Assembly: GCF_000179915.2 (NCBI RefSeq)
Contig: NC_014963.1
Span: forward strand, 2,790,001 to 2,854,000
Origin: Terriglobus saanensis SP1PR4
Lineage (GTDB): Bacteria; Acidobacteriota; Terriglobia; Terriglobales; Acidobacteriaceae
DNA: 64,000 nucleotides
Direction of reading: 5' to 3'
Part shown: positions 1 through 64,000 of the stretch, piece by piece
How positions within the stretch are numbered: position 1 is the first letter of the stretch
How the letters are laid out: each line of letters starts with the position of its first letter
The notes under the pieces: generated by a model
Told to the model about the DNA's origin: nothing
Seen by the model: only the letters and a program-made list of their open reading frames with translations
The model's database searches: none
Program-made: the position numbers and the translations under genes

Positions 1-564
1 CGGCCGGACATTGCAACTTCGGAACGCCTGATCTCATCGTCGAACGCGCTCATCGGCGTAGCAAAATCTGCCTACTATCCCAGTGTCGTACTGGGCGCTA
101 ACGGTGGCATTGAAAGCTCGCAGGTCAGCGATGTATTCAACGCCGGTAGCGCCTTATGGAGCGCTGGTCCAAGCGTGAATGAAGTGCTTATCGACGGAGG
201 TCGTCGAAGAGCCCAGGTAGATTTTGCGATCGCTCAACGCGAACAAGCAGCCGCGCTCTACAGACAGCAGGTCCTCTCTGCATTCCGCGATGTAGAAGAT
301 CAACTTGCAGCACTCCGCGTATTGGCAGACGAGGCCACTGTACAAGATCGAGCGGTGGCAGCGGCGAAGAGAAGCACGGACCTCTCCATGATGCGGTATA
401 AGCGAGGCCTCGCTCAGTATCTTGAAGTGCTAACGAACCAAACGATTGAGCTGAATGATGAGCGTGCTGCGGCAGCATTGACCGCTCGGAGAATCGTTGC
501 AAGCGCACAGTTGCAAATCGCGCTGGGAGGCGGATGGGATAGTGCCCTCCTGCCTAAGAACTAG
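1..564 (+). CDS. Outer-membrane efflux protein (NodT/OprM family), 3' part
   Basis: This is the C-terminal ~187 residues of a trimeric outer-membrane channel of an RND-type tripartite efflux pump. The frame is open from base 1 and begins with RPDIA, the conserved (R)RPDI motif of the NodT family, followed by the usual 'N..IGVA.SAYYP' segment, a G-P-S-x-N strand, and 'DGGRRRAQV', the motif that precedes the second long periplasmic helix. The second OEP repeat then runs to the TAG at 562. The start, signal peptide and lipid-attachment Cys lie outside the window, and so presumably do the adaptor and pump genes that normally precede it. Family assignment is firm; the substrate is unknown. Confidence 0.93.
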   Translation, partial: RPDIATSERLISSSNALIGVAKSAYYPSVVLGANGGIESSQVSDVFNAGSALWSAGPSVNEVLIDGGRRRAQVDFAIAQREQAAALYRQQVLSAFRDVEDQLAALRVLADEATVQDRAVAAAKRSTDLSMMRYKRGLAQYLEVLTNQTIELNDERAAAALTARRIVASAQLQIALGGGWDSALLPKN

Positions 565-612
565 GGCCTGTCATGAACTTTGCACCGGAGTAGATTCTTT
601 TGCAGCCTGTTT

Positions 613-762
613 GATATTGAGAACGCTATAGATCCCGCAGAAAGGATGCCCTCGAGCAACGGCATGGTGAAAGGGCACATTCACCGACTGTATCCACCGT
701 TTGGAGCAAAACCTGTTCGTGTTGGCCGGCGCGCTTCATTTTGGGGCAGCAGTCCCTTATAA
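613..762 (+). pseudogene. ISL3-family transposase remnant (C-terminal end)
   Basis: The translation contains NAIDPAERMPSSNGMVKGHI. This aligns with the C-terminal catalytic region of the ISL3-like transposase on the opposite strand near 63.4 kb (NAVDAALRMPWSNGMVEGHI). After HRL the similarity fades, and the frame apparently shifts toward the Y-G-R-A-G-F equivalent. No other part of the transposase is present, so this is a short decayed relic just downstream of the efflux gene. Confidence 0.72.
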
Positions 763-978
763 AGAATGGCCCTGAAGGTTCGGGGACGTTGCTACAGGGA
801 GCGGGGAGGCGCGGAAGAGTACAAGTTGCCCATTGCTGGTGTGATCCACGTATTGCCGTCCAGCACTGTACGGAGGTATGGTGTTATTTCTTACGCAGAT
901 GGTCTGTATCGCTGAATATCCTGTGTCATAGACGTCGTAGTTCAGAGTTGAAGACGCCGATCCCAAGGCCTGACCACT

Positions 979-1140
979 CCTGGAATCATCCTTGGGCTGG
1001 CGCTGGCTTTAAGCCTGGGCCGTTTTGTACAAACCCTGCTCTATGGTGCGCATCCAGCCGACCCGCTCATCCTTGCCAGCGTCAGTCTGTTCATGTTTAT
1101 CGTGTCCCTGCTTGCCTCGTATGCGCCAGCGCGGCGATAA
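979..1140 (+). pseudogene. Fragment of MacB/ADOP-type ABC transporter permease (C-terminus)
   Basis: In frame from 979 the translation reads PGIILGLALALSLGRFVQ, then a T-L-L-Y-G-A-H-P-A-D-P-L segment, a hydrophobic stretch, and a terminal YAPARR before a TAA at 1138. This is the last transmembrane segment and P-A-R-R-A end of the FtsX/MacB-like permeases that are very abundant in Acidobacteria ('acidobacterial duplicated orphan permeases'). There is no open frame upstream to hold the rest of an ~800-residue protein, so only the tail survives. The bases between 763 and 978 contain no gene that I can recognise. Confidence 0.7.
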
Positions 1141-1148
1141 AGCCGGCT

Positions 1149-1739
1149 TCACAAGGTTAAGCCGGAGTCCGTCGCCAAGGTTATCTCGAGCGATCCGCTA
1201 GTCAGGATGGCATTCGCGATGATGTGAAAGAGATGATCGGCCCGCGGCGCAAATGAGGGTTGGTCGACCGCCCAGCCAAGCGCAGCCATCAAGGCGAACA
1301 GATCGTCCCCATTCATATCAGCGTGCGCCGTTCCTTCGGCCTGAGCGCGGAGCAGTAGTCGCGCGCTTGCTGAGTGGATCGCTGCGCATGAAGCATAAAG
1401 AGCGGAGTCCGGGTTCGTGTGGGCGGCCGCCATCAGGGTGACAACGCCCTTATAGCTTTGGGTGAATTCCACCCATTCGCGAAACCAGGACAAGAGCGCT
1501 TCGTCAGGTGAATTCGCCGTTTCAAGTTCGCCTGCCTTCTGCGTCAGTGCGTCCAGATTGGTGCAAAGCAACGCTTCGTATAGGGCTTCTCGCGTCGGGA
1601 AGTGACGAAGCAGCGTGGCTAATCCGACGCCGGCGCGACGGGCGATATCGCGCATGGACGCATTGACACCGTGCTCGGCGATGACGTCGCGCGCCACTGC
1701 AAGTACGTGGCTGTAATTCTTTCTGGCATCAGCTCTCAT
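1149..1739 (-). CDS. TetR/AcrR-family transcriptional regulator
   Basis: A 196-residue repressor of the TetR family. The N-terminal helix-turn-helix is clear: 'ARDVIAEHGVNASMRDIARR' followed by AGVGLATLLRHFPTREALYEAL. The rest is a helical ligand-binding domain with the W.....AV pattern typical of the class. I placed the start at MRADAR because AAGGAG lies 5 nt upstream. The longer frame to 1850 would read back through the divergent promoter and operator region. It is divergent from the SDR gene and most likely represses that operon, and probably itself, via the operators at 1755-1803. The inducer is unknown. Confidence 0.9.
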   Translation of the reverse strand: MRADARKNYSHVLAVARDVIAEHGVNASMRDIARRAGVGLATLLRHFPTREALYEALLCTNLDALTQKAGELETANSPDEALLSWFREWVEFTQSYKGVVTLMAAAHTNPDSALYASCAAIHSASARLLLRAQAEGTAHADMNGDDLFALMAALGWAVDQPSFAPRADHLFHIIANAILTSGSLEITLATDSGLTL

Positions 1740-1746
1740 GGACTCC

Positions 1747-1803
1747 TTGACAAATGGATCACCGATCCACATACTGAAGATAAGCAAATGGATCGCTGCT
1801 CCA
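1747..1803 (+). promoter_or_regulatory. Promoter of the SDR operon with two TetR-type operators
   Basis: A -35 TTGACA (1747-1752) and a -10 CATACT (1770-1775) are separated by exactly 17 bp. Most of that spacer is a perfect inverted repeat, TGGATC-ACC-GATCCA (1755-1769). A second, 5/6-matching copy, TGGATC-GCT-GCTCCA, lies at 1789-1803. Both left arms are part of the 10-bp direct repeat CAAATGGATC (1751-1760 and 1785-1794), 34 bp apart. The position between TetR and its divergent neighbour suggests repressor binding over the promoter. The pattern is seen directly; the binding is inferred. Confidence 0.7.
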
Positions 1804-1877
1804 GATGCTTCCTGAATGATACAGCTCATGCATGCATTCAGGAAACACAAGAAGAACAGCGATCAAGGGAAGTCATT

Positions 1878-2630
1878 ATGGGAAAGCTTGAAGGTAAGGT
1901 TGCGGTAATCACAGGCGGAAGCAGCGGGATTGGCTTGGCCACGGCCAAGCGCTTCGTAGAACAAGGCGCCCACGTAGTGATCACTGGGCGACGTGAGAAG
2001 GAGCTGAAGGAAGCAGTCACCCTCATCGGGAAAAACGTTACAACGGTTACAGGCGACGTTTCGCGCCTGGAAGATCTGGACCGCCTCTATGCCATTGTGA
2101 AAGAGAAGCACGGTCACATCGACATACTCTTTGCGAACGCGGGCGCGGGTACGATCGCACCGCTCGCGACGGCGACAGAGCAGCATTTCGACCAGACCTT
2201 CGACGTGAACGTAAAGGGAATGTTCTTCACGGTGCAGAAGGCCCTTCCCCTCTTCAAAGACGGCGGCTCGATTATCCTCAACTCTTCTGTCTCAAACGTG
2301 AAGGGTCTCGCAGGCTTTACCGCCTACGCCGCGAGCAAGGCGGCTGTGCGCAACTTCGCGCGCGGTTGGACGATGGAGCTGAAGGACCGCAACATCCGCG
2401 TGAATTGCATGAGCCCGGGAGCAATCGAAACCCCGGCCCTAGCGACGACGACGGGCCTCACCGCTGAACAGGCTGAGCAAGCAGTCGCCCAGTTCACCTC
2501 GCAGATTCCAATGGGTCGCAGAGGCAAGCCCGAGGAAATCGCCGCCGCTGTGGTGTTTCTCGCTTCCGATGAAAGCTCCTATATCACCGGCGCGGATCTC
2601 GCTGTCGATGGAGGCATGGCGCAGGTCTAA
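1878..2630 (+). CDS. SDR-family NAD(P)-dependent oxidoreductase (copy 1)
   Basis: A classical short-chain dehydrogenase/reductase of 250 residues, the normal length. It shows the cofactor motif TGGSSGIG (12-19), NAG (87-89), the active-site tetrad Asn111, Ser137, Tyr150 and Lys154 (YAASK), the P-G motif after the sheet, and the C-terminal VDGGMAQV. The start ATG gives MGKLEGKVAVITGG; the longer upstream frame would read through the promoter. It is the first gene of a TetR-controlled module with the NADP oxidoreductase at 2725 and the SnoaL-like protein at 3401. A diverged paralogue lies at 5100 and begins with an almost identical 26-nt start. The substrate cannot be read from sequence. Confidence 0.95.
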   Translation: MGKLEGKVAVITGGSSGIGLATAKRFVEQGAHVVITGRREKELKEAVTLIGKNVTTVTGDVSRLEDLDRLYAIVKEKHGHIDILFANAGAGTIAPLATATEQHFDQTFDVNVKGMFFTVQKALPLFKDGGSIILNSSVSNVKGLAGFTAYAASKAAVRNFARGWTMELKDRNIRVNCMSPGAIETPALATTTGLTAEQAEQAVAQFTSQIPMGRRGKPEEIAAAVVFLASDESSYITGADLAVDGGMAQV

Positions 2631-2724
2631 TCTCGGCGCGGTTCCGGGGCTGGCACTCCATCTCCGCCAGTCCTGGGATCACGCTTCTCAAACCTTTAGT
2701 TTAAACCCCAGATCGGAGAACAGA

Positions 2725-3327
2725 ATGAGCTATGCAATCGTAGGTTTCGGAAAGATCGGTCAGGCTCTCGCTCACGCCTTCGCTCGTAAAAACATAAACG
2801 TGACCGTTGCAAGCCGCAGGTCGCCCGAAGAATTGGCACCACAGGCCCGGGAGATTGGGCACACCGTCGTCGCCAAGTCGCTGCAGGACGCGCTTCAGGC
2901 CGACACGATCATCCTGGCGATACCGTTCGGGGAGCATCGCGAGATGGCGAAAGCCCTGCCAAGTTGGAACGGCAAGACCATCATCGATGCGATGAACTCG
3001 TTTCCAACCCCACCGGAGGAGTTGGACGGTCTCACTTCCTCCGCCTTCGTGGCGAAGTCGTTTACCGGCGCCAACTTGGTGAAGGGCTTCAATCACCTGG
3101 GTGCGGCCAAACTGGCTACCGACCCGATCGTAGAGGGTGGGCATCGCGTCGTCTTTCTTTCGAGCGACGGCGAAGACGCATTCGCTCCCGTGGTGGATCT
3201 GGCGAAACAACTCGGCTTCGCTCCCGTCAAGCTGGGAAAGCTCAACGAGGGCGGCGCGTTGGTGAGCGCACGCGGCCAGGTCTGGGGTCCGCTTATCTTC
3301 CAGGATCTGTTCAAGAAGCAGCCGTAA
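2725..3327 (+). CDS. NADPH-dependent F420 reductase-like oxidoreductase (intact copy)
   Basis: A 200-residue Rossmann-fold protein of the 'NADP oxidoreductase, coenzyme F420-dependent' family. The dinucleotide motif GFGKIGQALA (7-16) is followed by ASRR (29-32), the usual NADP phosphate-binding arginines. Later come 'LAIPF' and D-A-M-N, and a C-terminal domain with K-G-F-N and G-G-A-L. The length is normal. A GGAG-type ribosome site precedes the ATG. It lies 94 bp downstream of the SDR, in the same orientation. A deleted copy exists at 5991. Many members in bacteria without F420 are of unknown function, so 'F420' here is only a family name. Confidence 0.88.
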   Translation: MSYAIVGFGKIGQALAHAFARKNINVTVASRRSPEELAPQAREIGHTVVAKSLQDALQADTIILAIPFGEHREMAKALPSWNGKTIIDAMNSFPTPPEELDGLTSSAFVAKSFTGANLVKGFNHLGAAKLATDPIVEGGHRVVFLSSDGEDAFAPVVDLAKQLGFAPVKLGKLNEGGALVSARGQVWGPLIFQDLFKKQP

Positions 3328-3400
3328 TCAATTGGTCACGCGAGCTATTTCCAAGACGTTCGATCAGATCGGACGCCTGATGTAGAAAGGGGAGATTCCG

Positions 3401-3802
3401 ATGAGTCTCGAGAAGAATGTCCAGATTGTGAAAGATTTTCTTGCGGCCCTTGAGGGCCGCGATAAAGACGCTTTGCTGGCATTAGCTGACGAAGATATCG
3501 AGTGGATCATTCCGGGCAAGAACTGGCCGCTTGCCGGCACGCACCGGGGGCATGCTGGACTGGAGAATCTACTTCAACAAGCTAACGACACCGTGGAAAC
3601 TTCATTTCCAGAGCCGCCCGAGTTCATAGCACAGGGAGACCGGGTCCTTGTAGTCGGCTTGGCGACGGGAAGAATCAAAGCCACGAACAAGAAGTGGGAA
3701 GACCATTGGGTCTTCGACATCTTCGTTCAAAATGGCAAATTGACGAAGGTCCGAGAGTACGTCGACACCCAAGCACTGGCGCGGGCTTCCGAGACCTCAT
3801 GA
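3401..3802 (+). CDS. SnoaL-like/NTF2-fold protein (ketosteroid isomerase-related)
   Basis: A 133-residue protein with the NTF2/SnoaL-like cone fold signature: N-terminal helix 'VQIVKDFLAALEGRDKDALL', then A-D-E-D-I-E-W-I-I-P-G, an R-G-H-A-G motif, and the terminal strand pattern D-x-W-V-F-D-I-F-x-x-x-G-K-L-x-K-V-R-E-Y-x-D-T. The family includes isomerases, hydratases and stress-related small proteins, so no reaction is assigned. A GGGGAG ribosome site lies upstream. It closes the first redox module and converges with the AraC gene (33 bp between stops). Confidence 0.85.
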   Translation: MSLEKNVQIVKDFLAALEGRDKDALLALADEDIEWIIPGKNWPLAGTHRGHAGLENLLQQANDTVETSFPEPPEFIAQGDRVLVVGLATGRIKATNKKWEDHWVFDIFVQNGKLTKVREYVDTQALARASETS

Positions 3803-3835
3803 ACCTGCCGCCTATGATCAGAGTCCTTCCGCGAT

Positions 3836-4825
3836 TCATGCATGACCGTTGTCTTCAAAACCACGTCTGAGGTATTCCCCAGGGTTGGCTCCGACAACTC
3901 GCTTGAACGCCTTACTGAATGCAGCGTCGGACTCATAACCGACCGACCGAGCAACATCGATGAGCTTTTTGTCGCGCTGTTCGAGTAACTGCATCGCCTT
4001 CTGCATCCGCCACTCGGTTACGTATTCCAGCGGTGTTTGTCCGAGTAGCTCTTTGAAACGTGCTGCGAATGCGGAGCGAGACATGCCCGCCGCTTCGGCC
4101 AGGGATTCGACCGTCCAAGGCGTATTCACTCTGCCGTGAATGGCACTTAGGGCAGTGCCCATTTGCGGATCGAAAACAGCACGAAGCCATCCTTTGTTGC
4201 GTTCCGGTCTCGACGCGATATGCGCCCGGAGTACATGGATAAACAGAATCTCGGCTAGCCGAGTCGCGACGACTTCAGATCCCGGTGCCTGGTCTGCCAT
4301 TTCTGATGCCAGCGCCTGCATTGTCATGTGAAGAGCAAGCGTGCGTGCCTGATCGGCCTTCATCAGAATGAAGCTCGGCAATAACTTCGTAACCGGCTTC
4401 AGGCTGGCGCGATCGAAACTGAAGGCCCCACAGACGATCGTCGTTAGTGCGCCACCCCCACCATGATGAATGACATGGTTGTCAGCTTTGACCCCCATCT
4501 CGCGGAAACTCAAGCTCGGCCGTGTTCGCGGACTGTCGCGCAAAACAATCGAAGTCCCCTTAGCCAGTAAAAAGCAATCGCCACCGGTGAGCGGAATCGG
4601 GTCTGGAATCCCTTCGACGCTCAGCCAACAGTTGCCGCGCGACAGCATGGCGAAGTGCACCAAATCGGTGGGAGTCATCTTCTTGTCGGCAGGTGTGACA
4701 TTTTCTTCGGTCTGCTGTTCCTGTTTTATTCCCCACGGGGCTGTGGCTTCCAGCCTGTGCAGACCGACTGCGGTTACGTGCATCGTTCTGAAGATGTCTG
4801 TTATCGGGTCCAACTTAGACTCCAT
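3836..4825 (-). CDS. AraC-family transcriptional regulator with N-terminal cupin domain
   Basis: A 329-residue regulator. The N-terminal ~190 residues look like the AraC cupin_6 ligand-binding domain (L-S-R-G-N-C-W-L and the L-L-P-S-F-I-L segment typical of it). The C-terminal ~100 residues form the double HTH of AraC/XylS: first helix 'WTVESLAEAAGMSRSAFAAR' followed by FKELLGQTPLEYV, and second helix 'LIDVARSVGYESDAAFSKAF' ending in G-A-N-P-G-E-Y-L-R-R. It is divergent from the second SDR gene at 5100 and is the likely regulator of that module, parallel to TetR for copy 1. No strong Shine-Dalgarno precedes the start. Confidence 0.92.
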   Translation of the reverse strand: MESKLDPITDIFRTMHVTAVGLHRLEATAPWGIKQEQQTEENVTPADKKMTPTDLVHFAMLSRGNCWLSVEGIPDPIPLTGGDCFLLAKGTSIVLRDSPRTRPSLSFREMGVKADNHVIHHGGGGALTTIVCGAFSFDRASLKPVTKLLPSFILMKADQARTLALHMTMQALASEMADQAPGSEVVATRLAEILFIHVLRAHIASRPERNKGWLRAVFDPQMGTALSAIHGRVNTPWTVESLAEAAGMSRSAFAARFKELLGQTPLEYVTEWRMQKAMQLLEQRDKKLIDVARSVGYESDAAFSKAFKRVVGANPGEYLRRGFEDNGHA

Positions 4826-5099
4826 CTGCTTTGAAAGCCATCGTGTTCTGTGAGAACTGCATGAAACTGCACAGCTTTGCTAGTCGGACAAGCGCGGCAT
4901 CATGGAGCGGAAGCGTCACAACTTCTACACTGCTTTTCATCGAGCCGCGCAGCTCAACTAAAAGATGCAAGACAGCTCGGTTCTGCCCTCTTTTTTGGAC
5001 GAACAGACAAAATATCTGGACTCCCGAGCAGTTCTCGTCCACCGCCAAAGCACTCTACTCAAGTGTACCGAACGCTAGACATCAATCAAAGGAGTACTT

Positions 5100-5834
5100 A
5101 TGGGAAAGCTTGAAGGTAAGGTTGCAGTCATTACGGGTGGATCCGACGGCATGGCGTTGGCGAGCGCCAAACTGTTTGTTGAAGAGGGTGCCTACGTTTT
5201 CATCACGGGCCGGAAGCAAGAGACGCTCGATAAGGCCGTGAAGGCAATCGGTCGGAATGTAACCGGCGTACAAGGTGACGCGGCCAATCTCGACGACCTC
5301 GACCGCCTCTTCGAGACGGTCAAGCGGGAGAAGGGCAAGATCGACGTTCTGTTCGTGAGCGCTGGCATCGGCGAGCCTGTCCCGCTGGGCCAGATCACCG
5401 AGGAGCACTTCGATAAGACCTTCGACCTGAACGTGCGCGGGACCCTCTTCACGGTGCAGAAAGCGTTGCCGCTATTCAACGATGGTGGATCAATCTTCAT
5501 GACCGGGTCCAATGCTGCGGCGAAAGGTTTCCCTGGTTTTGGAGTGTATGCGGCGAGCAAGTTAGCACTGCGCTCCTTTGCGCGCACTTGGCTCAACGAA
5601 CTCAAGGAGAGAAAGATCAGGGTGAACCTGCTGGTTCCCGGTGCTATTGCCACAACGATGCAGGAAGCAGTTCTTACCCCGGAAGCGAAGGTGTATTTCG
5701 AATCCCTAATCCCGCGGGGAAAGATGGGACAACCTGAGGAAGTCGCGACGGTCGCGCTGTTCCTTGCTTCGAACGACTCCAGCTTCGTGAACGGACAGGA
5801 GCTGTTCGTCGACGGCGGCATGACGGCCATCTAA
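5100..5834 (+). CDS. SDR-family oxidoreductase (copy 2, altered cofactor motif)
   Basis: A 244-residue paralogue of the SDR at 1878, with the same start sequence and an AAAGGAG ribosome site. The active-site residues Asn111, Ser137, Tyr150 and Lys154 are kept. The glycine-rich cofactor motif reads TGGSDGMA (12-19), so the third glycine is Ala19, and the structural NAG is SAG (87-89). Related SDRs with this 'DGMA' variant exist and may still bind nucleotide, so the gene is not obviously dead. It ends in FVDGGMTAI. It is divergent from the AraC regulator and precedes a broken copy of the NADP oxidoreductase. Confidence 0.93.
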   Translation: MGKLEGKVAVITGGSDGMALASAKLFVEEGAYVFITGRKQETLDKAVKAIGRNVTGVQGDAANLDDLDRLFETVKREKGKIDVLFVSAGIGEPVPLGQITEEHFDKTFDLNVRGTLFTVQKALPLFNDGGSIFMTGSNAAAKGFPGFGVYAASKLALRSFARTWLNELKERKIRVNLLVPGAIATTMQEAVLTPEAKVYFESLIPRGKMGQPEEVATVALFLASNDSSFVNGQELFVDGGMTAI

Positions 5835-5990
5835 CGTCTGCACACCTCGGCTAGTGGCTGGCCTTCCGGCCGCCCGCAAAGTGGTTTACCGCGGGACGTT
5901 TACGGAAGGTCACCACCGAACGGAACTTAAGTTCACGGCGGTTGAAGGCCGTGGAGTCAATAGCAACATCACATGTATCGGAGAAACATC

Positions 5991-6257
5991 ATGAGCTACG
6001 CGATTGTAGGATTCGGGAAGATAGGCCAGGCCCTCGCCCACGCCTTCGCCCGTAACAACATCGACGTGACCGTCGCGAGCCGCCGCCCGCCTGAGGAGTT
6101 GGACGGCCTCCCGTCCTCCGCCTTCGTCGAGAAGGCGTTCACTGGCGCCAAGCTCGTGAAAGGTTTTAATCACCTGATTGCGGCCACCCTGGCTACCAAT
6201 CCGGTCGTCGAGGGCGGACATCGAGTTGTCTTTCGAATGCGTTTCCTTCCGTATTGA
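5991..6257 (+). pseudogene. Deleted copy of the F420-reductase-like NADP oxidoreductase
   Basis: The first 32 residues closely match the intact copy at 2725 (MSYAIVGFGKIGQALAHAFA). The sequence then jumps from ASRR directly to PPEELDGLPSSAFVEKAF, which corresponds to residue 96 onward of the intact protein. The missing piece is 63 codons (189 bp), bounded in the intact copy by S-P-E-E-L and P-P-E-E-L. After EGGHRVVF the frame runs into an unrelated tail (RMRFLPY) and a stop, so the C-terminal ~50 residues are also lost. The product would lack most of the Rossmann fold and is almost certainly inactive. Confidence 0.87.
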
Positions 6258-6339
6258 AGTTGTGAACCGCGGCGCGTTTCTTGCGCCATATCTCGACGCC
6301 GTGCTGACGCACGCTCGAAGCCTTGAAGGAGTAGTCCCT

Positions 6340-6497
6340 ATGAAGATTGTTTCGACGATTGCGTGTATTTGCTTGGCATGTTGTTCACGGTCTTTGGCTT
6401 GAACGGATTCTTAAATTTCATTCACCAGCCGCCACCCACAAATCCGTTAGCCATTCAGTTCTTCGTGGCCATCAGCGCATCACACTTCGTTGAATGA
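6340..6497 (+). pseudogene. Frameshifted DoxX-like membrane protein fragment
   Basis: The ATG at 6340 opens MKIVSTIA. After a one-base shift the frame continues LLGMLFTVFGLNGFLNFI, then H-Q-P-P-P-T-N-P and FFVAISASHF, to a TGA at 6495. This is the start of a DoxX-family protein: first transmembrane helix, F-G-L-N-G-F-L, then a proline-rich loop. Only about one third of the usual ~130 residues is present. With the broken oxidoreductase just upstream, it shows that the end of the second redox module has decayed. Bases 6498-6749 hold nothing that I recognise. Confidence 0.72.
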
Positions 6498-6749
6498 TTG
6501 ATTGCCAGCGATCACGGGGGAGCAAGAAGAACCCGTGTTCCCCGTCTCCTTGGGACACCGATGTATCAGACTCGGCCTATCGGATATGCATAACGAAGAA
6601 GAATGTTCGCCTGACTCGGGAATCTTCAGTCAGACGAACACGAGCAGTAGCGCCCTAGTAGCTGAGCTTCAAGGCAAATTGAAAGGCACGAGGATCAGAG
6701 CCAGGGAGTGTGTCGCTGATAGTCCCATAACCCACAGAGGTCGAGTGAT

Positions 6750-8279
6750 TTAGGTGAGAGCGGTATCGGTCGAAAGTCGGTCATCTGAAATCGGCGAGAT
6801 CTTCCAACCGTTCAAAGTGTGAACTGCGCCGCTTACTTGAATTGTAATGTCGGGAGCGGTGACGCTCGGATAGTAGAACCGTTTGGTATATCCAACGCGC
6901 TCGCTGAGGATCACCTCTATGACGGAGCCGTCGACGAAACCATGCAGGCTCGGGGTATCCGAAGGCTGGAGAACAATGCTTTTTCCTTCCACTAACCAAG
7001 CGTGCCGTTTGGAAGAATATTCCATCTCAACCAATGCGACAGATCCGGACATTACGGAAAGCCTCATATCCGTGTCTCGTTTCCCGGTGCACAAGAATTC
7101 ACCCGTTGCATCAGCGAGGACGACCGAAAGACTTGGTTCTGTTTGCTTCCTTGGGATCGATTCGTCTCGCAGATTTATTGCATCTGGCAGCACTTCCATT
7201 CGAAGCGTGCCATCACGATCAAGGCTCAGCACCCGCGGCAAACTCATCATGCCCGACCAACCAGCTTCGATCATCTCTGCCTGTGAGCGGCGTTCGGGAA
7301 TCCATCCCCATAAGATGCGACGCCCGTGGGCATCAAGCTGCGTCTTCGGCGCATAGAAAGCATCGAGATCGAGTAATCCGCTCTTCTTTGGCTCGAACCT
7401 CATGGTTGTCTGGTTAAGCACGCCAGATTGCCAAATGACTTTGCCCATTGAGGAGTAGATCAAAACGTGTCCCCCGTCCAGAGGAAAGAAGTCTGGGCAT
7501 TCCCACATCTCTCCATCTCCAACCGGATTTCGTGTGTAGGCACCATTCCACACACCACTGACGAGCGGATGAAGATATTTCCAGTTCAGCAGGTCCTTCG
7601 ATCGATAGAGCAGAACGCAGCCGCCGACCTTCTCCATCCCGGAACCTACCATCAGGAAATAGTCATCTCCCTGTTTCCAGATCGACGGATCCCGAAATCC
7701 AGTAATAGCCAGCCCATCCGGTGGGTGCGGTATCACCGGCTTCGACACTTTGGTCCACTGCATCAACATCGGATCTTCGGACCATGCGAGACATTGCGAC
7801 TCACGCAGCCCCTCGTTCCGAACCGTCTCGTGGTCTTTGTCTTTGACCACACCTGTATAGATTGCGCATACCCGTGGTTTCCCCTCATGATCGGCAAGAA
7901 TCGCCGATCCGGAGAAGCACCCCGCAGCGTCCGCGCCTCCCGGAGTCATCGTGAAGGCCACAGGATAGTTCTTCCAATGGAGCATATCGTCCGAGATTGC
8001 GTGGTTCCAGCTCATATTGCCCCAGATTGCTGCTTCCGGGTTGTACTGAAAGAAGATGTGGTACTTCCCAGCAAAGTAGATTGGGCCGTTTGGGTCATTC
8101 ATCCAGTTATGCGTCGGCAATAGATGAAATTGAGGCCGACGTGGATCCTTGGAGAGTCGGGAAGCTGTCGGGAACTCCGGCGGAGCGCCGGACACAAGGG
8201 CGGCCAGAGGACTTGCAGCCGGTAGACATGCAATGGTAACGGTCCTAAGAAACTCGCGGCGAGTGACATTGGTTTTCAT
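6750..8279 (-). CDS. Glycoside hydrolase family 32 (levanase/inulinase/invertase-type), Tat-exported
   Basis: A 509-residue beta-fructosidase. The N-terminus carries a Tat-like signal (RREFL at 7-11, then a hydrophobic stretch). The GH32 catalytic motifs are all present: W-M-N-D-P-N-G (59-65, nucleophile Asp62), FRDP (195-198, transition-state stabiliser) and ECPD (260-263, acid/base Glu260). A C-terminal beta-sandwich follows, with the 'HGFVDGSVIEV' motif. It should release fructose from sucrose or fructans in the periplasm or outside. Its start overlaps the stop of the kinase gene (ATGA), so fructose release and phosphorylation are translationally coupled. It is the last gene of a five-gene operon that starts at 13240. 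Confidence 0.95.
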   Translation of the reverse strand: MKTNVTRREFLRTVTIACLPAASPLAALVSGAPPEFPTASRLSKDPRRPQFHLLPTHNWMNDPNGPIYFAGKYHIFFQYNPEAAIWGNMSWNHAISDDMLHWKNYPVAFTMTPGGADAAGCFSGSAILADHEGKPRVCAIYTGVVKDKDHETVRNEGLRESQCLAWSEDPMLMQWTKVSKPVIPHPPDGLAITGFRDPSIWKQGDDYFLMVGSGMEKVGGCVLLYRSKDLLNWKYLHPLVSGVWNGAYTRNPVGDGEMWECPDFFPLDGGHVLIYSSMGKVIWQSGVLNQTTMRFEPKKSGLLDLDAFYAPKTQLDAHGRRILWGWIPERRSQAEMIEAGWSGMMSLPRVLSLDRDGTLRMEVLPDAINLRDESIPRKQTEPSLSVVLADATGEFLCTGKRDTDMRLSVMSGSVALVEMEYSSKRHAWLVEGKSIVLQPSDTPSLHGFVDGSVIEVILSERVGYTKRFYYPSVTAPDITIQVSGAVHTLNGWKISPISDDRLSTDTALT

Positions 8280-9257
8280 ATTTCGATCTCTCGGTTATCT
8301 TGATCGGATCTCGGGCCCAAATCCTTCGGAGTCACGAGCGTTCTCGCTGTCCCGGGCGCATGTCCCAAGATTTGTTGGAGATATGCAGGGTCAAGCCGTG
8401 GAGTTGCTCCAACCTGTGTCGTAACCCAAGATGCGAACCGATTCGCCGCCTCGCTAACCTCTCCGAGCGCACAACCACGAACGAAGTAATGGGCCAAACA
8501 CGCGGTAAAGGCGTCACCAGCTCCTACGGTGTCCACAACATCTACAGCGAAGCCACCATGTTCCACCGCTTCCCTTTCGGAGACCAACAGACTTCCATGG
8601 GCGCCGCGGGTGATGCAGACCAGTCGCAATGCGAACCGCCGCAGCAGGCGTCTTGCCAATACGACTTCGTCGGCCTCATGAAACGCAAAGAGCGATGAAA
8701 CCCGCAAAAGCTCTTCGTTGGTAAGTTTCGCAATATCTGCGTGGTGAAAAGACCTTTCCAGGGTTTCTACACTGAAGAACGATTGACGCAGATTTACATC
8801 GTAGATCTGGAGTGTTGTTTCCCTCGTCTCGCTGAGGAATTGGTCGATCGTAGTCGAGGAAATCGGCGACCGTTGGGCGAGGGTCCCAAAGCAAATGACA
8901 TCAGCCTGTTCTGCCAGTTCTTTCCATATGAGGGACTGTTCAAGAAAGTCCCACGCAACTGCCTCCTTGATCGTAAATGTCGGCAAACCTTCCAGATCGA
9001 GTGAGACTCTTGCGCTTCCGGTTTCATGAGCGTCATCGTGCTGGATATAACTGGTCGTCAAGCCAAGCTTCGCCAGGACCTCGCACGCTTCACGTCCAAA
9101 GGCGTCCCTGCCAACGCGACTCGCCACGACACCACGATCACCAAGCACGCTTGCCATATATGCAAAATTCGCAGGGGCGCCACCCATTACTCGACCTGAC
9201 GGCAAGAGGTCCCACAGCAGTTCTCCCAAACCGACCATTAGGACTGGCTTACTCATG
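8276..9257 (-). CDS. PfkB-family carbohydrate kinase, probable fructokinase
   Basis: A ribokinase-family kinase of 326 residues. The N-terminal substrate motif is G-G-A-P-A-N, and the C-terminal anion-hole motif is DTVGAGDAFTA. 'GELLWDLLP' near the start and the GGAPAN signature are typical of bacterial fructokinases. The start at MSKPVL is favoured by a GAGG site 9 nt upstream; a longer frame reaches 9331. The ATGA overlap with GH32 supports the role ATP + fructose to fructose 6-phosphate. The gap to the upstream SGNH gene is 116 bp. Another sugar is possible, but the neighbour makes fructose most likely. Confidence 0.9.
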
Positions 9258-9373
9258 AAAAACCCTCGGAGTGAAATCCGTTGGAAACGGGCCTGCACCA
9301 GCCAATCGACCATGGCACGTGCTGTCTTCAAGAACTATCGGAAAGTGTTGACGTTGCAGCGTCATATTCCTCT

Positions 9374-10669
9374 CTACTTCTTTGAAGTCTTGGCAACAGG
9401 CACTTGATGCGGCTCTGTCCGCAGTGCTTCGATGTCGATCGCAGCGGCCATAGCCCTGTAGCCTGCGGCGCTTGGGTGAAGATAGTCGCCGGATTGATAT
9501 TCTTCGCGGAATCGAGATGGATGCCTCGGGTCACGAACTGCCGCATCGAAATCCATGACGTCATCAAACGCCCCACTTGAGCGGATCCATTGATTCACCT
9601 CCTGCCGCACAGTCTCCCCATCCTGACTGAAATAGCCCGCCCCTTCATAAGGCGTCAGGGTTGCGCCGAAGACCCGGATTCCATGTTGGTGGGCGCGATC
9701 GATCAGCTGACGCAGCCCAACAATGAGATCTTTCGAGGTCACGGTCTCGCCGGCGAAGGGAGACGTTTGTAGTGGTGCGCCATTCTTGGGCGCGGGCGGC
9801 TTCATGTGCGGCCACCCGATATCATTGATGCCTTCGAGAACAATCATGCTCGTGATACTAGGCTGTGCAAGTACATCCCGGTCGAAACGCGCCAGCGCAC
9901 TCACTCCCGCGCCGTCATGAAGAATGCGATTTCCTCCAATCCCCTCGTTGAGAACGGCGATACCTGACAGACGTTTGGCAAGTTGATCGGGCCAATCTTC
10001 ATATTGACCCTGCTTGGCTCCAACTCCGTCCGTAATCGAATCGCCAAACGTCACAACTGCCGCAAACGAGCTGGCAGCCGGGACTTCAACAGAAGCCAAC
10101 CAGTACCAGGCCGTTGTAACGGAAGCATTTTGTATTTCGGCGCTGCCAGTGAAGTCACCCGGGCCTGAGACGTAAGTCTCATGCTGTGCCCAGAAATGGG
10201 TAGTAGTTGCCGACATCGGATGGGGAAGAAAGATCGTGATTGCGAGCTCCGTGAATGGAGAAATCTTCAAATCGACGGGGTCGGTCAGTATGGGTGCCCC
10301 CGGTGGAACCTTGACCGATGCCGATCCGCCAAACGTCAAGACACGATCCGTCGCAGGAATGATCGCCGAACCGTGTTCCACAACAGCGATATGTGCTGCT
10401 CCGATCTCCAGGACAGACGCTCCATATGCATTCGAAAACCGGATGCGTACACGCCCGCTCCCGATTGCTGGCCGCACGATCATTCTGATCGTTTGATTGT
10501 CGAAAACTGGAGTAGGTGGGAGCCCGGGAAAGGCCAACGGTTCATGAACCGCCGTGCTCCAGGCACTCACCCAATCCTCCTGTATCTTCTTCTCCGCAGC
10601 CCATACGTTGATCCCGAGGAGTCCAACGGTAGAAACAAGAATGACCAGTCTTAATATAGGTGTCCGCAT
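9374..10669 (-). CDS. SGNH/GDSL-type esterase, secreted (copy 1)
   Basis: A 431-residue protein with a signal peptide and an N-terminal beta-rich domain (~150 residues), then an SGNH hydrolase domain: block I 'VVTFGDSITDGVG' (nucleophile Ser), block II/III with G-I-G-G-N-R and 'LEGINDIGW' (Asn), and block V 'DYLHPSAAGYRAM' (Asp and His). Such two-domain GDSL enzymes usually remove acyl groups from sugars. The start has AGAGAGG upstream. The preceding hydrolase gene ends only 14 bp away, so the two are co-transcribed. A paralogue of the same layout lies at 13838 on the other strand. Confidence 0.92.
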   Translation of the reverse strand: MRTPILRLVILVSTVGLLGINVWAAEKKIQEDWVSAWSTAVHEPLAFPGLPPTPVFDNQTIRMIVRPAIGSGRVRIRFSNAYGASVLEIGAAHIAVVEHGSAIIPATDRVLTFGGSASVKVPPGAPILTDPVDLKISPFTELAITIFLPHPMSATTTHFWAQHETYVSGPGDFTGSAEIQNASVTTAWYWLASVEVPAASSFAAVVTFGDSITDGVGAKQGQYEDWPDQLAKRLSGIAVLNEGIGGNRILHDGAGVSALARFDRDVLAQPSITSMIVLEGINDIGWPHMKPPAPKNGAPLQTSPFAGETVTSKDLIVGLRQLIDRAHQHGIRVFGATLTPYEGAGYFSQDGETVRQEVNQWIRSSGAFDDVMDFDAAVRDPRHPSRFREEYQSGDYLHPSAAGYRAMAAAIDIEALRTEPHQVPVAKTSKK

Positions 10670-10683
10670 ATTCCTCTCTAACG

Positions 10684-11781
10684 TCACTTCGAAAGATGCG
10701 AATCGAAGAATCGAGCGATCACATCGTATACTTCCCTCGACTCGGGAAGACTCGAGTTGTACCAGAACGCATGGGGCAATCCATCCCACACATGTAGCTC
10801 GGTCTCGATTCCCTGCCGCACAAGAGCGTTGTCCGCTTCAAGTACTGATGAAAATTCAAATCCTCGAGTGCTCGTTACAAAGAGCGTCGGCGGAAACCTA
10901 GCCAGGAGCAGAGTTGAGTTCAGTGGATAGACAAGAGGATCTTTGGAATTCGCGTTACTCAGATAGGCGAGAGTAGGCCGCGGCCCGCCTGTTTTGTTAG
11001 CCGATGCCCCAGGCGTCGACATCCCATTCAAAGGGCCCGCGAGTCGTGGAGCGTCGCCGACAAACATCTCACCCAGTCCGGCACATAGAACGCCTACAGC
11101 GGCTGGATTGGGTAAATGGTGCGCATGAAACCAAGCAATCGACATCCCCGTCAGCATGCCACCAGCGGAGCAGCCGTAGAGGCCAATATGCTGCGGCGAG
11201 TATTCCTTGAGAATTTCAGCGTAAACAGCAGCAACATCCTCGCTAGCGGCAGGAAACTTAAATTCAGGGCCCATCCGATAGTTGATCGTAACAACCTTGA
11301 TCTTTTCAATTGCTGCGATCGGAACAGACTCCACGAGGCCGGCAGTTCGCGCCCCTGTAATGAATCCGCCGCCATGGACATTCAGCAGCACCTTGTCTTT
11401 GTTCTTAGGTGCTATTCCATCGCTCGGCGTAACTATATCTGTGTAGACACCTGCAACGGTCTTGTGTTCAATGTCGACCTGATACCTCGAACGTATCGGC
11501 TGCAGAAATCCGTTCATGATTTTGTCTTGGAAGGCGCGCAGTGCCTTGATGTCGGATTCGCTCGGTCCTTCAGAGAAGGGCTTATCCACGAGCAGATGGA
11601 GCATGTAAGCGTGAGCCTCCGGACTCAACGAACTGGAGATAGGGACCGGAAGGTCGTTAATAACCACGGTTCCATCGGGTCGAACGCTGCCCGCAGTGCT
11701 CTGCGCCGGCGCGAAGATGCTGGCTGCCGCCACGAGCGATACGTAGACACCCACACCTAAAGCTCGACTCAACTTTCCCAT
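10684..11781 (-). CDS. HSL-type alpha/beta hydrolase, secreted, catalytic Asp apparently missing (copy 1)
   Basis: A 365-residue alpha/beta hydrolase with an N-terminal signal peptide. It has the oxyanion motif HGGGF (136-140), the nucleophile elbow GCSAG (203-207, Ser205) and the C-terminal His337 in G-L-P-H-A-F. At the expected acidic position the sequence is STRGF (Gly307), where the paralogue at 16214 has GTRDF. The triad Asp therefore seems to be replaced. The family deacylates esters (acetyl-xylan, steryl or small esters); activity here is uncertain. The start at MGKLSR has AAAGG 9 nt upstream. It lies 73 bp after the ceramidase-like gene and 14 bp before SGNH copy 1. Confidence 0.9.
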   Translation of the reverse strand: MGKLSRALGVGVYVSLVAAASIFAPAQSTAGSVRPDGTVVINDLPVPISSSLSPEAHAYMLHLLVDKPFSEGPSESDIKALRAFQDKIMNGFLQPIRSRYQVDIEHKTVAGVYTDIVTPSDGIAPKNKDKVLLNVHGGGFITGARTAGLVESVPIAAIEKIKVVTINYRMGPEFKFPAASEDVAAVYAEILKEYSPQHIGLYGCSAGGMLTGMSIAWFHAHHLPNPAAVGVLCAGLGEMFVGDAPRLAGPLNGMSTPGASANKTGGPRPTLAYLSNANSKDPLVYPLNSTLLLARFPPTLFVTSTRGFEFSSVLEADNALVRQGIETELHVWDGLPHAFWYNSSLPESREVYDVIARFFDSHLSK

Positions 11782-11854
11782 GGAAAGCATCCTTTCAGCA
11801 GCTCTTTGGTACACGTTCTGTTGCGGCGAAGCACCCGAAATCGCAATCGAGCGA

Positions 11855-13240
11855 TCAATATTCAATCCTCGGCATCATCTGGATGATGCCATCCACTATC
11901 GCAGTCTCCGCGCATCCAGCCTTCAGCCGTGATGAGAGCACTTCAAAGGTGTAGTGCCCATACGAAGCGTCGTCGGGGATATATCCGGAAGGAGCCATTC
12001 CATTTGTGAGAGTTGCCATCATTGTCTTTGTATAAGGGGACTCTGCCTTCAATCGCTGCGCTATCGTGTTGTAGACCTCCGCGTCGACGGTGCCGATCGC
12101 AATGTCATCGATCATCAAAAGGCCGAGCTTGATATCGATTGGAGGCCCGTCCTTATAGGTCCCCTCGATCCCGCCGCGGCCCTCGCCCGTTCGCTCCCGT
12201 CCCGGGCACTTTACAGTCTGTATCTTGCCCAGCAATCGGCCATCGGCGTGAGACCGCTTCGACTCGCGCATCACCCGAAGCACCTCCTCCCCGAGCATCT
12301 GGCCCATCGAACCAATCATTTGCTTCTGCTCGTCCATCAGACGCTGTACCTCTGGGTCGTTTCGGTCCAGGCCTTGTCCACCGGGAGGCATCGAGTTGCT
12401 GATATCTATTCCGCGTTTTGCAAATTCTTTAATCCGAATCGCCCTCAGATCATATGTCTGCTGGAAATAGATAGGGTTCTGATCGCCGGACGCTCCCTCA
12501 GACCACAGAGCCACGACCTTATCGCCAAAATGGCCCTCAAGGTAGCGAGATGTTGCTCCAGGTATGTCACCGCTGACCATGTCGAGTGTGCCGGTAATGA
12601 CTGCGTGGACGGCATAGTTGTAGTAGACGGCAATCGGCTGCCCATCCAACGTCTCGAATTTGATGACTGCAACGGTTTTATCCGAAATTCCTCCGTAATT
12701 AGCGCCCTCCCACCAACCGTGCGTAGCCCGATCAATGATGTCGCGTTGAACATTGATGAACGACAGGCCTGTGCCAAAGCTGATTTGCGCCGGCTGTAGC
12801 TTCTCTTTCGCCACCTTCACCGATTCGACAATTTGATCTTCAAAGACGGCTAAAGACCTGTTGTTCTCTTCGACTCCGGGTCTTGCAAATCCCAGTGGCA
12901 CGCTATGGCTGTGGGTTGCGGTGATCAAAACACTCACTGCCGAGATTCCCAGATTCTTCTGGATGCGGTCACTGACGTTCTTCCAGAGTCCATTCGGCAC
13001 CGCCCCGGCGTCGAGGCTAACGAGTGCCACGCTGGTACGGCCGTTATCAATCACGATTGCCCGCGAATAGACGTGGTCCAGAACTCCCAAATAATCCTTG
13101 GGAAGGCGGTCCGGAGTAGGAGTCGTGTCGACTTTTGCAGCTCCCACTCTGAAAGGCCCAGTGCCCGTGCTCTGAGCGCGCGCGTGCAGATCGGCGGTCA
13201 GTAGTAACGCAGTAATCGCGATGATGATACGGAGCCGCAT
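11855..13240 (-). CDS. Neutral/alkaline ceramidase-like hydrolase, secreted
   Basis: A 461-residue protein with a signal peptide and the N-terminal domain of the neutral/alkaline non-lysosomal ceramidase family. The zinc-binding H-S-H lies in 'LITATHSHSVP' (110-112), a second His is in 'NYAVHAV', and the G-A-S-G-D-Q-N-P motif holds the family's catalytic region. It is shorter than true ceramidases (~650 residues) because the C-terminal domain is absent. Many such short bacterial members have no known substrate. GGAGG lies 6 nt before the ATG. It is the promoter-proximal gene of the operon that ends in GH32, so an amide- or ester-bearing sugar or lipid conjugate is a plausible substrate (inference). 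Confidence 0.86.
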   Translation of the reverse strand: MRLRIIIAITALLLTADLHARAQSTGTGPFRVGAAKVDTTPTPDRLPKDYLGVLDHVYSRAIVIDNGRTSVALVSLDAGAVPNGLWKNVSDRIQKNLGISAVSVLITATHSHSVPLGFARPGVEENNRSLAVFEDQIVESVKVAKEKLQPAQISFGTGLSFINVQRDIIDRATHGWWEGANYGGISDKTVAVIKFETLDGQPIAVYYNYAVHAVITGTLDMVSGDIPGATSRYLEGHFGDKVVALWSEGASGDQNPIYFQQTYDLRAIRIKEFAKRGIDISNSMPPGGQGLDRNDPEVQRLMDEQKQMIGSMGQMLGEEVLRVMRESKRSHADGRLLGKIQTVKCPGRERTGEGRGGIEGTYKDGPPIDIKLGLLMIDDIAIGTVDAEVYNTIAQRLKAESPYTKTMMATLTNGMAPSGYIPDDASYGHYTFEVLSSRLKAGCAETAIVDGIIQMMPRIEY

Positions 13241-13437
13241 TCTTTCCTCCAACGACCAAGTTATGAAGTACTGCGGGGCACCGGCTTATAGAGTCTGTTG
13301 CCGAGGCTCGATTCGCTGAGTCACAGCGTTCCAGCCCGGGCCTTTCCATGCTTTTGATCTGCAACGAACGATCGCTATGCACCTTAATCGATCTCGGGAA
13401 GAATAGTAAAGCTTAATCGACCATATTCTTCTATAAG

Positions 13438-13449
13438 TTGTCTAGCCAA
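13438..13449. promoter_or_regulatory. Operator-like site TTGTCTAGCCAA upstream of the ceramidase-GH32 operon
   Basis: The half-sites TTGT and (C)CAA are spaced by 4 bp. It shares TTGTCTA with the site at 13697 and matches 7 of 8 half-site bases of TTGT-N4-ACAA, the general form bound by GntR-headed sugar regulators such as AraR. It lies ~200 bp upstream of the ceramidase-like gene. The regulator candidate is the gene at 21387-22484. Confidence 0.5.
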
Positions 13450-13696
13450 CGCGATTGAAGACGGAAAACGCGAAGGCTTCCGGACGATCACTTTCGAAGC
13501 ACTTGCGGATCCAGCCTCATTGAAACGATGACAACATCATTGCATCGCGATAGGCTCCCCGCCTGTTGCAATAGCCCTGCATTTAGAGATCAAATGTAAC
13601 GCTATACCCGGAATTTCCTCTTGAATCGCCGACCACTGTCGGAAGAAGATGCGAAACTTGTACCAGCGGCGCAGCCACCGCAATCAAGTTGAGCAA

Positions 13697-13708
13697 TTGT
13701 CTATACAA
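13697..13708. promoter_or_regulatory. Operator-like site TTGTCTATACAA upstream of SGNH esterase copy 2
   Basis: An imperfect palindrome of the form TTGTNTANACAA (10 of 12 positions symmetric), 130 bp upstream of the ATG at 13838, in an AT-rich promoter-like context. It is the best of three related sites in the locus and is a candidate binding site for the GntR/LacI-type regulator at 21387. Confidence 0.55.
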
Positions 13709-13837
13709 CAATTTTGACTCATCGATTGACGGACAGTGTAATTGGGCATAACAATCAACGAGTCGCGAACCTAGTCGAAGTCCGCGTGCGTACGCCGTCT
13801 ACGATCATTCCCGCTTTGGATAGGAAGAGAGACTCTC

Positions 13838-15121
13838 ATGCTGAGACCAGCAGGTGCGGCAATTGTTACTGTCATTTTGTGGCTTGCCGGCAGCACTCTT
13901 TCGAGCTCCGCGGAACCAAAGGCGAACGGGCATTGGGTGAGTGTCTGGGGAGCTTCCCAATATGCTCCATTCAAATTCATTCCCGCCGCCGCGGAAGCCC
14001 CCATCGCAGGAACCCTCCGAATGGTGGTTCGACCGTCGATTGGAGGAGAAAGGCTACGCATCCGCCTCTCCAACACGTATGGTGCGTCCGCTTTGTACAT
14101 TGGAGCTGTGCATGTTGCACTAACCGATACGGGATCGAAGATCGTGCCCGGTACAGACCGCGTCGTAACATTCGGCGGCAGTTCGGAGATCCGCATCCCA
14201 GCCGCCTCTCCGGCGATCAGCGATTCCATCGATCTGCCTGTGAAAGCTCTCTCCGAAGTTTCCATCAGCCTCTACCTGCCCTCCAGCGTCGATATCTCGA
14301 CCTGGCATCGAGGCCCTCAACACGACTCGTATCTTGCGGGTCCCGGAAATATGACCTCGAGCCTCGAGCTTCCGAAGGCGGAGATCAAACCCGCGTGGTT
14401 CTTTCTTTCGGCGCTAGAAATGTGGGAGCCCATGACGACGACGACCACGGTTGCCTTCGGCGACTCCATCACGGAAGGTTCAAACAACCTCCCGGCGCAA
14501 TACGCCGACTATCCAGACCAACTCGCAAGGCGTTTGGTTGAGGCAAACGGGGGTAGGGCGACCGCATTGATCAATGAAGGCATCGGTGGCAACCGCATCT
14601 TGCACGATGATGCCGGCGCCAGTGCCCTCTCCCGTTTCGACCAGGATGTGCTCTCCAATCCCGGGATCGCCAATCTGATTGTTCTCGAGGGAATCAACGA
14701 CATTGGCTTTCCGCGAGTCAGGATGGCAGAGTTGAAGATCCCAAACGCAAACCTCCGAGAGAATATCTTCGCCTCTCAAAAGGTCTCGGCAGATGAGATC
14801 GTTCAGGGGCTGCAACAGATAGCGGTGCGGGCACACGACCACGGCATCCGCGTCTTTTGCGGAACCCTCATGCCTTTCGAGGGAACTAATTCGTACGATG
14901 TAGAAGGGGAGGCAATACGAGTGAAGGTAAACTCCTGGATTCGCGCATCGAAAGTCTTCGAGGGAGTTCTGGACTTTGATGTGCTGGTTCGAGATCCGGA
15001 CCGACCCACCAAGTTGCGGCTCGCTTTCGACTCCGGTGATCACATCCATCCAAACCCAGCCGGTTATAAAGCGATGGCGGACTTGATCAACCTATCCGAG
15101 CTGGCGGCGGCAAAGCATTGA
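13838..15121 (+). CDS. SGNH/GDSL-type esterase, secreted (copy 2)
   Basis: A 427-residue paralogue of the esterase at 9374. It has a signal peptide ending near S-S-A-E, a beta-rich N-terminal domain, then block I 'TVAFGDSITEGSNN' (Ser), G-I-G-G-N-R-I-L-H-D, 'LEGINDIGFPR' (Asn) and a catalytic Asp-His pair in 'DHIHPNPAGYKAM'. It is transcribed alone and rightward, converging with the epimerase gene (18 bp between the stops). The duplication suggests that one enzyme acts on a different acyl position or substrate. Direct substrate evidence is absent. Confidence 0.92.
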   Translation: MLRPAGAAIVTVILWLAGSTLSSSAEPKANGHWVSVWGASQYAPFKFIPAAAEAPIAGTLRMVVRPSIGGERLRIRLSNTYGASALYIGAVHVALTDTGSKIVPGTDRVVTFGGSSEIRIPAASPAISDSIDLPVKALSEVSISLYLPSSVDISTWHRGPQHDSYLAGPGNMTSSLELPKAEIKPAWFFLSALEMWEPMTTTTTVAFGDSITEGSNNLPAQYADYPDQLARRLVEANGGRATALINEGIGGNRILHDDAGASALSRFDQDVLSNPGIANLIVLEGINDIGFPRVRMAELKIPNANLRENIFASQKVSADEIVQGLQQIAVRAHDHGIRVFCGTLMPFEGTNSYDVEGEAIRVKVNSWIRASKVFEGVLDFDVLVRDPDRPTKLRLAFDSGDHIHPNPAGYKAMADLINLSELAAAKH

Positions 15122-15139
15122 CCTGCCGGGTCAAGCCCT

Positions 15140-15997
15140 TTAGCCGAGGGCGTGATTCTTCGGTGCGATTCCCTTCAAGAACTGGACACTCTCTGAGACA
15201 AAGGCCTCGGGCGACACATTTGGATATGCCCACAGATATCCTGGGGCACTCTTTTCCTGCAGGCTGTACCCGAAGCCTTCAATCATTACGAATCCGTCGA
15301 ATTGGAGCTCTTCAAGCGTGTTGACGATCTCGACAAAGGGAACGTGCCCGCGACCTAACGGTCCACGATCATTCTCGCTCGCATGGATGTGCTTTAAATG
15401 GCTACCCAGACTACGAATTGCCTCGGCTATACTACGTTCTTCAATATTTGCGTGGAACGTATCGATCGTGACGCCGATTCGAGGATTGCCGATCAGCTCA
15501 CAGAGGCGACTCGCCTCTTCGGCCGTCCGCAAGAAGAATGTCTCCGAACGGTTCACCGGCTCGATCGATAGCGTCAGGTCATAGGCATTTAAATCATCGC
15601 CCAAAGTCTGAAATACTTCCGTGGCCCATAACCATTCATCTTTGGTCGGTCGATGCTCTGGCAGGTAGCCAATAGGAGCGAACAGCGGACCGCCCAGGAG
15701 CTTGGCCCCCATAGCAGCAGTTGCTCCGATGCATTTTTTTAGATGCTGGATAGCGCTGAGTCTTACTTCTCGCTCTGGACTGATTGGGTTATATTGCTTC
15801 GGGAGAATAGCGCAGACCGTAGGCATCAAACCGTTTCGTTCACAGGCGCCTCGAATACTATCAACCTGCAATACACCTGGATCGAACATGGGAACTTCTA
15901 CGCCCTGGAGACCCAGATTCCTTATCATCGGCAGCAGTTCAAGGTGCGAGGCACCAAAAGCCGAGGTCCATGCAAACGCGCTGATGCCAACCTTCAT
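15140..15997 (-). CDS. Sugar epimerase/isomerase, D-tagatose/D-psicose 3-epimerase-like TIM barrel
   Basis: A 285-residue AP-endonuclease/xylose isomerase-like barrel. Metal and substrate motifs of the ketose 3-epimerase group are visible: 'SIEPVNRSETFFLRT' (metal Glu), 'GVTIDTFHANIEE' (Asp and His), 'HIHASENDRGPLGRGHVP' (His, Glu, Arg) and 'VMIEGFGY' (second metal Glu). The likely reaction is C-3 epimerisation of a ketohexose such as fructose to psicose, which would fit the fructose theme, but other ketoses are possible. GGAGGAG precedes the start. It is last in the leftward unit after the TonB receptor and hydrolase, with a 216-bp gap. Confidence 0.87.
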   Translation of the reverse strand: MKVGISAFAWTSAFGASHLELLPMIRNLGLQGVEVPMFDPGVLQVDSIRGACERNGLMPTVCAILPKQYNPISPEREVRLSAIQHLKKCIGATAAMGAKLLGGPLFAPIGYLPEHRPTKDEWLWATEVFQTLGDDLNAYDLTLSIEPVNRSETFFLRTAEEASRLCELIGNPRIGVTIDTFHANIEERSIAEAIRSLGSHLKHIHASENDRGPLGRGHVPFVEIVNTLEELQFDGFVMIEGFGYSLQEKSAPGYLWAYPNVSPEAFVSESVQFLKGIAPKNHALG

Positions 15998-16213
15998 TTG
16001 ACTCCTCCCGATCGAACGCTAGTCACAGCAGCGATGAGCCAGAATACTAAATCATGCGTGTTAGAGTCCGCGTCGTCAGCACCTACCGCGCCACAACCTT
16101 CACCACGATTGTCGGAGGTTCCAAGGTTTCTTCTTACGAGACCGTGGACGGCATGACGGCTACCTGAGACGAATAGTTCCAGAACAGTATCAACACTTTC
16201 ATGTTCAACTGAG

Positions 16214-17311
16214 CTATTTCGTCCCAAGGTTGCGGTCGAAGAAGCTGATCATTACGTTGAAGGCTTCCTGCGACTCAGGCACATCCGCGTTATAAAAGAA
16301 CCCGTGAAACAGCCCGTCCCACACATGAAGCTCCGTCTTGACACCCCTCTTTGTCAGCTCTGTATCCGTGTGAATCGTTCCACTCATCGCAAAGTCCCTG
16401 GTGCCTGTAATCAGCAAAGTCGGCGGAAACTTCGCCACGATCTCGGGTGAATTCAGTGGTGAGACGAGGCGATCGTTTATATCCGTCCCGCTGAAATACC
16501 CAAGTTGTGATTGGCCGGGAGGGCGTGTGGGAGGCATTTGCCCCTCTCCGAAGGGAAAGGCTATATATGTCGCATCTCCGCCAAACGCGCCTGCGGAGGC
16601 ACAGTAAATGCCAACGGCTCCGGGCGTGGGCAGTCCATGCGTTTGAAACCACGCCAGAGACATGGCAGTTAACATGCCACCCGCTGAGCATCCGTAGATG
16701 CCGATATTCCGCGGCTTGTAAACCTTCAGTAACTCACGGTAGACGCTCGCCACATCTTCGCTGGCGGCAGGAAACTTATTATCCGGACCCTCGCGGTAAT
16801 CGACTGTGACCACTTTGATCTTCATGAGCCCGGAGAGCGGTATCGACTCGAGTTCCGCACAGCCGGGCCAACAACCGGAGAATCCGCCGCCGTGCAGGTT
16901 AATCAAGACCCTTGCTCTATTCTTGTCGGATATACTGGACCGCGGCGTGTAGGTATAAGTATGAACACCCCCCACAGAAGTTTCCTTGCGTTCGACTGCA
17001 AAGAGCTTCGCATCTCGCTCCAGGTACGACTTCATGAAACGAGGCACACCCTGATCCTGCTTCAGAAGCTCAGGATTCTGCATATCTCTCAAATGTTCCG
17101 CAATATAGGCTTTGGCTTTAGGGCTCAAAAAGCTGGAAGGCGGCACAGTGTAACTGGGAATCTGCACCGCGCCGTCGGGGGCAACGATAACATTTGAGGC
17201 CGACGAAGGAGCGGCTTGTGCGGACAGTTTTGTAGAGACTGTAAACAAGGTGCAAGGAAGGATGATGGCAAGAGCCAGTGCTGTTCGAAGAGTCATCAGA
17301 ATTCTCATCAT
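16214..17311 (-). CDS. HSL-type alpha/beta hydrolase, secreted (copy 2)
   Basis: A ~365-residue alpha/beta hydrolase related to the one at 10684. It has a signal-like N-terminus, HGGGF (oxyanion), G-C-S-A-G-G (Ser nucleophile), GTRDF (catalytic Asp present here) and G-L-F-H-G-F (His). The start is ambiguous: the frame opens at 17389, and ATGs occur at 17311, 17308 and 17296. I favour 17311/17308 because the signal peptide then starts normally, though the ribosome site is weak. It lies ~105 bp downstream of the TonB receptor in the same orientation and probably supplies extracellular or periplasmic deacylation for the imported substrate. Confidence 0.88.
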   Translation of the reverse strand: MMRILMTLRTALALAIILPCTLFTVSTKLSAQAAPSSASNVIVAPDGAVQIPSYTVPPSSFLSPKAKAYIAEHLRDMQNPELLKQDQGVPRFMKSYLERDAKLFAVERKETSVGGVHTYTYTPRSSISDKNRARVLINLHGGGFSGCWPGCAELESIPLSGLMKIKVVTVDYREGPDNKFPAASEDVASVYRELLKVYKPRNIGIYGCSAGGMLTAMSLAWFQTHGLPTPGAVGIYCASAGAFGGDATYIAFPFGEGQMPPTRPPGQSQLGYFSGTDINDRLVSPLNSPEIVAKFPPTLLITGTRDFAMSGTIHTDTELTKRGVKTELHVWDGLFHGFFYNADVPESQEAFNVMISFFDRNLGTK

Positions 17312-17416
17312 TCTCTGTCGAAGATCCCACTGTTTGAGGACCTCCGCGGTGTAGTAGTGCGGCGCACCTGGATTTATGGTGCGCCGCATGGGTGGCGTTG
17401 CGCTTGCTGGATGGCC

Positions 17417-20400
17417 TTAGTAGTTGAATCGCAAAGCAAGCTGAACCGTGCGGGGGATGCTGCTTTGATGGTTCACTACACCGAAGGTGGGCCCCAGCCC
17501 TGTACCGGGCGCAGCGAATTGAGGATGATTGAATAAATCGAATATTTCAGCGCTAAACTTCAGCTTGGCCTGCTCCGTTATGTTGAAGTATTTATTGGCC
17601 GAAAAATCGAAGTTCACCACTCCGGCAGCCCTAATTCCTGTATCGACTCTGGATTCATTTCCATACGAGAAAGGGCCAGGCTCCGAGAAACAGCTTGTGT
17701 TGAACCACTGTAAAGCCCTGACCGAGCGGTTGCCCGATACGCTCTTGTTACATCCTGGAGTGTAGTTTGGCCGAATGATGCCGCTACCCACTCCGAAGCC
17801 CGGAGTGCCGCCTCCAAAGTTTTGTGCCAACGTATTTGGGGTCGCCGTAAGTGCAACTGGAACGCCACTCCTGAGAGTTGTAATTCCGTTGACACGCCAA
17901 CCGCCGATGACGGCGTTCGTCACTGGATTGATGTGCGAGAGGAAGATCTGATTATGCCCAAAGGGCAGATCAAGCCCATAGTTCGCCACAAAGTTGTGTC
18001 TGGTGTCCTGCTGGCTCACCGACTTCTCAGCTCGAAGGTTGTACAGATCCTGAACGAGTCCTGTACCTCCTTGACCGTCGAGGAAAGAGCTTGTGTTATC
18101 TGTATCGCTGATCAGCTTCGCCCACGTGTATGCAACCTGAACTATGCCAGCATGGCTAAAACGCTTGGTGAAATATGTCTGGAGTGCATGGTAATTAGAA
18201 GAGGCAATGCGAGCACTTTGCTGCAAAACGCCGAGTGGATATTGAGGATAGGGCATCAAAAGTCTGCCCTTGAGAATAGTGGGACCGCCGGCCACGGATC
18301 CCGCAGGCAAGATCCCGTAGAATGGGTTCGCGACCGGGGTCAGAAGATCATTCCCCATAGATAGATACTGGTCAGGAATCTGATTAAGTTGCAGGCCGGA
18401 ACCTGTGTAAGGCGACGCAATAATCAGATGCGTTCCTTTGGATCCAGCATAAGCAAGACTTGCCGTGGTGCTGCTTCCTATTGAGCGCTCGATTGCCAGA
18501 TTCCATTGTTGCGAATAGCCAAGCGGCTGGTCAGGGACGCGCGCCCATACACCGCTTCCAAGGAGGTTATCCACGCCTTGTTGGGAATGGCCAAGGGCCG
18601 GCGAGATCCCATTAGGAAATGGATTCGCTACGGTGGCGCCGATTGCCTCGTTCACCGTATTCACGTTGTTTGTCGCTGACCGGGTGAGCGAACTTAGCTG
18701 AGGACCAGTTTGATCCATAACTGCCGGGAAGAAGGAAATGCCGTAGCCCGCCCGGATCACACTCTTCATGTCAAAGCGATAGGCTAATCCGACACGCGGG
18801 GAAAATGTCTTCCAGTGGAGTGACTCTTCCCTTCGAGAAGGATAGAGCGGCGAAGCCACCAATGCGGCTACCCCCTTGAGTGGCACAGAAGAGCCAAGCG
18901 GATTGGTATAAGAACTGATGCCGCCGATGCTCAGAGACGCATTAGGCAGAAAAACCGCGTCGATGTTGTGTTCTTCCGAAAATGCACCCGGTTGTTCCCA
19001 GCGAAGACCGGCAGTGACTGTCAATTTAGGCGTCGCCTGATAGGTATCCTCCACGAACAGGCCGTAATTGTGGAGGAACGCGTAGGTGGGAGTTGTTACT
19101 GTCACACTCGTCTGCGAAGGAATGCCAAGTAGAAATGAGGCGAGAGCATTGCCCGTTCCGGGTATATTCGCGTTGGCGGTGAAGCCAGGGATCGCGGTCA
19201 AATTGACTCCTCCGCTGCCCGCGTATGCTTCCCATAGGACCTGTCTCCAATTGCCTCCGGACTTAATGCTGTGCCTGCCAACAATCTTGGTGAAGCTTCC
19301 GTTGATCGCCCAGATGTTATTGTTCCAGTGCAACTGTGAAAGGTTTGGCCCTACGCTATACCCCTGGATTGCGAGCGCAGGAAGAGAGTAATTGCTGAGC
19401 CCGGAAACTCCTGGGATCGCCCCCCAATTACTGTTGATAGACGACATGTTGAAGCCATTGCTCAGCGGGTCTTGGAAGTTATAGTTCTCCAGATAGGAGA
19501 GGCGCACTTCCGCGATCGATGTGGGAGAAAACACATGGTTGTCTCCCAGAACTGCTTCCTGAGTGAAGTTGCCTGTAGGCCCCGCTCCCGTCTTATTGCC
19601 GAAAGGGTCGACGGACACATTATGCGGGTTCCAGAACGTGTAGCGTGTGAAGATCGTATCCTTGCCCAGGTTGGCGTCGACGCGCGCGTTGTACTGCGTT
19701 TGAACTCCCACCGCGGGTACTGACACGAACGTATTGTTGACGTAGGGGGTCTGCTTCACCATCGATTGATTCGGCGTCTCAAGCTGAAGAATCTTCAGAG
19801 CTGCGGGATCGATCCTGCCAGCGATGCTATTGCCCGGGAATGGTTTTCCGGTTGTCGGATCGTAGATAACCTGCGGGTCTGCAGAAAAATCTCCGTTCAA
19901 CTCCGCCGTCGTCGGCATAACGTAACTGGCCGGGGTGGCGGAACTCAAGGATTCGTGTTCCCAGCTAAAGAAAAAGAAGAGCTTATTCCTCAACACGGGC
20001 CCGCCCAGGTTGGCGCCGTACTGATTTTGATGGAGCGGCACCTTGCCGAGACCCGCGTTGTTAGAGAACCAGTCGTTTGCATTAAGCGCCGTATTGCGGA
20101 AATACTCGTACGCGGTTCCATGAAATTGATTCGTACCACTTTTAGTGGAGATCTGAACTACGCCACCCCCGTATCCACCAAATTCCGCACTAACGTTATT
20201 GGTCGAAACCCGGAACTCCTGGACTACATCTTGTGTTGGGACCAGTGTGTTGACATTGTTTTCTGCGATATTAGATCCAACGCCATCGATGAAGAAAAGG
20301 CTTTGCCCGCTGAATGCGCCGCCGATCTGATAGTTTCCGTATGAGATCGCCTGGGTATTTGCGCTCACCTGACCGGTTCCGCCGTTCGCCACAGTGCTGC

Positions 20401-20983
20401 CTGAAGTCCCGCCGCCCGGCACCACCCCCGGTACAAAATCGAGAAGGTTGTTCACATTACGACCGTTCAGTGGAGCCTCCAAGACCTGTCGACCCTCGAT
20501 CACGCCGCCCAACGATGCGTTATCGGTCTGGAGGCCAGTTGTGGTACCCGTTACAGTGATGGACTCGGTCACCTCTCCCGCCTGCAAAGCCAAATCGGCG
20601 CGAGTTATTCCGCCGATCTGGACTTCCACCTGATCGTTCGTTGAAGCTTTAAATCCCGCGTGCGACACGGTCACGCTGTAAGGGCCCGGATTGAGGTTGA
20701 TGAACGTGTATGTGCCCGCAGAACTGGTCACCGCTTTCTGCCCTGCGTTCGTTCCCTTGTTTGTCAATTGGACCTGCGCCCCTGCAACGAGTGCGCCTCC
20801 AGAATCCGTTACGGTCCCGACGACGCTCCCGTAGCTCGTTTGCGCGTTCACAAAATTTGGATTCACGACGCCAAAGATCGCAAAGAGCGCAATCCAAATG
20901 CAGTTCCATACGGATTTATTCCAAGCACACTTCCCTGGTTTTACCGTCATCTGACTCTCCGGCGAACAAACAATCTCATACAT
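17417..20983 (-). CDS. TonB-dependent receptor, Oar-like, with carboxypeptidase-regulatory-like domain
   Basis: A 1188-residue outer-membrane receptor. A signal peptide (cleavage near V-N-A-Q) precedes a carboxypeptidase-regulatory-like Ig domain (~50-130, 'GSVVGTVTDSGGALVAGAQV'), a plug domain with 'NGRNVNNLLDFVPGV' and 'FFIDGVGSNIAEN', and a long 22-strand barrel ending in 'TVQLALRFNY', whose terminal aromatic suits BAM recognition. This architecture is the dominant TonB receptor class of Acidobacteria. AGGAGG precedes the start at 20983; a second possible start lies at 20950 (MTVKPG). It is the first gene of the leftward unit with hydrolase copy 2 and the epimerase. It probably imports the oligosaccharide or conjugate processed by this locus. 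Confidence 0.93.
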   Translation of the reverse strand: MYEIVCSPESQMTVKPGKCAWNKSVWNCIWIALFAIFGVVNPNFVNAQTSYGSVVGTVTDSGGALVAGAQVQLTNKGTNAGQKAVTSSAGTYTFINLNPGPYSVTVSHAGFKASTNDQVEVQIGGITRADLALQAGEVTESITVTGTTTGLQTDNASLGGVIEGRQVLEAPLNGRNVNNLLDFVPGVVPGGGTSGSTVANGGTGQVSANTQAISYGNYQIGGAFSGQSLFFIDGVGSNIAENNVNTLVPTQDVVQEFRVSTNNVSAEFGGYGGGVVQISTKSGTNQFHGTAYEYFRNTALNANDWFSNNAGLGKVPLHQNQYGANLGGPVLRNKLFFFFSWEHESLSSATPASYVMPTTAELNGDFSADPQVIYDPTTGKPFPGNSIAGRIDPAALKILQLETPNQSMVKQTPYVNNTFVSVPAVGVQTQYNARVDANLGKDTIFTRYTFWNPHNVSVDPFGNKTGAGPTGNFTQEAVLGDNHVFSPTSIAEVRLSYLENYNFQDPLSNGFNMSSINSNWGAIPGVSGLSNYSLPALAIQGYSVGPNLSQLHWNNNIWAINGSFTKIVGRHSIKSGGNWRQVLWEAYAGSGGVNLTAIPGFTANANIPGTGNALASFLLGIPSQTSVTVTTPTYAFLHNYGLFVEDTYQATPKLTVTAGLRWEQPGAFSEEHNIDAVFLPNASLSIGGISSYTNPLGSSVPLKGVAALVASPLYPSRREESLHWKTFSPRVGLAYRFDMKSVIRAGYGISFFPAVMDQTGPQLSSLTRSATNNVNTVNEAIGATVANPFPNGISPALGHSQQGVDNLLGSGVWARVPDQPLGYSQQWNLAIERSIGSSTTASLAYAGSKGTHLIIASPYTGSGLQLNQIPDQYLSMGNDLLTPVANPFYGILPAGSVAGGPTILKGRLLMPYPQYPLGVLQQSARIASSNYHALQTYFTKRFSHAGIVQVAYTWAKLISDTDNTSSFLDGQGGTGLVQDLYNLRAEKSVSQQDTRHNFVANYGLDLPFGHNQIFLSHINPVTNAVIGGWRVNGITTLRSGVPVALTATPNTLAQNFGGGTPGFGVGSGIIRPNYTPGCNKSVSGNRSVRALQWFNTSCFSEPGPFSYGNESRVDTGIRAAGVVNFDFSANKYFNITEQAKLKFSAEIFDLFNHPQFAAPGTGLGPTFGVVNHQSSIPRTVQLALRFNY

Positions 20984-21386
20984 ACAGCCTCCTGGAAGTT
21001 TTCACTCGTGGCTCGTGCTCTTACGATTCCGACGCGTCTTGATTTCTCAGCATTTGGTCAGAGATAGTGAGAGCCGATTGGAAATCGCAGAGCGTCAAAC
21101 TTGCTTTCAATTCCCGAAGGCAACTTTTATGCGTCTTGAGGAATAGTTGTCAACACATAATGCAGGGCATTCAATAAAAGTGACCTATACAACTTTGCCG
21201 ACACAAAGATATTCGAGACCGAACGCTCTCCGGGGAGAATGCCCTCGGAAAACTTGCACTTCAATTTTTATGTTTGATTGAAGCGGCGTCAGATCGCGGA
21301 GTCATGAACTGCTGCACGAGCGCAATGGTCGCCTGACTGAGAGCGGTTCTATGTCGCGCTCGTCTGTCTGCACGCGGCGGTTCGTT
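20984..21386. other. Promoter region of the TonB receptor operon
   Basis: No gene is recognisable. The region lies between the receptor start and the stop of the regulator gene and must hold the receptor promoter. It contains the operator-like site at 21147-21158 and, ~30 bp further, GACCTATACAAC (21182-21193). The reverse complement of the latter, GTTGTATAGGTC, carries one good half-site (TTGTATA) of the same motif. Confidence 0.5.
21147..21158. promoter_or_regulatory. Operator-like site TTGTCAACACAT upstream of the TonB receptor
   Basis: TTGT-N4-ACAT, one base away from the full TTGT-N4-ACAA form found at 13697. It lies ~165 bp before the receptor start and next to the regulator gene. It is weaker than the 13697 site, and its value rests on the shared context. 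Confidence 0.4.
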
Positions 21387-22484
21387 TTACTGCTCCCTGG
21401 ATTTGGCTCCGCAGGATTGTCGAACGACCATCTGGCATCCGAGCAGAACATCCCTCGCAGGAAGATCGGGGTTACCGATTCGATCGAGCATCACCGCGAG
21501 AGCGATTCTGCCGATATCCCTGCAGGGTTGGCGCTGTGTGGTGAGCGGTACAGGAAGGAGACCCGCATACTTCACATCGTCGACCCCAACAATCCTTATA
21601 TCTTCAGGGATTCGTTCTCCAATCGACAGGAGAGTCTGCATCAGCAAGCCTGCGGTAAAGTCATTGGCGCAGAGAAATGCATCGGGGCTGTCCTTCTTCA
21701 AAATAGCTTTTACGAATTTCTGGTCCGACGCGTCCCCAAGGTTCACCGAATCGCGAATTGGAGTTGGTGCAAGAGCCTGAATTGCTTCCCTAAATCCAGC
21801 GATGCGAGCATCCACGGTAGGTGCCGAATTCGGCCTCGCGATGAACGCAATGCGCTTTGCGCCAGCCGCAATCAGATGTTCCGTGGCCTGGTATGCCGTT
21901 CGCCGATTATCGATTCCGACAAGGTCGTATCTGCTTCGACGTGGATACGTCTCAAGACATCGGTCGAGAAGCACGATTGGGATCCGAGCCTCGTCCAGCG
22001 CTTCCGCAATTCTGTGATTTGCACGAAACCGTCCAGTCGAGAACTCCACCGGAGCAAAGAATACACCTGAAACTTTTTGAGAAATGAAGTGCTGGCAAAG
22101 CTGCTCTGCCACTTTTTCTTTCTCGTTCTCTTTGGACGTGGAGTTCCCCCAGAGCAGCGAATGCCGAACGGCGTCTTGAGACTCCATCATCCCCTTGCAG
22201 ATCACCTCAAAGATCTCCGTCTGTCCGAGTTCAGGAATCAGCAAACCAAAGACATGGCTCTTTGAGTTGGAAGTTTGGGCAACGAATGTTCCCGAGCCGA
22301 CGCGGCGCACGACGAGCCCCATCGTTTGCAATTCATGCATCGCTCTGAAAACGGTCATTCTCGAGGCCCCATACCGCCTGACCAGTTCGGTCTCGCTGGG
22401 TAATCTTTGTCCGGGAGTGTAACGGCCCGATTGGAGGTCCTCTTGAATCTTTTCCAGGATCTCTCTGTATTTGTGAGTCGCCAT
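21387..22484 (-). CDS. GntR-headed, LacI-type sugar-binding transcriptional regulator (AraR-like architecture)
   Basis: A 365-residue regulator with an N-terminal GntR winged helix (1-70: 'RYTPGQRLPSETELVRRYG', then A-S-R-M-T-V-F-R-A-M and 'RRVGSGTFV') fused to a LacI/periplasmic-binding-protein-like effector domain ('VFGLLIPELG', 'GVFFAPVEFS', 'PIVLLDR', 'VGIDNRRTAYQATEHL', 'DAFLCANDFTAGLL', 'VGVDDVKYAGLLPVPLTTQ'). This layout is that of AraR-type repressors that respond to sugars. Its place at the edge of the fructan/ester locus and the TTGT-N4-ACAA sites upstream of the units argue that it controls them. The effector is probably a sugar released by the locus, such as fructose (inference). 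Confidence 0.93.
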   Translation of the reverse strand: MATHKYREILEKIQEDLQSGRYTPGQRLPSETELVRRYGASRMTVFRAMHELQTMGLVVRRVGSGTFVAQTSNSKSHVFGLLIPELGQTEIFEVICKGMMESQDAVRHSLLWGNSTSKENEKEKVAEQLCQHFISQKVSGVFFAPVEFSTGRFRANHRIAEALDEARIPIVLLDRCLETYPRRSRYDLVGIDNRRTAYQATEHLIAAGAKRIAFIARPNSAPTVDARIAGFREAIQALAPTPIRDSVNLGDASDQKFVKAILKKDSPDAFLCANDFTAGLLMQTLLSIGERIPEDIRIVGVDDVKYAGLLPVPLTTQRQPCRDIGRIALAVMLDRIGNPDLPARDVLLGCQMVVRQSCGAKSREQ

Positions 22485-22560
22485 CGGCTTATCTCCAATG
22501 CCCGAGCATATGGGCTCTCAAGCCAGCCCCTTGGTCAATAGCTCGAAAGTAATCCTATAT

Positions 22561-22588
22561 ATTACCCTAGCCACCTGTATAGGGTAAT
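22561..22588. repeat. Perfect 9-bp inverted repeat between the regulator and the small-ORF chain
   Basis: ATTACCCTA at 22561-22569 and its exact reverse complement TAGGGTAAT at 22580-22588, with a 10-bp spacer, upstream of the regulator start (22484) and of the rightward small ORFs (22698). The 19-bp centre-to-centre spacing suits a dimeric DNA-binding protein. It could serve the AraR-like gene or the excisionase-like gene. Confidence 0.6.
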
Positions 22589-22697
22589 CTTGCCCTGTGC
22601 CAGCGTCGATCAACAACCCTATCGCGCTGACAGTTTCGGCGGTTAGCGCAGCTTCCCTGAAGCTCTCCAGGCCCGCTTTCGATTGATCGACGCCGGC

Positions 22698-22856
22698 ATG
22701 AGAATGCAACTAGGACGAGCCCTCATGGCACGGAAGATTTCACCCGTGAGCGGATACATGCGTCCTGTGGATGTCCGCGACTTGATGCCGCAACCCGCAT
22801 CACCGGTGGCACTCCTCATCCCAAGCGGCTATCTCCGTGAGGAGGTGGCAGCATGA
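22698..22856 (+). CDS. Small hypothetical protein upstream of the excisionase-like gene
   Basis: A 52-codon frame (MRMQLGRALMARKISPVS... to ...GYLREEVAA). Its stop overlaps the start of the HTH gene as ATGA, and its end contains that gene's ribosome site (GAGGAGG). An inner start at 22728 (MARKIS) is also possible. I recognise no family. The argument for reality is the overlap arrangement, which is repeated by the next two frames. Confidence 0.45.
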   Translation: MRMQLGRALMARKISPVSGYMRPVDVRDLMPQPASPVALLIPSGYLREEVAA

Positions 22857-23065
22857 GCCCTCTTGGAGAGACGCCAGCAAAGTTTCTGACAGCAGAGGAG
22901 GCCGCCGTTCATCTCGGTTGCCTCAACAGCCGAACGGTGAGCCGCTGGGCCAGGGAGGGATACTTACCCGCCTATGCGCTGGGCGAGGGCAAGAGGAGGC
23001 TCTGGAGGTTCCTGTTGACTGACTTGGATGCTTGGATGAGAGCACGACGGACGGTGACAGCATGA
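22853..23065 (+). CDS. Excisionase-family/MerR-like HTH DNA-binding protein
   Basis: A 70-residue protein. 'FLTAEEAAVHLGC' and 'RTVSRWAREGYLPAYALGEG' followed by KRRLWRFLLTDLDAWM form the winged-helix pattern of the HTH_17/excisionase family: a tetrad 'T.EEAA..L', recognition helix with R.W, the wing 'G.LP', and the terminal 'DLDAWM'. Such proteins are excision factors of integrative elements or local regulators. A strong GAGGAGG site precedes it. It sits in a chain of four overlapping frames, and no integrase is visible nearby. Confidence 0.8.
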   Translation: MSPLGETPAKFLTAEEAAVHLGCLNSRTVSRWAREGYLPAYALGEGKRRLWRFLLTDLDAWMRARRTVTA

Positions 23066-23148
23066 CGCTGATAGATCCCGGCGTTGGGCTGGAAAAGACT
23101 ACACTGCAGGCAGCCACCGGTGCCCCGACCAGAGGACTCATCCAATGA
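23062..23148 (+). CDS. Very small ORF overlapping the HTH gene
   Basis: 28 codons (MTLIDPGVGLEKTTLQAATG then ...RGLIQ) with an ATGA overlap at both ends: with the HTH gene upstream and with the 49-codon frame downstream. It is unrecognised and too short for a domain. It may be the N-terminal stub of a larger gene, such as a replication or ATPase protein, that has been truncated. Confidence 0.3.
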   Translation: MTLIDPGVGLEKTTLQAATGAPTRGLIQ

Positions 23149-23294
23149 TCGAAAGCCACCTTTCCAAAAAGGAAGCCTTCTCCTCACGAAGAACAAAACC
23201 ATGGAATTCTCGGCGGCGAACCCCGCCTGAATCGTGTGCTTGCCCTTATGCAGAGCCGCCGCTAACTAGTTATGACTTATCGCGCGTCGGTTAA
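23145..23294 (+). CDS. Small basic ORF at the end of the overlapping chain
   Basis: 49 codons beginning MIESHLSKKEAFSSRRTK and ending YDLSRVG. It starts inside the stop of the 28-codon frame (ATGA). It is rich in Arg, Lys and Ser and matches no family I know. It could be chance, but three consecutive ATGA junctions are unusual. Confidence 0.28.
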   Translation: MIESHLSKKEAFSSRRTKPWNSRRRTPPESCACPYAEPPLTSYDLSRVG

Positions 23295-23606
23295 TGGTCT
23301 TGCAGATCGGAGTCGACCCATTACAACCCTTCGGTTAACAGGGCACGTGTAGCGTTCGGAGCACGTTTGTTTTCTTTAGGATAAGTCGGAGTCGAAAGGC
23401 GTTTTTGGAGCCCTTTCGGCACGCAATTTGACGGAGTTTCGAACGGAGATAACCCTTCGGAAATTGCCCGAATGCTCTTCCCCCAACCGTTCTCTGGAAA
23501 CCTGGTCGTGGACAGAACGAACCCTTGAGATCTCACTTCGATCGGGCCGCATGCGCCACTTCCCCGCTCTTGCACCACCGTGCGACGCCAGCCGGCAAGT
23601 TGGCTG
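23295..23606. other. Intergenic stretch without a recognisable gene
   Basis: Frames are open on both strands, but neither translation shows a family pattern. The 3' end runs into the DUF1016 relic, and part of the stretch may be its degraded N-terminal half. Confidence 0.4.
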
Positions 23607-23732
23607 TCGAAATACATGCGCCGATTTGCCGGCGAATGGCCGGACGAATCAATTGTGCAGCAGCTTGCCGCACAATTGCCGTGGGGCCACCACATGGTCC
23701 TTCTCGACCGGATTAAAGACCACCAGACTTGA
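23607..23732 (+). pseudogene. Relic of a DUF1016 (YhcG-type) nuclease-like gene
   Basis: One frame gives 41 residues: SKYMRRFAGEWPDESIVQQL followed by AAQLPWGHHMVLLDRIKD and a stop. This matches the conserved core of the DUF1016 N-terminal domain ('NLKYMR.FA..WPD..IVQQL.AQ.PWGH...LLD..KD'). The start and the downstream PD-(D/E)XK-like domain are missing or unreadable. Bases 23733-23981 contain nothing that I can assign. Confidence 0.7.
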
Positions 23733-23981
23733 GAAGCTGCAACCTGAGATGAGTGAATTGCAACCGGACCGGCGCTCAGAAGATTCAAACTCACGGAAGC
23801 TTTCGGGCAAGCCGGTTCGAAGAAGATAGTGGTCTCTGCCATGCAAACTGACATCTTAGGGGAGAGATGCTTCAACTCAGACAAGTTTTTCACCATCAAC
23901 CTGACTTCTTGCTCATCCGTAGCGAACCCAGTGAGATGTAAAACTTTCGAGATGGGGACTGCATGGCTGGCTGATGCTTAG

Positions 23982-24764
23982 TTACTGAGGCTGACTAGAG
24001 GTTGCTTCATTCAGACGAAGGTGAATACGGGTCTTTACCGTTACAATTCGTGCTGCCTTGCCCACTCCTCGTACACGCCACGACGGGAGTGTCGGTTGTT
24101 CCAAGCGCTCGCAGAATAGCAAGATGCCAATCGCAGCCATAGCGATCAAGTGTCCATGCGGCAGCAGCATCGGACATAACATCCACGCCCAACACGAGCC
24201 GATGCACCAAATTGCATGGGTTACACCATACCGCAACGCATCCATATCTGCTGCAAGTCCGAACGTGTCGAGCCTGCTGTAACGATGACACCCGTTCAGA
24301 CAACATTGCTTCACCGGCGAGAATTGCCATATGAGGGCGATGGCCAAAATGATGCCAATCGGAAGATAGGATCTCGCTCTCAGGGTTGTTATCACCGCCG
24401 CCATGGTAAGCATCCAACACCCCAACACCAGCCAGGTGATCGTATAAGCAACTACGAAAAGGCCCACGCTGCGCACCCGACGACACTTAAGACTTCGCAG
24501 ACGTATGTGGCAGATAGGGGCAATCAACATCGGAGACATCATCGCAACGAACATCACAACCCAGCCCACAATGAGCTTTTGGCCTGGGAATGACGCCATG
24601 AATAAGTGGGCGGGCATGGTCCTCAACATGGATGAATGTTGGCCAGTATGTTGATGGGGAACGAGTGCGTCTCCGCCTGGGCCAAGCAGACAGATCCAGG
24701 CGGCCACACTGATCATCCCTACCATAGTTGCAACCCGTGCGAATTCACGCGCCTCGTAGGTCAT
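23982..24764 (-). CDS. DUF2182 integral membrane protein, partner of tyrosinase
   Basis: A 260-residue polytopic membrane protein of the DUF2182 (predicted metal-binding membrane protein) family. 'GWVVMFVAMMSPMLIAP' is the family hallmark (W-x-x-M-x-x-A-M-M-x-P), followed by 'SPVKQCCLNGCHR', with paired cysteines and His, and by 'CIGSCWAWMLCPMLLPHGH'. The Met-, Cys- and His-rich helices suggest metal, perhaps copper, binding. The tyrosinase gene ends 3 bp before this start, so the two are one transcriptional unit. Family function is not established; a role in copper delivery or anchoring is inferred. Confidence 0.88.
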   Translation of the reverse strand: MTYEAREFARVATMVGMISVAAWICLLGPGGDALVPHQHTGQHSSMLRTMPAHLFMASFPGQKLIVGWVVMFVAMMSPMLIAPICHIRLRSLKCRRVRSVGLFVVAYTITWLVLGCWMLTMAAVITTLRARSYLPIGIILAIALIWQFSPVKQCCLNGCHRYSRLDTFGLAADMDALRYGVTHAIWCIGSCWAWMLCPMLLPHGHLIAMAAIGILLFCERLEQPTLPSWRVRGVGKAARIVTVKTRIHLRLNEATSSQPQ

Positions 24765-24767
24765 AGG

Positions 24768-26390
24768 TCAGAGTCCCTTTCGGAAGATGCTGACTTTCCC
24801 AATCGTGATCTGGTCCTCATCTGCGATGGTCTTATTGGGCACAATCGTGACGCCCAGAGAATCGCTATCAAGAGCGCTCCCTAAGTGAAGCTTGTCCACC
24901 ACTTTGGATATGTCTAAAGCAAAATTGAGGCCCTCACCACCGTGATCTCCCAACTCGAAGCTGGCGTCGGTAATGCCAAACAACCCCACGCTTCCTGCTA
25001 AAAGTTCAGGATGTTCCGCTGGCTTGGCATTTGGTGGCAAGTTGATGAAGACATTCAGGATTTGTGTGTCTCGCGTACCACGGACATTTTCTAAATTGAG
25101 AATGACCCTGTCCGGTGGAGACGAGACCGCGGCCTTTTCGAGGCTCGCTGTCAACTGACGGCGAACCTCAGGCTGGAGCCTCACAAGAGTATGCGCTCCT
25201 TCCCCCTCGACTCTCAATGGAGATAAGCTCGCGCCCACCAATTCAATGTTCTTGCCTTCCGGAACAGATGCGCTCATCTTGGATCCCTCGACTTTAATGG
25301 CCGCCCCCAGATTCACCAGTCTTTCCGCGATCACATTGACGGCTCCGCCGGGTCTGGTTAGGTCATCATAGGTATAGTCCAATTGGTTGAAATTCCCCAT
25401 GTCTCGCGGGGTATAAATCCATTTGCCAATGCCCGGCCAAGGCATGACAAATTCTTGGTTCCCTCCCGCAGCGGGGCCGTTGAGCCATGTGGGGTCTGTC
25501 GGGTTTGGATTCCCGAGAGTGACGTTCCAACTCGCCCACAAACGATCGATATTGGCGTGATGCAGGTAGAAGATCGGATCAAGTCCCGCCAGAGCAGGCA
25601 CACTCATGAGACCGGGAACGCTACCATCGGGAGAAGTGCCTCCGACATACACATGGACAAGATCGTGCGGATTTGCCTCCAGGTCGCCGTGTGTGCCTGA
25701 GGAATGATTAAATCCCGTTTGCGGTCCTCCAAACTCTGGCACCCGGTTATCGCCCGCGAAGATGGGTTGATTCATGGAATCTAGAGTCACGGGACCGTAG
25801 AAAAGGTCGGTCGGAATCGGCGGGTGATTTTGAATCCCAGCTTCTGTCGCAACCCAGATATTCGCTTGGTCGGCACTATTCATCGGGCCATATCGAGCAA
25901 TGGGTAAGAGCGGGTTCGGGCTCCCGTTCGGCAGCGTGGGCGCCGTGAAGGCAGGTGGAATATCGTACTCCTGAGCGGGTCCAAAATAGTTCCAATAAGG
26001 CAGAGCCCACGTGGAGGGCCCACCGAGCGTTTTTATCTCCTCTCTTATCTGTGCTTCGAGCGCCAGCAGATAACCACGGTGCCATGGCAGGAAATACCAG
26101 CTTCCGTGCTGGCATTGATTCCAAAATGTTATATAGGTGGCTTTGGCCGGAAGAGGCACAATTGGAACGGCAGGCGCCCCGGGTATCTCGCTCCATGGAA
26201 AGGCTCGTGGATTCTTCAAGCTCTCCGGCGTTACATATTCGCCATGGATGGCCGCAAAAAACCACCAACTCGCGGTGTTGTCCAAGGACCGGGCCATCAT
26301 TGCCTGGACTCCGATTGCGTACCAGTAAAGATCTTTGTTGTCGAAGGTTCCGCCATTCTTCCAGGCGTTACTGCGCGTAAAATCGGCCAT
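24768..26390 (-). CDS. Tyrosinase-family type-3 copper oxidase
   Basis: A 540-residue binuclear-copper phenol oxidase. CuA ligands are visible: His49 (A-A-I-H-G-E-Y), His95 (Q-C-Q-H-G-S-W-Y) and His104 (L-P-W-H-R-G-Y). CuB ligands lie in 'NPHDLVHVYVGG' and 'LDPIFYLHHANIDRLWASW'. After residue ~330 a beta-rich C-terminal domain follows ('ILNLENVRGTRDTQILNVFI', G-S-V-G-L-F-G), similar to the shielding domain of polyphenol oxidases. No signal peptide is evident. GGAGGAG precedes the start. It forms a bicistronic unit with DUF2182. It hydroxylates or oxidises phenols and catechols to quinones; the physiological substrate is unknown. Confidence 0.95.
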   Translation of the reverse strand: MADFTRSNAWKNGGTFDNKDLYWYAIGVQAMMARSLDNTASWWFFAAIHGEYVTPESLKNPRAFPWSEIPGAPAVPIVPLPAKATYITFWNQCQHGSWYFLPWHRGYLLALEAQIREEIKTLGGPSTWALPYWNYFGPAQEYDIPPAFTAPTLPNGSPNPLLPIARYGPMNSADQANIWVATEAGIQNHPPIPTDLFYGPVTLDSMNQPIFAGDNRVPEFGGPQTGFNHSSGTHGDLEANPHDLVHVYVGGTSPDGSVPGLMSVPALAGLDPIFYLHHANIDRLWASWNVTLGNPNPTDPTWLNGPAAGGNQEFVMPWPGIGKWIYTPRDMGNFNQLDYTYDDLTRPGGAVNVIAERLVNLGAAIKVEGSKMSASVPEGKNIELVGASLSPLRVEGEGAHTLVRLQPEVRRQLTASLEKAAVSSPPDRVILNLENVRGTRDTQILNVFINLPPNAKPAEHPELLAGSVGLFGITDASFELGDHGGEGLNFALDISKVVDKLHLGSALDSDSLGVTIVPNKTIADEDQITIGKVSIFRKGL

Positions 26391-26891
26391 TTTGCTCCTC
26401 CTAATTCTTCGCGGTTTGGTCTGTGTTACGACTCGGATGGCGCAGTCGGCGCGGGCTTTACCAGAGGTCGGGCAGTCCAGCAGCTATGGTCTGCGCCCGT
26501 CAACCGGTGGCTCAGAAAATACTGCGCAAGCACCTGCAAAGCAGGCTTCATCTAACAGAAGTTCGACCGATATACAGCTTCAAAGTTCGTCCAGCATTGG
26601 ACCAGCAAGGGATGGGTACGGGGCCATCAAGCAAAGCAAGAAGCATGTCTTACTTCCCAGTGAAGGTCAGCAAAATACGAAATGAGAACGTCGCAAATAT
26701 AGGCCCCTCCCTGTCGCGAATGCAAATTGTTTTTGCGAGCTAGCCACGATGCGGTTTCACACTCACGCACAAGACGAGGGTTAGCGCCTAAAGAACTCAG
26801 AACACGTACCAATCCGCCCAACTTGGTCGGGTCCAGAGCAGTAAAATGCGATAGGCCCACCGAACTTGACCGTGCTGAACAGGGCGAAACC
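26391..26891. other. Intergenic region, no gene seen
   Basis: Divergent promoter region between tyrosinase and the TauE/SafE gene. Frames here are unconvincing on both strands. The 5' end of the permease frame extends back to 26727, but the extra residues are hydrophilic and unlike the family. Confidence 0.5.
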
Positions 26892-27689
26892 TTGAGCAGC
26901 CTTCAGTTGATCTACCTCATCGCGATTTTTTTTGCGACCAGCGCCATCAGTGTGGTGACAGGAAGCACCTCCCTGATCACTGTTCCGGCAATGCTTCAGT
27001 TTCATATCGAGCCCCGAACCGCTCTGGCCACCAATATGTTTGCGCTTACTTTTCTAAGCATCGGGGCTTCGCTGCCGCTCAGTAGAGCGAAATCCGTCGA
27101 TCACCAACCTATCGGTGTGCTGATGCTTTTGACGTTTGTTGGCTCAGTGATCGGAGCCATTCTTCTGCTGTTTGTTCCCGTCACCTCCCTCTCTGTGATT
27201 GTTCCCAGCGCAATGATCGGCGTGGCGCTTTTTTCCGCTTTCTATCGAAAGGCCGGCAGCGACAAGGTGGTGATTCACTCTGCCAGCAGGAAAACAATCG
27301 GCTATCTCCCCACCTTCATTCTGGGGATGTATGGGGGATTTTTCAGCGGCGGTTATGTGACGATCTTGACGGCAGTGTTCGTGACGGCGTTCGGCACCTC
27401 ATTCCGAGAGGCAATTGCCACGACCAAACTGCTGAACATCTGTTCGTCGGCGATTGCAACGGCAATCTGCATGTGGCGCGGTCTCATTGATTACAGACTT
27501 GGCATCGTTCTCGGGATAACGATGTTCTTCGGAGCTACATTGGGCGCAAGATTTGTGGTGCGTCTTGCCGAGAAATGGCTGCGGAGAATCTTTCTCGGGG
27601 CTGTTTGGATACTTGGCGTAAAGGCGCTGATTTTCGATCTCCCCGGCAAACTTCATGGCCATGGCGAACCGGTGAGCACCGAACACTAG
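26892..27689 (+). CDS. Sulfite exporter TauE/SafE-family permease
   Basis: A ~265-residue membrane protein with about eight hydrophobic helices and the two TSUP repeats: 'GSTSLITVPAMLQFHIEPRTALATNMFAL' near the N-terminus and 'FLGMYGGFFSGGYVTILTAV' style motif (here ILGMYGGFFSGGYV) at the second repeat, then 'EAIATTKLLNICSSAIAT'. It may export sulfur-containing anions, but many members have other or unknown substrates. The start is uncertain: I used the TTG at 26892 directly before the first helix (SSLQLIYLIAIFF); the frame opens upstream without a good ribosome site. Confidence 0.82.
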   Translation: MSSLQLIYLIAIFFATSAISVVTGSTSLITVPAMLQFHIEPRTALATNMFALTFLSIGASLPLSRAKSVDHQPIGVLMLLTFVGSVIGAILLLFVPVTSLSVIVPSAMIGVALFSAFYRKAGSDKVVIHSASRKTIGYLPTFILGMYGGFFSGGYVTILTAVFVTAFGTSFREAIATTKLLNICSSAIATAICMWRGLIDYRLGIVLGITMFFGATLGARFVVRLAEKWLRRIFLGAVWILGVKALIFDLPGKLHGHGEPVSTEH

Positions 27690-27782
27690 ATCGCCGCGAC
27701 CCGCTCTTTTGCTGGAACAGCTTGATTGACCCTAGCAAAGTAGAGTCGCGATACGGCAAGGCCACAGAATCGGAAGGATCCC

Positions 27783-28133
27783 TTATCCCATGGAGGGTCG
27801 GTACATGATGAGGACCATTGCAACCGCAAGAAGTACAAAGCCGAAAAGCTGAATTGCTCCCAGACGCTCCCCGAGTAAATAGTGGGAGATGAGCGCTACG
27901 CAAATAACGCCACCCGCTAAGTGAAACGAGGCCATCTGCGCGCCGCTGTAAGTGCCATAACCAAATCGCGTCGCACCCACATTGAGCACGTACTCCGGCA
28001 GCACGAGCAGCCAACTGGCACCCAACGCCATCCAGAATCCGATACTGTTTCGAAATCGTAAGTGACCAAGCCACGCCGTCGCCATCAAGGTGCTCGATGC
28101 CAACATTAAAATCGGTACGAAGATTCTCTTCAC
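27783..28133 (-). CDS. DMT-like small membrane protein, DUF486 family
   Basis: A 116-residue protein with four hydrophobic helices. 'TLMATAWLGHLRF', 'ASWLLVLPEYVLNVGATRFG', S-G-A-Q-M and 'VISHYLLGERLG'-like segments (here ALISHYLLGERLG) match the DUF486 family of small drug/metabolite-transporter-like proteins. The start is GTG at 28133 with AAGGAGG ~10 nt upstream. It is convergent with the TauE gene and is a single-gene unit. Confidence 0.85.
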   Translation of the reverse strand: MKRIFVPILMLASSTLMATAWLGHLRFRNSIGFWMALGASWLLVLPEYVLNVGATRFGYGTYSGAQMASFHLAGGVICVALISHYLLGERLGAIQLFGFVLLAVAMVLIMYRPSMG

Positions 28134-28698
28134 CTGATCACTTCCTCCTTACAGACGGTCTTGCCGTTTATGGAACCGTAACACGGCTTCTGACGGCCCA
28201 ATAAGCTTGTGGCGTGTCAGTTCTCGGACCGTGAGCCTCGAAGGCGATGACACTCGGCAATCTGCGCAGTTTGAAGTTCGTTCCCAAAAGGGGACGGATC
28301 CGGCGATGGCGCTCCCGCCGATCGAGAATCCGTTGAGTGAATTGAAAACTCAGGTCAACGTCTCATCAATATCATCCCCACTGTTGCTCATAGGCCATGT
28401 GCTGATTCGCCATATTTGAAAAAGACTTATTCGATCTTGACTTACAAACCGAAAATCTGTAAACAGTTGCGAAGCATATAAGTAGCATTATCAGGCACAC
28501 GAAAAGCATTCAGGTTAGACCTTCGCTACTTTGTTCTATTTCTTCCCACCCGGCCCACATCGATTCGATACACTTCGCCCGTTTGACGAGGATTGAGGTG
28601 CGCAATGATGACCATGGTCGCTCTGTCGAGCGCCGGTGGAAGACGCGCGCATCGTGAGTGCTTCGTCCGTTCTTCGCACTTCGATAGGAGGCACTCAG
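28134..28698. other. Intergenic region upstream of the cupredoxin gene
   Basis: No gene is recognised. The AT-rich part (28430-28520) contains TTGACT (28437-28442) and probably holds the promoter for the cupredoxin-multicopper oxidase pair. I could not find a convincing -10 at the right spacing. Confidence 0.4.
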
Positions 28699-29004
28699 AT
28701 GCCCTTCAATTGGACCATTGACATCGATTCCAATAAGCCGCAGCCACCGCTCGTCAAGTTTCATCCGAATCCTCTGACCCAGGTAGCGCCCGGCGATCAA
28801 GTCGTCTGGGCAAACAACGACGGTGTCCCGCATTGGCCCGGCCTCCTGAATTCCGACGGTTCCATTAACGAGACATACTTTATGCCTAATCAGATTGCGC
28901 CACAGTCGACGTCGGACGCGTTTTCGCCCGCGGCGGACGGGACATTGCAATACGCATGCTCTCTTCATCCGGGAGAAAAAGGAACGATCCAAGTGCAGGG
29001 ATAA
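28699..29004 (+). CDS. Cupredoxin (plastocyanin-like blue-copper protein)
   Basis: A 101-residue single-domain cupredoxin. 'VAPGDQVVWANNDGVPHWP' supplies the first copper His (P-H-W). 'LQYACSLHPGEKGTIQV' gives the Cys-x-x-His pair of the second copper loop (the usual C-x2-H-x4-M form has Glu-Lys where Met is often found, so the axial ligand is unclear). There is no signal peptide in the chosen frame. AGGAGG lies 7 nt before the ATG; the longer frame to 28636 lacks this. It precedes the multicopper oxidase by 38 bp and may be its electron donor or acceptor. Confidence 0.85.
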   Translation: MPFNWTIDIDSNKPQPPLVKFHPNPLTQVAPGDQVVWANNDGVPHWPGLLNSDGSINETYFMPNQIAPQSTSDAFSPAADGTLQYACSLHPGEKGTIQVQG

Positions 29005-29042
29005 GACGATATTCAGGCAGGACCGCCGAGAAAGGATGACGT

Positions 29043-31628
29043 ATGACTGGCCTCCGCTTTGTAACAGCGCAATGGAATCGATGGCCGCAGTGCAATGGGG
29101 CGGAGGTGACACCCTCTCCCAGGTCTCGCGGCATCCGCACGGTCGGTTTCGTGTGGTTTCTCTTGCTGGTCATTGTCCCTCTGGCTTACGCCCAGAATCC
29201 ACAAATCGTGCCGTGCCCAACACCCGGCTCTCAGAACCTGCTTCCCATACCAGAAGTCGCGAGAACATCCGACGGCGTGTTGCGCGCGACCATTAAAAAT
29301 GTCGATGGTCTGCGGACTGGGTGGGGAGCCGTTGGCGTTCCTGGCCAGTCAACAACGGACGCTCGCTGTGCAAGCCAATATATGCGCTACTACGTCGGCG
29401 AAGACACGAAGCATCCCCAACCCTGGCCTACAACCCCCGATCCTCTTCCCGGCCCCACGTTGCGCGCACGCGTGGGCGACCTGGTGGAAATCACATTCCA
29501 GAACGTGGTCAACTCCCAGCATTTTGCGAACACTCTCGATCGGGGCGAAGAGGGCTTAGGAAACACAGACGGCTGCGACGTAGTCACTGCGAACACGAAT
29601 CGCCCCGATTGGATTGCGAGTAAACCTTATAGGTCGGGTGCGACCATCAAGCCTCTCAGCAACAATGCTGCGGGCTATGTTTACACCTCTACCAAAGCCG
29701 GAACCAGCGGTGCTACGGCCCCGATCTTTCCCCAAACACCAGGACAGACCGTGACGGACGGCACGGTCATCTGGACCAATCAGAACGCCCCAATCTATCC
29801 CACGGGTGGCGACTATATGCCCGATTGCCTGCATGGATCGAGCACCTCCAATCTCCATTTTCACGGCACACATACAACGCCCAGCACCACCGGAGACAAC
29901 GTGTTGTTGTTCGTTCACCCAGCTCTGCGTGGCGCTAAGGGTCTCGAACCCAGTGATGCGGAAGTAAAGACCAACTTCGCGAAGATCTTCGGCGCATGCG
30001 AGAAGGATGGTTCCCCGGCAAAGTGGGAGCAAATCCCGCTTGAGTGGCGAAAGATTCAAGAAACTCTCTTGAAGAAATACGATGCTACCGCCCCGTATAA
30101 GGGACAACCGGGAAAACTGCCTCACATGATGCAGCTATGGCCTCCGAACGCGGAAGAACTTGCACAGGGACTCTGGCCGCAATTCAATATCGGTGCTTTT
30201 CCGTACTGTTTCCGACTGCCTATCTACAACCAGTCCCCATCCCCGGGCGCTCCTCCGACCCTTATGGGGCAAGCGCCGGGGACTCAGTGGTACCACGCGC
30301 ACAAACACGGCTCCACCGCATTGAACGTGGCGAACGGGATGACCGGCGCGTTCATCATTGAAGGTCAGTACGATGACGACCTGCAAAAGTTTTACGGCGG
30401 CAAGTTGCATCAGGAGGTTTTGGTTTTGCAGCAACTTTCGTCGACGCCGTTCCCGGTGCTCAACGCCTCATACAGCGGAGGACCAGGGGCAGCCAGGCCA
30501 CCGATCTCAGTGAACGGGAGGCGGCAACCGATCATAACGATGCAGCCCGGCGAAGTGCAGATGTGGCGCATTGTGAACGGCGATTTCCGCGACTCCGTAC
30601 AGTTGGTGAGTTTCACCGCGCAAGGGTCGACACAGCCCTGCAACCAGTCGGGCGCTTCGGCGGTCATGACGCCATGCGTAAGCTGGCGACAAATCGCGCA
30701 GGATGGTGTGCAGTTCAACTTTGCAAACTACCAGAAACAAGGATCGCCCTATAACCCGTTGAATCTGTCGCCGGCCAATCGCGCCGATCTTCTAGTCAAG
30801 GCGCCCACGCAGCCCGGTACTTATATTCTTCAAGCCTCTGCGAATACTGGTTTTCCCCTACAGACCTGCGGTTCGTCGGCCCCAGCCGGATGCCAGGCGG
30901 CTCCGGATGCGGCTTACCCCTTCCCGTTGCTTACCGTAAACGTCACGGGCAATCCAATCACTCCCGCAATGGATTTCATCCAGAACCAGAGTGATTTTCC
31001 GCAACTTCCTACGTTCCTGAAAGACATTCCTGAGAACACGATCTTCACGAAGCGGACCCTGGTATTCGGCGCGGGGAATACGACTATCGATGGACAACGA
31101 TTCGACCCCAACAAGGTGAACCAAGCGATGCTGCTCAACACGGCAGAAGAGTGGACGGTCATGAATCAGGCCAACGACAAGGCTCATCCGTTCCACATCC
31201 ACATCAATCCCTTCCAGATCACCGAAGTTTTCGAACCCAACAGCCAAGCGGCAACCACGAAGGGGAATCCATGCTATGTGGACCCGAACGACCCATCGAC
31301 CTTCAAGCCATGCCCGTCACAACAGCCCCAGGCTCCGTTCGTGTGGTGGGATACCTTCGGCATACCCACGGGCGCGCAGTTTGACATCACCACCCAATGC
31401 TCGAATTCAAATGACGTGAATACCTGTCCACAAAAGCTTCAACCCTATGCGGCCTGCGCGCAGGGGACCTGCACGGAGACAATTCCTGGCTGGTTCAGGA
31501 TGCGTTCCCGCTTTGTCGACTTCACAGGTCAGTACGTGATCCATTGCCACATCCTCATTCATGAGGATCGAGGCATGATGCAACTGGTTGAGGTCGTGAC
31601 TGACAAGACCCTGTACACGCACCATTGA
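29043..31628 (+). CDS. Large secreted multicopper oxidase with an inserted repeat-type module
   Basis: An 861-residue three-domain multicopper oxidase. A signal segment (residues ~30-50) is preceded by a long hydrophilic N-terminus. All four copper signatures are present: HFHGTH (272-277), WYHAHKH (416-422), HPFHIH (715-720) and HCHILIH-E-D-R-G-M-M (834 on, with type-1 Cys and Met). Between strands of domain 1, residues ~190-246 form an extra module (W-I-A-S..., 'GTSGATAPIFPQTPGQTVTD', then G-T-V-I-W) that resembles a small carbohydrate-binding/phage-fibre repeat and is not part of normal oxidases. The likely role is oxidation of phenols or metals in the periplasm or outside. It is co-directional with the cupredoxin. 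Confidence 0.94.
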   Translation: MTGLRFVTAQWNRWPQCNGAEVTPSPRSRGIRTVGFVWFLLLVIVPLAYAQNPQIVPCPTPGSQNLLPIPEVARTSDGVLRATIKNVDGLRTGWGAVGVPGQSTTDARCASQYMRYYVGEDTKHPQPWPTTPDPLPGPTLRARVGDLVEITFQNVVNSQHFANTLDRGEEGLGNTDGCDVVTANTNRPDWIASKPYRSGATIKPLSNNAAGYVYTSTKAGTSGATAPIFPQTPGQTVTDGTVIWTNQNAPIYPTGGDYMPDCLHGSSTSNLHFHGTHTTPSTTGDNVLLFVHPALRGAKGLEPSDAEVKTNFAKIFGACEKDGSPAKWEQIPLEWRKIQETLLKKYDATAPYKGQPGKLPHMMQLWPPNAEELAQGLWPQFNIGAFPYCFRLPIYNQSPSPGAPPTLMGQAPGTQWYHAHKHGSTALNVANGMTGAFIIEGQYDDDLQKFYGGKLHQEVLVLQQLSSTPFPVLNASYSGGPGAARPPISVNGRRQPIITMQPGEVQMWRIVNGDFRDSVQLVSFTAQGSTQPCNQSGASAVMTPCVSWRQIAQDGVQFNFANYQKQGSPYNPLNLSPANRADLLVKAPTQPGTYILQASANTGFPLQTCGSSAPAGCQAAPDAAYPFPLLTVNVTGNPITPAMDFIQNQSDFPQLPTFLKDIPENTIFTKRTLVFGAGNTTIDGQRFDPNKVNQAMLLNTAEEWTVMNQANDKAHPFHIHINPFQITEVFEPNSQAATTKGNPCYVDPNDPSTFKPCPSQQPQAPFVWWDTFGIPTGAQFDITTQCSNSNDVNTCPQKLQPYAACAQGTCTETIPGWFRMRSRFVDFTGQYVIHCHILIHEDRGMMQLVEVVTDKTLYTHH

Positions 31629-31767
31629 GCGACATAAGGACGAGTTTCTTCTTGCCGAGCTTCATCTCCATGCTCGCGCGAAGCGGGCACTGTACCTGTT
31701 CTGAACAACGCTGTAGACAAATTGTAGGAGCGTTTGTAAGTCACTTCCAAGTTCAGATAAGGAACGG

Positions 31768-32547
31768 ATGCCCGATCAAACGATGAGCTCCACTTTCGAC
31801 TCCGCAGCGTCTACCTTCGAGCATCAACGTTCGCTTCCCAGGGAGGTGCCGGAAGCGATTCGTGCGGCCATATGGTCCATCACCGGCCTCTCTGGGCCAG
31901 CCCGGGTGCTCGACATCGGTGCCGGAACAGGACGAATCGGAAGAGCATTTGTCGCCGCAGGCGATTCCTACTTCGGCGTGGATACTTCCCTCGCAATGCT
32001 GCAGGAGTTTTCCATAGACGCCGTGAATTGCACTCTCACTCAGGCTGATGGAAACCATCTACCCTTCTCCGATCGCTCTTTTGACGTCGTGTTGTTGATG
32101 CAAGTCCTCAGTGGCGTGGACGACTGGACAGGGATACTCGACGAAGCCCGGCGCGTCGTGCGCGTGGGTGGGTGCGTGGTGGTCGGCCGTTCCTCCAATC
32201 CGGAGTGGGGAGTCGATACGCAGCTTAAGAAACAACTCAAACACATTCTGGAAGACATCCATCTTGCTCCTTTCCCCACGGAGCAGTCGCGACGACAGGC
32301 AATGGCCTTGTTGGAGTCTTTGGCCGCGCGGCATACCCATGCCGTGGCCGCCTCTTGGCACGTTCTCGCTACGCCGAATGCGTTTTTGCTGCGACATCGC
32401 ACAGGCGCCCGGTTCGTCGCCCTTCCCCCCAATATCCAGAAACAGGCGCTTGAAAAGCTGGGCGCGTGGGCCGAGTCCACCTTTGGCTCTCTTGACGCCG
32501 AATTCGCCGAAACACGCAGCTTTGAAATAGATGTTTATGAGTTCTGA
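31768..32547 (+). CDS. Class I SAM-dependent methyltransferase
   Basis: A 259-residue protein with a methyltransferase_11-type domain: motif I 'VLDIGAGTGRIGRAF', the acidic loop 'GVDTSLAMLQEF', 'ADGNHLPFSDRSFDVVLLMQ' (motif II/III region) and 'EARRVVRVGGCVVVG' (motif IV). The acceptor is unknown. It ends 12 bp before the first MoSto-like gene, so it is probably transcribed with it, although no methyltransferase is known as a partner of molybdenum storage. Confidence 0.9.
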   Translation: MPDQTMSSTFDSAASTFEHQRSLPREVPEAIRAAIWSITGLSGPARVLDIGAGTGRIGRAFVAAGDSYFGVDTSLAMLQEFSIDAVNCTLTQADGNHLPFSDRSFDVVLLMQVLSGVDDWTGILDEARRVVRVGGCVVVGRSSNPEWGVDTQLKKQLKHILEDIHLAPFPTEQSRRQAMALLESLAARHTHAVAASWHVLATPNAFLLRHRTGARFVALPPNIQKQALEKLGAWAESTFGSLDAEFAETRSFEIDVYEF

Positions 32548-32559
32548 GGATGAGCATTG

Positions 32560-33411
32560 ATGACAAACCAAACACAAAACGGTAACTCGTCCCTACACAA
32601 GCCCGGCAAACAACTCTTTGATTCGCTTTCTGATGCGCATTTGGCAAAAGTCTCGGAGCATTCATCTGACTTCACCATCCTGCCTTGGGTCAATGTGGTT
32701 AAGATTGGAGGCCAAAGCATTATGGATCGCGGTCGAGCGGCCGTATATCCGCTGGTCAGCGAGATTGTGGCGAACCTAAGCAAATACAAGATGATCCTTG
32801 GAACCGGAGCCGGTACCCGCGCGCGTCACATCTATAGCGTCGCGATTGATCTTGGCCTGCCCACTGGAGTCCTGACCGTTCTCGCGACCGCCGTTGCCTG
32901 GCAGAATGCGCAGATGCTGCACTACCTGCTTGCCCAGTATGGAATACCCTTCGTTGAGCCAGAAGGCTTCAGCACGCTGCCGCATTATCTGATGGAGCGG
33001 AATGCCGTCGTCTGCCAAGGCATGCCTCCGTACAAGCTATGGGAGCCGAATCCGGCCACAGGCCGCATTCCGCCGCAACGCACCGATACCGGATGCTTCC
33101 TCACCGCCGAAGTCTTCGCGGCACGGAAGATGATTTACGTGAAAGACGAGGACGGCCTTTATACAGCCGATCCAAAGAAAGACCGCTCTGCCAAATATAT
33201 TTCACGAATCTCGGTCGAAGAGTTGCTCGCTCTTGACCTCGACGATCTGATTGTGGAGCGTGCCGTTCTTGAGTTCCTTGCCCGGTCGCGCAACATCCAC
33301 GAGATTCAGTTCGTGAACGGGCTGATACCTGGCCAACTGACCGCCGCACTGAATGGCGAACCCGTAGGAACCATCATCTACAAGAATGGACATTCGAATG
33401 ACCATGCATAG
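32560..33411 (+). CDS. mosB: Molybdenum storage protein subunit, MosB-like (amino-acid-kinase fold)
   Basis: A 283-residue member of the aspartate/glutamate/uridylate-kinase fold in its MoSto branch. Diagnostic stretches are VKIGGQSIMDRGRAAVYPLV, 'GTGAGTRARHIYSVAIDLGL' plus P-T-G-V-L, 'MPPYKLWEP', 'GRIPPQRTDTGCFLTAE', 'VKDEDGLYTADP' and 'VNGLIPGQLTAAL'. From memory these agree better with the Azotobacter beta subunit than with alpha (tentative). MoSto packs polyoxomolybdate or tungstate clusters in an ATP-dependent cage. The next gene encodes the second subunit and overlaps it. The start ATG at 32560 follows a GAGGA site; a TTG directly before it is less likely. Confidence 0.83.
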   Translation: MTNQTQNGNSSLHKPGKQLFDSLSDAHLAKVSEHSSDFTILPWVNVVKIGGQSIMDRGRAAVYPLVSEIVANLSKYKMILGTGAGTRARHIYSVAIDLGLPTGVLTVLATAVAWQNAQMLHYLLAQYGIPFVEPEGFSTLPHYLMERNAVVCQGMPPYKLWEPNPATGRIPPQRTDTGCFLTAEVFAARKMIYVKDEDGLYTADPKKDRSAKYISRISVEELLALDLDDLIVERAVLEFLARSRNIHEIQFVNGLIPGQLTAALNGEPVGTIIYKNGHSNDHA

Positions 33412-34216
33412 TTCTGGTGCTCTCCATGTGAAATCTAAATTGATGCGGGAATCCCTCGTCGATAAGCACGTCATCAGCGGCACCGACGGCCATGTATTTT
33501 CTATCCTCCCGGATGTGAATGTGATTCAGATCGGTGGACGTTCGATCATGGACCGTGGCCGGTCCGCATTGATGCCCCTCTTGGAAGAAATTGTCGCCAA
33601 TCAACCCCAACATCGAATGATCATCGGAGTTGGGGCCGGTATTCGTTCTCGTCACATCTTTTCCATCGGACTGGATCTGGGACTGCCCACAGGCGCGCTG
33701 GCGACGTTGAGCGCGAAAGACGCGGCGCAAAATGCCTACATGGTTTCGTGCCTGCTGGCCCAATACGGGTTCGTGTATCTTGAGGCGCCGTTCGTCGTTC
33801 AACTCCTTCCAGCAATGCTCGCTGCCGCACGTGGTGCGGTCTTCAATGGAATCCCACCCTATGCCCTGTGGGAGCACCCTCCAGCCGTTGGCAAACTACC
33901 GCCGCACGGAAGCGATGCTGGATCCTATCTGGTGGGCGAAGTGTACGGAGCACGCAGCGTTATCTTCGTCAAAGATGTGGACGGTCTCTATGCGGATGAC
34001 CCAGTGGCGAACGGCAAAGCTGAATTCATTCCGGACATCCGTGCACAAGAACTCATCGATAGAAATCTGGCTACGCTTCCCGTTGAGACGTCGGTACTGG
34101 ACCTTCTACTGAAAGCCAAACTCATGAAGCAAATCCGGATCGTGAATGGCTTGAAGCCCGGCAACCTCACGCTTGCCCTCGCGGGAGAATCGGTCGGTTC
34201 GGTTATCCGACAATGA
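33386..34216 (+). CDS. mosA: Molybdenum storage protein subunit, MosA-like
   Basis: A 276-residue paralogue of the upstream gene: VIQIGGRSIMDRGRSALMPL, 'GVGAGIRSRHIFSIGLDLGL' plus P-T-G-A-L, 'IPPYALWEHPP', 'KLPPHGSDAGSYLVGEVYGA', 'VKDVDGLYADDP' and 'VNGLKPGNLTLALAGE'. The R-H-I-F-S-I-G-L-D-L-G-L-P pattern resembles the alpha subunit (tentative, from memory). The gene overlaps mosB by 8-26 bp depending on which of three ATGs (33386, 33398, 33404) is used, so the two are translationally coupled, as expected for a fixed heteromeric cage. A molybdenum hydroxylase operon follows 400 bp downstream. Confidence 0.82.
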   Translation: MDIRMTMHSSGALHVKSKLMRESLVDKHVISGTDGHVFSILPDVNVIQIGGRSIMDRGRSALMPLLEEIVANQPQHRMIIGVGAGIRSRHIFSIGLDLGLPTGALATLSAKDAAQNAYMVSCLLAQYGFVYLEAPFVVQLLPAMLAAARGAVFNGIPPYALWEHPPAVGKLPPHGSDAGSYLVGEVYGARSVIFVKDVDGLYADDPVANGKAEFIPDIRAQELIDRNLATLPVETSVLDLLLKAKLMKQIRIVNGLKPGNLTLALAGESVGSVIRQ

Positions 34217-34404
34217 TTCAGAAGCATTCAATTATTTGGAGAAATTTTGCCCCTTGGTGAAGTTGCCACCGTGTGCATCCAGAGAGACGGCGCTGCGTTA
34301 TTTCTTAGCCGGCGGCATGGGGTGAGGTTGGCGTCATCGCACCCATATCACAAGCTTCCTGCCGACCATCCGGCCGAACTCGGCTGATCTCCAGCCACCA
34401 CATA
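34217..34404. other. Gap between the MoSto genes and the hydroxylase operon
   Basis: No gene. A short run (34254-34332) faintly resembles an SDR C-terminus (E-V-A-T-V ... G-G-M-G) but is too weak to annotate. The promoter of the hydroxylase operon is expected here. Confidence 0.35.
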
Positions 34405-34429
34405 GGAGAATCAGCAATTTTGATTCTCC
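34405..34429 (+). promoter_or_regulatory. Perfect hairpin upstream of the Mo-hydroxylase operon
   Basis: GGAGAATCA (34405-34413), loop of 7 nt, TGATTCTCC (34421-34429): a perfect 9-bp stem. There is no U-tract after it, so it is not a classical terminator. The left arm is a Shine-Dalgarno-like GGAGA and the right arm is its anti-sequence. The hairpin sits 7 nt before the ATG of a 57-codon frame. Leader regulation or an operator are both possible. Confidence 0.5.
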
Positions 34430-34436
34430 ACGCAGC

Positions 34437-34610
34437 ATGGCACAGCATATTGGGGCACAGGGCTCGTTGGATCACCTCCGCAAGAACCTCGACCTTACAA
34501 ACGGCAGTTCTGTATCGTTTATTCGCCGCGCTATCCCGATGCTTCGCCGCTTCTTCCGCGCGATTGGCTGCAAACCGCTGGCAAATCCTCTATCAGTGCG
34601 TGAGGCTTAG
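34437..34610 (+). CDS. Possible small basic leader ORF upstream of the 2Fe-2S subunit
   Basis: 57 codons ([18 protein letters not shown]... ending NPLSVREA). It starts just after the hairpin and ends 14 bp before the 2Fe-2S subunit start, with that gene's CAGGAG ribosome site between them. It is rich in Arg and Lys with a hydrophobic-basic helix ([18 protein letters not shown]). There is no known family. A longer frame starting with TTG at 34420 overlaps it in another phase. It may be a chance frame. Confidence 0.3.
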
Positions 34611-34624
34611 GCCAGGAGTCGCCG

Positions 34625-35089
34625 ATGGCTCACTTTACTCTCGAGATCAACCATCAACAACATACCGTAGATGCCGATCCGGAGATGCCATTACTCTGGG
34701 CGCTCCGTGACCTGCTCAATCTGACGGGAACAAAGTACGGTTGCGGCATCGGACTTTGCGGAGCCTGTACTGTCCACATCGACGGTGCCGCAACCCGATC
34801 CTGCCAGACTGCCGTCGCTACATTGGCGGGCAAGCAGATCATCACCATCGAAGGTCTCGGATCAAATGGCCTGCATCGGGTCCAAGAAGCGTGGATAGCT
34901 GAACAAGTTCCTCAATGTGGCTACTGCCAGCCCGGTCAGATTATGTCTGCGGCGGCATTACTCTCCGAGAATCCTCGCCCCAACGATTCCGACATCAATG
35001 ACGCAATGGCTGGCAATCTTTGCCGTTGCGCCACTTACTTCCGCATTCGCAACGCCATCCATCGCGCCGCGGAGGAAACTTACGCATGA
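34625..35089 (+). CDS. 2Fe-2S subunit of a molybdenum hydroxylase (isoquinoline 1-oxidoreductase alpha/CoxS type)
   Basis: A 154-residue iron-sulfur subunit of the xanthine dehydrogenase superfamily. The plant-ferredoxin-like N-terminal cluster has Cys40, Cys45, Cys48 and Cys60 ('[15 protein letters not shown]', T-R-S-C-Q). The C-terminal all-helical cluster domain has '[18 protein letters not shown]' and 'NLCRCATY'. The length is standard. CAGGAG lies upstream. It transfers electrons from the molybdopterin subunit to the cytochrome encoded two genes on. Its TGA overlaps the ATG of the large subunit (ATGA). Confidence 0.95.
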
Positions 35090-37301
35090 GCACGAAACCC
35101 ACCTCCGTGCCAACGAAGACAGGTGGGGCGATTTCCCGCCGCACCTTCCTTACAACCTCTGCTGCGGCAGAGGAGCCCTGGTCATAGGACTCACGCTTCG
35201 CGGTCGGTTTCATCATCCTTCTTCCGAAGTGTCGAAAGATCCTTTTAACGCCTGGATCCGCATTCATCCCGACGGACAGATCCAACTCGTTTTGAACAAA
35301 TCCGAGATGGGCCAGGGAGTCTTTACGGCGTTGCCCATGATCCTTGCCGAAGAGGCCGAGATCGATTTCTCGCGGATCACCGTCATTCAGGCAGACGATG
35401 CTGATGGTACCGGAGGGAGCGGTTCCGTCGCTGGTGGTTACAAGCCTCTCCGTCAGGCCGGAGCACAAGTTCGCGAGGTCATGATTGCCGCGGCTGCACG
35501 CCGGTGGGCCGTCCCCACAGCCCAATGCCGCGCTCGGAATAGTCAGATTATTGACACATCTTCAGGACGCACACTCTCTTACGCTGCCCTCGTCAAAGAG
35601 GCTCGTCGCCTTCCACTGCCTGATGCGAAGACAGTCCCGCTGAAAGATCCAAAAGATTTCTCGCTTCTCGGTCGTTCGGTCCGTCACCTCGACATCCCCC
35701 ACAAGGTGAAGGGAGCAGCGCGGTTCGGCCTCGATGTTCGCCTGCCCGGAATGGTATACGCTGTCGTAGCTCAGTGCCCGTACTTTCGTGGCGAACTTGT
35801 AAGTTACGATGCCGCCAAGGCCAAAGCGATCCCCGGTGTTCTCGAAGTCTTCGATATCCCCACTGACCTGCAATCAGCAAACAAAAACACGCGAGAAGTT
35901 GCTGTAGTGGCGACCAACACTTGGGCCGCCATCCAGGGCCGCAACGCGTTGGCGACCGAATGGAAGTCGGGTCAGTATCATGACGAATCTACTGAAACCC
36001 TCACCACGCAGTTGCGAGCCGCACTTGACGCTCCGGAATACTGGAACTCGACCAATACCGAGCTCAATCCCGATATCGTCCCTGCCGCCAAACGTCTTGA
36101 AGCCATTTACGAGTTCCCTTTCCTTGCTCACGTCACCATGGAACCGATGAACATCACGGTCAGCCTCGAAGGAGGCCGTTGCGAAATATGGTCTCCGACA
36201 CAGGCAGGAGAAGGTACCCGGGAGACTGCCGCTAAACTCCTCGGTATCGATAAAAAGAATGTCACCGTCCATGTAACCTTCATGGGTGGGGGTTTCGGTC
36301 GCCGCTTCGGCGCACCTTTCGATCACCAGGCCATCCATATCGCTCGGAGTGTCCGACGCCCCGTCCAGCTTATCTGGACCCGAGAAGACGACTTCACGCA
36401 TGATCGCTACCGTCCTGCAGGCATGCATCGTCTCCGCGCTGGCATCGATCAAGAAGGAACTCTGGTTTCGTGGACGGATCGTCTAGTCGACACCACTATC
36501 ATCGGCCAAGGCGACCCCAAACAAGCTCAGCTCTTTGAACTCGGCGGAGCCCTCGATCAACCTTATCCGGCGCAACATTTTCGAATATCCTATGTGCCCA
36601 TCGATAGCGGCGCCACTCGCGGGGCGTGGCGCGGCGTCGAAATATCCTTCAATGTCTTTGCTGTCGAAAGTTTCATCGATGAACTTGCTCACCTCGCAGG
36701 ACAAGATCCCTGTCTCTATCGCCGCCGTCTATTTGAGAACACCGCCGCTCAGACCCGCACTCCGAGATCGAACTTCGATGGGGCGCTCGCCGATCCCAAG
36801 CGCATGATAGAAATGCTCGACCTGACAGCAGAGAAGGCCGCCTGGGGTAAGCCGCTCGGTGTCCATCGTGGGAGAGGTATATCCTGTTTCTTCTCGAAGA
36901 CCACCTATCTCGCTCAGGTTACGGAAGTCACGGTCAAGAAGGGCAACATAAGCGTTGACCGCGTTGTCACGGTGGTCGATCCGGGTACGGTCATTAACAT
37001 GAATGGCATCCGTGCACAAATTGAGGGTGCCATCCTCATGGGCCTGAGCGCCACTCTCAAGGAACGCATCACCGTCAAAGACGGCATGATTCAGCAACAG
37101 AACTTCAATAGTTATGACCTGCTGAGAATGCCTGATACACCGCACCTCGAGACCCACCTCGTCGAAGGAGGCCGTCTTCCCGGAGGGATCGGTGAACCGC
37201 CGCTTGCCCTTATCGCTCCCAGCGTTGGAAATGCGATCTTCGCCGCGACTGGAAAACGCCTGCGTAAATTGCCCCTGCAACTTGACGAGGTATCTTCATG
37301 A
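35086..37301 (+). CDS. Molybdopterin subunit of aldehyde/isoquinoline oxidoreductase type, leader out of frame
   Basis: The body (frame ending at 37301) is the xanthine dehydrogenase-type molybdenum subunit: '[20 protein letters not shown]', '[15 protein letters not shown]', '[15 protein letters not shown]' and the active-site '[19 protein letters not shown]', whose Glu is the catalytic base. The ATG coupled to the 2Fe-2S gene (35086) opens another frame with a Tat leader, [20 protein letters not shown] then FLTTSAAA, which hits a TAG at 35185. The body frame takes over at about 35171 (GALVIGL). A 2-nt loss, a 1-nt gain or recoding would explain this. With that correction the protein has ~739 residues, normal for the IorB group, and is Tat-exported. 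The substrate is probably an aldehyde or N-heterocycle. Confidence 0.85.
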
Positions 37302-37636
37302 AAGAGATCTCGCTCTCTTTGCTAGATGCATTCTTGGCCTCACTTCTCTTTCTCGCTATTTCGGTTCCGCAGGCGGTGGTCTCCCAAGAGTCCGCGCCGC
37401 CGACTGTTACCAACGGCAAGCGCGTGTTCAACCGATCCTGTTCTGCCTGCCATGACACGAGCGGCGTAACCGCGAAGTCTGGTCCCGAACTCAAGAACTA
37501 CTATCGCCGCCAACCTCGTCCAGCCGATGCCACGGTGCGCGCGATCATTCAGCAAGGAAAAGGCAAGATGCCCGCCTTCAACACTCTCAGCAAGGCGCAG
37601 ACCGGCGATCTGGTGGCCTACCTCAAAACACTTTAG
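37298..37636 (+). CDS. Class I cytochrome c, electron acceptor of the Mo hydroxylase
   Basis: A 112-residue secreted monohaem cytochrome. The signal peptide spans ~1-30; the haem motif CSACH is at 48-52 and the axial Met91 is in G-K-M-P-A-F. It starts with an ATGA overlap to the molybdopterin subunit. The three-gene order 2Fe-2S subunit, Mo subunit, cytochrome c is that of periplasmic molybdenum aldehyde dehydrogenases, which pass electrons to the respiratory chain. The role here is inferred from position. Confidence 0.92.
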   Translation: MKEISLSLLDAFLASLLFLAISVPQAVVSQESAPPTVTNGKRVFNRSCSACHDTSGVTAKSGPELKNYYRRQPRPADATVRAIIQQGKGKMPAFNTLSKAQTGDLVAYLKTL

Positions 37637-37703
37637 CGCTCCTGGCTATTTCAGCGAATGTCCAAGTCGTAGAACAAGAGCAAAGTTCGTGGAGCGGACT
37701 TAC

Positions 37704-38103
37704 CTAACGCCCCAGGTTCTCAACGTCGATCAAGGTTTGTACCCTGTCCCTTACCTCGTCACGAATCGACTTTACCTCTTCTACGGGCAGTCCCTTTGAA
37801 TCACGCAGTGGCCAGTCGTCCCGTCGCAAGCCGGGCACGTAGGGGCATTTGTCTCCGCAACCCATGGTAATGAGCAACGAAGCACCCTCCGCGCGTTCCT
37901 GTGTCAGCTTCTGAGGTTTCGCTCCACCCAGATCGATGCCACCTCCTGCATCACAGTCAGGACTTCCGGATGCACACGCAAGCCGGGTTCTGTTCCGGCG
38001 GAGATACCCTCCGCATTCGCCGGGTCGGCGAGACGGTTGAAGAATGCCGCCGCCATTGGGAGCGACCAGCATTGTGAACGCAGGCGAAGATTATCTTCTT
38101 CAT
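37704..38103 (-). pseudogene. arsC: Broken arsenate reductase (LMW-PTP-type ArsC)
   Basis: The start reads MKKIIFACVHNAGRSQ, the catalytic C-x5-R loop of thioredoxin-coupled arsenate reductases. One base is missing after the Gln codon, so the frame moves to ...R-L-A-D-P-A-N-A-E-G. A second missing base before 'IDLGGAKPQKLT' moves it again. The last segment is then clean ('LLITMGCGDKCPYVPG', D-W-P-L-R-D, 'VEEVKSIRDEVRDRV'), containing the second redox Cys. With two frameshifts the gene cannot give a full enzyme unless both are sequencing errors. Confidence 0.88.
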
Positions 38104-38152
38104 ATTGTTTCCTTCGAGATCCGTTCCATCCGAACAGCTCGGATCAGCAACC

Positions 38153-38351
38153 TTAGTACTTTCTTGATAGAGGCTTGATGGCATAGACCTTCACACTCGC
38201 GGCAGCGGCGTTCACGTCATACTGCGAGAGAAGGGCGGTACGGTCGCCGTGCAGCGAAGTCTCATCAGGCGTTGGGACACAGCAAGGGGATTCGACGATC
38301 TGTAGCGGATTCGCCGATGGTGATGAACTGGAATGCGCTGCTGTCCTGCAT
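38153..38351 (-). pseudogene. Small frameshifted ORF upstream of arsC
   Basis: An ATG at 38351 with a strong GGAGG site opens MQDSSAFQFITIGESATDRR and stops early. In another phase the sequence continues LQIVESPCCVPTPDETSLHG and ends ...KVYAIKPLSRKY at 38153, 49 bp before arsC. Together they suggest a ~65-residue protein with a Cys-Cys pair, broken by one frameshift. I do not recognise the family. Position and the CC pair suggest an arsenic-related small protein (speculative). Confidence 0.4.
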
Positions 38352-39343
38352 GCTGCCCTCCTTTGGCGTGATGTTGCGGTAAAGGTTTTGGAGCGAACAC
38401 GCTTCCCTGTCCGCTCCGATAGGAGGGAATCTGGGCTATCTGTGTATGTGCTTGTGCGGGTCGAAGGCTTCCGCGAAGCCCTGCAAGCGAAGGTTGTTGT
38501 CCCATGTCGCAGCTAAGCGCTGGTGCTGCAGATGCAACTCGACAAAACTAATAAGCTAGGCCCGATAGGTATCGCGACCATAATGACCGACGGCGATACC
38601 CACCGTTTTAGCACTTCACTTTTCATAAATACGCATCTTGTAAGACCGCGATATCTTCACTGTCTCATCAGTAAAACGATCAATCAATGAAAGAGCTAAG
38701 ATTCTTGGGCCTACTTACCCCGTTGATCTAAAGGGAGATTCGGTTACCGTAACTCACCGGATAGGTATAGTCCTGGCCGTTTACTAGAGATACAGATTCA
38801 CTAACGCCGCTTAGCCCTGTCACCCATAGTTCCGGAGCTAGAATAGTTTTTGGTTTCAAGGCATAGGTCTCTATAAGCAAGGTAACTGAGAGGAACGACA
38901 CCTGAAGCAGCTTCGGCTAGTTCTAACGGGTGGACCGGCATTCTGGCTAATGCTCATTTTTATTTGATGTATTTTTCTTACTGTGCATTGAGGGAACAAT
39001 CTTGCCATTAGCGTCGAAAGACACATAAGAACGAATTCGGATTTTGCTTTCTTAATAACCGACCGATAGTTGTAGGAGGTTAGCGATAGTTGTAGGCGCG
39101 CTGCTGCGAGTACAGCGAAAGACTTGAATCTAGAGGATATTACATAATGTCGGTGAAAAAATTACACCGTATCTTACACGTGTAGGCATTAATGTCCCCT
39201 AAAACGGAGATATGTTGCTCAGACTTCGCCAGTGTGGGAAGAATACATTTAGAATTCATTACCTACGTTAATTCTTGTAACCGTACAAAAGAGCACACGC
39301 GGTATCGAAGGTAATACGCACGGGTTTGATCATGAGGTACTAA
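38352..39343. other. One-kilobase AT-richer non-coding region
   Basis: No coding pattern could be found on either strand. The sequence is clearly richer in A and T than the flanks from ~38550 on, with many short stop-rich frames. It contains the 20-bp-period repeat at 39064-39096 and must include the promoter of the Big_5/DUF3494 gene. A structured RNA cannot be excluded by eye. Confidence 0.5.
39064..39096 (+). repeat. Direct repeat CGATAGTTGTAGG, two copies, 20-bp period
   Basis: CGATAGTTGTAGG at 39064-39076 and again at 39084-39096. The spacing equals about two helical turns, so two protein molecules would sit on the same face of the DNA. It lies ~250 bp upstream of the DUF3494 lipoprotein and is a candidate activator site. 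Confidence 0.45.
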
Positions 39344-42190
39344 ATGCGCACTCGCAGGCTTGGATTTGTAGCTTCCCTTACGGCTTTGGTTTTTGTGTTT
39401 TTGGGTGGATGTGGTAAAGAGAAGGCGGCGACTGTCTCGCCTTCTGTAACTTCGACTGTGCCGGTCGCAGGAGCGACCGGCGTTCCGGTGAACCAGGTTA
39501 TCTCGGCTACGTTCAATGAGTCGATGAACCCATCTACCATTACCGGAACAACGTTTCTTGTGACGGGACCCGGGGCGACCGCGGTTGCCGGCACCGTGTC
39601 TTAGACCGCTGCGGGATCCGTGGCCTCCTTCGCTCCAGCAGCAAATCTTGCATTCAATACGACTTACACGGCGACAATCACAACCGCGGTGACAGATATG
39701 ATTGGCGTTCAGCCGTCGGCAAACTACACCTGGAGCTTTACAACGGCTACGCAGCCGACGGTGGTCGCAACCGTGCCCGCAAATGGCGCGACAGGTGTGC
39801 CGATCAATCAAGTTCTCGCGGCGACGTTCAGCAAGGTGCTGAATCCGGCGACAGTCAATGCCACCACTTTCCTTCTGAATGGACCAAATGGGACCACTGT
39901 AGCTGGAACTGTTGCGTATAACGCGACGGGTTCGGTGGCTTCATTCATCCCGAGTGCGGCATTGACGTACAACACGATTTATACGGCCACGCTTACGACC
40001 GGTGTCACTGATTCAACCGGCGATCCGTTGGCTGGGAACTATACCTGGAGCTTCACGACCGCAGTGCAGCAGCCTGTGGTTCTTTCGACCGTGCCGCTCA
40101 ATGGCGCCACGGGGGTGGCGCTCAACCAGGTGCTGAGCGTGACGTTCAGCCATACGATGAATTGCGCGACGCTTACATCGCCGGCAACCAGCTTTGTGGT
40201 CACCGGTCCTGGCACGACAGCGGTCGCGGGCACGGTTACTTGCTCAGGCACAGGAGCCGCCTTCACTCCGTCCGCCGACCTTGTCGTCAACACCGTGTAT
40301 ACGGCCACGATCACGACCGGAGCCCAGTCTCAAGGGGGCGCTCCGTTAGCCACCAACTACGCATGGATGTTTAGAACGCTTCCGGCGCCAACGCCGCCAA
40401 CGATCATTTCGACAGTTCCTGCGAATCTGGCAGTGAATGTGCCGATCAACCAGGCTCTCAGCGCCACCTTCAGTGTGGCCATGACACCTGCCACGATCAA
40501 CGCGACTACCTTCACGCTCACTGGACCGGGAGCCACTCCCGTGACGGGAGCAGTCGCCTACGTCGCCGCGGGTTCCACTGCGACTTTCACCCCGTCGGCA
40601 AGCCTTGTGCCGAACACGCTGTATACGGCTACGATCACCGCCGGGGCACAGAATCTGGCCGACACTCCGTTAGCCCAGAACTATGTCTGGACTTTCACTA
40701 CCGGAGCAACGGTCGTTGTACCACCTACCGTAATTTCGACCAATCCCTTGGCCGGAGCTACGAACGTGCCGGCCAATCAAGCGGTCAGCGCCACGTTCAG
40801 CGTTCCGATGAATCCATCCACGATCAACTCGACAACCTTTATGCTGACGGGGCCGGATACCACGCCCGTCGCCGGTTTGGTTGCTTACGCGGCCATTGGA
40901 AATACGCTGACGTTCAACCCGACAGCGAATCTTTTGCCCAACACTCTGTATACGGCGACGATCACGACCGGAGCGCAAAATCTCGCGGGCACCGGCTTGG
41001 CTAGTAACTATGTCTGGACCTTCACCACCGGTGCGCCGATCGTTGTCCCGCCGGAGATTGTTTCGACGTTACCCGTAAATGGTGCCATTAACATTCCACT
41101 GACACAGGTTGTAAGCGCAACCTTCACTAAGGCAATGAATCCGCTGACGATCACCGACGCCACCTTCCAGCTTACGCAGGGTGGAGATGCGGTGGCCGCC
41201 ACATTGACATATGACGCAATCACGTTCACAGCCACTCTCACACCCACGGTCGCATTACTCCCCAGTACCAGCTACATTGCAACGGTAACTTCCGGAGCAA
41301 CGGATCTTGCAGGAAATCCTCTGGGGACCACAGGAGCGGCGAATCCTTGGACATTTACGACTGCTGCGGCCATTGTGCCGCCGCCGATCGTTCTTGGTCC
41401 GACCATCTCGCTCTTTGGAGGGTTTGGTGGTGGCGCCGGAATCACGAATCAGGGACTCCTATCGGCCATCAATAACGGAAATATCGGAACCACAGGTGCG
41501 TCGTCGCTCATCACCGGATTTCACGACGATAGCGTTGTGACTCTTACTGGTGTCAATGCGTGCACCTATACGGAGTCTCCGTTGAACGTAGCACTTGTGG
41601 GAGCGACGGCGACGACACCGGGAACGGGGCTCACCACGATCTTTACAGCCCCTGGCTCCAGCCAGCCCACGACGGCTTGCCCGAATGAGGGAACCGCCAC
41701 TACCTTCGCCACCGCGACCCAGGCCGCGCTGGAAGCCCAGGCAGCCTACAACACACTGCAGGGTCTTCCTCCAGGGATCACGCTGTCGAATACCGAGCTT
41801 GGCAATCGTACCCTGGCTCCTGGCACTTACACCTCCGCAACCTTCTACAACATCACGCAAGGTCCGCTGACTCTCGACGCTCAAGGCGATGCCAATGCGT
41901 ACTGGATCTTCCAGATGGGATCGTCTCTCCAGGTGGGCACGCCTACGGAATCCCAAAGCGTTGTTCTGATCAACGGTGCCCAGGCAAGCCATGTCTTCTG
42001 GGCGGTAGGTGGTCTTCCTGGCGCGGTCATCAACTACGGAGGAGGCGGAACGATGGTAGGAACCGTCATTTCGTCACCGGGAATCACGATTTCAAGTCCC
42101 GGAGTTGCCGCCATAACGACCATCAACGGCAGAGTGATCGCTTTGAACGCGTCGATCACAATGGTCAACACGGTTATCAACGTCCAGTAA
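39344..42190 (+). pseudogene. Lipoprotein with six Big_5 Ig-like repeats and DUF3494 domain, interrupted by an amber codon
   Basis: A lipoprotein signal (LGGC, Cys23) is followed by six SbsA/Big_5 Ig-like repeats of ~105 residues ('STVP..GATGVP.NQ..SATF...MN ... YTATITT') and a C-terminal ice-binding-like DUF3494 domain: 'ISLFGGFGGGAGITNQGLL', 'ELGNRTLAPGTY', 'LTLDAQGDANAYWIFQMG', 'GTVISSPGITISSPG', 'TINGRVIAL'. In repeat 1 a TAG at 39602 stands where the other repeats have a Tyr (V-T-Y-x-A-x-G), and the same frame continues without shift to 42190. So it is a nonsense mutation, suppression or a sequencing error. Without readthrough only an 86-residue stub is made. Surface adhesion or ice binding is inferred from the family. 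Confidence 0.88.
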
Positions 42191-42285
42191 GCTGCACCGC
42201 AGCCGCCTTCGAAAGAGGGTGATTGCGGGCCACGCAAGGGAAGACGTTTGAGGCTGAACGGGACCATGAGATTCAGGAGAATGAG

Positions 42286-43902
42286 ATGAAAGTATTTGCG
42301 GGGATGTTCGCTACGCTGGCCGTTGCTGTAGCTGTAGTACCGATGTGGTTGCTTCCTAAAGCGGCTCCTGCCCAGACCGCAGTGGTGGCGCCTGCGTCGC
42401 GGGCGGAACACCATGACACGCCCAAGGTCGAGGTATTTCTGGGATATTCGCGGTTTGGGACCGTGTCGAATAATACGGTTACGGGCAATCGTATGGTCGG
42501 CCTCAATGGCGGGAGCGCTTCGGTTGCGTTCAACTTCAACCGCTATCTTGGGATCGTGGGTGACTTTGGCGGCTATGACGACAGCCAGTTGCAGCTCACG
42601 GGCACGGGAGTCAATCAGCCACTCGTCGTGAACTCCAGCGGGACGGCTTACACCTATGTCTTCGGCCCTCGGCTCTCGTTTCGCAACCAGAGCCGTTTCA
42701 CGCCCTTCGCTCAGGTGCTCGCGGGAGGCGTTCATGCGTCTGCTGTGACTGTGAACGGTTGTGCCGGAGCGGGTTGTGCTGTCCTGCCCGTGCAGAACTC
42801 CTTCGCCTTCACCGGCGGCGGCGGTCTGGATATTCGCCTGACCCACCGCATTTCGATCCGCGCAGTGCAGGCGGAGTACATGCTCACGAGGTTCGAGGGC
42901 GTTGTCAATGGCATCTCTACCGGATCGAGCGCAAGCCAGAACGATCTGCGGCTCTCTTCAGGCTTGCTGTTTGCTTTCGGCGGTAAACAGCTATCGCCTC
43001 CCGTGCAGCTCGCCTGCAGTGTACAGCCGGGGACCTTGTTCTCCGGCGATCCTGTCACGGCTACTGCGACTGCAACGAATTTGAACTCGAAGCGCAAGGT
43101 CGTTTATAGCTGGACAACGAGCGGCGGTGTCGTGAGTAGCACGGATTCCACGGCGACCATCAGCACAACACATTTGGCGTCCGGCAGCTACACGGTTTCC
43201 GGCCATGTTTCGCAGGGTGATCATGTGAACCAGAAAGCCGGATGCACGGCTGCATTTACGGTGCAGCCGTTCGATCCTCCCACAGTGACCTGCTCTGCGA
43301 GTCCCTCGAACGTGATGCCTGGAGATAGCGCTGCGATTACGGCGCAGGCGACGAGCCCGCAGAACCGGCCACTCAGTTATTCCTACACCGCGACCGCGGG
43401 AGTCATCAGCGGAACCACCTCAACTGCCAACCTAAGCACAAGCGGTACGGCACCGGGCACGATTACGGTGACCTGCAACGTCGTTGACGATCTGGGCAAG
43501 ACGGCTACCGCGACTACTAGCGTGAGCATCAACACGCTGCCGGTTGCTGCGGCTCCTCAGACCCGTGAGCTCTGTGCGATCTCGTTTGAGCGTGACCGAA
43601 AGCGCCCTGTGCGCGTGGATAACGAAGCAAAAGCCTGCCTGGACAATATCGCCCTGGAGTTACAGCGTGAGTCGGCTGGAAAGTTGGTCATCGTTGGGAA
43701 CTATGGAAATGGCGAAACCCCAAAAATGGCTGCCGCACGAGCCATCAACGAGCGCCGCTATCTGACTCAGGAGAAAGGTATAGATGCAGGGCGGATTGAG
43801 TCACGCGTCGGCTCCGCAAGCGGACGGACGACAACGAACACCTTTGTTCCGGCTGGGGTGATCTACAACCAGGGTGACAGCACGGCCATCCCCCAACCCT
43901 GA
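42286..43902 (+). CDS. Outer-membrane beta-barrel/OmpA-like protein with two Ig-like domains
   Basis: A 538-residue protein. After a signal peptide (cleavage near A-P-A-Q) comes an eight-stranded-barrel-like domain (~45-235: 'VEVFLGYSRFGTV', 'LGIVGDFGGYDDSQLQL', 'TPFAQVLAGGVHAS'). Two PKD/Ig-like segments follow ('LACSVQPGTLFSGDPVTATA', 'VTCSASPSNVMPGDSAAIT'), then a C-terminal OmpA-like peptidoglycan-binding domain with 'LELQRESAGKLVIVGN', 'AAARAINERRYLTQEKG' and 'RIESRVGSASGRTTTN'. AGGAG lies before the ATG at 42286. It may anchor the outer membrane to the wall. Proximity to the DUF3494 gene (95 bp) suggests co-transcription. Confidence 0.88.
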   Translation: MKVFAGMFATLAVAVAVVPMWLLPKAAPAQTAVVAPASRAEHHDTPKVEVFLGYSRFGTVSNNTVTGNRMVGLNGGSASVAFNFNRYLGIVGDFGGYDDSQLQLTGTGVNQPLVVNSSGTAYTYVFGPRLSFRNQSRFTPFAQVLAGGVHASAVTVNGCAGAGCAVLPVQNSFAFTGGGGLDIRLTHRISIRAVQAEYMLTRFEGVVNGISTGSSASQNDLRLSSGLLFAFGGKQLSPPVQLACSVQPGTLFSGDPVTATATATNLNSKRKVVYSWTTSGGVVSSTDSTATISTTHLASGSYTVSGHVSQGDHVNQKAGCTAAFTVQPFDPPTVTCSASPSNVMPGDSAAITAQATSPQNRPLSYSYTATAGVISGTTSTANLSTSGTAPGTITVTCNVVDDLGKTATATTSVSINTLPVAAAPQTRELCAISFERDRKRPVRVDNEAKACLDNIALELQRESAGKLVIVGNYGNGETPKMAAARAINERRYLTQEKGIDAGRIESRVGSASGRTTTNTFVPAGVIYNQGDSTAIPQP

Positions 43903-44258
43903 GAAAAGGTTTACAAGCAGACGGGGGTGCTTTTCGGGAGTACCCGTCGAAGCTGTAGATACGACCAATCTTCGACGAATCGAACGGCAGAGACTGGAGA
44001 CGGGTAAGACTGAAGTATACGGTTCAAACTAAGCTACGCGCCTGTAACAGTCCCGAGGATAGATACGAATTTAGCCAGAGAACTGCGAAGTAGATTCGAA
44101 CTGCGTCCGCAGCGTTTGATTCTACAGGTGAAGGAATTTTCTACAGGTCAAGGAATAAAACCGCAACGCCAAGCCAATTTTCTACAAGTAAATGAAAAAC
44201 GACACCCGACGATGCGGCCCTGCCATTCCTGAAGTTCATCGCAGCACCACACGCAATG
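43903..44258. other. Non-coding stretch containing direct-repeat copy A
   Basis: No gene. The right two thirds are direct-repeat copy A (44019-44205), with three TTCTACAGGTAAAGGAA-type motifs. Confidence 0.6.
44019..44205. repeat. Long direct repeat, copy A (of ~185 bp)
   Basis: Matches 51644-51833 in the same orientation, with scattered substitutions and small indels. Shared runs include ACTAAGCT, CAGTCCCGAGGA, ACGAATTTAGCCAGAGA, GCAGCGTTTGA, AAGGAATAAAACC and GAAAAACGACA. Each copy ends with three spaced copies of TTCTACAGGTAAAGGAA. The two copies bracket the 14-repeat Big_5/DUF3494 gene and may be ends of a former mobile unit. Confidence 0.75.
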
Positions 44259-44745
44259 CTAAAAATCGCGACAACGTATGGGTTTAGCGGCGAAAAAATC
44301 CGGCACCTTGAGGATGCCGGACTTTTGAACTTGACTCGACTTAAAGATGTACTTGGCAGAGAGCTGGAGTTGACGCGGCACCGAACGCATACTCGTGATC
44401 TGTCCGAAGTTGGACGCGCCGAGAGTGTTGTTCGGGTTGCTGATGCTGATCATGTTTAGAACGTTCGCGGCATCGACACAGACATTGAGAGACTGCTCGC
44501 GGAACGTATGAAAATCCTTGAACACAGAGGCATCCATCTGGTTGTAACCTGGAGCACGCTCTGTTCCGAGTGCAGCGCTTCCGTAGGTAAACTGCGCCGG
44601 TACGCCATAGGCGCAAGTGCCGTTGTCCACACTAGAGCTGCAGAGTGCTGTGGACGGATCGGTACCGAACCAGTGGTCCGTCGACTGATTCACGATCCGC
44701 AGCTTGCGATACTGGTTGGGGCGGTTGGCGTTGTTATTGGTGTCG
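44259..44745 (-). pseudogene. C-terminal fragment of an Oar-like TonB-dependent receptor
   Basis: Read leftward: N-N-A-N-R-P-N-Q-Y-R-K-L-R, 'DHWFGTDPSTALC', 'FGSA..GTERAPGYNQMDAS' type barrel end (here YGSAALGTERAPGYNQMDAS), V-F-K-D-F-H, 'NTLGASNFGQITSMRSVPRQ', 'LQLSAKYIF'. These are the last ~120 residues of an acidobacterial TonB receptor. The native stop after the final aromatic is gone and the frame runs on to 44259. The upstream end is cut by transposon sequence at ~44746. Confidence 0.83.
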
Positions 44746-44793
44746 CTTTTCTAATTATTTGGCGAACTTTTGTTCTAATTATGTGGCACACTC

Positions 44794-45161
44794 GTGGGTG
44801 TGGACGCACTCTCTGCCATCCCGCAGGCATCGCGTGAACTTGCTCTGCAACGTTTTGAGTTGCTCCGACCACACCTGGAAGAAAGAGCGCCCACTGTGAG
44901 TGGTCGCTTCAGAGCGTCAATTCCTACCGCGCCGCCTTCAGGCGGACACAAGCGTACCGCAGTGGTGGGCTGGCTGCTTTAGCTCGTAAGGGTCGAGCCG
45001 ACGAGGGAGAGAGAAGACTAGCCTCGTCGCAGTTAATCGAGGCCATCGAAGGGCTTGCGCTTGAGCAGCCACCGCTCCCGATCAGTTCCATACACCGGCA
45101 AGCGGGCGCCATGGCCGAAATTCTCCAAAGAGCGCAAGCCCTGTGCTTCTTCGTAGGGTGA
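44794..45161 (+). pseudogene. Mu-type/HTH transposase N-terminal fragment
   Basis: Frame 1 gives A-S-R-E-L-A-L-Q-R-F, then 'LLRPHLEERAP'. After a shift it reads V-A-S-E-R-Q-F-L-P-R-R, and after another 'YRSGGLAALARKGRADEGER' and 'QLIEAIEGLALEQPPLPISS' plus IHRQAG, to a TGA at 45159. This is the N-terminal HTH region of Mu-like DDE transposases; the catalytic core is absent. Just upstream, 44750-44785 contains the paired motif TTCTAATTATKTGGC, as found at the ends of such elements. It cuts into the TonB fragment and lies just downstream of the giant lipoprotein gene. Confidence 0.7.
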
Positions 45162-45231
45162 ATGTCGACAAGCTCTGAGCTTTCTACGAGTTGCCCCGGC
45201 ATAACGTCTGAATCCACGATTCGCATCACGC

Positions 45232-48200
45232 CTAGGGCGCAGGGACATTGATTACAGTGTTGACGAGTGTGAGCGGGCCGTCCAGGACCAGGAGCCTGCC
45301 GTTGATGGTGGTTACTGCAACCACACCGGCAGTAGAAACGGAAGTGTTCGCCTGGGAAATGACTGTCCCTTGCAGCGTTCCGCCGCCAACAGTTCCGTTG
45401 ATCGTTGCTGCGGTGCCAACCTGCCAAAAGACGTTTTTTGCCTGCGCTCCATTCGTGAGGACTACGTTTCGGGGGACAGATGGCGTGCCGACATCCAAGG
45501 TCGTTTCCATCTGGAAAACCCAGAAGGCATTGGGGTCACCTTGCGCATCCAGCGTGAGATCGCCCACACTGATGGCGAAGGTTCCCAGGGTGGATTTGTA
45601 GATACCCGGTGCCAGAACGCGGTTGCCAAGTTCTCCCGGAGCCCCGCCTCCGCAACCTGAACAAATAGATACATCCAGGCCATTCGGAAAGGCGACAAGA
45701 GCGTTGTATGCACTGAGCGCATCCGTAGAGGCCTGTACAGCAATCGCCGCAGTCGCAGCGGTTCCTTCGTTCGGACATCCGACGGTCGGTGAAGGCGGCG
45801 CTGTATCGATAGTCCCGTTCACCAATCCCATGTTGAGCGTGGTTTCCGTATAGATGCAATTCGCGGTGTTGTCGTGAAGACCTGTAATCAATACGGAGGA
45901 ACCCGTCGTTCCGATATTGCCATTGATCACCGTCAGAAGTCCCTGATTGGTGATCCCGGAGGCTCCTCCGAAACCACCGAACAGTGTGACAGTACCGAGA
46001 TTGACCGGTGGCGGAACGACAATGGAGCTTGTCGCAAAGTTCCATGGATTTGGAATGGACCCACCCGCAAGGGCATTTCCAGCTAAGTCTTTTGCGCCCG
46101 CTGTTACCGTCGCGAGGTAGGAAGTCCCCGCTACAAGCGGGTCGGATGGGGTGAAGGTAGCAATGAAGTTCACCGAGTCGTAGGCGACTGTCCCAGTAAC
46201 GGCGTCACCGCCTGCGGTGGCCAGCGTAAATGTTGCGGTCGTGAGGGTCAGCGGATCCATTGCCTCGCTGAAGGTGGCACTGATGGTCTGCGTGAGTGGA
46301 ACCGCAGTGGCGCCGCTCACAGGATTGGTCAGCGTAATGGTTGGCGAAGTTGTATCAGGTATCGCCCCGGTCGTGAACGTCCAGACATAGCTGGTGGCCA
46401 GCGAGTTGCCTGCCAGATCGGTGGCGTTCGTTGTGATCGTTGCGGTGAACAAGGTTGCAGGCGCAAGACTTGCCGTCGGGGTGAAGGTGGCGGTATTTCC
46501 AATTGCTGCGTATGTCACGGCACCGGCGACTGGAATGATTCCAGGTCCCGTTACCGTGAAGCTTGACGATGTGATCGTCGTCGGATCCATCGCTTCACTG
46601 AAGGTTGCAGCAATGGCTGTGTTGAAGGCAACTCCGGTTGCGCCGTTGAGCGGAACGGTGGAGATCACGGACGGTTTCGTCGTGTCCCCTGCTGCGACGG
46701 TTGTGAAGGTCCAGACGTAGTTACTGGCAAGTCCTACGCCAAGTAGGTCTTGTGCGCCCGTGGTAATGGTTGCCACATAGGTGGTGTTGGGTGTGAGGTC
46801 GACAGCGGGTGAGAAGGTGGCGATGGAGCCTGTGGCAAGATAGGTTACCGCGCCAGCAACGGCCACTCCGCCCGGTGCTGTGAGAGTAAAGGTCGTTCCG
46901 TTGATGGTGCCGGAGTTCATGGCTTCGCTGAAGGTGGCGAGGATCTTCTGATTGGTCGGAACACTGGCCGCATTGTTGGCTGGTGTGGTGGAGATTACCG
47001 TGGGCGGTGTTGGCGCGGGCACCGTTCTGAAGGTCCACACATAGTTCGCGGCCAGTCCAATTCCTGTCGTGTCCTGTGCGCCGGTTGTGATTGTTGCCAC
47101 ATAGGTAGTGTTGGGAAGTAGAGCGGCAGAAGGGGTAAATGTTGCGGTGTTGTTGCCTGCGACATAAGCCACCGCGCCTGGGACTACGGTGCCCAACGAT
47201 GAGTTCACTGTGAACGTCGTCCCATTCAGCGTCGCTGGGTTCATGGCCTTGTCGAAAACGGCACTCAACGTTTGATTGAGCAGGACTCCCGTAGCTCCAT
47301 TGAGCGGAACCGTAGAGACAACAGTGGGTGGCGTAGGCGGCGGGACCGTTGTGAAGGTCCATACATAATCATTTGCAAGCGGTGTCCCTGAGGCACTCTG
47401 TGCCCCCATCGTAATAGTGGCGACATAGGTGGTGTTGGTGGCCAGGGTGGTAGAAGGTACAAAGTTGGCCACCCCTCCGGAGTAGGTCACAGTGCCACCA
47501 ACCGCTACGCCACCCGGCCCGGCAAGCTTGAAGGTAGCGGAATTGATAGTCGAAGCGTTCATCGTCACGCTAAAGATTGCGCTCAGAGTTGTTCCTACGG
47601 CAATTCCACTGGCTCCATTGGTAGGATTTGTTCCCGCCACTACAGGAGGTCCGGGAGCTGCGACGGTTGTGAAGGTCCAGACGTAGTTACTGGCGAGTCC
47701 TACGCCAAGTAGGTCCTGTGCGCCCGTAGTAATGGTTGCCACATAGGTGGTGTTGGGAGTGAGATCGGCAATAGGTGAGAAGGTGGCGATGGAGCCTGTG
47801 GCAAGATAGGTTACCGCGCCAGCAACGGCCACTCCACCCGGTGCTGTGAGAGTAAAGGTTGTTCCGTTAATGGTGCCGGAGTTCATGGCTTCGCTGAAGG
47901 TGGCACTGATCACCTGATTGGTCGGAACACTGGCCGCATTATTCGCCGGTGTAGTGGAGATCACCGTTGGCGGTGTTGGCGCGGGCACCGTTCTGAAGGT
48001 CCACACGTAGTTCGCGGCCAGTCCTATCCCTGTCGTGTCCTGTGCGCCGGTTGTGATTGTTGCCACATAGGTAGTGTTGGGAAGTAGAGCGGCAGAAGGA
48101 GTAAACGTTGCGGTGTTATTGCCTGCGACATAAGCCACCGTGCCCGTGACTACGGTGCCCAGCGATGAGTTCACTGTGAACGTCGTCCCATTCAGCGTCG

Positions 48201-50694
48201 CTGGATTCATGGCCCGATTGAAGGTAGCGGCAATCTGCTGGTTGAGCGGCACGTTCGCAGCATTGGTGACAGGGTTAGTCGCAATCACACTGGGAGGAGC
48301 TGCGGTGGGAACTGTTGTGAAGGTCCATACATAATCATTTGCTAACGGTGTTCCTGAGGCACTCTGTGCCCCCATCGTAATAGTGGCGACATAGGTGGTA
48401 TTGGTAGCCAGGGGCGCAGAAGGTACAAAGTTGGCCACTCCTCCGGCGTAGGTCACGGTACCAGCCACCGTCGCGCCACCCGGCCCTGCAAGCTTGAAGG
48501 TAGCGGAATTGATAGTCGAAGCGTTCATCGCCATGCTGAAACTCGTGGAGACGGCCTGGTTCAGCGGAACAGACGTAGCTCCGTTCACCGGATTGGTCGA
48601 TATAACGGTAGGAGGAACAGTGACAACACTTGTGGTAAAAGTCCAGGGATTTGATACTTCCCCCGCCGCAAGCGGATTGCCTGCCAGATCCGTGGCGCCA
48701 GCTGTGACAAGGACGCTGTAAGAGGTGCCGGAGGCGAGAGATGCGACGGGATGCAGGTTGGCGATGAAATTGACCGCATCGTAGGATATGGTGGCAGCCA
48801 CCGGATTCCCGCCTATTGGAATCAGCTGGAAAGTTGTTGTACTTAACGACAGTGGGTTCATCGCTTCGCTGAACGTGGCACTGATCACCTGGTTCAACGG
48901 AACATCCATCGCACCGTCATTTGGAACTGTGACAGTAACAGTCGGCGGAGTGGTATCCGGAGCGGCGCTGGTGCTGAAGGTCCACACATAGTTAGTCAGT
49001 AAGGCGTTGCCTGCAAGATCTTTTGCATTCGTCGTGATGGTGGCCGTAAAGAGAGTATTCGCTGCAAGGCCAGCCGTGGGCGTGAAGGTGGCCGAGTTGC
49101 TGATCGCCGCATAGCTTACCAAGCCTGAAACCGGAATATTTCCAGGAGCCGTCAGTGTGAAGGTAGCGGAGTTGATGGTTGTGGGGTCCATGGCTTCACT
49201 GAAGTTAGCCGTAAGCGCCTGGTTGAAAGGCACATCTGTCGCACCATTCAGAGGGATCGTAGATATGACCGTAGGCGGGGTGATATCTGGGGCCACGCCC
49301 GTGGTAAAGGCCCAGGCATAGTTACTGGCCAGACCAATCCCCGTAGCATTTTGAGAGCCCGTTGTGATCGTTGCCACGTACGTGGTAATTGGCAAGAGAG
49401 CAACCGTCGGCGAAAAGGTCACAATCGAACCTGCAGCCACATAGGTGACTGTGCCTGCGACGGGGATTCCGCCAGGCGCGGTTATTGTGAACGTCGTTCC
49501 ATTCAGCGTTGCTGGGTTCATGGCCTGGTTGAAGGTAGCGGCAATCTGCTGGTTGAATGGCACGTTCGCGGCATTGGTGACAGGGTTCGTGGCAATCACA
49601 CCAGGAGGGGCTGCGGTGGGAACCGTTGTGAAGGTCCATACATAATCATTTGTTAGAGGTATCCCTGAGGCACTCTGTGCCCCTGTCGTAATGGTGGCGA
49701 CATAGGTGGTGTCGGTGGCCAGGGGTGCAGAAGGTACAAAGTTGGCCACCCCTCCGGAGTAGGTCACGGTGCCAGCCACAGCCGCGCCCCCCGGCCCGGC
49801 AAGCTTGAAGGTAGTTGAATTCATAGTCGAAGCGTTCATCGCCATGCTGAAACTCGTGGAGACGGCCTGGTTCTGCGGAACAGACGTCGCACTGTTGATC
49901 GGATTGGTCGATACAACGGCGGGAGCAACAATGAGCGGTCTTACCGTGGTAAGGCCCCACGTATAGTTTGCGGCGAGACTCGTTCCATTGATGTTCTGCA
50001 CGCCCGTGGTGATTGTTGCAAGGTAAGTCGTCGCAGCGGTAAGTGTAACGGCCGGCACAAAGGTGAGAAGATTTCCCGTGGATGCGTAAGAGACCGTCCC
50101 AGGAATTAAAAGACCGCTCGAATCTCTGAGTTGGAACGTCGTCGAATTGATCGACGCAGGAGACATCGCGGTACTAAAGGTAGCGGTCACGGTCTGATTA
50201 AGAGCAACATCCGTCGCTCCGTTCAATGGTGTGGTCGCGATAACGGTGGGTGGAATGGGCGTTCCCGAGGCCGAAAGCGTTGTGAAGCTCCATACATAAT
50301 CTGCCGCGAGCGAGTTCGCAGGATTTGCTTGGTCTGTCGCTCCTGTCGTAATGGTGGCTATGTAGGTGGTGCTGTATGCAAGAGCTGTGGAGGGCGAAAA
50401 CGATGCAATGGAACCGGTGGCGTTGTAGGTCACGCTTCCAGGAATGGATGTGCCTCCAGGACCGGCCAGCTTAAACGTTGTTGCCGTGATGGTCGCGGAG
50501 TTCATCGGCTTACTGAACATTGCTGAAATGGCCCGAGTAGGTGAGACGCCTACTGCAGCGGCTACGGGGTCCGTGGAATTTACCACTGGATGCGCGATAT
50601 CTGGTATCGTTGCAGCTTCTTGTCCGCAGCCAGTCACCAACAGAACTAATGCACAGAAGAGCGACAACCAAACAATCTTCGTACACTTGCGCAT
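45232..50694 (-). CDS. Giant lipoprotein: 14 Big_5 Ig-like repeats plus DUF3494 ice-binding-like domain
   Basis: An 1820-residue surface lipoprotein. The signal ends in VTGC (Cys23). Fourteen SbsA/Big_5 repeats of ~105 residues follow; each starts like 'PPTVISTTPANNAASVPTNQ' and ends like 'YVATITTGAQD...ANYVWTF'. The last ~240 residues are DUF3494: 'VTLFGGFGGASGITNQGLL', 'ELGNRVLAPGIYKST', 'LTLDAQGDPNAFWVFQME', 'GTVISQANTSVSTAG', 'TINGRLLVLDGPL'. It has the same architecture as the protein at 39344 but more than twice as many repeats. Repeats 7-9 and 10-12 are nearly identical at DNA level, showing recent expansion. A long stalk presenting an ice- or surface-binding head is the likely design. 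Confidence 0.93.
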   Translation of the reverse strand: MRKCTKIVWLSLFCALVLLVTGCGQEAATIPDIAHPVVNSTDPVAAAVGVSPTRAISAMFSKPMNSATITATTFKLAGPGGTSIPGSVTYNATGSIASFSPSTALAYSTTYIATITTGATDQANPANSLAADYVWSFTTLSASGTPIPPTVIATTPLNGATDVALNQTVTATFSTAMSPASINSTTFQLRDSSGLLIPGTVSYASTGNLLTFVPAVTLTAATTYLATITTGVQNINGTSLAANYTWGLTTVRPLIVAPAVVSTNPINSATSVPQNQAVSTSFSMAMNASTMNSTTFKLAGPGGAAVAGTVTYSGGVANFVPSAPLATDTTYVATITTGAQSASGIPLTNDYVWTFTTVPTAAPPGVIATNPVTNAANVPFNQQIAATFNQAMNPATLNGTTFTITAPGGIPVAGTVTYVAAGSIVTFSPTVALLPITTYVATITTGSQNATGIGLASNYAWAFTTGVAPDITPPTVISTIPLNGATDVPFNQALTANFSEAMDPTTINSATFTLTAPGNIPVSGLVSYAAISNSATFTPTAGLAANTLFTATITTNAKDLAGNALLTNYVWTFSTSAAPDTTPPTVTVTVPNDGAMDVPLNQVISATFSEAMNPLSLSTTTFQLIPIGGNPVAATISYDAVNFIANLHPVASLASGTSYSVLVTAGATDLAGNPLAAGEVSNPWTFTTSVVTVPPTVISTNPVNGATSVPLNQAVSTSFSMAMNASTINSATFKLAGPGGATVAGTVTYAGGVANFVPSAPLATNTTYVATITMGAQSASGTPLANDYVWTFTTVPTAAPPSVIATNPVTNAANVPLNQQIAATFNRAMNPATLNGTTFTVNSSLGTVVTGTVAYVAGNNTATFTPSAALLPNTTYVATITTGAQDTTGIGLAANYVWTFRTVPAPTPPTVISTTPANNAASVPTNQVISATFSEAMNSGTINGTTFTLTAPGGVAVAGAVTYLATGSIATFSPIADLTPNTTYVATITTGAQDLLGVGLASNYVWTFTTVAAPGPPVVAGTNPTNGASGIAVGTTLSAIFSVTMNASTINSATFKLAGPGGVAVGGTVTYSGGVANFVPSTTLATNTTYVATITMGAQSASGTPLANDYVWTFTTVPPPTPPTVVSTVPLNGATGVLLNQTLSAVFDKAMNPATLNGTTFTVNSSLGTVVPGAVAYVAGNNTATFTPSAALLPNTTYVATITTGAQDTTGIGLAANYVWTFRTVPAPTPPTVISTTPANNAASVPTNQKILATFSEAMNSGTINGTTFTLTAPGGVAVAGAVTYLATGSIATFSPAVDLTPNTTYVATITTGAQDLLGVGLASNYVWTFTTVAAGDTTKPSVISTVPLNGATGVAFNTAIAATFSEAMDPTTITSSSFTVTGPGIIPVAGAVTYAAIGNTATFTPTASLAPATLFTATITTNATDLAGNSLATSYVWTFTTGAIPDTTSPTITLTNPVSGATAVPLTQTISATFSEAMDPLTLTTATFTLATAGGDAVTGTVAYDSVNFIATFTPSDPLVAGTSYLATVTAGAKDLAGNALAGGSIPNPWNFATSSIVVPPPVNLGTVTLFGGFGGASGITNQGLLTVINGNIGTTGSSVLITGLHDNTANCIYTETTLNMGLVNGTIDTAPPSPTVGCPNEGTAATAAIAVQASTDALSAYNALVAFPNGLDVSICSGCGGGAPGELGNRVLAPGIYKSTLGTFAISVGDLTLDAQGDPNAFWVFQMETTLDVGTPSVPRNVVLTNGAQAKNVFWQVGTAATINGTVGGGTLQGTVISQANTSVSTAGVVAVTTINGRLLVLDGPLTLVNTVINVPAP
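46690..48624. repeat. Tandem segmental duplication (~967-bp unit) inside the giant lipoprotein gene
   Basis: Bases 46692-47248 and 47660-48216 are almost the same (roughly one difference in twenty by eye), and the similarity continues through the next repeat (47349 versus 48315), always offset by ~967 bp. The unit covers three Big_5 repeats. A further copy of one repeat occurs at ~49630-49880. The offset is close to a multiple of three, consistent with in-frame expansion by unequal recombination. Confidence 0.8.
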
Positions 50695-50797
50695 TCTTCA
50701 CATCCATCTGTAACAAACCAGATATTCGTGCCGGCAGAGACCATGAATACCGTTTGGGGTACAAAGGGACGGTAACAGTGTTGTCGCGGAACATACT

Positions 50798-51151
50798 GTG
50801 CGATATTGCTCACTCTTTCGAGAGGATCCAAGCGCTGCCGGTAAACTGCTGACCCTCCTGCATTTCGTGGCTGCCAATAGAATTCCGCTCATTGTTGCGG
50901 TCTCGCTGTCTACGGTGTGTTTACTCGTTCACTTTCTGGCGCTCGAGCACAGTTGGTTACAGGTGGCGCGGTATGATCTGCCTACGATATTTCTCTACGC
51001 TCGCTTCTCCTGGTGGATTCATTCCTTTATCAAGTCGCGCCGTCATCTGGAACATATGTTGAAGCATCATGGAGAAGAACTCAAGGTCGCGGTAAAAGCC
51101 AGTACGAGTGAACTTTTCCACGAAATCCAAGTAAAAAGAAAGCGTCTTTAA
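50798..51151 (+). CDS. Hypothetical small membrane protein
   Basis: A 117-residue frame beginning with GTG. One clear hydrophobic helix (~30-50, 'PLIVAVSLSTVCLLVHFLAL'), then an amphipathic and basic C-terminus ('HSFIKSRRHLEHMLKHHGEE', K-R-K-R-L). I recognise no family and see no strong ribosome site. Its composition is compatible with a real protein, but it sits between a lipoprotein promoter and transposon debris. Confidence 0.35.
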   Translation: MRYCSLFREDPSAAGKLLTLLHFVAANRIPLIVAVSLSTVCLLVHFLALEHSWLQVARYDLPTIFLYARFSWWIHSFIKSRRHLEHMLKHHGEELKVAVKASTSELFHEIQVKRKRL

Positions 51152-51643
51152 GGAATCGTTATGCGTCTGCACTTGCACGCAAGCATACGATTGCACGGTT
51201 CTGGGCCAGAGTTTTCCGGAAACGCCCGTTGTCGAACGTTGGTAGGGTCTGGCTCCGCTTTGTGCGAATTCGCAACTCCGACGCTGAGTACCAAGAGGAG
51301 AAGGCTTCGCCATGTATCGACCTGCCGACTACGATGAAATTATCGAGCGCGTGGAACACATGCTCACCCTTCTGCGTCTGATGCTGGGGTTTTACTGGAG
51401 CCAATCCAGGATCTCGCGTGGGCGTTGATGCGACGGGTTGCGGGCAGCTCTCTACGAGCGCTTCACTTCTTGCAAACCTCGCAATTCAAGGTACCGCCAG
51501 GATTGAACACCCCTGTCGACTCCCCACACTGGCTCAGGTCGGGCCCGATTGCCTTGCGCCGAAGCCTTCTGGCGGTGATCGCCAGCTTGATCCTGCCCGC
51601 CTCAATTTGCCGCACACTCAGTTCAGAAACGGGGAGAGGTTTG
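51152..51643. other. Debris region between the hypothetical gene and direct-repeat copy B
   Basis: A 38-codon frame at 51312-51428 (MYRPADYDEIIERVEHMLTL...) is preceded by GAGGAG at a long spacing and looks like the start of a truncated gene. Nothing else is recognisable; transposon relics are likely. Confidence 0.35.
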
Positions 51644-51833
51644 CCGTTCTGGACTAAGCTGCGCGCCTGTCACAGTCCCGAGGACAGGAACGAATTTAGC
51701 CAGAGATCTGCGAAGTGGAGCCGGTCTGCCGCCGCAGCGTTTGAGTTCTACAGGTAAAGGAATTTTTCTACAGGTAAAGGAATAAAACCACGACGCCAAG
51801 CCCCTTCTCTACAGGTAAAGGAAAAACGACAAC
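51644..51833. repeat. Long direct repeat, copy B
   Basis: Same-orientation partner of 44019-44205. It ends directly beside the ISL3 transposase fragment, which suggests that the repeat belongs to the end of that insertion sequence. Three TTCTACAGGTAAAGGAA-like motifs (51747-51825) are better preserved here than in copy A. Confidence 0.75.
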
Positions 51834-52166
51834 CAACGCAGGGCTTCACTGGAGCGGCAGCTTCGCCGCGCATAGCGTGCCACCATTCCAGGCAACGGCT
51901 CTGTGAAGATGCGCCGTGGACATCGCTCGTTCTCACAGAAGAACTTGCGCGCCTCAAGCAGTATTTTTACTGGCAGACCCTTTCCAGGGCAGGTCTGCGA
52001 CCGTCCGCCGGTACCGGCTATGCACCCTGGCGGAACGGCGGTTGCAGCCCAGGCATAGAGAGGAAGGCTGGCAGGCACGGAGTTCTATCTGCACCGTTCC
52101 CGCCTTCTGGCTAAGACAGATCAGCTTCGCTTCCGCACTGTTCGGGATCAACGTGCCTCGGTTCAT
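51809..52166 (-). pseudogene. ISL3-family transposase N-terminal fragment
   Basis: Leftward, one frame gives 'ELRACQPSSLCLGCNRRSAR' and V-H-S-R-Y-R-R-T-V-A-D-L-P-W; another continues 'LPVKILLEARKFFCENERCP' and R-R-I-F-T-E-P-L-P-G-M. This is the zinc-finger-like N-terminus of ISL3 transposases (C-x2-C ... F-x-C-x4-C-x3-I-F). A frameshift separates the two parts at 'PWKG/GLPVK', and the DDE domain is absent. Confidence 0.8.
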
Positions 52167-52321
52167 CCATACAGATCTACACCTGCGGATCCTCCTTCAC
52201 CAAAAGTGAATCAGAACCAAAAAATGTCGTAAGCTTTTCAAAGGAAGTAGATGAAATGATGTGCATGAGTGAAACCCCCGTAACCCGAACGGTAGAGAAT
52301 GTTGCCTACTACAATTGATTC

Positions 52322-54685
52322 ATGACTCGTTCGACGGCGCCTCTTTCTAGCCGTGAGATCTATCTTTTTGACATCTTTGAGGTGTCGGTCAGGCTCCGCA
52401 CACTGCGGCAAGACGGAGAACGTCGCAAAATCCAAGAGCTCCCTTTTCAGATGTTGCTGATTCTGTTAGAGCAGCCTGGAAAAATCGTAACCAAAGATGA
52501 ACTCGGACGAAGACTATGGGGAAGTGACGCGCTGATCGAGGTCGACGATAGCCTCTATGTCGTCGCAGGCAAGTTGCGAGAAGCGTTGGGTGACAGAGCG
52601 GTCAACCCGCGATTTTTCAAAAACATCCAAGGCCGGGGATATCAGTTTATCGGAGACGTAACATCGTCTTTCGAGCCGTATGCAATTGGAAATGCTGTCG
52701 TTGAGGGCTCCGATAACGCGGGCGATGTCCTGGGGGCTTCGAGTGATGTCCCCAGTCTTTCTCGCGCGAGACGCTTCGCTTTTTGGTCTGGCCTCACCTT
52801 CGTGGGTTTGATCGTCTTTTGTGCCGCGATGTATAAATATGTCAATCGATCTCTTGTCAGCGACCAGGACCGCGTTGTCGTCGGCTCGTTTATCAACAGC
52901 ACCGGAAATCCTGATTTGGATGGGACTCTTTCCTCCGCAGTGCAGCTAAAACTGCAGGAGTCCCCATATCTGAGCCTCGTTTCGGACCAAAAGTTTCGGG
53001 CGAAGCTTAAGGCCGTGAAGCAAATGACTTTTGAGGCAGAATTGCAGACCTGTTCTTCGCTGGACGCGCAAGTTCTTCTAAAGGGCCGTATTCTCCCCAA
53101 GACGCAGGGATATCAGATTTCACTCTCCGCATGGCGGTGCGGTACCGGAGGTTTGTTGACGACGCAGGAGGCTGATGCTACCACACAGGCTTCGATTTTG
53201 TCCGCGGTTGATCTAGCCACCGAGCGAATGCGACGTCGGCTTGGCGAACCAGAAGCAAGCTTGCAAAAATTCAATGTGCCACTCATGCAGGCGACTACTG
53301 CTTCTCTAGCGGCGTTGAAGGCTTTTACCTTGGGCGAGGAAACCCGCTTTGATCCTAACGGCGGCGCAATTGCCAGCTACAGACTAGCGATAGATCTGGA
53401 CCCGCAGTTTGCACTTGCGTACGCACGCTTGGGCACGGCTTACTACAACACGAGTCATTATGCTCTCGGTATGCAGTACAACAAAAAAGCTTTCGATTTG
53501 CGCGGCCGAGCTACGGACCGCGAAAGGCTTTACATCATCACGCATTACTACGAGTTTGCGACCGGTGAGACGCTGCTAGCCATTGAGGATTATGAGCGTT
53601 GGCGCACCATTTATCCGCGTGATGCCGTTCCATTGAACAACCTGGCGAATATTTATCTGACAATGGGCCAACCTGAGAAAGCCTTACCGTTTGCTCTACG
53701 AGTCATCCAACTGGATCCAACAAACGAGGCTCTCTACGGAAATCTGGCTTTTGCCTACCTCGGCCTTGGCGAATATGCGAAGGTTGACGGACTCTGCAAG
53801 GATCCGGTTCACACACTTAGGGCGCCAATATATTTCAGGAGGGTTTGTTTTCGCGCCGCCGCCGCGGAGGATGACGATGCTGGCATGCAACGAATTTTGG
53901 AGTCTGTTCGCGGAAACCCTCAGGAGAATCTGGTCGTCGACGACTACGCCTGGGTTGCCATGTCTCGCGGGCAAGTTGCCAAGGCGCGTGAGCTTTTTTT
54001 TCACGCCAGGCAGAACGCAATCGAGCAGGGAGCTCTCGATTACTCAACCTCTATCCAACTGGATAAGGTCAGTATCGAAGCCGATTTTGGTTACCTGGCC
54101 TACGCTGCCGCTGACTTAAAGGTAATCACTACCCTCGAGACCGAAGATCCTGCTGAGCAAGCCTCAGCCGCCCGCGCCGCAGCCAAGACGGGCAATTTAG
54201 TTCGAGCCGAGTATCTTGCGAAAGCTGCAAACGCGCGCGCACCACTCAACACGATTGTGAATGCTGCTCTGCTTGCGGCGGCTCGTTCTGAAATTCATGC
54301 ACAGAAGCGGCAATATGCTGCGGCAATCCAGTCTCTTGAGCAGACGCGGCCCTACGATTTCTGTGTAGCGATGGATCTGTCGCCGGGGTACTATCGAGGT
54401 TTGGCTTATATCCAGGCCAAGAAATTCGAGCAGGCTGCAGCAGAGTTTCAGCGCGTCATAGAACATCGAGCACAGGCTGATTTTCCCATTTACGTCATCC
54501 TTTCTGAGTTGGAACTCGCCCATACGCAAGAACTGCTCGGAAACCGCAAAGCGGCTGAAAAGGGGTTCCAAGCTTTAAAGCATCTATGGGAGAACGCAGA
54601 TTCAGGCTTCCTTCCACTCTCCAAGCTGCACGCGTACGAGAATCTCCATAAGACTACGTCACTGGTTGGAAGCTCCTCCCGTTGA
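52322..54685 (+). CDS. CadC-type transmembrane winged-helix regulator with TPR-rich sensor domain
   Basis: A 787-residue one-component regulator. Residues ~10-110 are an OmpR/PhoB-type winged helix ('LPFQMLLILLEQPGKIVTKD', 'IEVDDSLYVVAGKLREALGD', 'FFKNIQGRGYQFIG'). A single helix (~151-172, 'FAFWSGLTFVGLIVFCAAMY') crosses the membrane. The rest is periplasmic: a CadC-like alpha/beta part, then several TPR motifs ('AIASYRLAIDLDPQFALAYA', 'EKALPFALRVIQLDPTNEAL', 'GQVAKARELFFHARQNAIEQ'). This architecture is common in Acidobacteria. It reads the same way as the FG-GAP and sedolisin genes and may control them. The signal is unknown. Confidence 0.92.
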   Translation: MTRSTAPLSSREIYLFDIFEVSVRLRTLRQDGERRKIQELPFQMLLILLEQPGKIVTKDELGRRLWGSDALIEVDDSLYVVAGKLREALGDRAVNPRFFKNIQGRGYQFIGDVTSSFEPYAIGNAVVEGSDNAGDVLGASSDVPSLSRARRFAFWSGLTFVGLIVFCAAMYKYVNRSLVSDQDRVVVGSFINSTGNPDLDGTLSSAVQLKLQESPYLSLVSDQKFRAKLKAVKQMTFEAELQTCSSLDAQVLLKGRILPKTQGYQISLSAWRCGTGGLLTTQEADATTQASILSAVDLATERMRRRLGEPEASLQKFNVPLMQATTASLAALKAFTLGEETRFDPNGGAIASYRLAIDLDPQFALAYARLGTAYYNTSHYALGMQYNKKAFDLRGRATDRERLYIITHYYEFATGETLLAIEDYERWRTIYPRDAVPLNNLANIYLTMGQPEKALPFALRVIQLDPTNEALYGNLAFAYLGLGEYAKVDGLCKDPVHTLRAPIYFRRVCFRAAAAEDDDAGMQRILESVRGNPQENLVVDDYAWVAMSRGQVAKARELFFHARQNAIEQGALDYSTSIQLDKVSIEADFGYLAYAAADLKVITTLETEDPAEQASAARAAAKTGNLVRAEYLAKAANARAPLNTIVNAALLAAARSEIHAQKRQYAAAIQSLEQTRPYDFCVAMDLSPGYYRGLAYIQAKKFEQAAAEFQRVIEHRAQADFPIYVILSELELAHTQELLGNRKAAEKGFQALKHLWENADSGFLPLSKLHAYENLHKTTSLVGSSSR

Positions 54686-55022
54686 AATCTGAAGCTCTAT
54701 CGACTAAGTCGCGGATAGGCGCTTGCTCACGCTGTCCTCCTGAAAAGCAATCTAGGTTCCTATCGCACCGGACAGTTTGAGCCAACTCTGCCGGAGGGAA
54801 GCGCGTCCGGTTTTGAGCCGTTTCGCGAGGACCGACTCTTGCTCAGCGGCCGATGCGAAAGGGAGCCCAGTCGATTGCTCAATCCGTATCCTCCTCATTT
54901 TTTTTGACATTGGTGCGGTTTGGATTGGTTTGGAACTGTTTTGTTGACCCCGCCTTGTGAGTATGTTCTTACTCAATCACAAGATTCAACCAATGTTCAT
55001 GCTGACCTCGCAAGGAGATTCA
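54686..55022. other. Intergenic region upstream of the FG-GAP gene
   Basis: No gene. A T-run and TTGACA (54904-54909) lie ~115 bp before the start, but no good -10 is found at 16-18 bp. The FG-GAP frame stays open back to 54957, but those residues are not signal-like. Confidence 0.4.
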
Positions 55023-58000
55023 ATGACGACGAAGACTTCTGTTGTGTGCTGGCTAACCGTTTTGGCGCTTGGAATCTCGATGGCTCCAAGTTCGAGTCAC
55101 GCCCAAAACGTCCTTAGCTCTGCCCTGTCGCCATCCAGCAACCAGCCCGCGGGAAAACCGGGGGAAACTCGTCCAGCAGGTCTTCCGAAACGTGAGTCTG
55201 CCAATAGGGCGCCGCAGGCGAGGTCGCCCTTCGACCTTATAATGGCTCCTGAGCTTGATGAGCTGAAGAAGCGGGCCGCCGCCGCATCGGGCGGTAAACC
55301 ATCGCGAACCCAAATTCACCCGGACGCGAGCGGCGTTGGCGGCAGCAATGTGAACTTTCCCGGCTTCATCAGCGCACCTTATGTGAACGCGGTCGATGGC
55401 GACCCAAACATCGGGTACAGCTCCGTGAGCGGCGATTTCAATGGTGATGGAAAGATGGACGTCGCGACCGTCAAAGTCGACGGTGTCATCGACGTCATCC
55501 TCAACCCCGGCACCTTCGCCAACATCGCTTCAGTAACTCCGGTTATCTCCAACGACAACGGTAATACCGCTCTTCTTTTCGTGGAGAATGTGATTGCTGC
55601 GGACATGAACAATGATGGCTTCACCGACCTGATCGGCCAGGATTTCAACAACAATGCCATCGTCATCTGGCTCAGCAATGGGGACGGTACCTTCGCCGCT
55701 CCGGCGTCCTACCCGGTGAAATTCGCTTCTGGTGCAGCCTGGTATGGTTCCTCCGGTAGCAGCATCATGGTCGGCGACTTCAACGGCGATGGCGCTCTCG
55801 ATATCGTCACGCTGAATATCGTTTCGTCGTTCAGTCCCACCATCGAAACGTCGTTTTCTGAGATCACATACGTCAACAACAGTAATGGACGCCTGACGGC
55901 TCTCCCCGAGGAAGTCACCACCTTCCCCGATTACTATTCTTCTGCCTTAAACTTTTCCTCCGTCTTCACTACTGATGGCATCAAGGCCTCCGGCATCGCC
56001 TTCGTCCTCACAGACAACGCTTTCAATGCCAGCTTCAACGGCGGCAGCGTCGTTGGCACTATGTTGAGCAATGGCGATGGCACATTCAAGGCACCTGTAG
56101 CGCCCACCAAGATCTTGATCCCTAACGCCGATATCTTTGTAGCCAACGTCTCCTTCCTTTCGGCCAACCTGACCAGCGAGGGCACGCCGAAGCTCCCGCC
56201 CCCCGGCACGGTCGGCAGTGGATTCGCCACAACTGACTTCGTCTTCATGGAGGCCGACGGCGCGGTATGGGACGTCCCCTTCACCTCCGGCAACCCGATT
56301 ACTGCGCACGTGCTCGTGGGTTATCCGAACTTTGCCTTCAGCGGAATCGACGTTCCGCCGGTCGCTCCGCCGCCGGCCTTGCCTACGCTGCTCAGCACAG
56401 CTATGCAGAGCACCATGACACTGAACGTTGCCGACATGACCGGCGATGGTCTCTCAGATCTGGTCGTGTACAGCACAGGTTCCATCGCTGTTTTCCCCAA
56501 TGCTGGTGCAGGCGTGTTCACAGCTGAGCCTGCGCAAATCATTGCCGGCACGCCACAGTTTTTCCAGCCCGCGCCCGCAAACTATGATGGCAGCGCCTAC
56601 AACTCGCTGGTAAGCGCCGATAGCGGTATCGGCCAGTACACCTATTACCAAAACCTTGGTGCCGCTGCCGGGGTTCAGAGCGGCCAGTTTCTGGCGTCGC
56701 CCATGGTCACCGGAACCAACACCGCAGCCAACGCGGAAACATACGGAACGAACATACGCGTGGATGCCGCGGTCGATGTCGATGGCGATGGAGTTCCGGA
56801 GTTGATCGCGCAGACGACCACCAATGGCAGCACGACAGACGTCGTTATCGGTTACAGAAACGGTGCTGGCGCCGCCAATCAGTCCAGCAACTACACCTTC
56901 ACGACGATTGCTTCAGCAGGAAGCATCGGCTCAGCCACCGGTACGAATCTCAGCTATGTCCAGCCAGTCACAATCTCTAATGCGACCACCACAACTATTC
57001 TTCTCGCCACCGGAAGCGGTTTCGCGGACTCTCTCGCGACTGTAACCGCAGGCCACGATGGAAAGTTTGGGCCAGTCACCCAGTTGAACCTCGGAACCAC
57101 CACCTGCTTTCAGCTCAACTATGCAGACGTTGGCGATACCAACGGCGATGGCATTCCAGACATCGTCGCCGCTTGCGGTGGACAGAACGGCTCAGGATCC
57201 GGCTTTTATACTCTCCTCGGCAATGGTGACGGCACTTTCAAGACGGCCACATTCATACCTCTTGGCTACAGCCTCTACATGGTCAAGCTCATCAACTTTA
57301 CTGGAGGCAAGGGCAAGCTTGATATCGCAGCGATCGACCATACCTCGCTTTTCACAGGCAATGTATATGTCATTCCCAATGTTGGCGACGATAGCGGCAA
57401 CTTCGCGATCGCGAACCAGGCCATCATCCTCGCCAACTACGAAGTTGTTGACATCGTAGCGGGCGATTACAACGTTGACGGCAAGCAGGATTTGACTCTG
57501 CTTACCGCAGGTCAATGGAGCACAGCCCTCAGCACGATTCTCCCTAACACCGCGGGCGTTCTTCTTCTTCCTGGTAACGGCGACTACTCCTTCGGCAAAG
57601 TCACCATCGCTGATGGTGGTCACTGGCCGATTTGGGGCAGCTACGCAGACTTCAACAGCGATGGAGCTCCGGACCTCGCCTTTGTGCAAACCAACAATCA
57701 GTACATTGAGTCCGCTTCACCTTCAGCGGTGCAGATACTGCCCAACCTAGGCGGAGGTAACTTCGGTCCGGCAGTCACCGTGCCAGACTCCTATGTAGCA
57801 GGAGCTGCTCTGGACCCTGGCTTCTATGACGAAAATGCCTTCACCCTCGTGGGCAAATTCACCAACAGCGGCGGAATCGACCTCATCGTCTCCACCTTCG
57901 ATGGCACCGGCATCTTTGTCAATCGGGGCGTTACCAGCATGGCGCTCACTTCAAACTCGCCGACGCCAGCTCAGGGAACCGCTGTCACACTGATTGCAAC

Positions 58001-58763
58001 CCTCGGCCAAATAGTGAGTGCGGGTGTGACTGAGACAGGGTTGGTTTCTTTTGCCGTCAATGGCACTCCAGCAGGAACCGCACAGATTGCGAACGGGGTG
58101 GCTACGCTGACGACAACCGCACTTCCTGCGGGTAGCGATCTCATTACAGCCGCCTTTGCGGGGGACGCAAACCACAACCAGTCGAATGCCTCCGTCACTC
58201 TTGTCGTCGGCACCGTAGCTCCAGCGTTCGCCATCACAGCGACTCCGGCGACTTTGACGCTCCCACGCGGCGCAACGGGAACTGTCATGTTGTCGATCGC
58301 GGCGAACTCGACCTTTAGTGGCACCGTGCAACTTGCCTGCACGGGTACTCCCGCAGAAACCTCTTGCATCGCAGGTTCAACAAGCATGACCTTAAGCGCC
58401 GGACAGTCTGCAGGCGTTACGATCGTGATCGCAACCACGCCTCCCAACAATACGTATCAGGCCAGAAACGCTAAACCGCTATCGCCCTGGGGAACTACGC
58501 TGGGCGGAGTCAGCCTTGCAGGTATGCTGCTGTTGCTCTGGCCGAAACGTCGCCGTCTTCCCACTTTGTTTGCTGCAATCGTTCTTGTAGCGCTAGGACT
58601 TGGAGCTGCAGGTATGAGTGGTTGCTCGAGCGGCGGCACCACAACGACCACGACAGCTAATCAGTACCCCGGCACCACGGCAGGCACGTACACGCTCACC
58701 GTCACGGTGACGTCCGGCGGCCTTACACAGACCCAGCCGATCGCGCTTACCGTCACTCAGTAA
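55023..58763 (+). CDS. Large secreted FG-GAP/VCBS-repeat protein with Ig-like domain and C-terminal membrane hairpin
   Basis: A 1246-residue extracellular protein. The signal peptide ends near S-H-A-Q. Seven or more FG-GAP/VCBS-type repeats with calcium-loop patterns follow: 'SGDFNGDGKMDVATV', 'AADMNNDGFTDLIG', 'VGDFNGDGALDIVTL', 'VDVDGDGVPELIAQ', 'VGDTNGDGIPDIVAA', 'AGDYNVDGKQDLTLL', 'YADFNSDGAPDLAFV'. They form a probable beta-propeller. An Ig-like Big_3 domain follows (~990-1070), then two hydrophobic segments separated by W-P-K-R-R-R-L-P, a Cys (M-S-G-C-S-S), a Thr-rich linker and a beta-rich tail. The start at 55023 is supported by AGGAG. The role may be adhesion or substrate binding. 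Confidence 0.9.
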   Translation: MTTKTSVVCWLTVLALGISMAPSSSHAQNVLSSALSPSSNQPAGKPGETRPAGLPKRESANRAPQARSPFDLIMAPELDELKKRAAAASGGKPSRTQIHPDASGVGGSNVNFPGFISAPYVNAVDGDPNIGYSSVSGDFNGDGKMDVATVKVDGVIDVILNPGTFANIASVTPVISNDNGNTALLFVENVIAADMNNDGFTDLIGQDFNNNAIVIWLSNGDGTFAAPASYPVKFASGAAWYGSSGSSIMVGDFNGDGALDIVTLNIVSSFSPTIETSFSEITYVNNSNGRLTALPEEVTTFPDYYSSALNFSSVFTTDGIKASGIAFVLTDNAFNASFNGGSVVGTMLSNGDGTFKAPVAPTKILIPNADIFVANVSFLSANLTSEGTPKLPPPGTVGSGFATTDFVFMEADGAVWDVPFTSGNPITAHVLVGYPNFAFSGIDVPPVAPPPALPTLLSTAMQSTMTLNVADMTGDGLSDLVVYSTGSIAVFPNAGAGVFTAEPAQIIAGTPQFFQPAPANYDGSAYNSLVSADSGIGQYTYYQNLGAAAGVQSGQFLASPMVTGTNTAANAETYGTNIRVDAAVDVDGDGVPELIAQTTTNGSTTDVVIGYRNGAGAANQSSNYTFTTIASAGSIGSATGTNLSYVQPVTISNATTTTILLATGSGFADSLATVTAGHDGKFGPVTQLNLGTTTCFQLNYADVGDTNGDGIPDIVAACGGQNGSGSGFYTLLGNGDGTFKTATFIPLGYSLYMVKLINFTGGKGKLDIAAIDHTSLFTGNVYVIPNVGDDSGNFAIANQAIILANYEVVDIVAGDYNVDGKQDLTLLTAGQWSTALSTILPNTAGVLLLPGNGDYSFGKVTIADGGHWPIWGSYADFNSDGAPDLAFVQTNNQYIESASPSAVQILPNLGGGNFGPAVTVPDSYVAGAALDPGFYDENAFTLVGKFTNSGGIDLIVSTFDGTGIFVNRGVTSMALTSNSPTPAQGTAVTLIATLGQIVSAGVTETGLVSFAVNGTPAGTAQIANGVATLTTTALPAGSDLITAAFAGDANHNQSNASVTLVVGTVAPAFAITATPATLTLPRGATGTVMLSIAANSTFSGTVQLACTGTPAETSCIAGSTSMTLSAGQSAGVTIVIATTPPNNTYQARNAKPLSPWGTTLGGVSLAGMLLLLWPKRRRLPTLFAAIVLVALGLGAAGMSGCSSGGTTTTTTANQYPGTTAGTYTLTVTVTSGGLTQTQPIALTVTQ

Positions 58764-58780
58764 TCAACATTCACCAGTTG

Positions 58781-58807
58781 GGAGTCTGGATACAACATCC
58801 AGACTCC
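58781..58807 (+). terminator. Stem-loop terminator after the FG-GAP gene
   Basis: GGAGTCTGGAT (58781-58791), loop ACAAC, ATCCAGACTCC (58797-58807): a perfect 11-bp stem 18 bp after the stop codon. Only a weak T-tract follows (TGTTCC), so termination may be partial. It separates the FG-GAP gene from the sedolisin gene. Confidence 0.75.
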
Positions 58808-58850
58808 TGTTCCACCGTTATCCGAAGAATCACCTTGGAGATGAGCGAGC

Positions 58851-61800
58851 ATGAAATATTTCCCCGCATCCTTGTACAAATATTTTCTTCTGCTCTCTCT
58901 GACAGGATTACCGGCAATCACGATGATCGCTCAGGTTCCGCTTCAAGCTGCGAAGGCAGCTCCGCTCATTACGCGGGCCATTGACGATACCAGCCTCATC
59001 ACGTTGCTTGGTAATGTTCACCCACTTGCGACCTCGGCGGCGGATCAGGGAGCTGCTTTGGATTCGCTGCAGCTCGGACGTACCATTCTTGTTTTGAAGA
59101 GCAGCCCTGCACGGCGTGTCGCACTCGATAAGTTTACGGACGACCAGCAAAATCCAAAGTCACCGAACTATCACAAGTGGTTAACACCCGCTCAATATGG
59201 CGAACAATTCGGCGTGGCGGCCGAAGACATTCAGAAAATTAATGACTGGCTCACCGGGCACGGTTTTCAACTTGAGGAAGCCGTGGCGGGACGAAATTTA
59301 GTGATCTTCTCCGGTACACACGCTCAATTGAAATCTGCTTTCCATACAACGCTTCATACCTATAACCTGTGGGGGAAGTCGTACTTTGCCAATGCAAACG
59401 ACCCACAAATTCCAACGGCACTTGCTGATATTGTTGTCGGCTTCACGTCCCTGAACAACTTCCCGCGCAGTCCACTTCACACCAAGCCGCAGCTTGTGAA
59501 GCGTGACTCTGGCGCATGGGTCAAAGCCTCTCCTAGATCACAGCCTGAGTTCACCACCACCGACGCCGGCACTCTCTATCATCTGCTTGCGCCTTACGAT
59601 CTCGCCGCTATCTATAACATCACATCCCTCTGGAATGCAGGTATTGATGGCACTGGCCAAACCATCGCCATCGTCAGCGACTCCAACATTAACCCAGCCG
59701 ATATCGATTACTTTCGCGCAACGTTCGGCCTCCCTGCCAAAAAGCTTAACATTATTGTCTACGGTAGCGACCCGGGTATGAATGAGAATGAGAACGAAGC
59801 TGATCTGGATGTGCAATGGTCCGGCGCAGTTGCGAAAAATGCGACGATTGATCTCGTGGTGTCAGCAGATGGTACTGCTACAAACGGTGTCGACGGTGCA
59901 GCGGTTTACATTATCAACAACAACCTAGCGACGATTCTCAATGTCAGTTACGGCTTGTGTGAAGCCTCTATGGGAACGGCTGGCAATCAGCACTACAACA
60001 CTCTCTGGGAACAAGCGGCGGCGCAAGGAATCACCGTTCTTGTTGCCACGGGCGATTCAGGATCGGCTACTTGCGATCCGAATTCGCAATACGCGCACGG
60101 AGGCCTCGCTGTCAGCGGCTTTGCTTCTACGCCTTACAACGTGGCGGTGGGCGGAACCGACTTTCACTCCACCTTCGACAACCCGACCGCGTACTGGAAC
60201 GCAAACAATGATCCCACCACCCTCGCTTCCTCCAAAGGCTATCTCCCTGAATCCGCCTGGAATAATAGCTGCGGCAACCCTGATGTTCTCGCCGCACTGC
60301 AGGCAAACGGCGACACTACGGATACAACCGCGGAGTCGCTCTGTAACGATGTGAACTTCAACTCCTTCCTCACAACCGAAGGGGGCTCAGGCGGTGTAAG
60401 CAACTGCGCTGTTACCGGCTCAAATGCCAGCGTCCCTTGCATCAGCGGCTATCCCAAGCCGTCTTGGCAAAGCGGTGTCCCGGGAATCCCAAATGACGGC
60501 GCACGTGATTTGCCCGATATATCGCTCATGGCTGGCAACGGTCTTTGGGGAAGCTTCTACGTTTACTGCCAGTCCGACATTACGCCCAATGGCGTATGCG
60601 ACGTCAACAACGCGCTCGAAGGAGCAGGTGGAACATCCTTCGCAGCTCCTATTTTCTCCGGCATGATGGCGCTTCTGCAGCAGAAGACCGCGTCAAAGCA
60701 GGGCAACGTGAACTACGTCTTGTATAAGCTTGCCACGGCACAATACACGGGAAGCAACGCAACTGCCTGCAACTCGGCCACCGTTGCTGCCGGAAATCCC
60801 TGCATGTTCTACGACGTTACCGAAAGCGGCAATGCCGTTGATTGCGTCAACGGTTTTCCCAACTGCACGCCGACTGTATCCTCCGATCTATTCGGCGTGC
60901 TGCCCGGGTATAGCACCACCACGGGATACGATCTTGTCACTGGTCTCGGCACCATCAATGCGTACAACCTCGTCCAGGGTTGGAGCACTGCTACCGCAAC
61001 ATTTCTTCCCAGCACAATCACCATCTCCTCCGCCGGCATCACCACCGCGACCTACGGCGCGACATCAACCATCGCCGTCAATGTTGTCGTCGCTCCAGTC
61101 GCGCCAGCAACCGGCGTTCCTAGCGGCGATGTTGGCATCACCAGCAACAGCAATACCATCAGCAACGACTCAGTGACCGAGCTCACACTCACCGCGGCTA
61201 AGGGGAGGACCACCGCCGTCGGCTTGCCCGTAGGCACCTATGAGTTGTTCGCTCACTACGCCGGCGATGCCACATTCTCTCCCAGCACATCGAGCGCCGG
61301 AGTATCAGTCACCGTTTCAAAAGCCGCTACGAATGCATCACTCTCGGCTACGCGGACATCCGTACTCCTGGGCCAGAACGTCTCCTTCTCCGTTGAAGTG
61401 ACTGGCGTCATCAATGGCCTCAATCCGACGGGTACCGTCACGTTCACAAACACCACGACGGGCGCCCTTCTCAGCTCCCAAACCATTACTGCGAGCGCTT
61501 CCTCTGCGACAGGGACGATTTCAACTGCTCTCGTAACGGTACCAGCGTCGCAACTTCAGTCAGGCGCCAATACGATCACTGCAAACTACGAGGGAGACTC
61601 AAATTACCTGGGTATAGCTCCCAGTCCGGTTGTAGTGATCTTGGCATCGGCCATTACCACCAGGCTGAGCGCGTCGACGCTGACAATTGCACCCAATCAA
61701 GCAGGAAGCGTGATAGTCACAGTGACGCCGGCCGCTTCTGTTGTGCTCACACCAAGCACTCTCGTTTTCTCCTGTCCCGTGCAGTTGCCAGATGGGCTGA

Positions 61801-62441
61801 GGTGCTCCTTCAGCACTCCAATTGCAGGGGATGGCGGAGTCATTTTTTCAACACTGACGATTCAAACTTCAGCACCTCTCATTGTTCGCTCAGGGTCGGG
61901 GAGTGCTAGTGTGACTCACCATGGTTGGATGGCTGTTGCCGTTACGGGAAGCCTTGCCGGATTGATGATGCTCTTCAGGCCACGTCGTCGCAAGCTCCCC
62001 TTCTTATTCCTGATCCTGACATTAGTATCCCTATCGTCTAACGTTGGTTGCAGTGGAAAGGCACCCGTTTCGGGGCCTGCGCTCATCAACACCACAACAA
62101 CACTGTCCCTTTCATCAGCGGCCCCGACTCTTGGTAGTCCTGTGACACTTACAGCACAGGTCTCTCCAAGTGCTGGCCCCTCAGGAAGTGTTATGTTTTC
62201 TTCTGCTAGCGCAGCGCTGGGAACCTCACCGGTAGCTTCAGGTGTGGCCAGTCTTACCACCAGTTCGCTAGCAATCGGTTCGCAGACTCTGTCAGCGACT
62301 TACAGTGGAGATTCTGCTTATCTCGGTTCCGCCTCTGCGGCCAGTACCCTAGACGTTGCGTTCTCCAGCGGCATTCTTGTCACGGCAGCGGACAGTGCAG
62401 GCGACACAAGCAGTGCAGGCTTGACCCTGGTGGTTCGCTAA
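58851..62441 (+). CDS. Sedolisin-family (S53) serine-carboxyl protease with Ig-like tail
   Basis: A 1196-residue secreted protease. The signal peptide is followed by an inhibitory pro-domain (~60-205: 'NPKSPNYHKWLTPAQYGEQF', 'FHTTLHTY') and a sedolisin catalytic domain: E-A-D-L-D-V-Q-W (Glu316 and Asp320), oxyanion Asp402 in G-D-S-G-S, and GGTSFAAP (Ser596). The C-terminal ~460 residues contain Ig-like Big_3 domains ('GTVTFTNTTTGALLSSQTI', 'ANYEGDSNYLG'), two hydrophobic segments around F-R-P-R-R-R-K-L-P, a V-G-C-S-G motif, and another Ig-like repeat ('SATYSGDSAYLGSASAAST'). Acid-active peptidases of this family are common in acidophilic Acidobacteria. It stands downstream of the FG-GAP gene, after a terminator. 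Confidence 0.94.
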   Translation: MKYFPASLYKYFLLLSLTGLPAITMIAQVPLQAAKAAPLITRAIDDTSLITLLGNVHPLATSAADQGAALDSLQLGRTILVLKSSPARRVALDKFTDDQQNPKSPNYHKWLTPAQYGEQFGVAAEDIQKINDWLTGHGFQLEEAVAGRNLVIFSGTHAQLKSAFHTTLHTYNLWGKSYFANANDPQIPTALADIVVGFTSLNNFPRSPLHTKPQLVKRDSGAWVKASPRSQPEFTTTDAGTLYHLLAPYDLAAIYNITSLWNAGIDGTGQTIAIVSDSNINPADIDYFRATFGLPAKKLNIIVYGSDPGMNENENEADLDVQWSGAVAKNATIDLVVSADGTATNGVDGAAVYIINNNLATILNVSYGLCEASMGTAGNQHYNTLWEQAAAQGITVLVATGDSGSATCDPNSQYAHGGLAVSGFASTPYNVAVGGTDFHSTFDNPTAYWNANNDPTTLASSKGYLPESAWNNSCGNPDVLAALQANGDTTDTTAESLCNDVNFNSFLTTEGGSGGVSNCAVTGSNASVPCISGYPKPSWQSGVPGIPNDGARDLPDISLMAGNGLWGSFYVYCQSDITPNGVCDVNNALEGAGGTSFAAPIFSGMMALLQQKTASKQGNVNYVLYKLATAQYTGSNATACNSATVAAGNPCMFYDVTESGNAVDCVNGFPNCTPTVSSDLFGVLPGYSTTTGYDLVTGLGTINAYNLVQGWSTATATFLPSTITISSAGITTATYGATSTIAVNVVVAPVAPATGVPSGDVGITSNSNTISNDSVTELTLTAAKGRTTAVGLPVGTYELFAHYAGDATFSPSTSSAGVSVTVSKAATNASLSATRTSVLLGQNVSFSVEVTGVINGLNPTGTVTFTNTTTGALLSSQTITASASSATGTISTALVTVPASQLQSGANTITANYEGDSNYLGIAPSPVVVILASAITTRLSASTLTIAPNQAGSVIVTVTPAASVVLTPSTLVFSCPVQLPDGLRCSFSTPIAGDGGVIFSTLTIQTSAPLIVRSGSGSASVTHHGWMAVAVTGSLAGLMMLFRPRRRKLPFLFLILTLVSLSSNVGCSGKAPVSGPALINTTTTLSLSSAAPTLGSPVTLTAQVSPSAGPSGSVMFSSASAALGTSPVASGVASLTTSSLAIGSQTLSATYSGDSAYLGSASAASTLDVAFSSGILVTAADSAGDTSSAGLTLVVR

Positions 62442-62592
62442 GCGTTAGTGGTCTGCCCGACCTTTTGAACCAGATTGTTTGTTAGTGTAGAGGCATTCTG
62501 AAGGGCGTAAGCGTTTGATCTTCCCCTGGCGGATGCAGGTTCAGAGTTGCAGGCTAAGTTTCCACTTATTTTAGGTGGACACTTATTTAGGT

Positions 62593-63235
62593 GTCAGTGG
62601 TTATCTTGTTGCTGCGGACGGTCGGGATGTTCCAGGGCAGGAGCTCTGCGATGCGGTTGCCGGGTGGTCAGCGATATTGGTGAAGACGTATCTGAGATAG
62701 TGCTCCGGGTTAATCCCGTGAGCTTTGCTGTGCCGAGCAGCGAGTAGATCGCGGCGGCGCGTTCTCCTCCTGAGTTGGATCCTGCGAAGAGATAGTTCTT
62801 GCGTCCAAGTGCGACGACACGCAACGCGCGTTCGGCGGCTTTGTTGTCGATCTCGACGGTGCCGTCTTAGAGATAGCGTGTGAGTGCGGTCCAACGCGTG
62901 AGCGCGTAGCGGATCGCTCCGGCCATATCGCTCTTGGAGGAGAGGGTCTGAAGTGTCTGATCGAGCCAGACTCGCAGAGCTTCCATCACGGGTATGGCAA
63001 GTGCTTGTCTGGCTGCGAGCCGGATCTCCGGCGGGCTGCCGCGCATCTGCTTTTCGATGGCATAGAGCAAGCCGATGCGCCGGATGGCCTCTGACGCAGT
63101 AGCCGACGCGGTAGCGGCGAAGATGTCGTGGAACTTGCGCCGCGTATGCGCCAACATGCGGCTTCGACGATCCTTCCTCCTTCATAGAGTGATGAAATCC
63201 CGCATAGGCATCGGCCTGGAGTGTCGTTTATCACA
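62593..63235 (-). pseudogene. IS66-family transposase (TnpC) C-terminal remnant, multiply frameshifted
   Basis: Reading leftward: L-Q-A-D-A-Y-A-G-F-H-H, a shift, 'YEGGRIVEAACW', a shift, 'AHTRRKFHDIFAATASATAS', 'YAIEKQMRGSPPEIRLAARQ', 'WTALTRYL', an in-frame stop, 'DGTVEIDNKAAERALRVVAL' and 'GRKNYLFAGSNSGGERAAAI' (the IS66 core with catalytic Glu), then a shift to 'PEHYLRYVFTNIADHP'. The stop and three or more frameshifts make it inactive. It lies directly against the ISL3 relic. Confidence 0.9.
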
Positions 63236-63306
63236 ATAAATGGGTTCTGGCGCACATTTGGTGAAGCGGGTATGCGAGTTTGCGTTCGTGTTTTCTGCCT
63301 GCGATT

Positions 63307-64000
63307 TCAGACCGGGTTGAGAACGCGCAGCCTGAGTAGATCGAAGCCGGCGCGTCCATACATTTGTCGCTTGAGCAGCTTCAGCCAGTGGATGTGACCT
63401 TCGACCATGCCGTTGCTCCAGGGCATTCTGAGTGCGGCATCGACAGCATTCTGGTCTCGTGTCAGTCTTTTTGCGAAGGAAGCAAGCGGCGAGTCCTGTG
63501 CTTCCTGAAGCCACCGTGGCCAGACGGTTGCATCGCGTGCACGGATCATCTCGAAGAACTGTCTTGCTGTTTGTGCGATGGCTGCGATCTGCGGCGACGC
63601 GTTGTAGAGCGCCTGCAGATATCTGTGTTTGGAGAGATTGGCTCTAAGCATTAACCAGGCGACGTGTTGCGGGGAGATGGGAAATGCCCTGCTTGCGCCC
63701 CGCGAGACGCTTACTTCTCCGCTGGATCCGAAGCGCCTTCGAAGCCAGCGCCAGACGCTGCAACCCCTGCCTGAAAAGCCGAGTTGCTTGATCTCGCGCC
63801 AGAGCTGGGTGGCGTTCCTGCAGCCATCGCGGTAGCGCTTCTCGAGATGCTCGCCGAACTCATCGACCGTGTTCGGAAGCCTGCGTTCCTTGCGTTCCGG
63901 GAAGACGCCCGCAGGCCATCCATCGCTGCACGGTGCGTAACGGGATCCCTATATGCCGCGCAGCTTGAGAATGGTTCATCCCGCCATCGACCAGCCGTTT
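63307..64000 (-). pseudogene. ISL3-family transposase, frameshifted, running off the window
   Basis: From the window edge leftward: 'MNHSQAARHIGIPLRTVQRW' (HTH), a one-base insertion, then F-P-E-R-K-E-R-R-L-P-N-T-V-D-E, 'RNATQLWREIKQLGFSGRGC', 'LMLRANLSKHRYLQALYNAS', 'DQNAVDAALRMPWSNGMVEG' and H-I-H-W-L-K-L-L-K-R-Q-M-Y-G-R-A-G-F, stop at 63307. The C-terminal half is a clean ISL3 DDE end; the N-terminal zinc-finger part is beyond the window. The frameshift suggests it is inactive. The fragments at 613 and 51809 belong to the same family. Confidence 0.88.

Follow-up and report, generated by a model that had tools for sequence, protein, structure and literature searches.

A molybdenum storage protein-like gene pair in Terriglobus saanensis resides in a patchily inherited multicopper oxidase-methyltransferase cassette

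Work on the molybdenum storage protein (MoSto) in Azotobacter has treated it as a source of metal for nitrogenase. The canonical protein is an (alpha-beta)3 cage that loads Mo/W in an ATP-dependent manner. In the Azotobacter protein, beta residues K42, M149, K189, and D190 belong to the ATP-driven oxyanion-loading (pump) site; a Kb42S variant exists in the PDB, judging by its entry title. Glu129 and His156 are the alpha cluster ligands (PMC4504029), and a 2019 paper states that protein databases contain no known homologues of MoSto (PMC6448029). Here we analyzed a 64,000-nucleotide stretch of the Terriglobus saanensis SP1PR4 genome (the window) that carries a pair of MoSto-like genes (Table 1). 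These overlap on the forward strand, as originally predicted, and the upstream methyltransferase gene does end 12 nt before the ATG at 32560. The coordinates of the original prediction omit the conserved upstream genes at 28636-31628. Across the window, nothing in Rfam reached the gathering score, so riboswitch control was rejected, and a promoter and terminator scan returned fewer sites than shuffled sequence did.

Table 1. Features of the locus, in window coordinates
Feature	Coordinates	Strand	Evidence or remark
Cupredoxin-like protein	28636..29004	+	Amicyanin/plastocyanin models, weak, under their cut-offs
Secreted laccase-type multicopper oxidase (MCO)	29043..31628	+	Cu-oxidase domains, four copper motifs
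Class I SAM methyltransferase	31768..32547	+	Methyltransf_11/25
MoSto beta-type subunit	32560..33411	+	301 bits to 2ogx_B; start TTG 32557 or, likelier, ATG 32560
Second MoSto-family subunit (alpha-prime)	33386..34216	+	233 bits to 2ogx_B; beta-like at alpha-specific sites
2Fe-2S subunit of Mo-hydroxylase, judged outside cassette	34625..35089	+	Fer2, Fer2_2
Mo-binding subunit, judged outside cassette	35086..37301 including leader; Mo-binding frame 34917-37301	+	MoCoBD_1, MoCoBD_2
Cytochrome c, judged outside cassette	37298..37636	+	Cytochrome_CBB3

Both proteins were searched against reference alpha and beta chains, the check that had been proposed for them, and both scored far higher against MoSto than against other kinases. 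Beyond the matches to MoSto beta listed in Table 1, the beta-like protein reached 197 bits against alpha and 36 against the best other kinase (phmmer); the corresponding values for its partner were 215 to 217 (alpha chains) and 31. The similarity to MoSto subunits was full-length. UMP kinases share the amino-acid-kinase fold but scored at most 36 bits, compared with at least 197 for MoSto chains. Although the top NCBIfam model for both subunits was the archaeal UMP kinase, it matched at 51 and 36 bits, far under its cut-off of 158 bits. Given these scores, misassignment of UMP or aspartate kinases was rejected, and by sequence comparison the pair are genuine MoSto homologues, with other kinases far more distant from them than the Azotobacter protein. 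The predicted signatures were also found, as GAGTRARH/GAGIRSRH and PPYKLW/PPYALW. However, PPYxLW is the beta signature, whereas a true alpha carries PPYHHH; the description of the genes as both MoSto-type subunits was therefore right as to homology but overstated, since the partner is no canonical alpha. Confidence was mediocre in both structure models (mean pLDDT, 67 and 66), and we therefore make no claim about cavity geometry.

We compared the pair with 23 loci from other genomes, giving 24 residue rows including the window, numbered by Azotobacter MoSto alpha and beta positions. The tandem arrangement of two paralogous subunits recurs in the compared loci and is shared with Azotobacter vinelandii MosAB (2ogx, 4f6t, and 6ris). 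Like MosAB, the beta-type subunit from the window has equivalents of K42, M149, K189, and D190. Among the rows, K189 and D190 were kept in 24/24, M149 in 23/24 (Val in L024), and K42 in all 23 that were readable. Glu129 of alpha was likewise kept in every alpha-prime row. In contrast to MosAB, His114, 130, 140, 156, 157, and 158 were replaced in 24/24 rows, as was Glu190, which is invariant in the His-type alpha set and is Lys in all 24; Lys45 was Gln in 21 of the 24 partners. From the canonical ligand set (Glu129 and His156, with His140/157/158), the partner thus retains Glu129 alone. In place of the alpha anchor His, alpha-prime has fixed Met, Cys, His, Glu, and Lys residues that are specific to the cassette. 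Judged by these aligned positions, the second gene encodes a non-canonical alpha that is beta-like at alpha-specific sites. The Azospirillum pairs (L044-L046) and L041 have the same order, beta gene then alpha gene, but their alpha is of the His type, and the flanks fetched gave no match to the methyltransferase or the MCO.

The methyltransferase, which had been suggested as a further partner, proved to be one: in 21 of the 23 loci its gene immediately precedes the pair. Its best PDB match was TTHA0223 (2yqz). Arsenite-type methyltransferases need Cys. Among 22 aligned sequences no Cys (columns conserved in ≥90%) or His was conserved, and an arsenite-type enzyme was rejected for want of a conserved Cys. 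Relatives of the MCO were detected in 19/23 loci and not in L028 and L029, where flanks were long, or in L023 and L036, where they were short. The MCO carries the copper motifs HFHG, HAHKH, HPFHIH, and HCHILIHEDRGM, comprising T1, T2, and T3 sites, and its metal-binding residues were invariant in 15 aligned sequences. Thermus thermophilus laccase was its best PDB match by both sequence and fold. All copper motifs are shared with that enzyme and with CotA-type laccases, from which the MCO differs in its length (861 aa), insertions, extra conserved Cys, and 17% identity to the best structural match. A cupredoxin-like relative adjoins the MCO in 4/23 loci (L015-L018), and in L016, L017, L019, and L023 the methyltransferase or beta gene is bordered by that of an MsbA-like exporter. 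Distances among beta subunits correlated with those among methyltransferases and among MCOs (r = 0.69 and 0.54, respectively), values reached in 0 of 2,000 permutations. The conserved partners of the pair are therefore the methyltransferase and usually the laccase-type MCO, not the neighboring Mo enzyme. We found no description of an oxidase-methyltransferase-MoSto cassette in the literature searched.

The original prediction assigned the pair a buffering role in maturation of the adjacent Mo-hydroxylase. The 2Fe-2S and Mo-binding domains of a xanthine-oxidase-type enzyme are indeed present, 408 bases from the pair on the same strand, and relatives of both occur about 6 kb from the pair in L030. 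That was the only such locus of the 23, however, and there they lie on the opposite strand; L016 had an FeS fragment only (46 bits), and relatives of the cytochrome c gene were near none of the 23. On these counts the Mo-hydroxylase was rejected as a cassette partner. The tyrosinase and the other window genes tried as cassette members were rejected as well; of ten tried in all, besides the FeS and Mo-binding genes only DMT_6 had a relative, in L023. The proposed ATGA coupling of the FeS, Mo-binding, and cytochrome c genes held in part: all three genes are present, and the ATGA at 37298 joining the latter two is correct, but the ATG of the ATGA at 35086-35089 opens a 33-codon frame with a Tat-like motif. 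This leader frame ends at the stop codon 35185-35187 and is not the one that encodes the Mo-binding domains, a mismatch that a sequence error may also explain. With the large subunit frame-disrupted and two further Mo-hydroxylase loci elsewhere in the genome, buffering for this enzyme is not supported, and we regard it as very unlikely.

Nitrogenase, the usual MoSto context, is absent here: as predicted from the window, a search of the complete genome with PF00148 (nitrogenase component 1 family) gave no match. Among 29 carriers tested, nifH scored above cut-off in one, which alone has a His-type alpha; L041 is a nifH-positive acidobacterial pair. Genome G577 seemed nitrogenase-positive by PF00148, but its four matches are BchB, BchN, BchY, and BchZ. 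A canonical alpha in other Alphaproteobacteria was also rejected, since the one match in 385 genomes was the centre genome itself, with its cassette pair. The role had been proposed for Acidobacteria, but such genes are no general trait of the phylum: MoSto-type genes were found in 0 of 60 sampled close relatives and in 7 of 396 acidobacterial genomes, own genome counted, and relatives 69 to 82% identical occur in other phyla. By record titles, relatives span at least three phyla. The cassette is patchily inherited. The absence of the pair from the 60 relatives, that of the MCO from 18 congeners, and the broken hydroxylase downstream would fit a recent acquisition that this strain carries along without using it. 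This is highly improbable, however: all five genes have open frames, copper and MoSto core motifs are retained, both subunits are 80% identical to those of L015, and the gene order is that of L015 and L018.

In four loci (L042, L039, L038, and L017, the last a member of the tight cassette), molybdate-transporter (Mod) genes exceeding their cut-offs lie next to His-less pairs; for this reason we favor Mo/W as cargo. Mod genes were near three of the six more distant His-less pairs, and none were found in L040, L043, or L075. For the distant loci counted (3/5 with Mod), the probability by chance is ∼5e-7 to 4e-6; inside the tight cassette, linkage in 1/23 loci (P = 0.07) is not significant alone. 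From this linkage, the cargo would most likely be molybdate or tungstate. A competing explanation is that the cage has been co-opted to carry something else or to serve a different reaction, so that the pair, methyltransferase, and MCO, with or without the exporter, serve one small-molecule or copper pathway and store no Mo. The replaced anchor His and newly fixed residues of alpha-prime, the copper proteins that make up most neighbors of the pair, the exporter in four loci, and the rarity of Mod genes in the tight cassette are all consistent with it, but the retained beta ATP/oxyanion-loading residues and the Mod genes beside the distant pairs and one tight member argue against it, and we consider it somewhat less likely than Mo/W storage. 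Detoxification, with the cage sequestering tungstate, vanadate, or excess molybdate, would suit a metal-stress cassette with an oxidase and an exporter, and protection of A. vinelandii against W by MoSto is described in PMC6448029. Because the Mo-linked neighbors are importer rather than oxyanion efflux genes, we judge this improbable.

We therefore tentatively interpret the pair as a MoSto-derived Mo/W reserve or buffer cage in a patchily inherited MCO-methyltransferase cassette of nitrogenase-free bacteria, a reading that we rate at somewhat under an even chance. The pair (32560-34216) is predicted to form a heteromeric cage, probably ATP-loaded, with a rebuilt interior. The cassette links it to the methyltransferase, the secreted laccase-type oxidase, and sometimes the MsbA-like exporter or ModABC. 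In the proposed scheme, Mo/W bound to phenolic or catecholate ligands would be released by the oxidase in acid soil rich in humus, ModABC would import the freed metal, and ATP hydrolysis at the beta subunit would load the cage. Because the partner has lost the alpha-type His, including the cluster anchor His156, the cargo would be held differently. Counting against the Mo/W reserve are this loss, the Lys45 substitution, the single Mod-linked locus of the tight cassette, the four loci without MCO, and L075, with no methyltransferase, MCO, or Mod within 12 kb.

More broadly, and with greater reserve still, these genes may represent a MoSto of a second kind. It would be an ATP-loaded oxyanion cage independent of nitrogenase, made of two beta-like subunits without His anchors and present in at least three phyla within an oxidase-methyltransferase metal-scavenging cassette, and the chemistry by which it stores Mo/W, or another oxyanion, would differ. 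Such His-less relatives without nitrogenase would make it possible to examine the residues for ATP-powered loading separately from those that nucleate metal-oxide clusters. The cassette would also tie an extracellular copper oxidase to intracellular oxyanion storage, in a host that is apparently a cultured type strain.

Both subunits of the pair were compared with the molybdenum storage protein (MoSto) of Azotobacter vinelandii and with other amino-acid kinases using phmmer. The first subunit scored 301 bits against MoSto beta and 197 against alpha (top other kinase, 36), and the second scored 233 bits against beta, up to 217 against alpha, and 31 against uridylate kinase. In a predicted structure of the second subunit (mean pLDDT, 67), the top Foldseek matches were MoSto beta chains, at 46% identity. 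The pair is MoSto-derived. The original prediction of MoSto-type genes was largely right. In the 5,095,226-base, single-contig genome of Terriglobus saanensis SP1PR4, the pair closes a run of five genes that includes a multicopper oxidase (MCO) and a SAM methyltransferase (MT). About 2.2 kb upstream of the cupredoxin and MCO genes, a tyrosinase gene next to one for a copper chaperone adds another copper oxidase to the surroundings of the cassette; this oxidase had no relatives among the fetched loci. Farther downstream, a protein with Ig-like repeats and an ice-binding-like domain fits a tundra organism.

Features of the window and of compared loci (window positions unless a locus is named)
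Feature	Position	Strand	Remark
Cupredoxin-like protein, MCO, MT, MoSto beta homologue, second MoSto-family subunit	28636-34216	+	five genes; cupredoxin is a weak match
2Fe-2S subunit, Mo-binding subunit, cytochrome c			start 408 bases past the pair
PpoB2-type copper chaperone	23982-24764	-	adjoins tyrosinase
Tyrosinase (PF00264 with DUF7868)	24768-26390	-	
DMT_6 (DUF486) membrane protein	27783-28133	-	53% identity to L023 protein
DMT_6 (DUF486) membrane protein	L023, 3030-3458	-	
Six Big_5 Ig-like repeats, then ice-binding-like domain (PF11999)	39620-42190	+	
MsbA-like ABC exporter	L016, 7297-9201		immediately upstream of MT
MsbA-like ABC exporter	L017, 5807-7702		immediately upstream of MT
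MsbA-like ABC exporter	L019, 7268-9148		immediately upstream of MT
MsbA-like ABC exporter	L023, 1-1290		immediately upstream of beta

According to passages in PMC4504029, His156 and Glu129 of A. vinelandii MoSto bind octamolybdate covalently, and a tungsten cluster is held by three symmetry-related histidines. Alpha has H114, E129, H130, H140, H156, H157, H158, and E190 in A. vinelandii, at three Azospirillum loci, and at locus L041, except for Asn at 156 in L041. In contrast, across the 24 cassette rows (the window plus relatives in 23 loci), the second subunit shared only Glu129 of these and differed at 114 (Tyr), 130 (Ala), 140 (Met/Ile), 156 (Asp/Ala/Ser), 157 (Leu in 22/24), 158 (Trp), and 190 (Lys). 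Distant pairs in L038-L040 and L042 also lacked His140, His157, and His158, with His at 156 in L042 and His114 retained in three of the four; the L075 second subunit likewise lacked His140 and His156-158. In the first subunit, beta K42 was found in 23/23 readable rows, M149 in 23/24 (Val in L024), and K189-D190 in 24/24. Activation of molybdate reportedly takes place at the ATP site of beta, from where the oxyanion is driven past that subunit's Met149 (a 2019 PNAS abstract). A Kb42S variant of MoSto has been solved, as the title of PDB 6ris states. Judged by its residues, the pair is not a canonical MoSto, falling short at the alpha ligands. Because the beta residues are kept and the alpha histidines replaced, the part that loads seems to be preserved and the part that stores to have been remodelled, a division that we infer. 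We are moderately confident that, in the loading step, the cassette pair behaves as MoSto does.

The 23 loci were found with patterns from the window's own beta and so over-represent close relatives (beta, 69 to 82% identical). In 21 of them, MT immediately preceded the pair, in agreement with an aside in the original prediction that it might be a partner; the exceptions were L023, with an MsbA-like exporter next to beta, and L036, whose contig begins within beta. An MCO relative was detected in 19/23 loci; it immediately preceded MT, in the same orientation, in 14 of these and lay elsewhere nearby in 5 (L016, L017, L019, L033, and L035). None was found in L023, L028, L029, or L036, with ∼9 kb of upstream flank available in L028 and L029. 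Cupredoxin relatives occurred in L015-L018. The four loci with histidine-bearing alpha (L041 and L044-L046) had neither an MT nor an MCO match. Beta sequence distances correlated with those of MT (r = 0.69) and MCO (r = 0.54), and 0/2000 permutations were as high. The MsbA-like exporters were 61 to 71% identical to one another. A DMT_6 gene lay near the cassette in both the window and L023. Downstream of the pair, one family recurred in L021 (a VTT-domain member), L026, L031, and L032; VTT-domain proteins were also annotated a few kilobases from Azospirillum MoSto (L045 and L046).

Adjoining the His-less pairs, molybdate transporter genes passed the cut-off in L042 (modA, modB, and modC), L039 (modA and modC), L038 (modC), and the tight-cassette member L017 (modA and modB). 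Linkage thus occurred in 3/6 distant loci (none in L040, L043, or L075) and 1/23 tight-cassette loci. The Poisson chance for 3/5 distant loci, leaving out L075, was estimated at ∼5 × 10^-7 with one operon per genome and 4 × 10^-6 with two. The corresponding value of 0.07 when only the tight cassette is counted is not significant. Since Mod genes adjoin His-less pairs, these data favor Mo/W as the cargo of the His-less branch in general and, less firmly, of this cassette. In the Terriglobus genome, a modB gene lies ∼1.4 Mb away.

The pair had been proposed as a metal buffer for the adjoining Mo-hydroxylase. From the mapped gene neighborhoods we judge this to be wrong: among the 23 loci, the linkage was not conserved, with hydroxylase genes near L030 only, on the opposite strand, and no more than a 46-bit FeS fragment near L016. 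In the window, the large subunit has a leader with a 12-residue Tat-like motif in the frame of ATG 35086, which meets a stop at 35185-35187, and its Mo-binding domains are read from a different frame; either the gene is a pseudogene or the sequence contains an error. Two further Mo-hydroxylase loci are present in the genome.

The 23 loci, all but one from metagenome-assembled genomes (MAGs), were labelled in their record titles as Acidobacteriota, Acetobacteraceae, Rhizobiales and relatives, Isosphaeraceae, one Gammaproteobacterium, and one Solirubrobacterales bin. The last two contigs may be misbinned, as they nest inside other groups; we count three phyla, since a single 4-kb MAG contig is all that points to a fourth. 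At E 1e-30, the pair was found in 0/60 relatives sampled, in 7/396 genomes of the phylum (including our genome and a same-family genome with a distant pair, G317), and in 5/299 of the order of Acidisphaera, centre genome counted. MCO was present in 1/40 relatives besides our genome, and that relative lacked the pair. Distribution is patchy, although the tree (support, 90/99 for the cassette clade and 100/100 for the His-type clade) partly follows phyla; either old transfers or many losses could have produced this pattern. According to a passage in PMC9599518, some Acidobacteria have nitrogenases. The original prediction saw none near the pair, and this was borne out genome-wide, with no PF00148 match. 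nifH passed the cut-off in 1/29 carriers, the L041 genome, also the sole carrier with His-type alpha; any single absence is weak because many carriers are MAGs. The L075 genome was rejected as nitrogenase positive, its four PF00148 matches being bacteriochlorophyll genes.

According to the Discussion of PMC6448029, databases contain no known homologues of MoSto. The name is used in automated annotation of Azospirillum records and, in a passage of PMC13188454, for KEGG K00947. We found no paper joining "molybdenum storage protein" with "multicopper oxidase" or "Acidobacteria" in the searched literature, which omits most subscription papers, and novelty is judged within that limit. The pair is a new MoSto variant in a conserved oxidase-methyltransferase setting.
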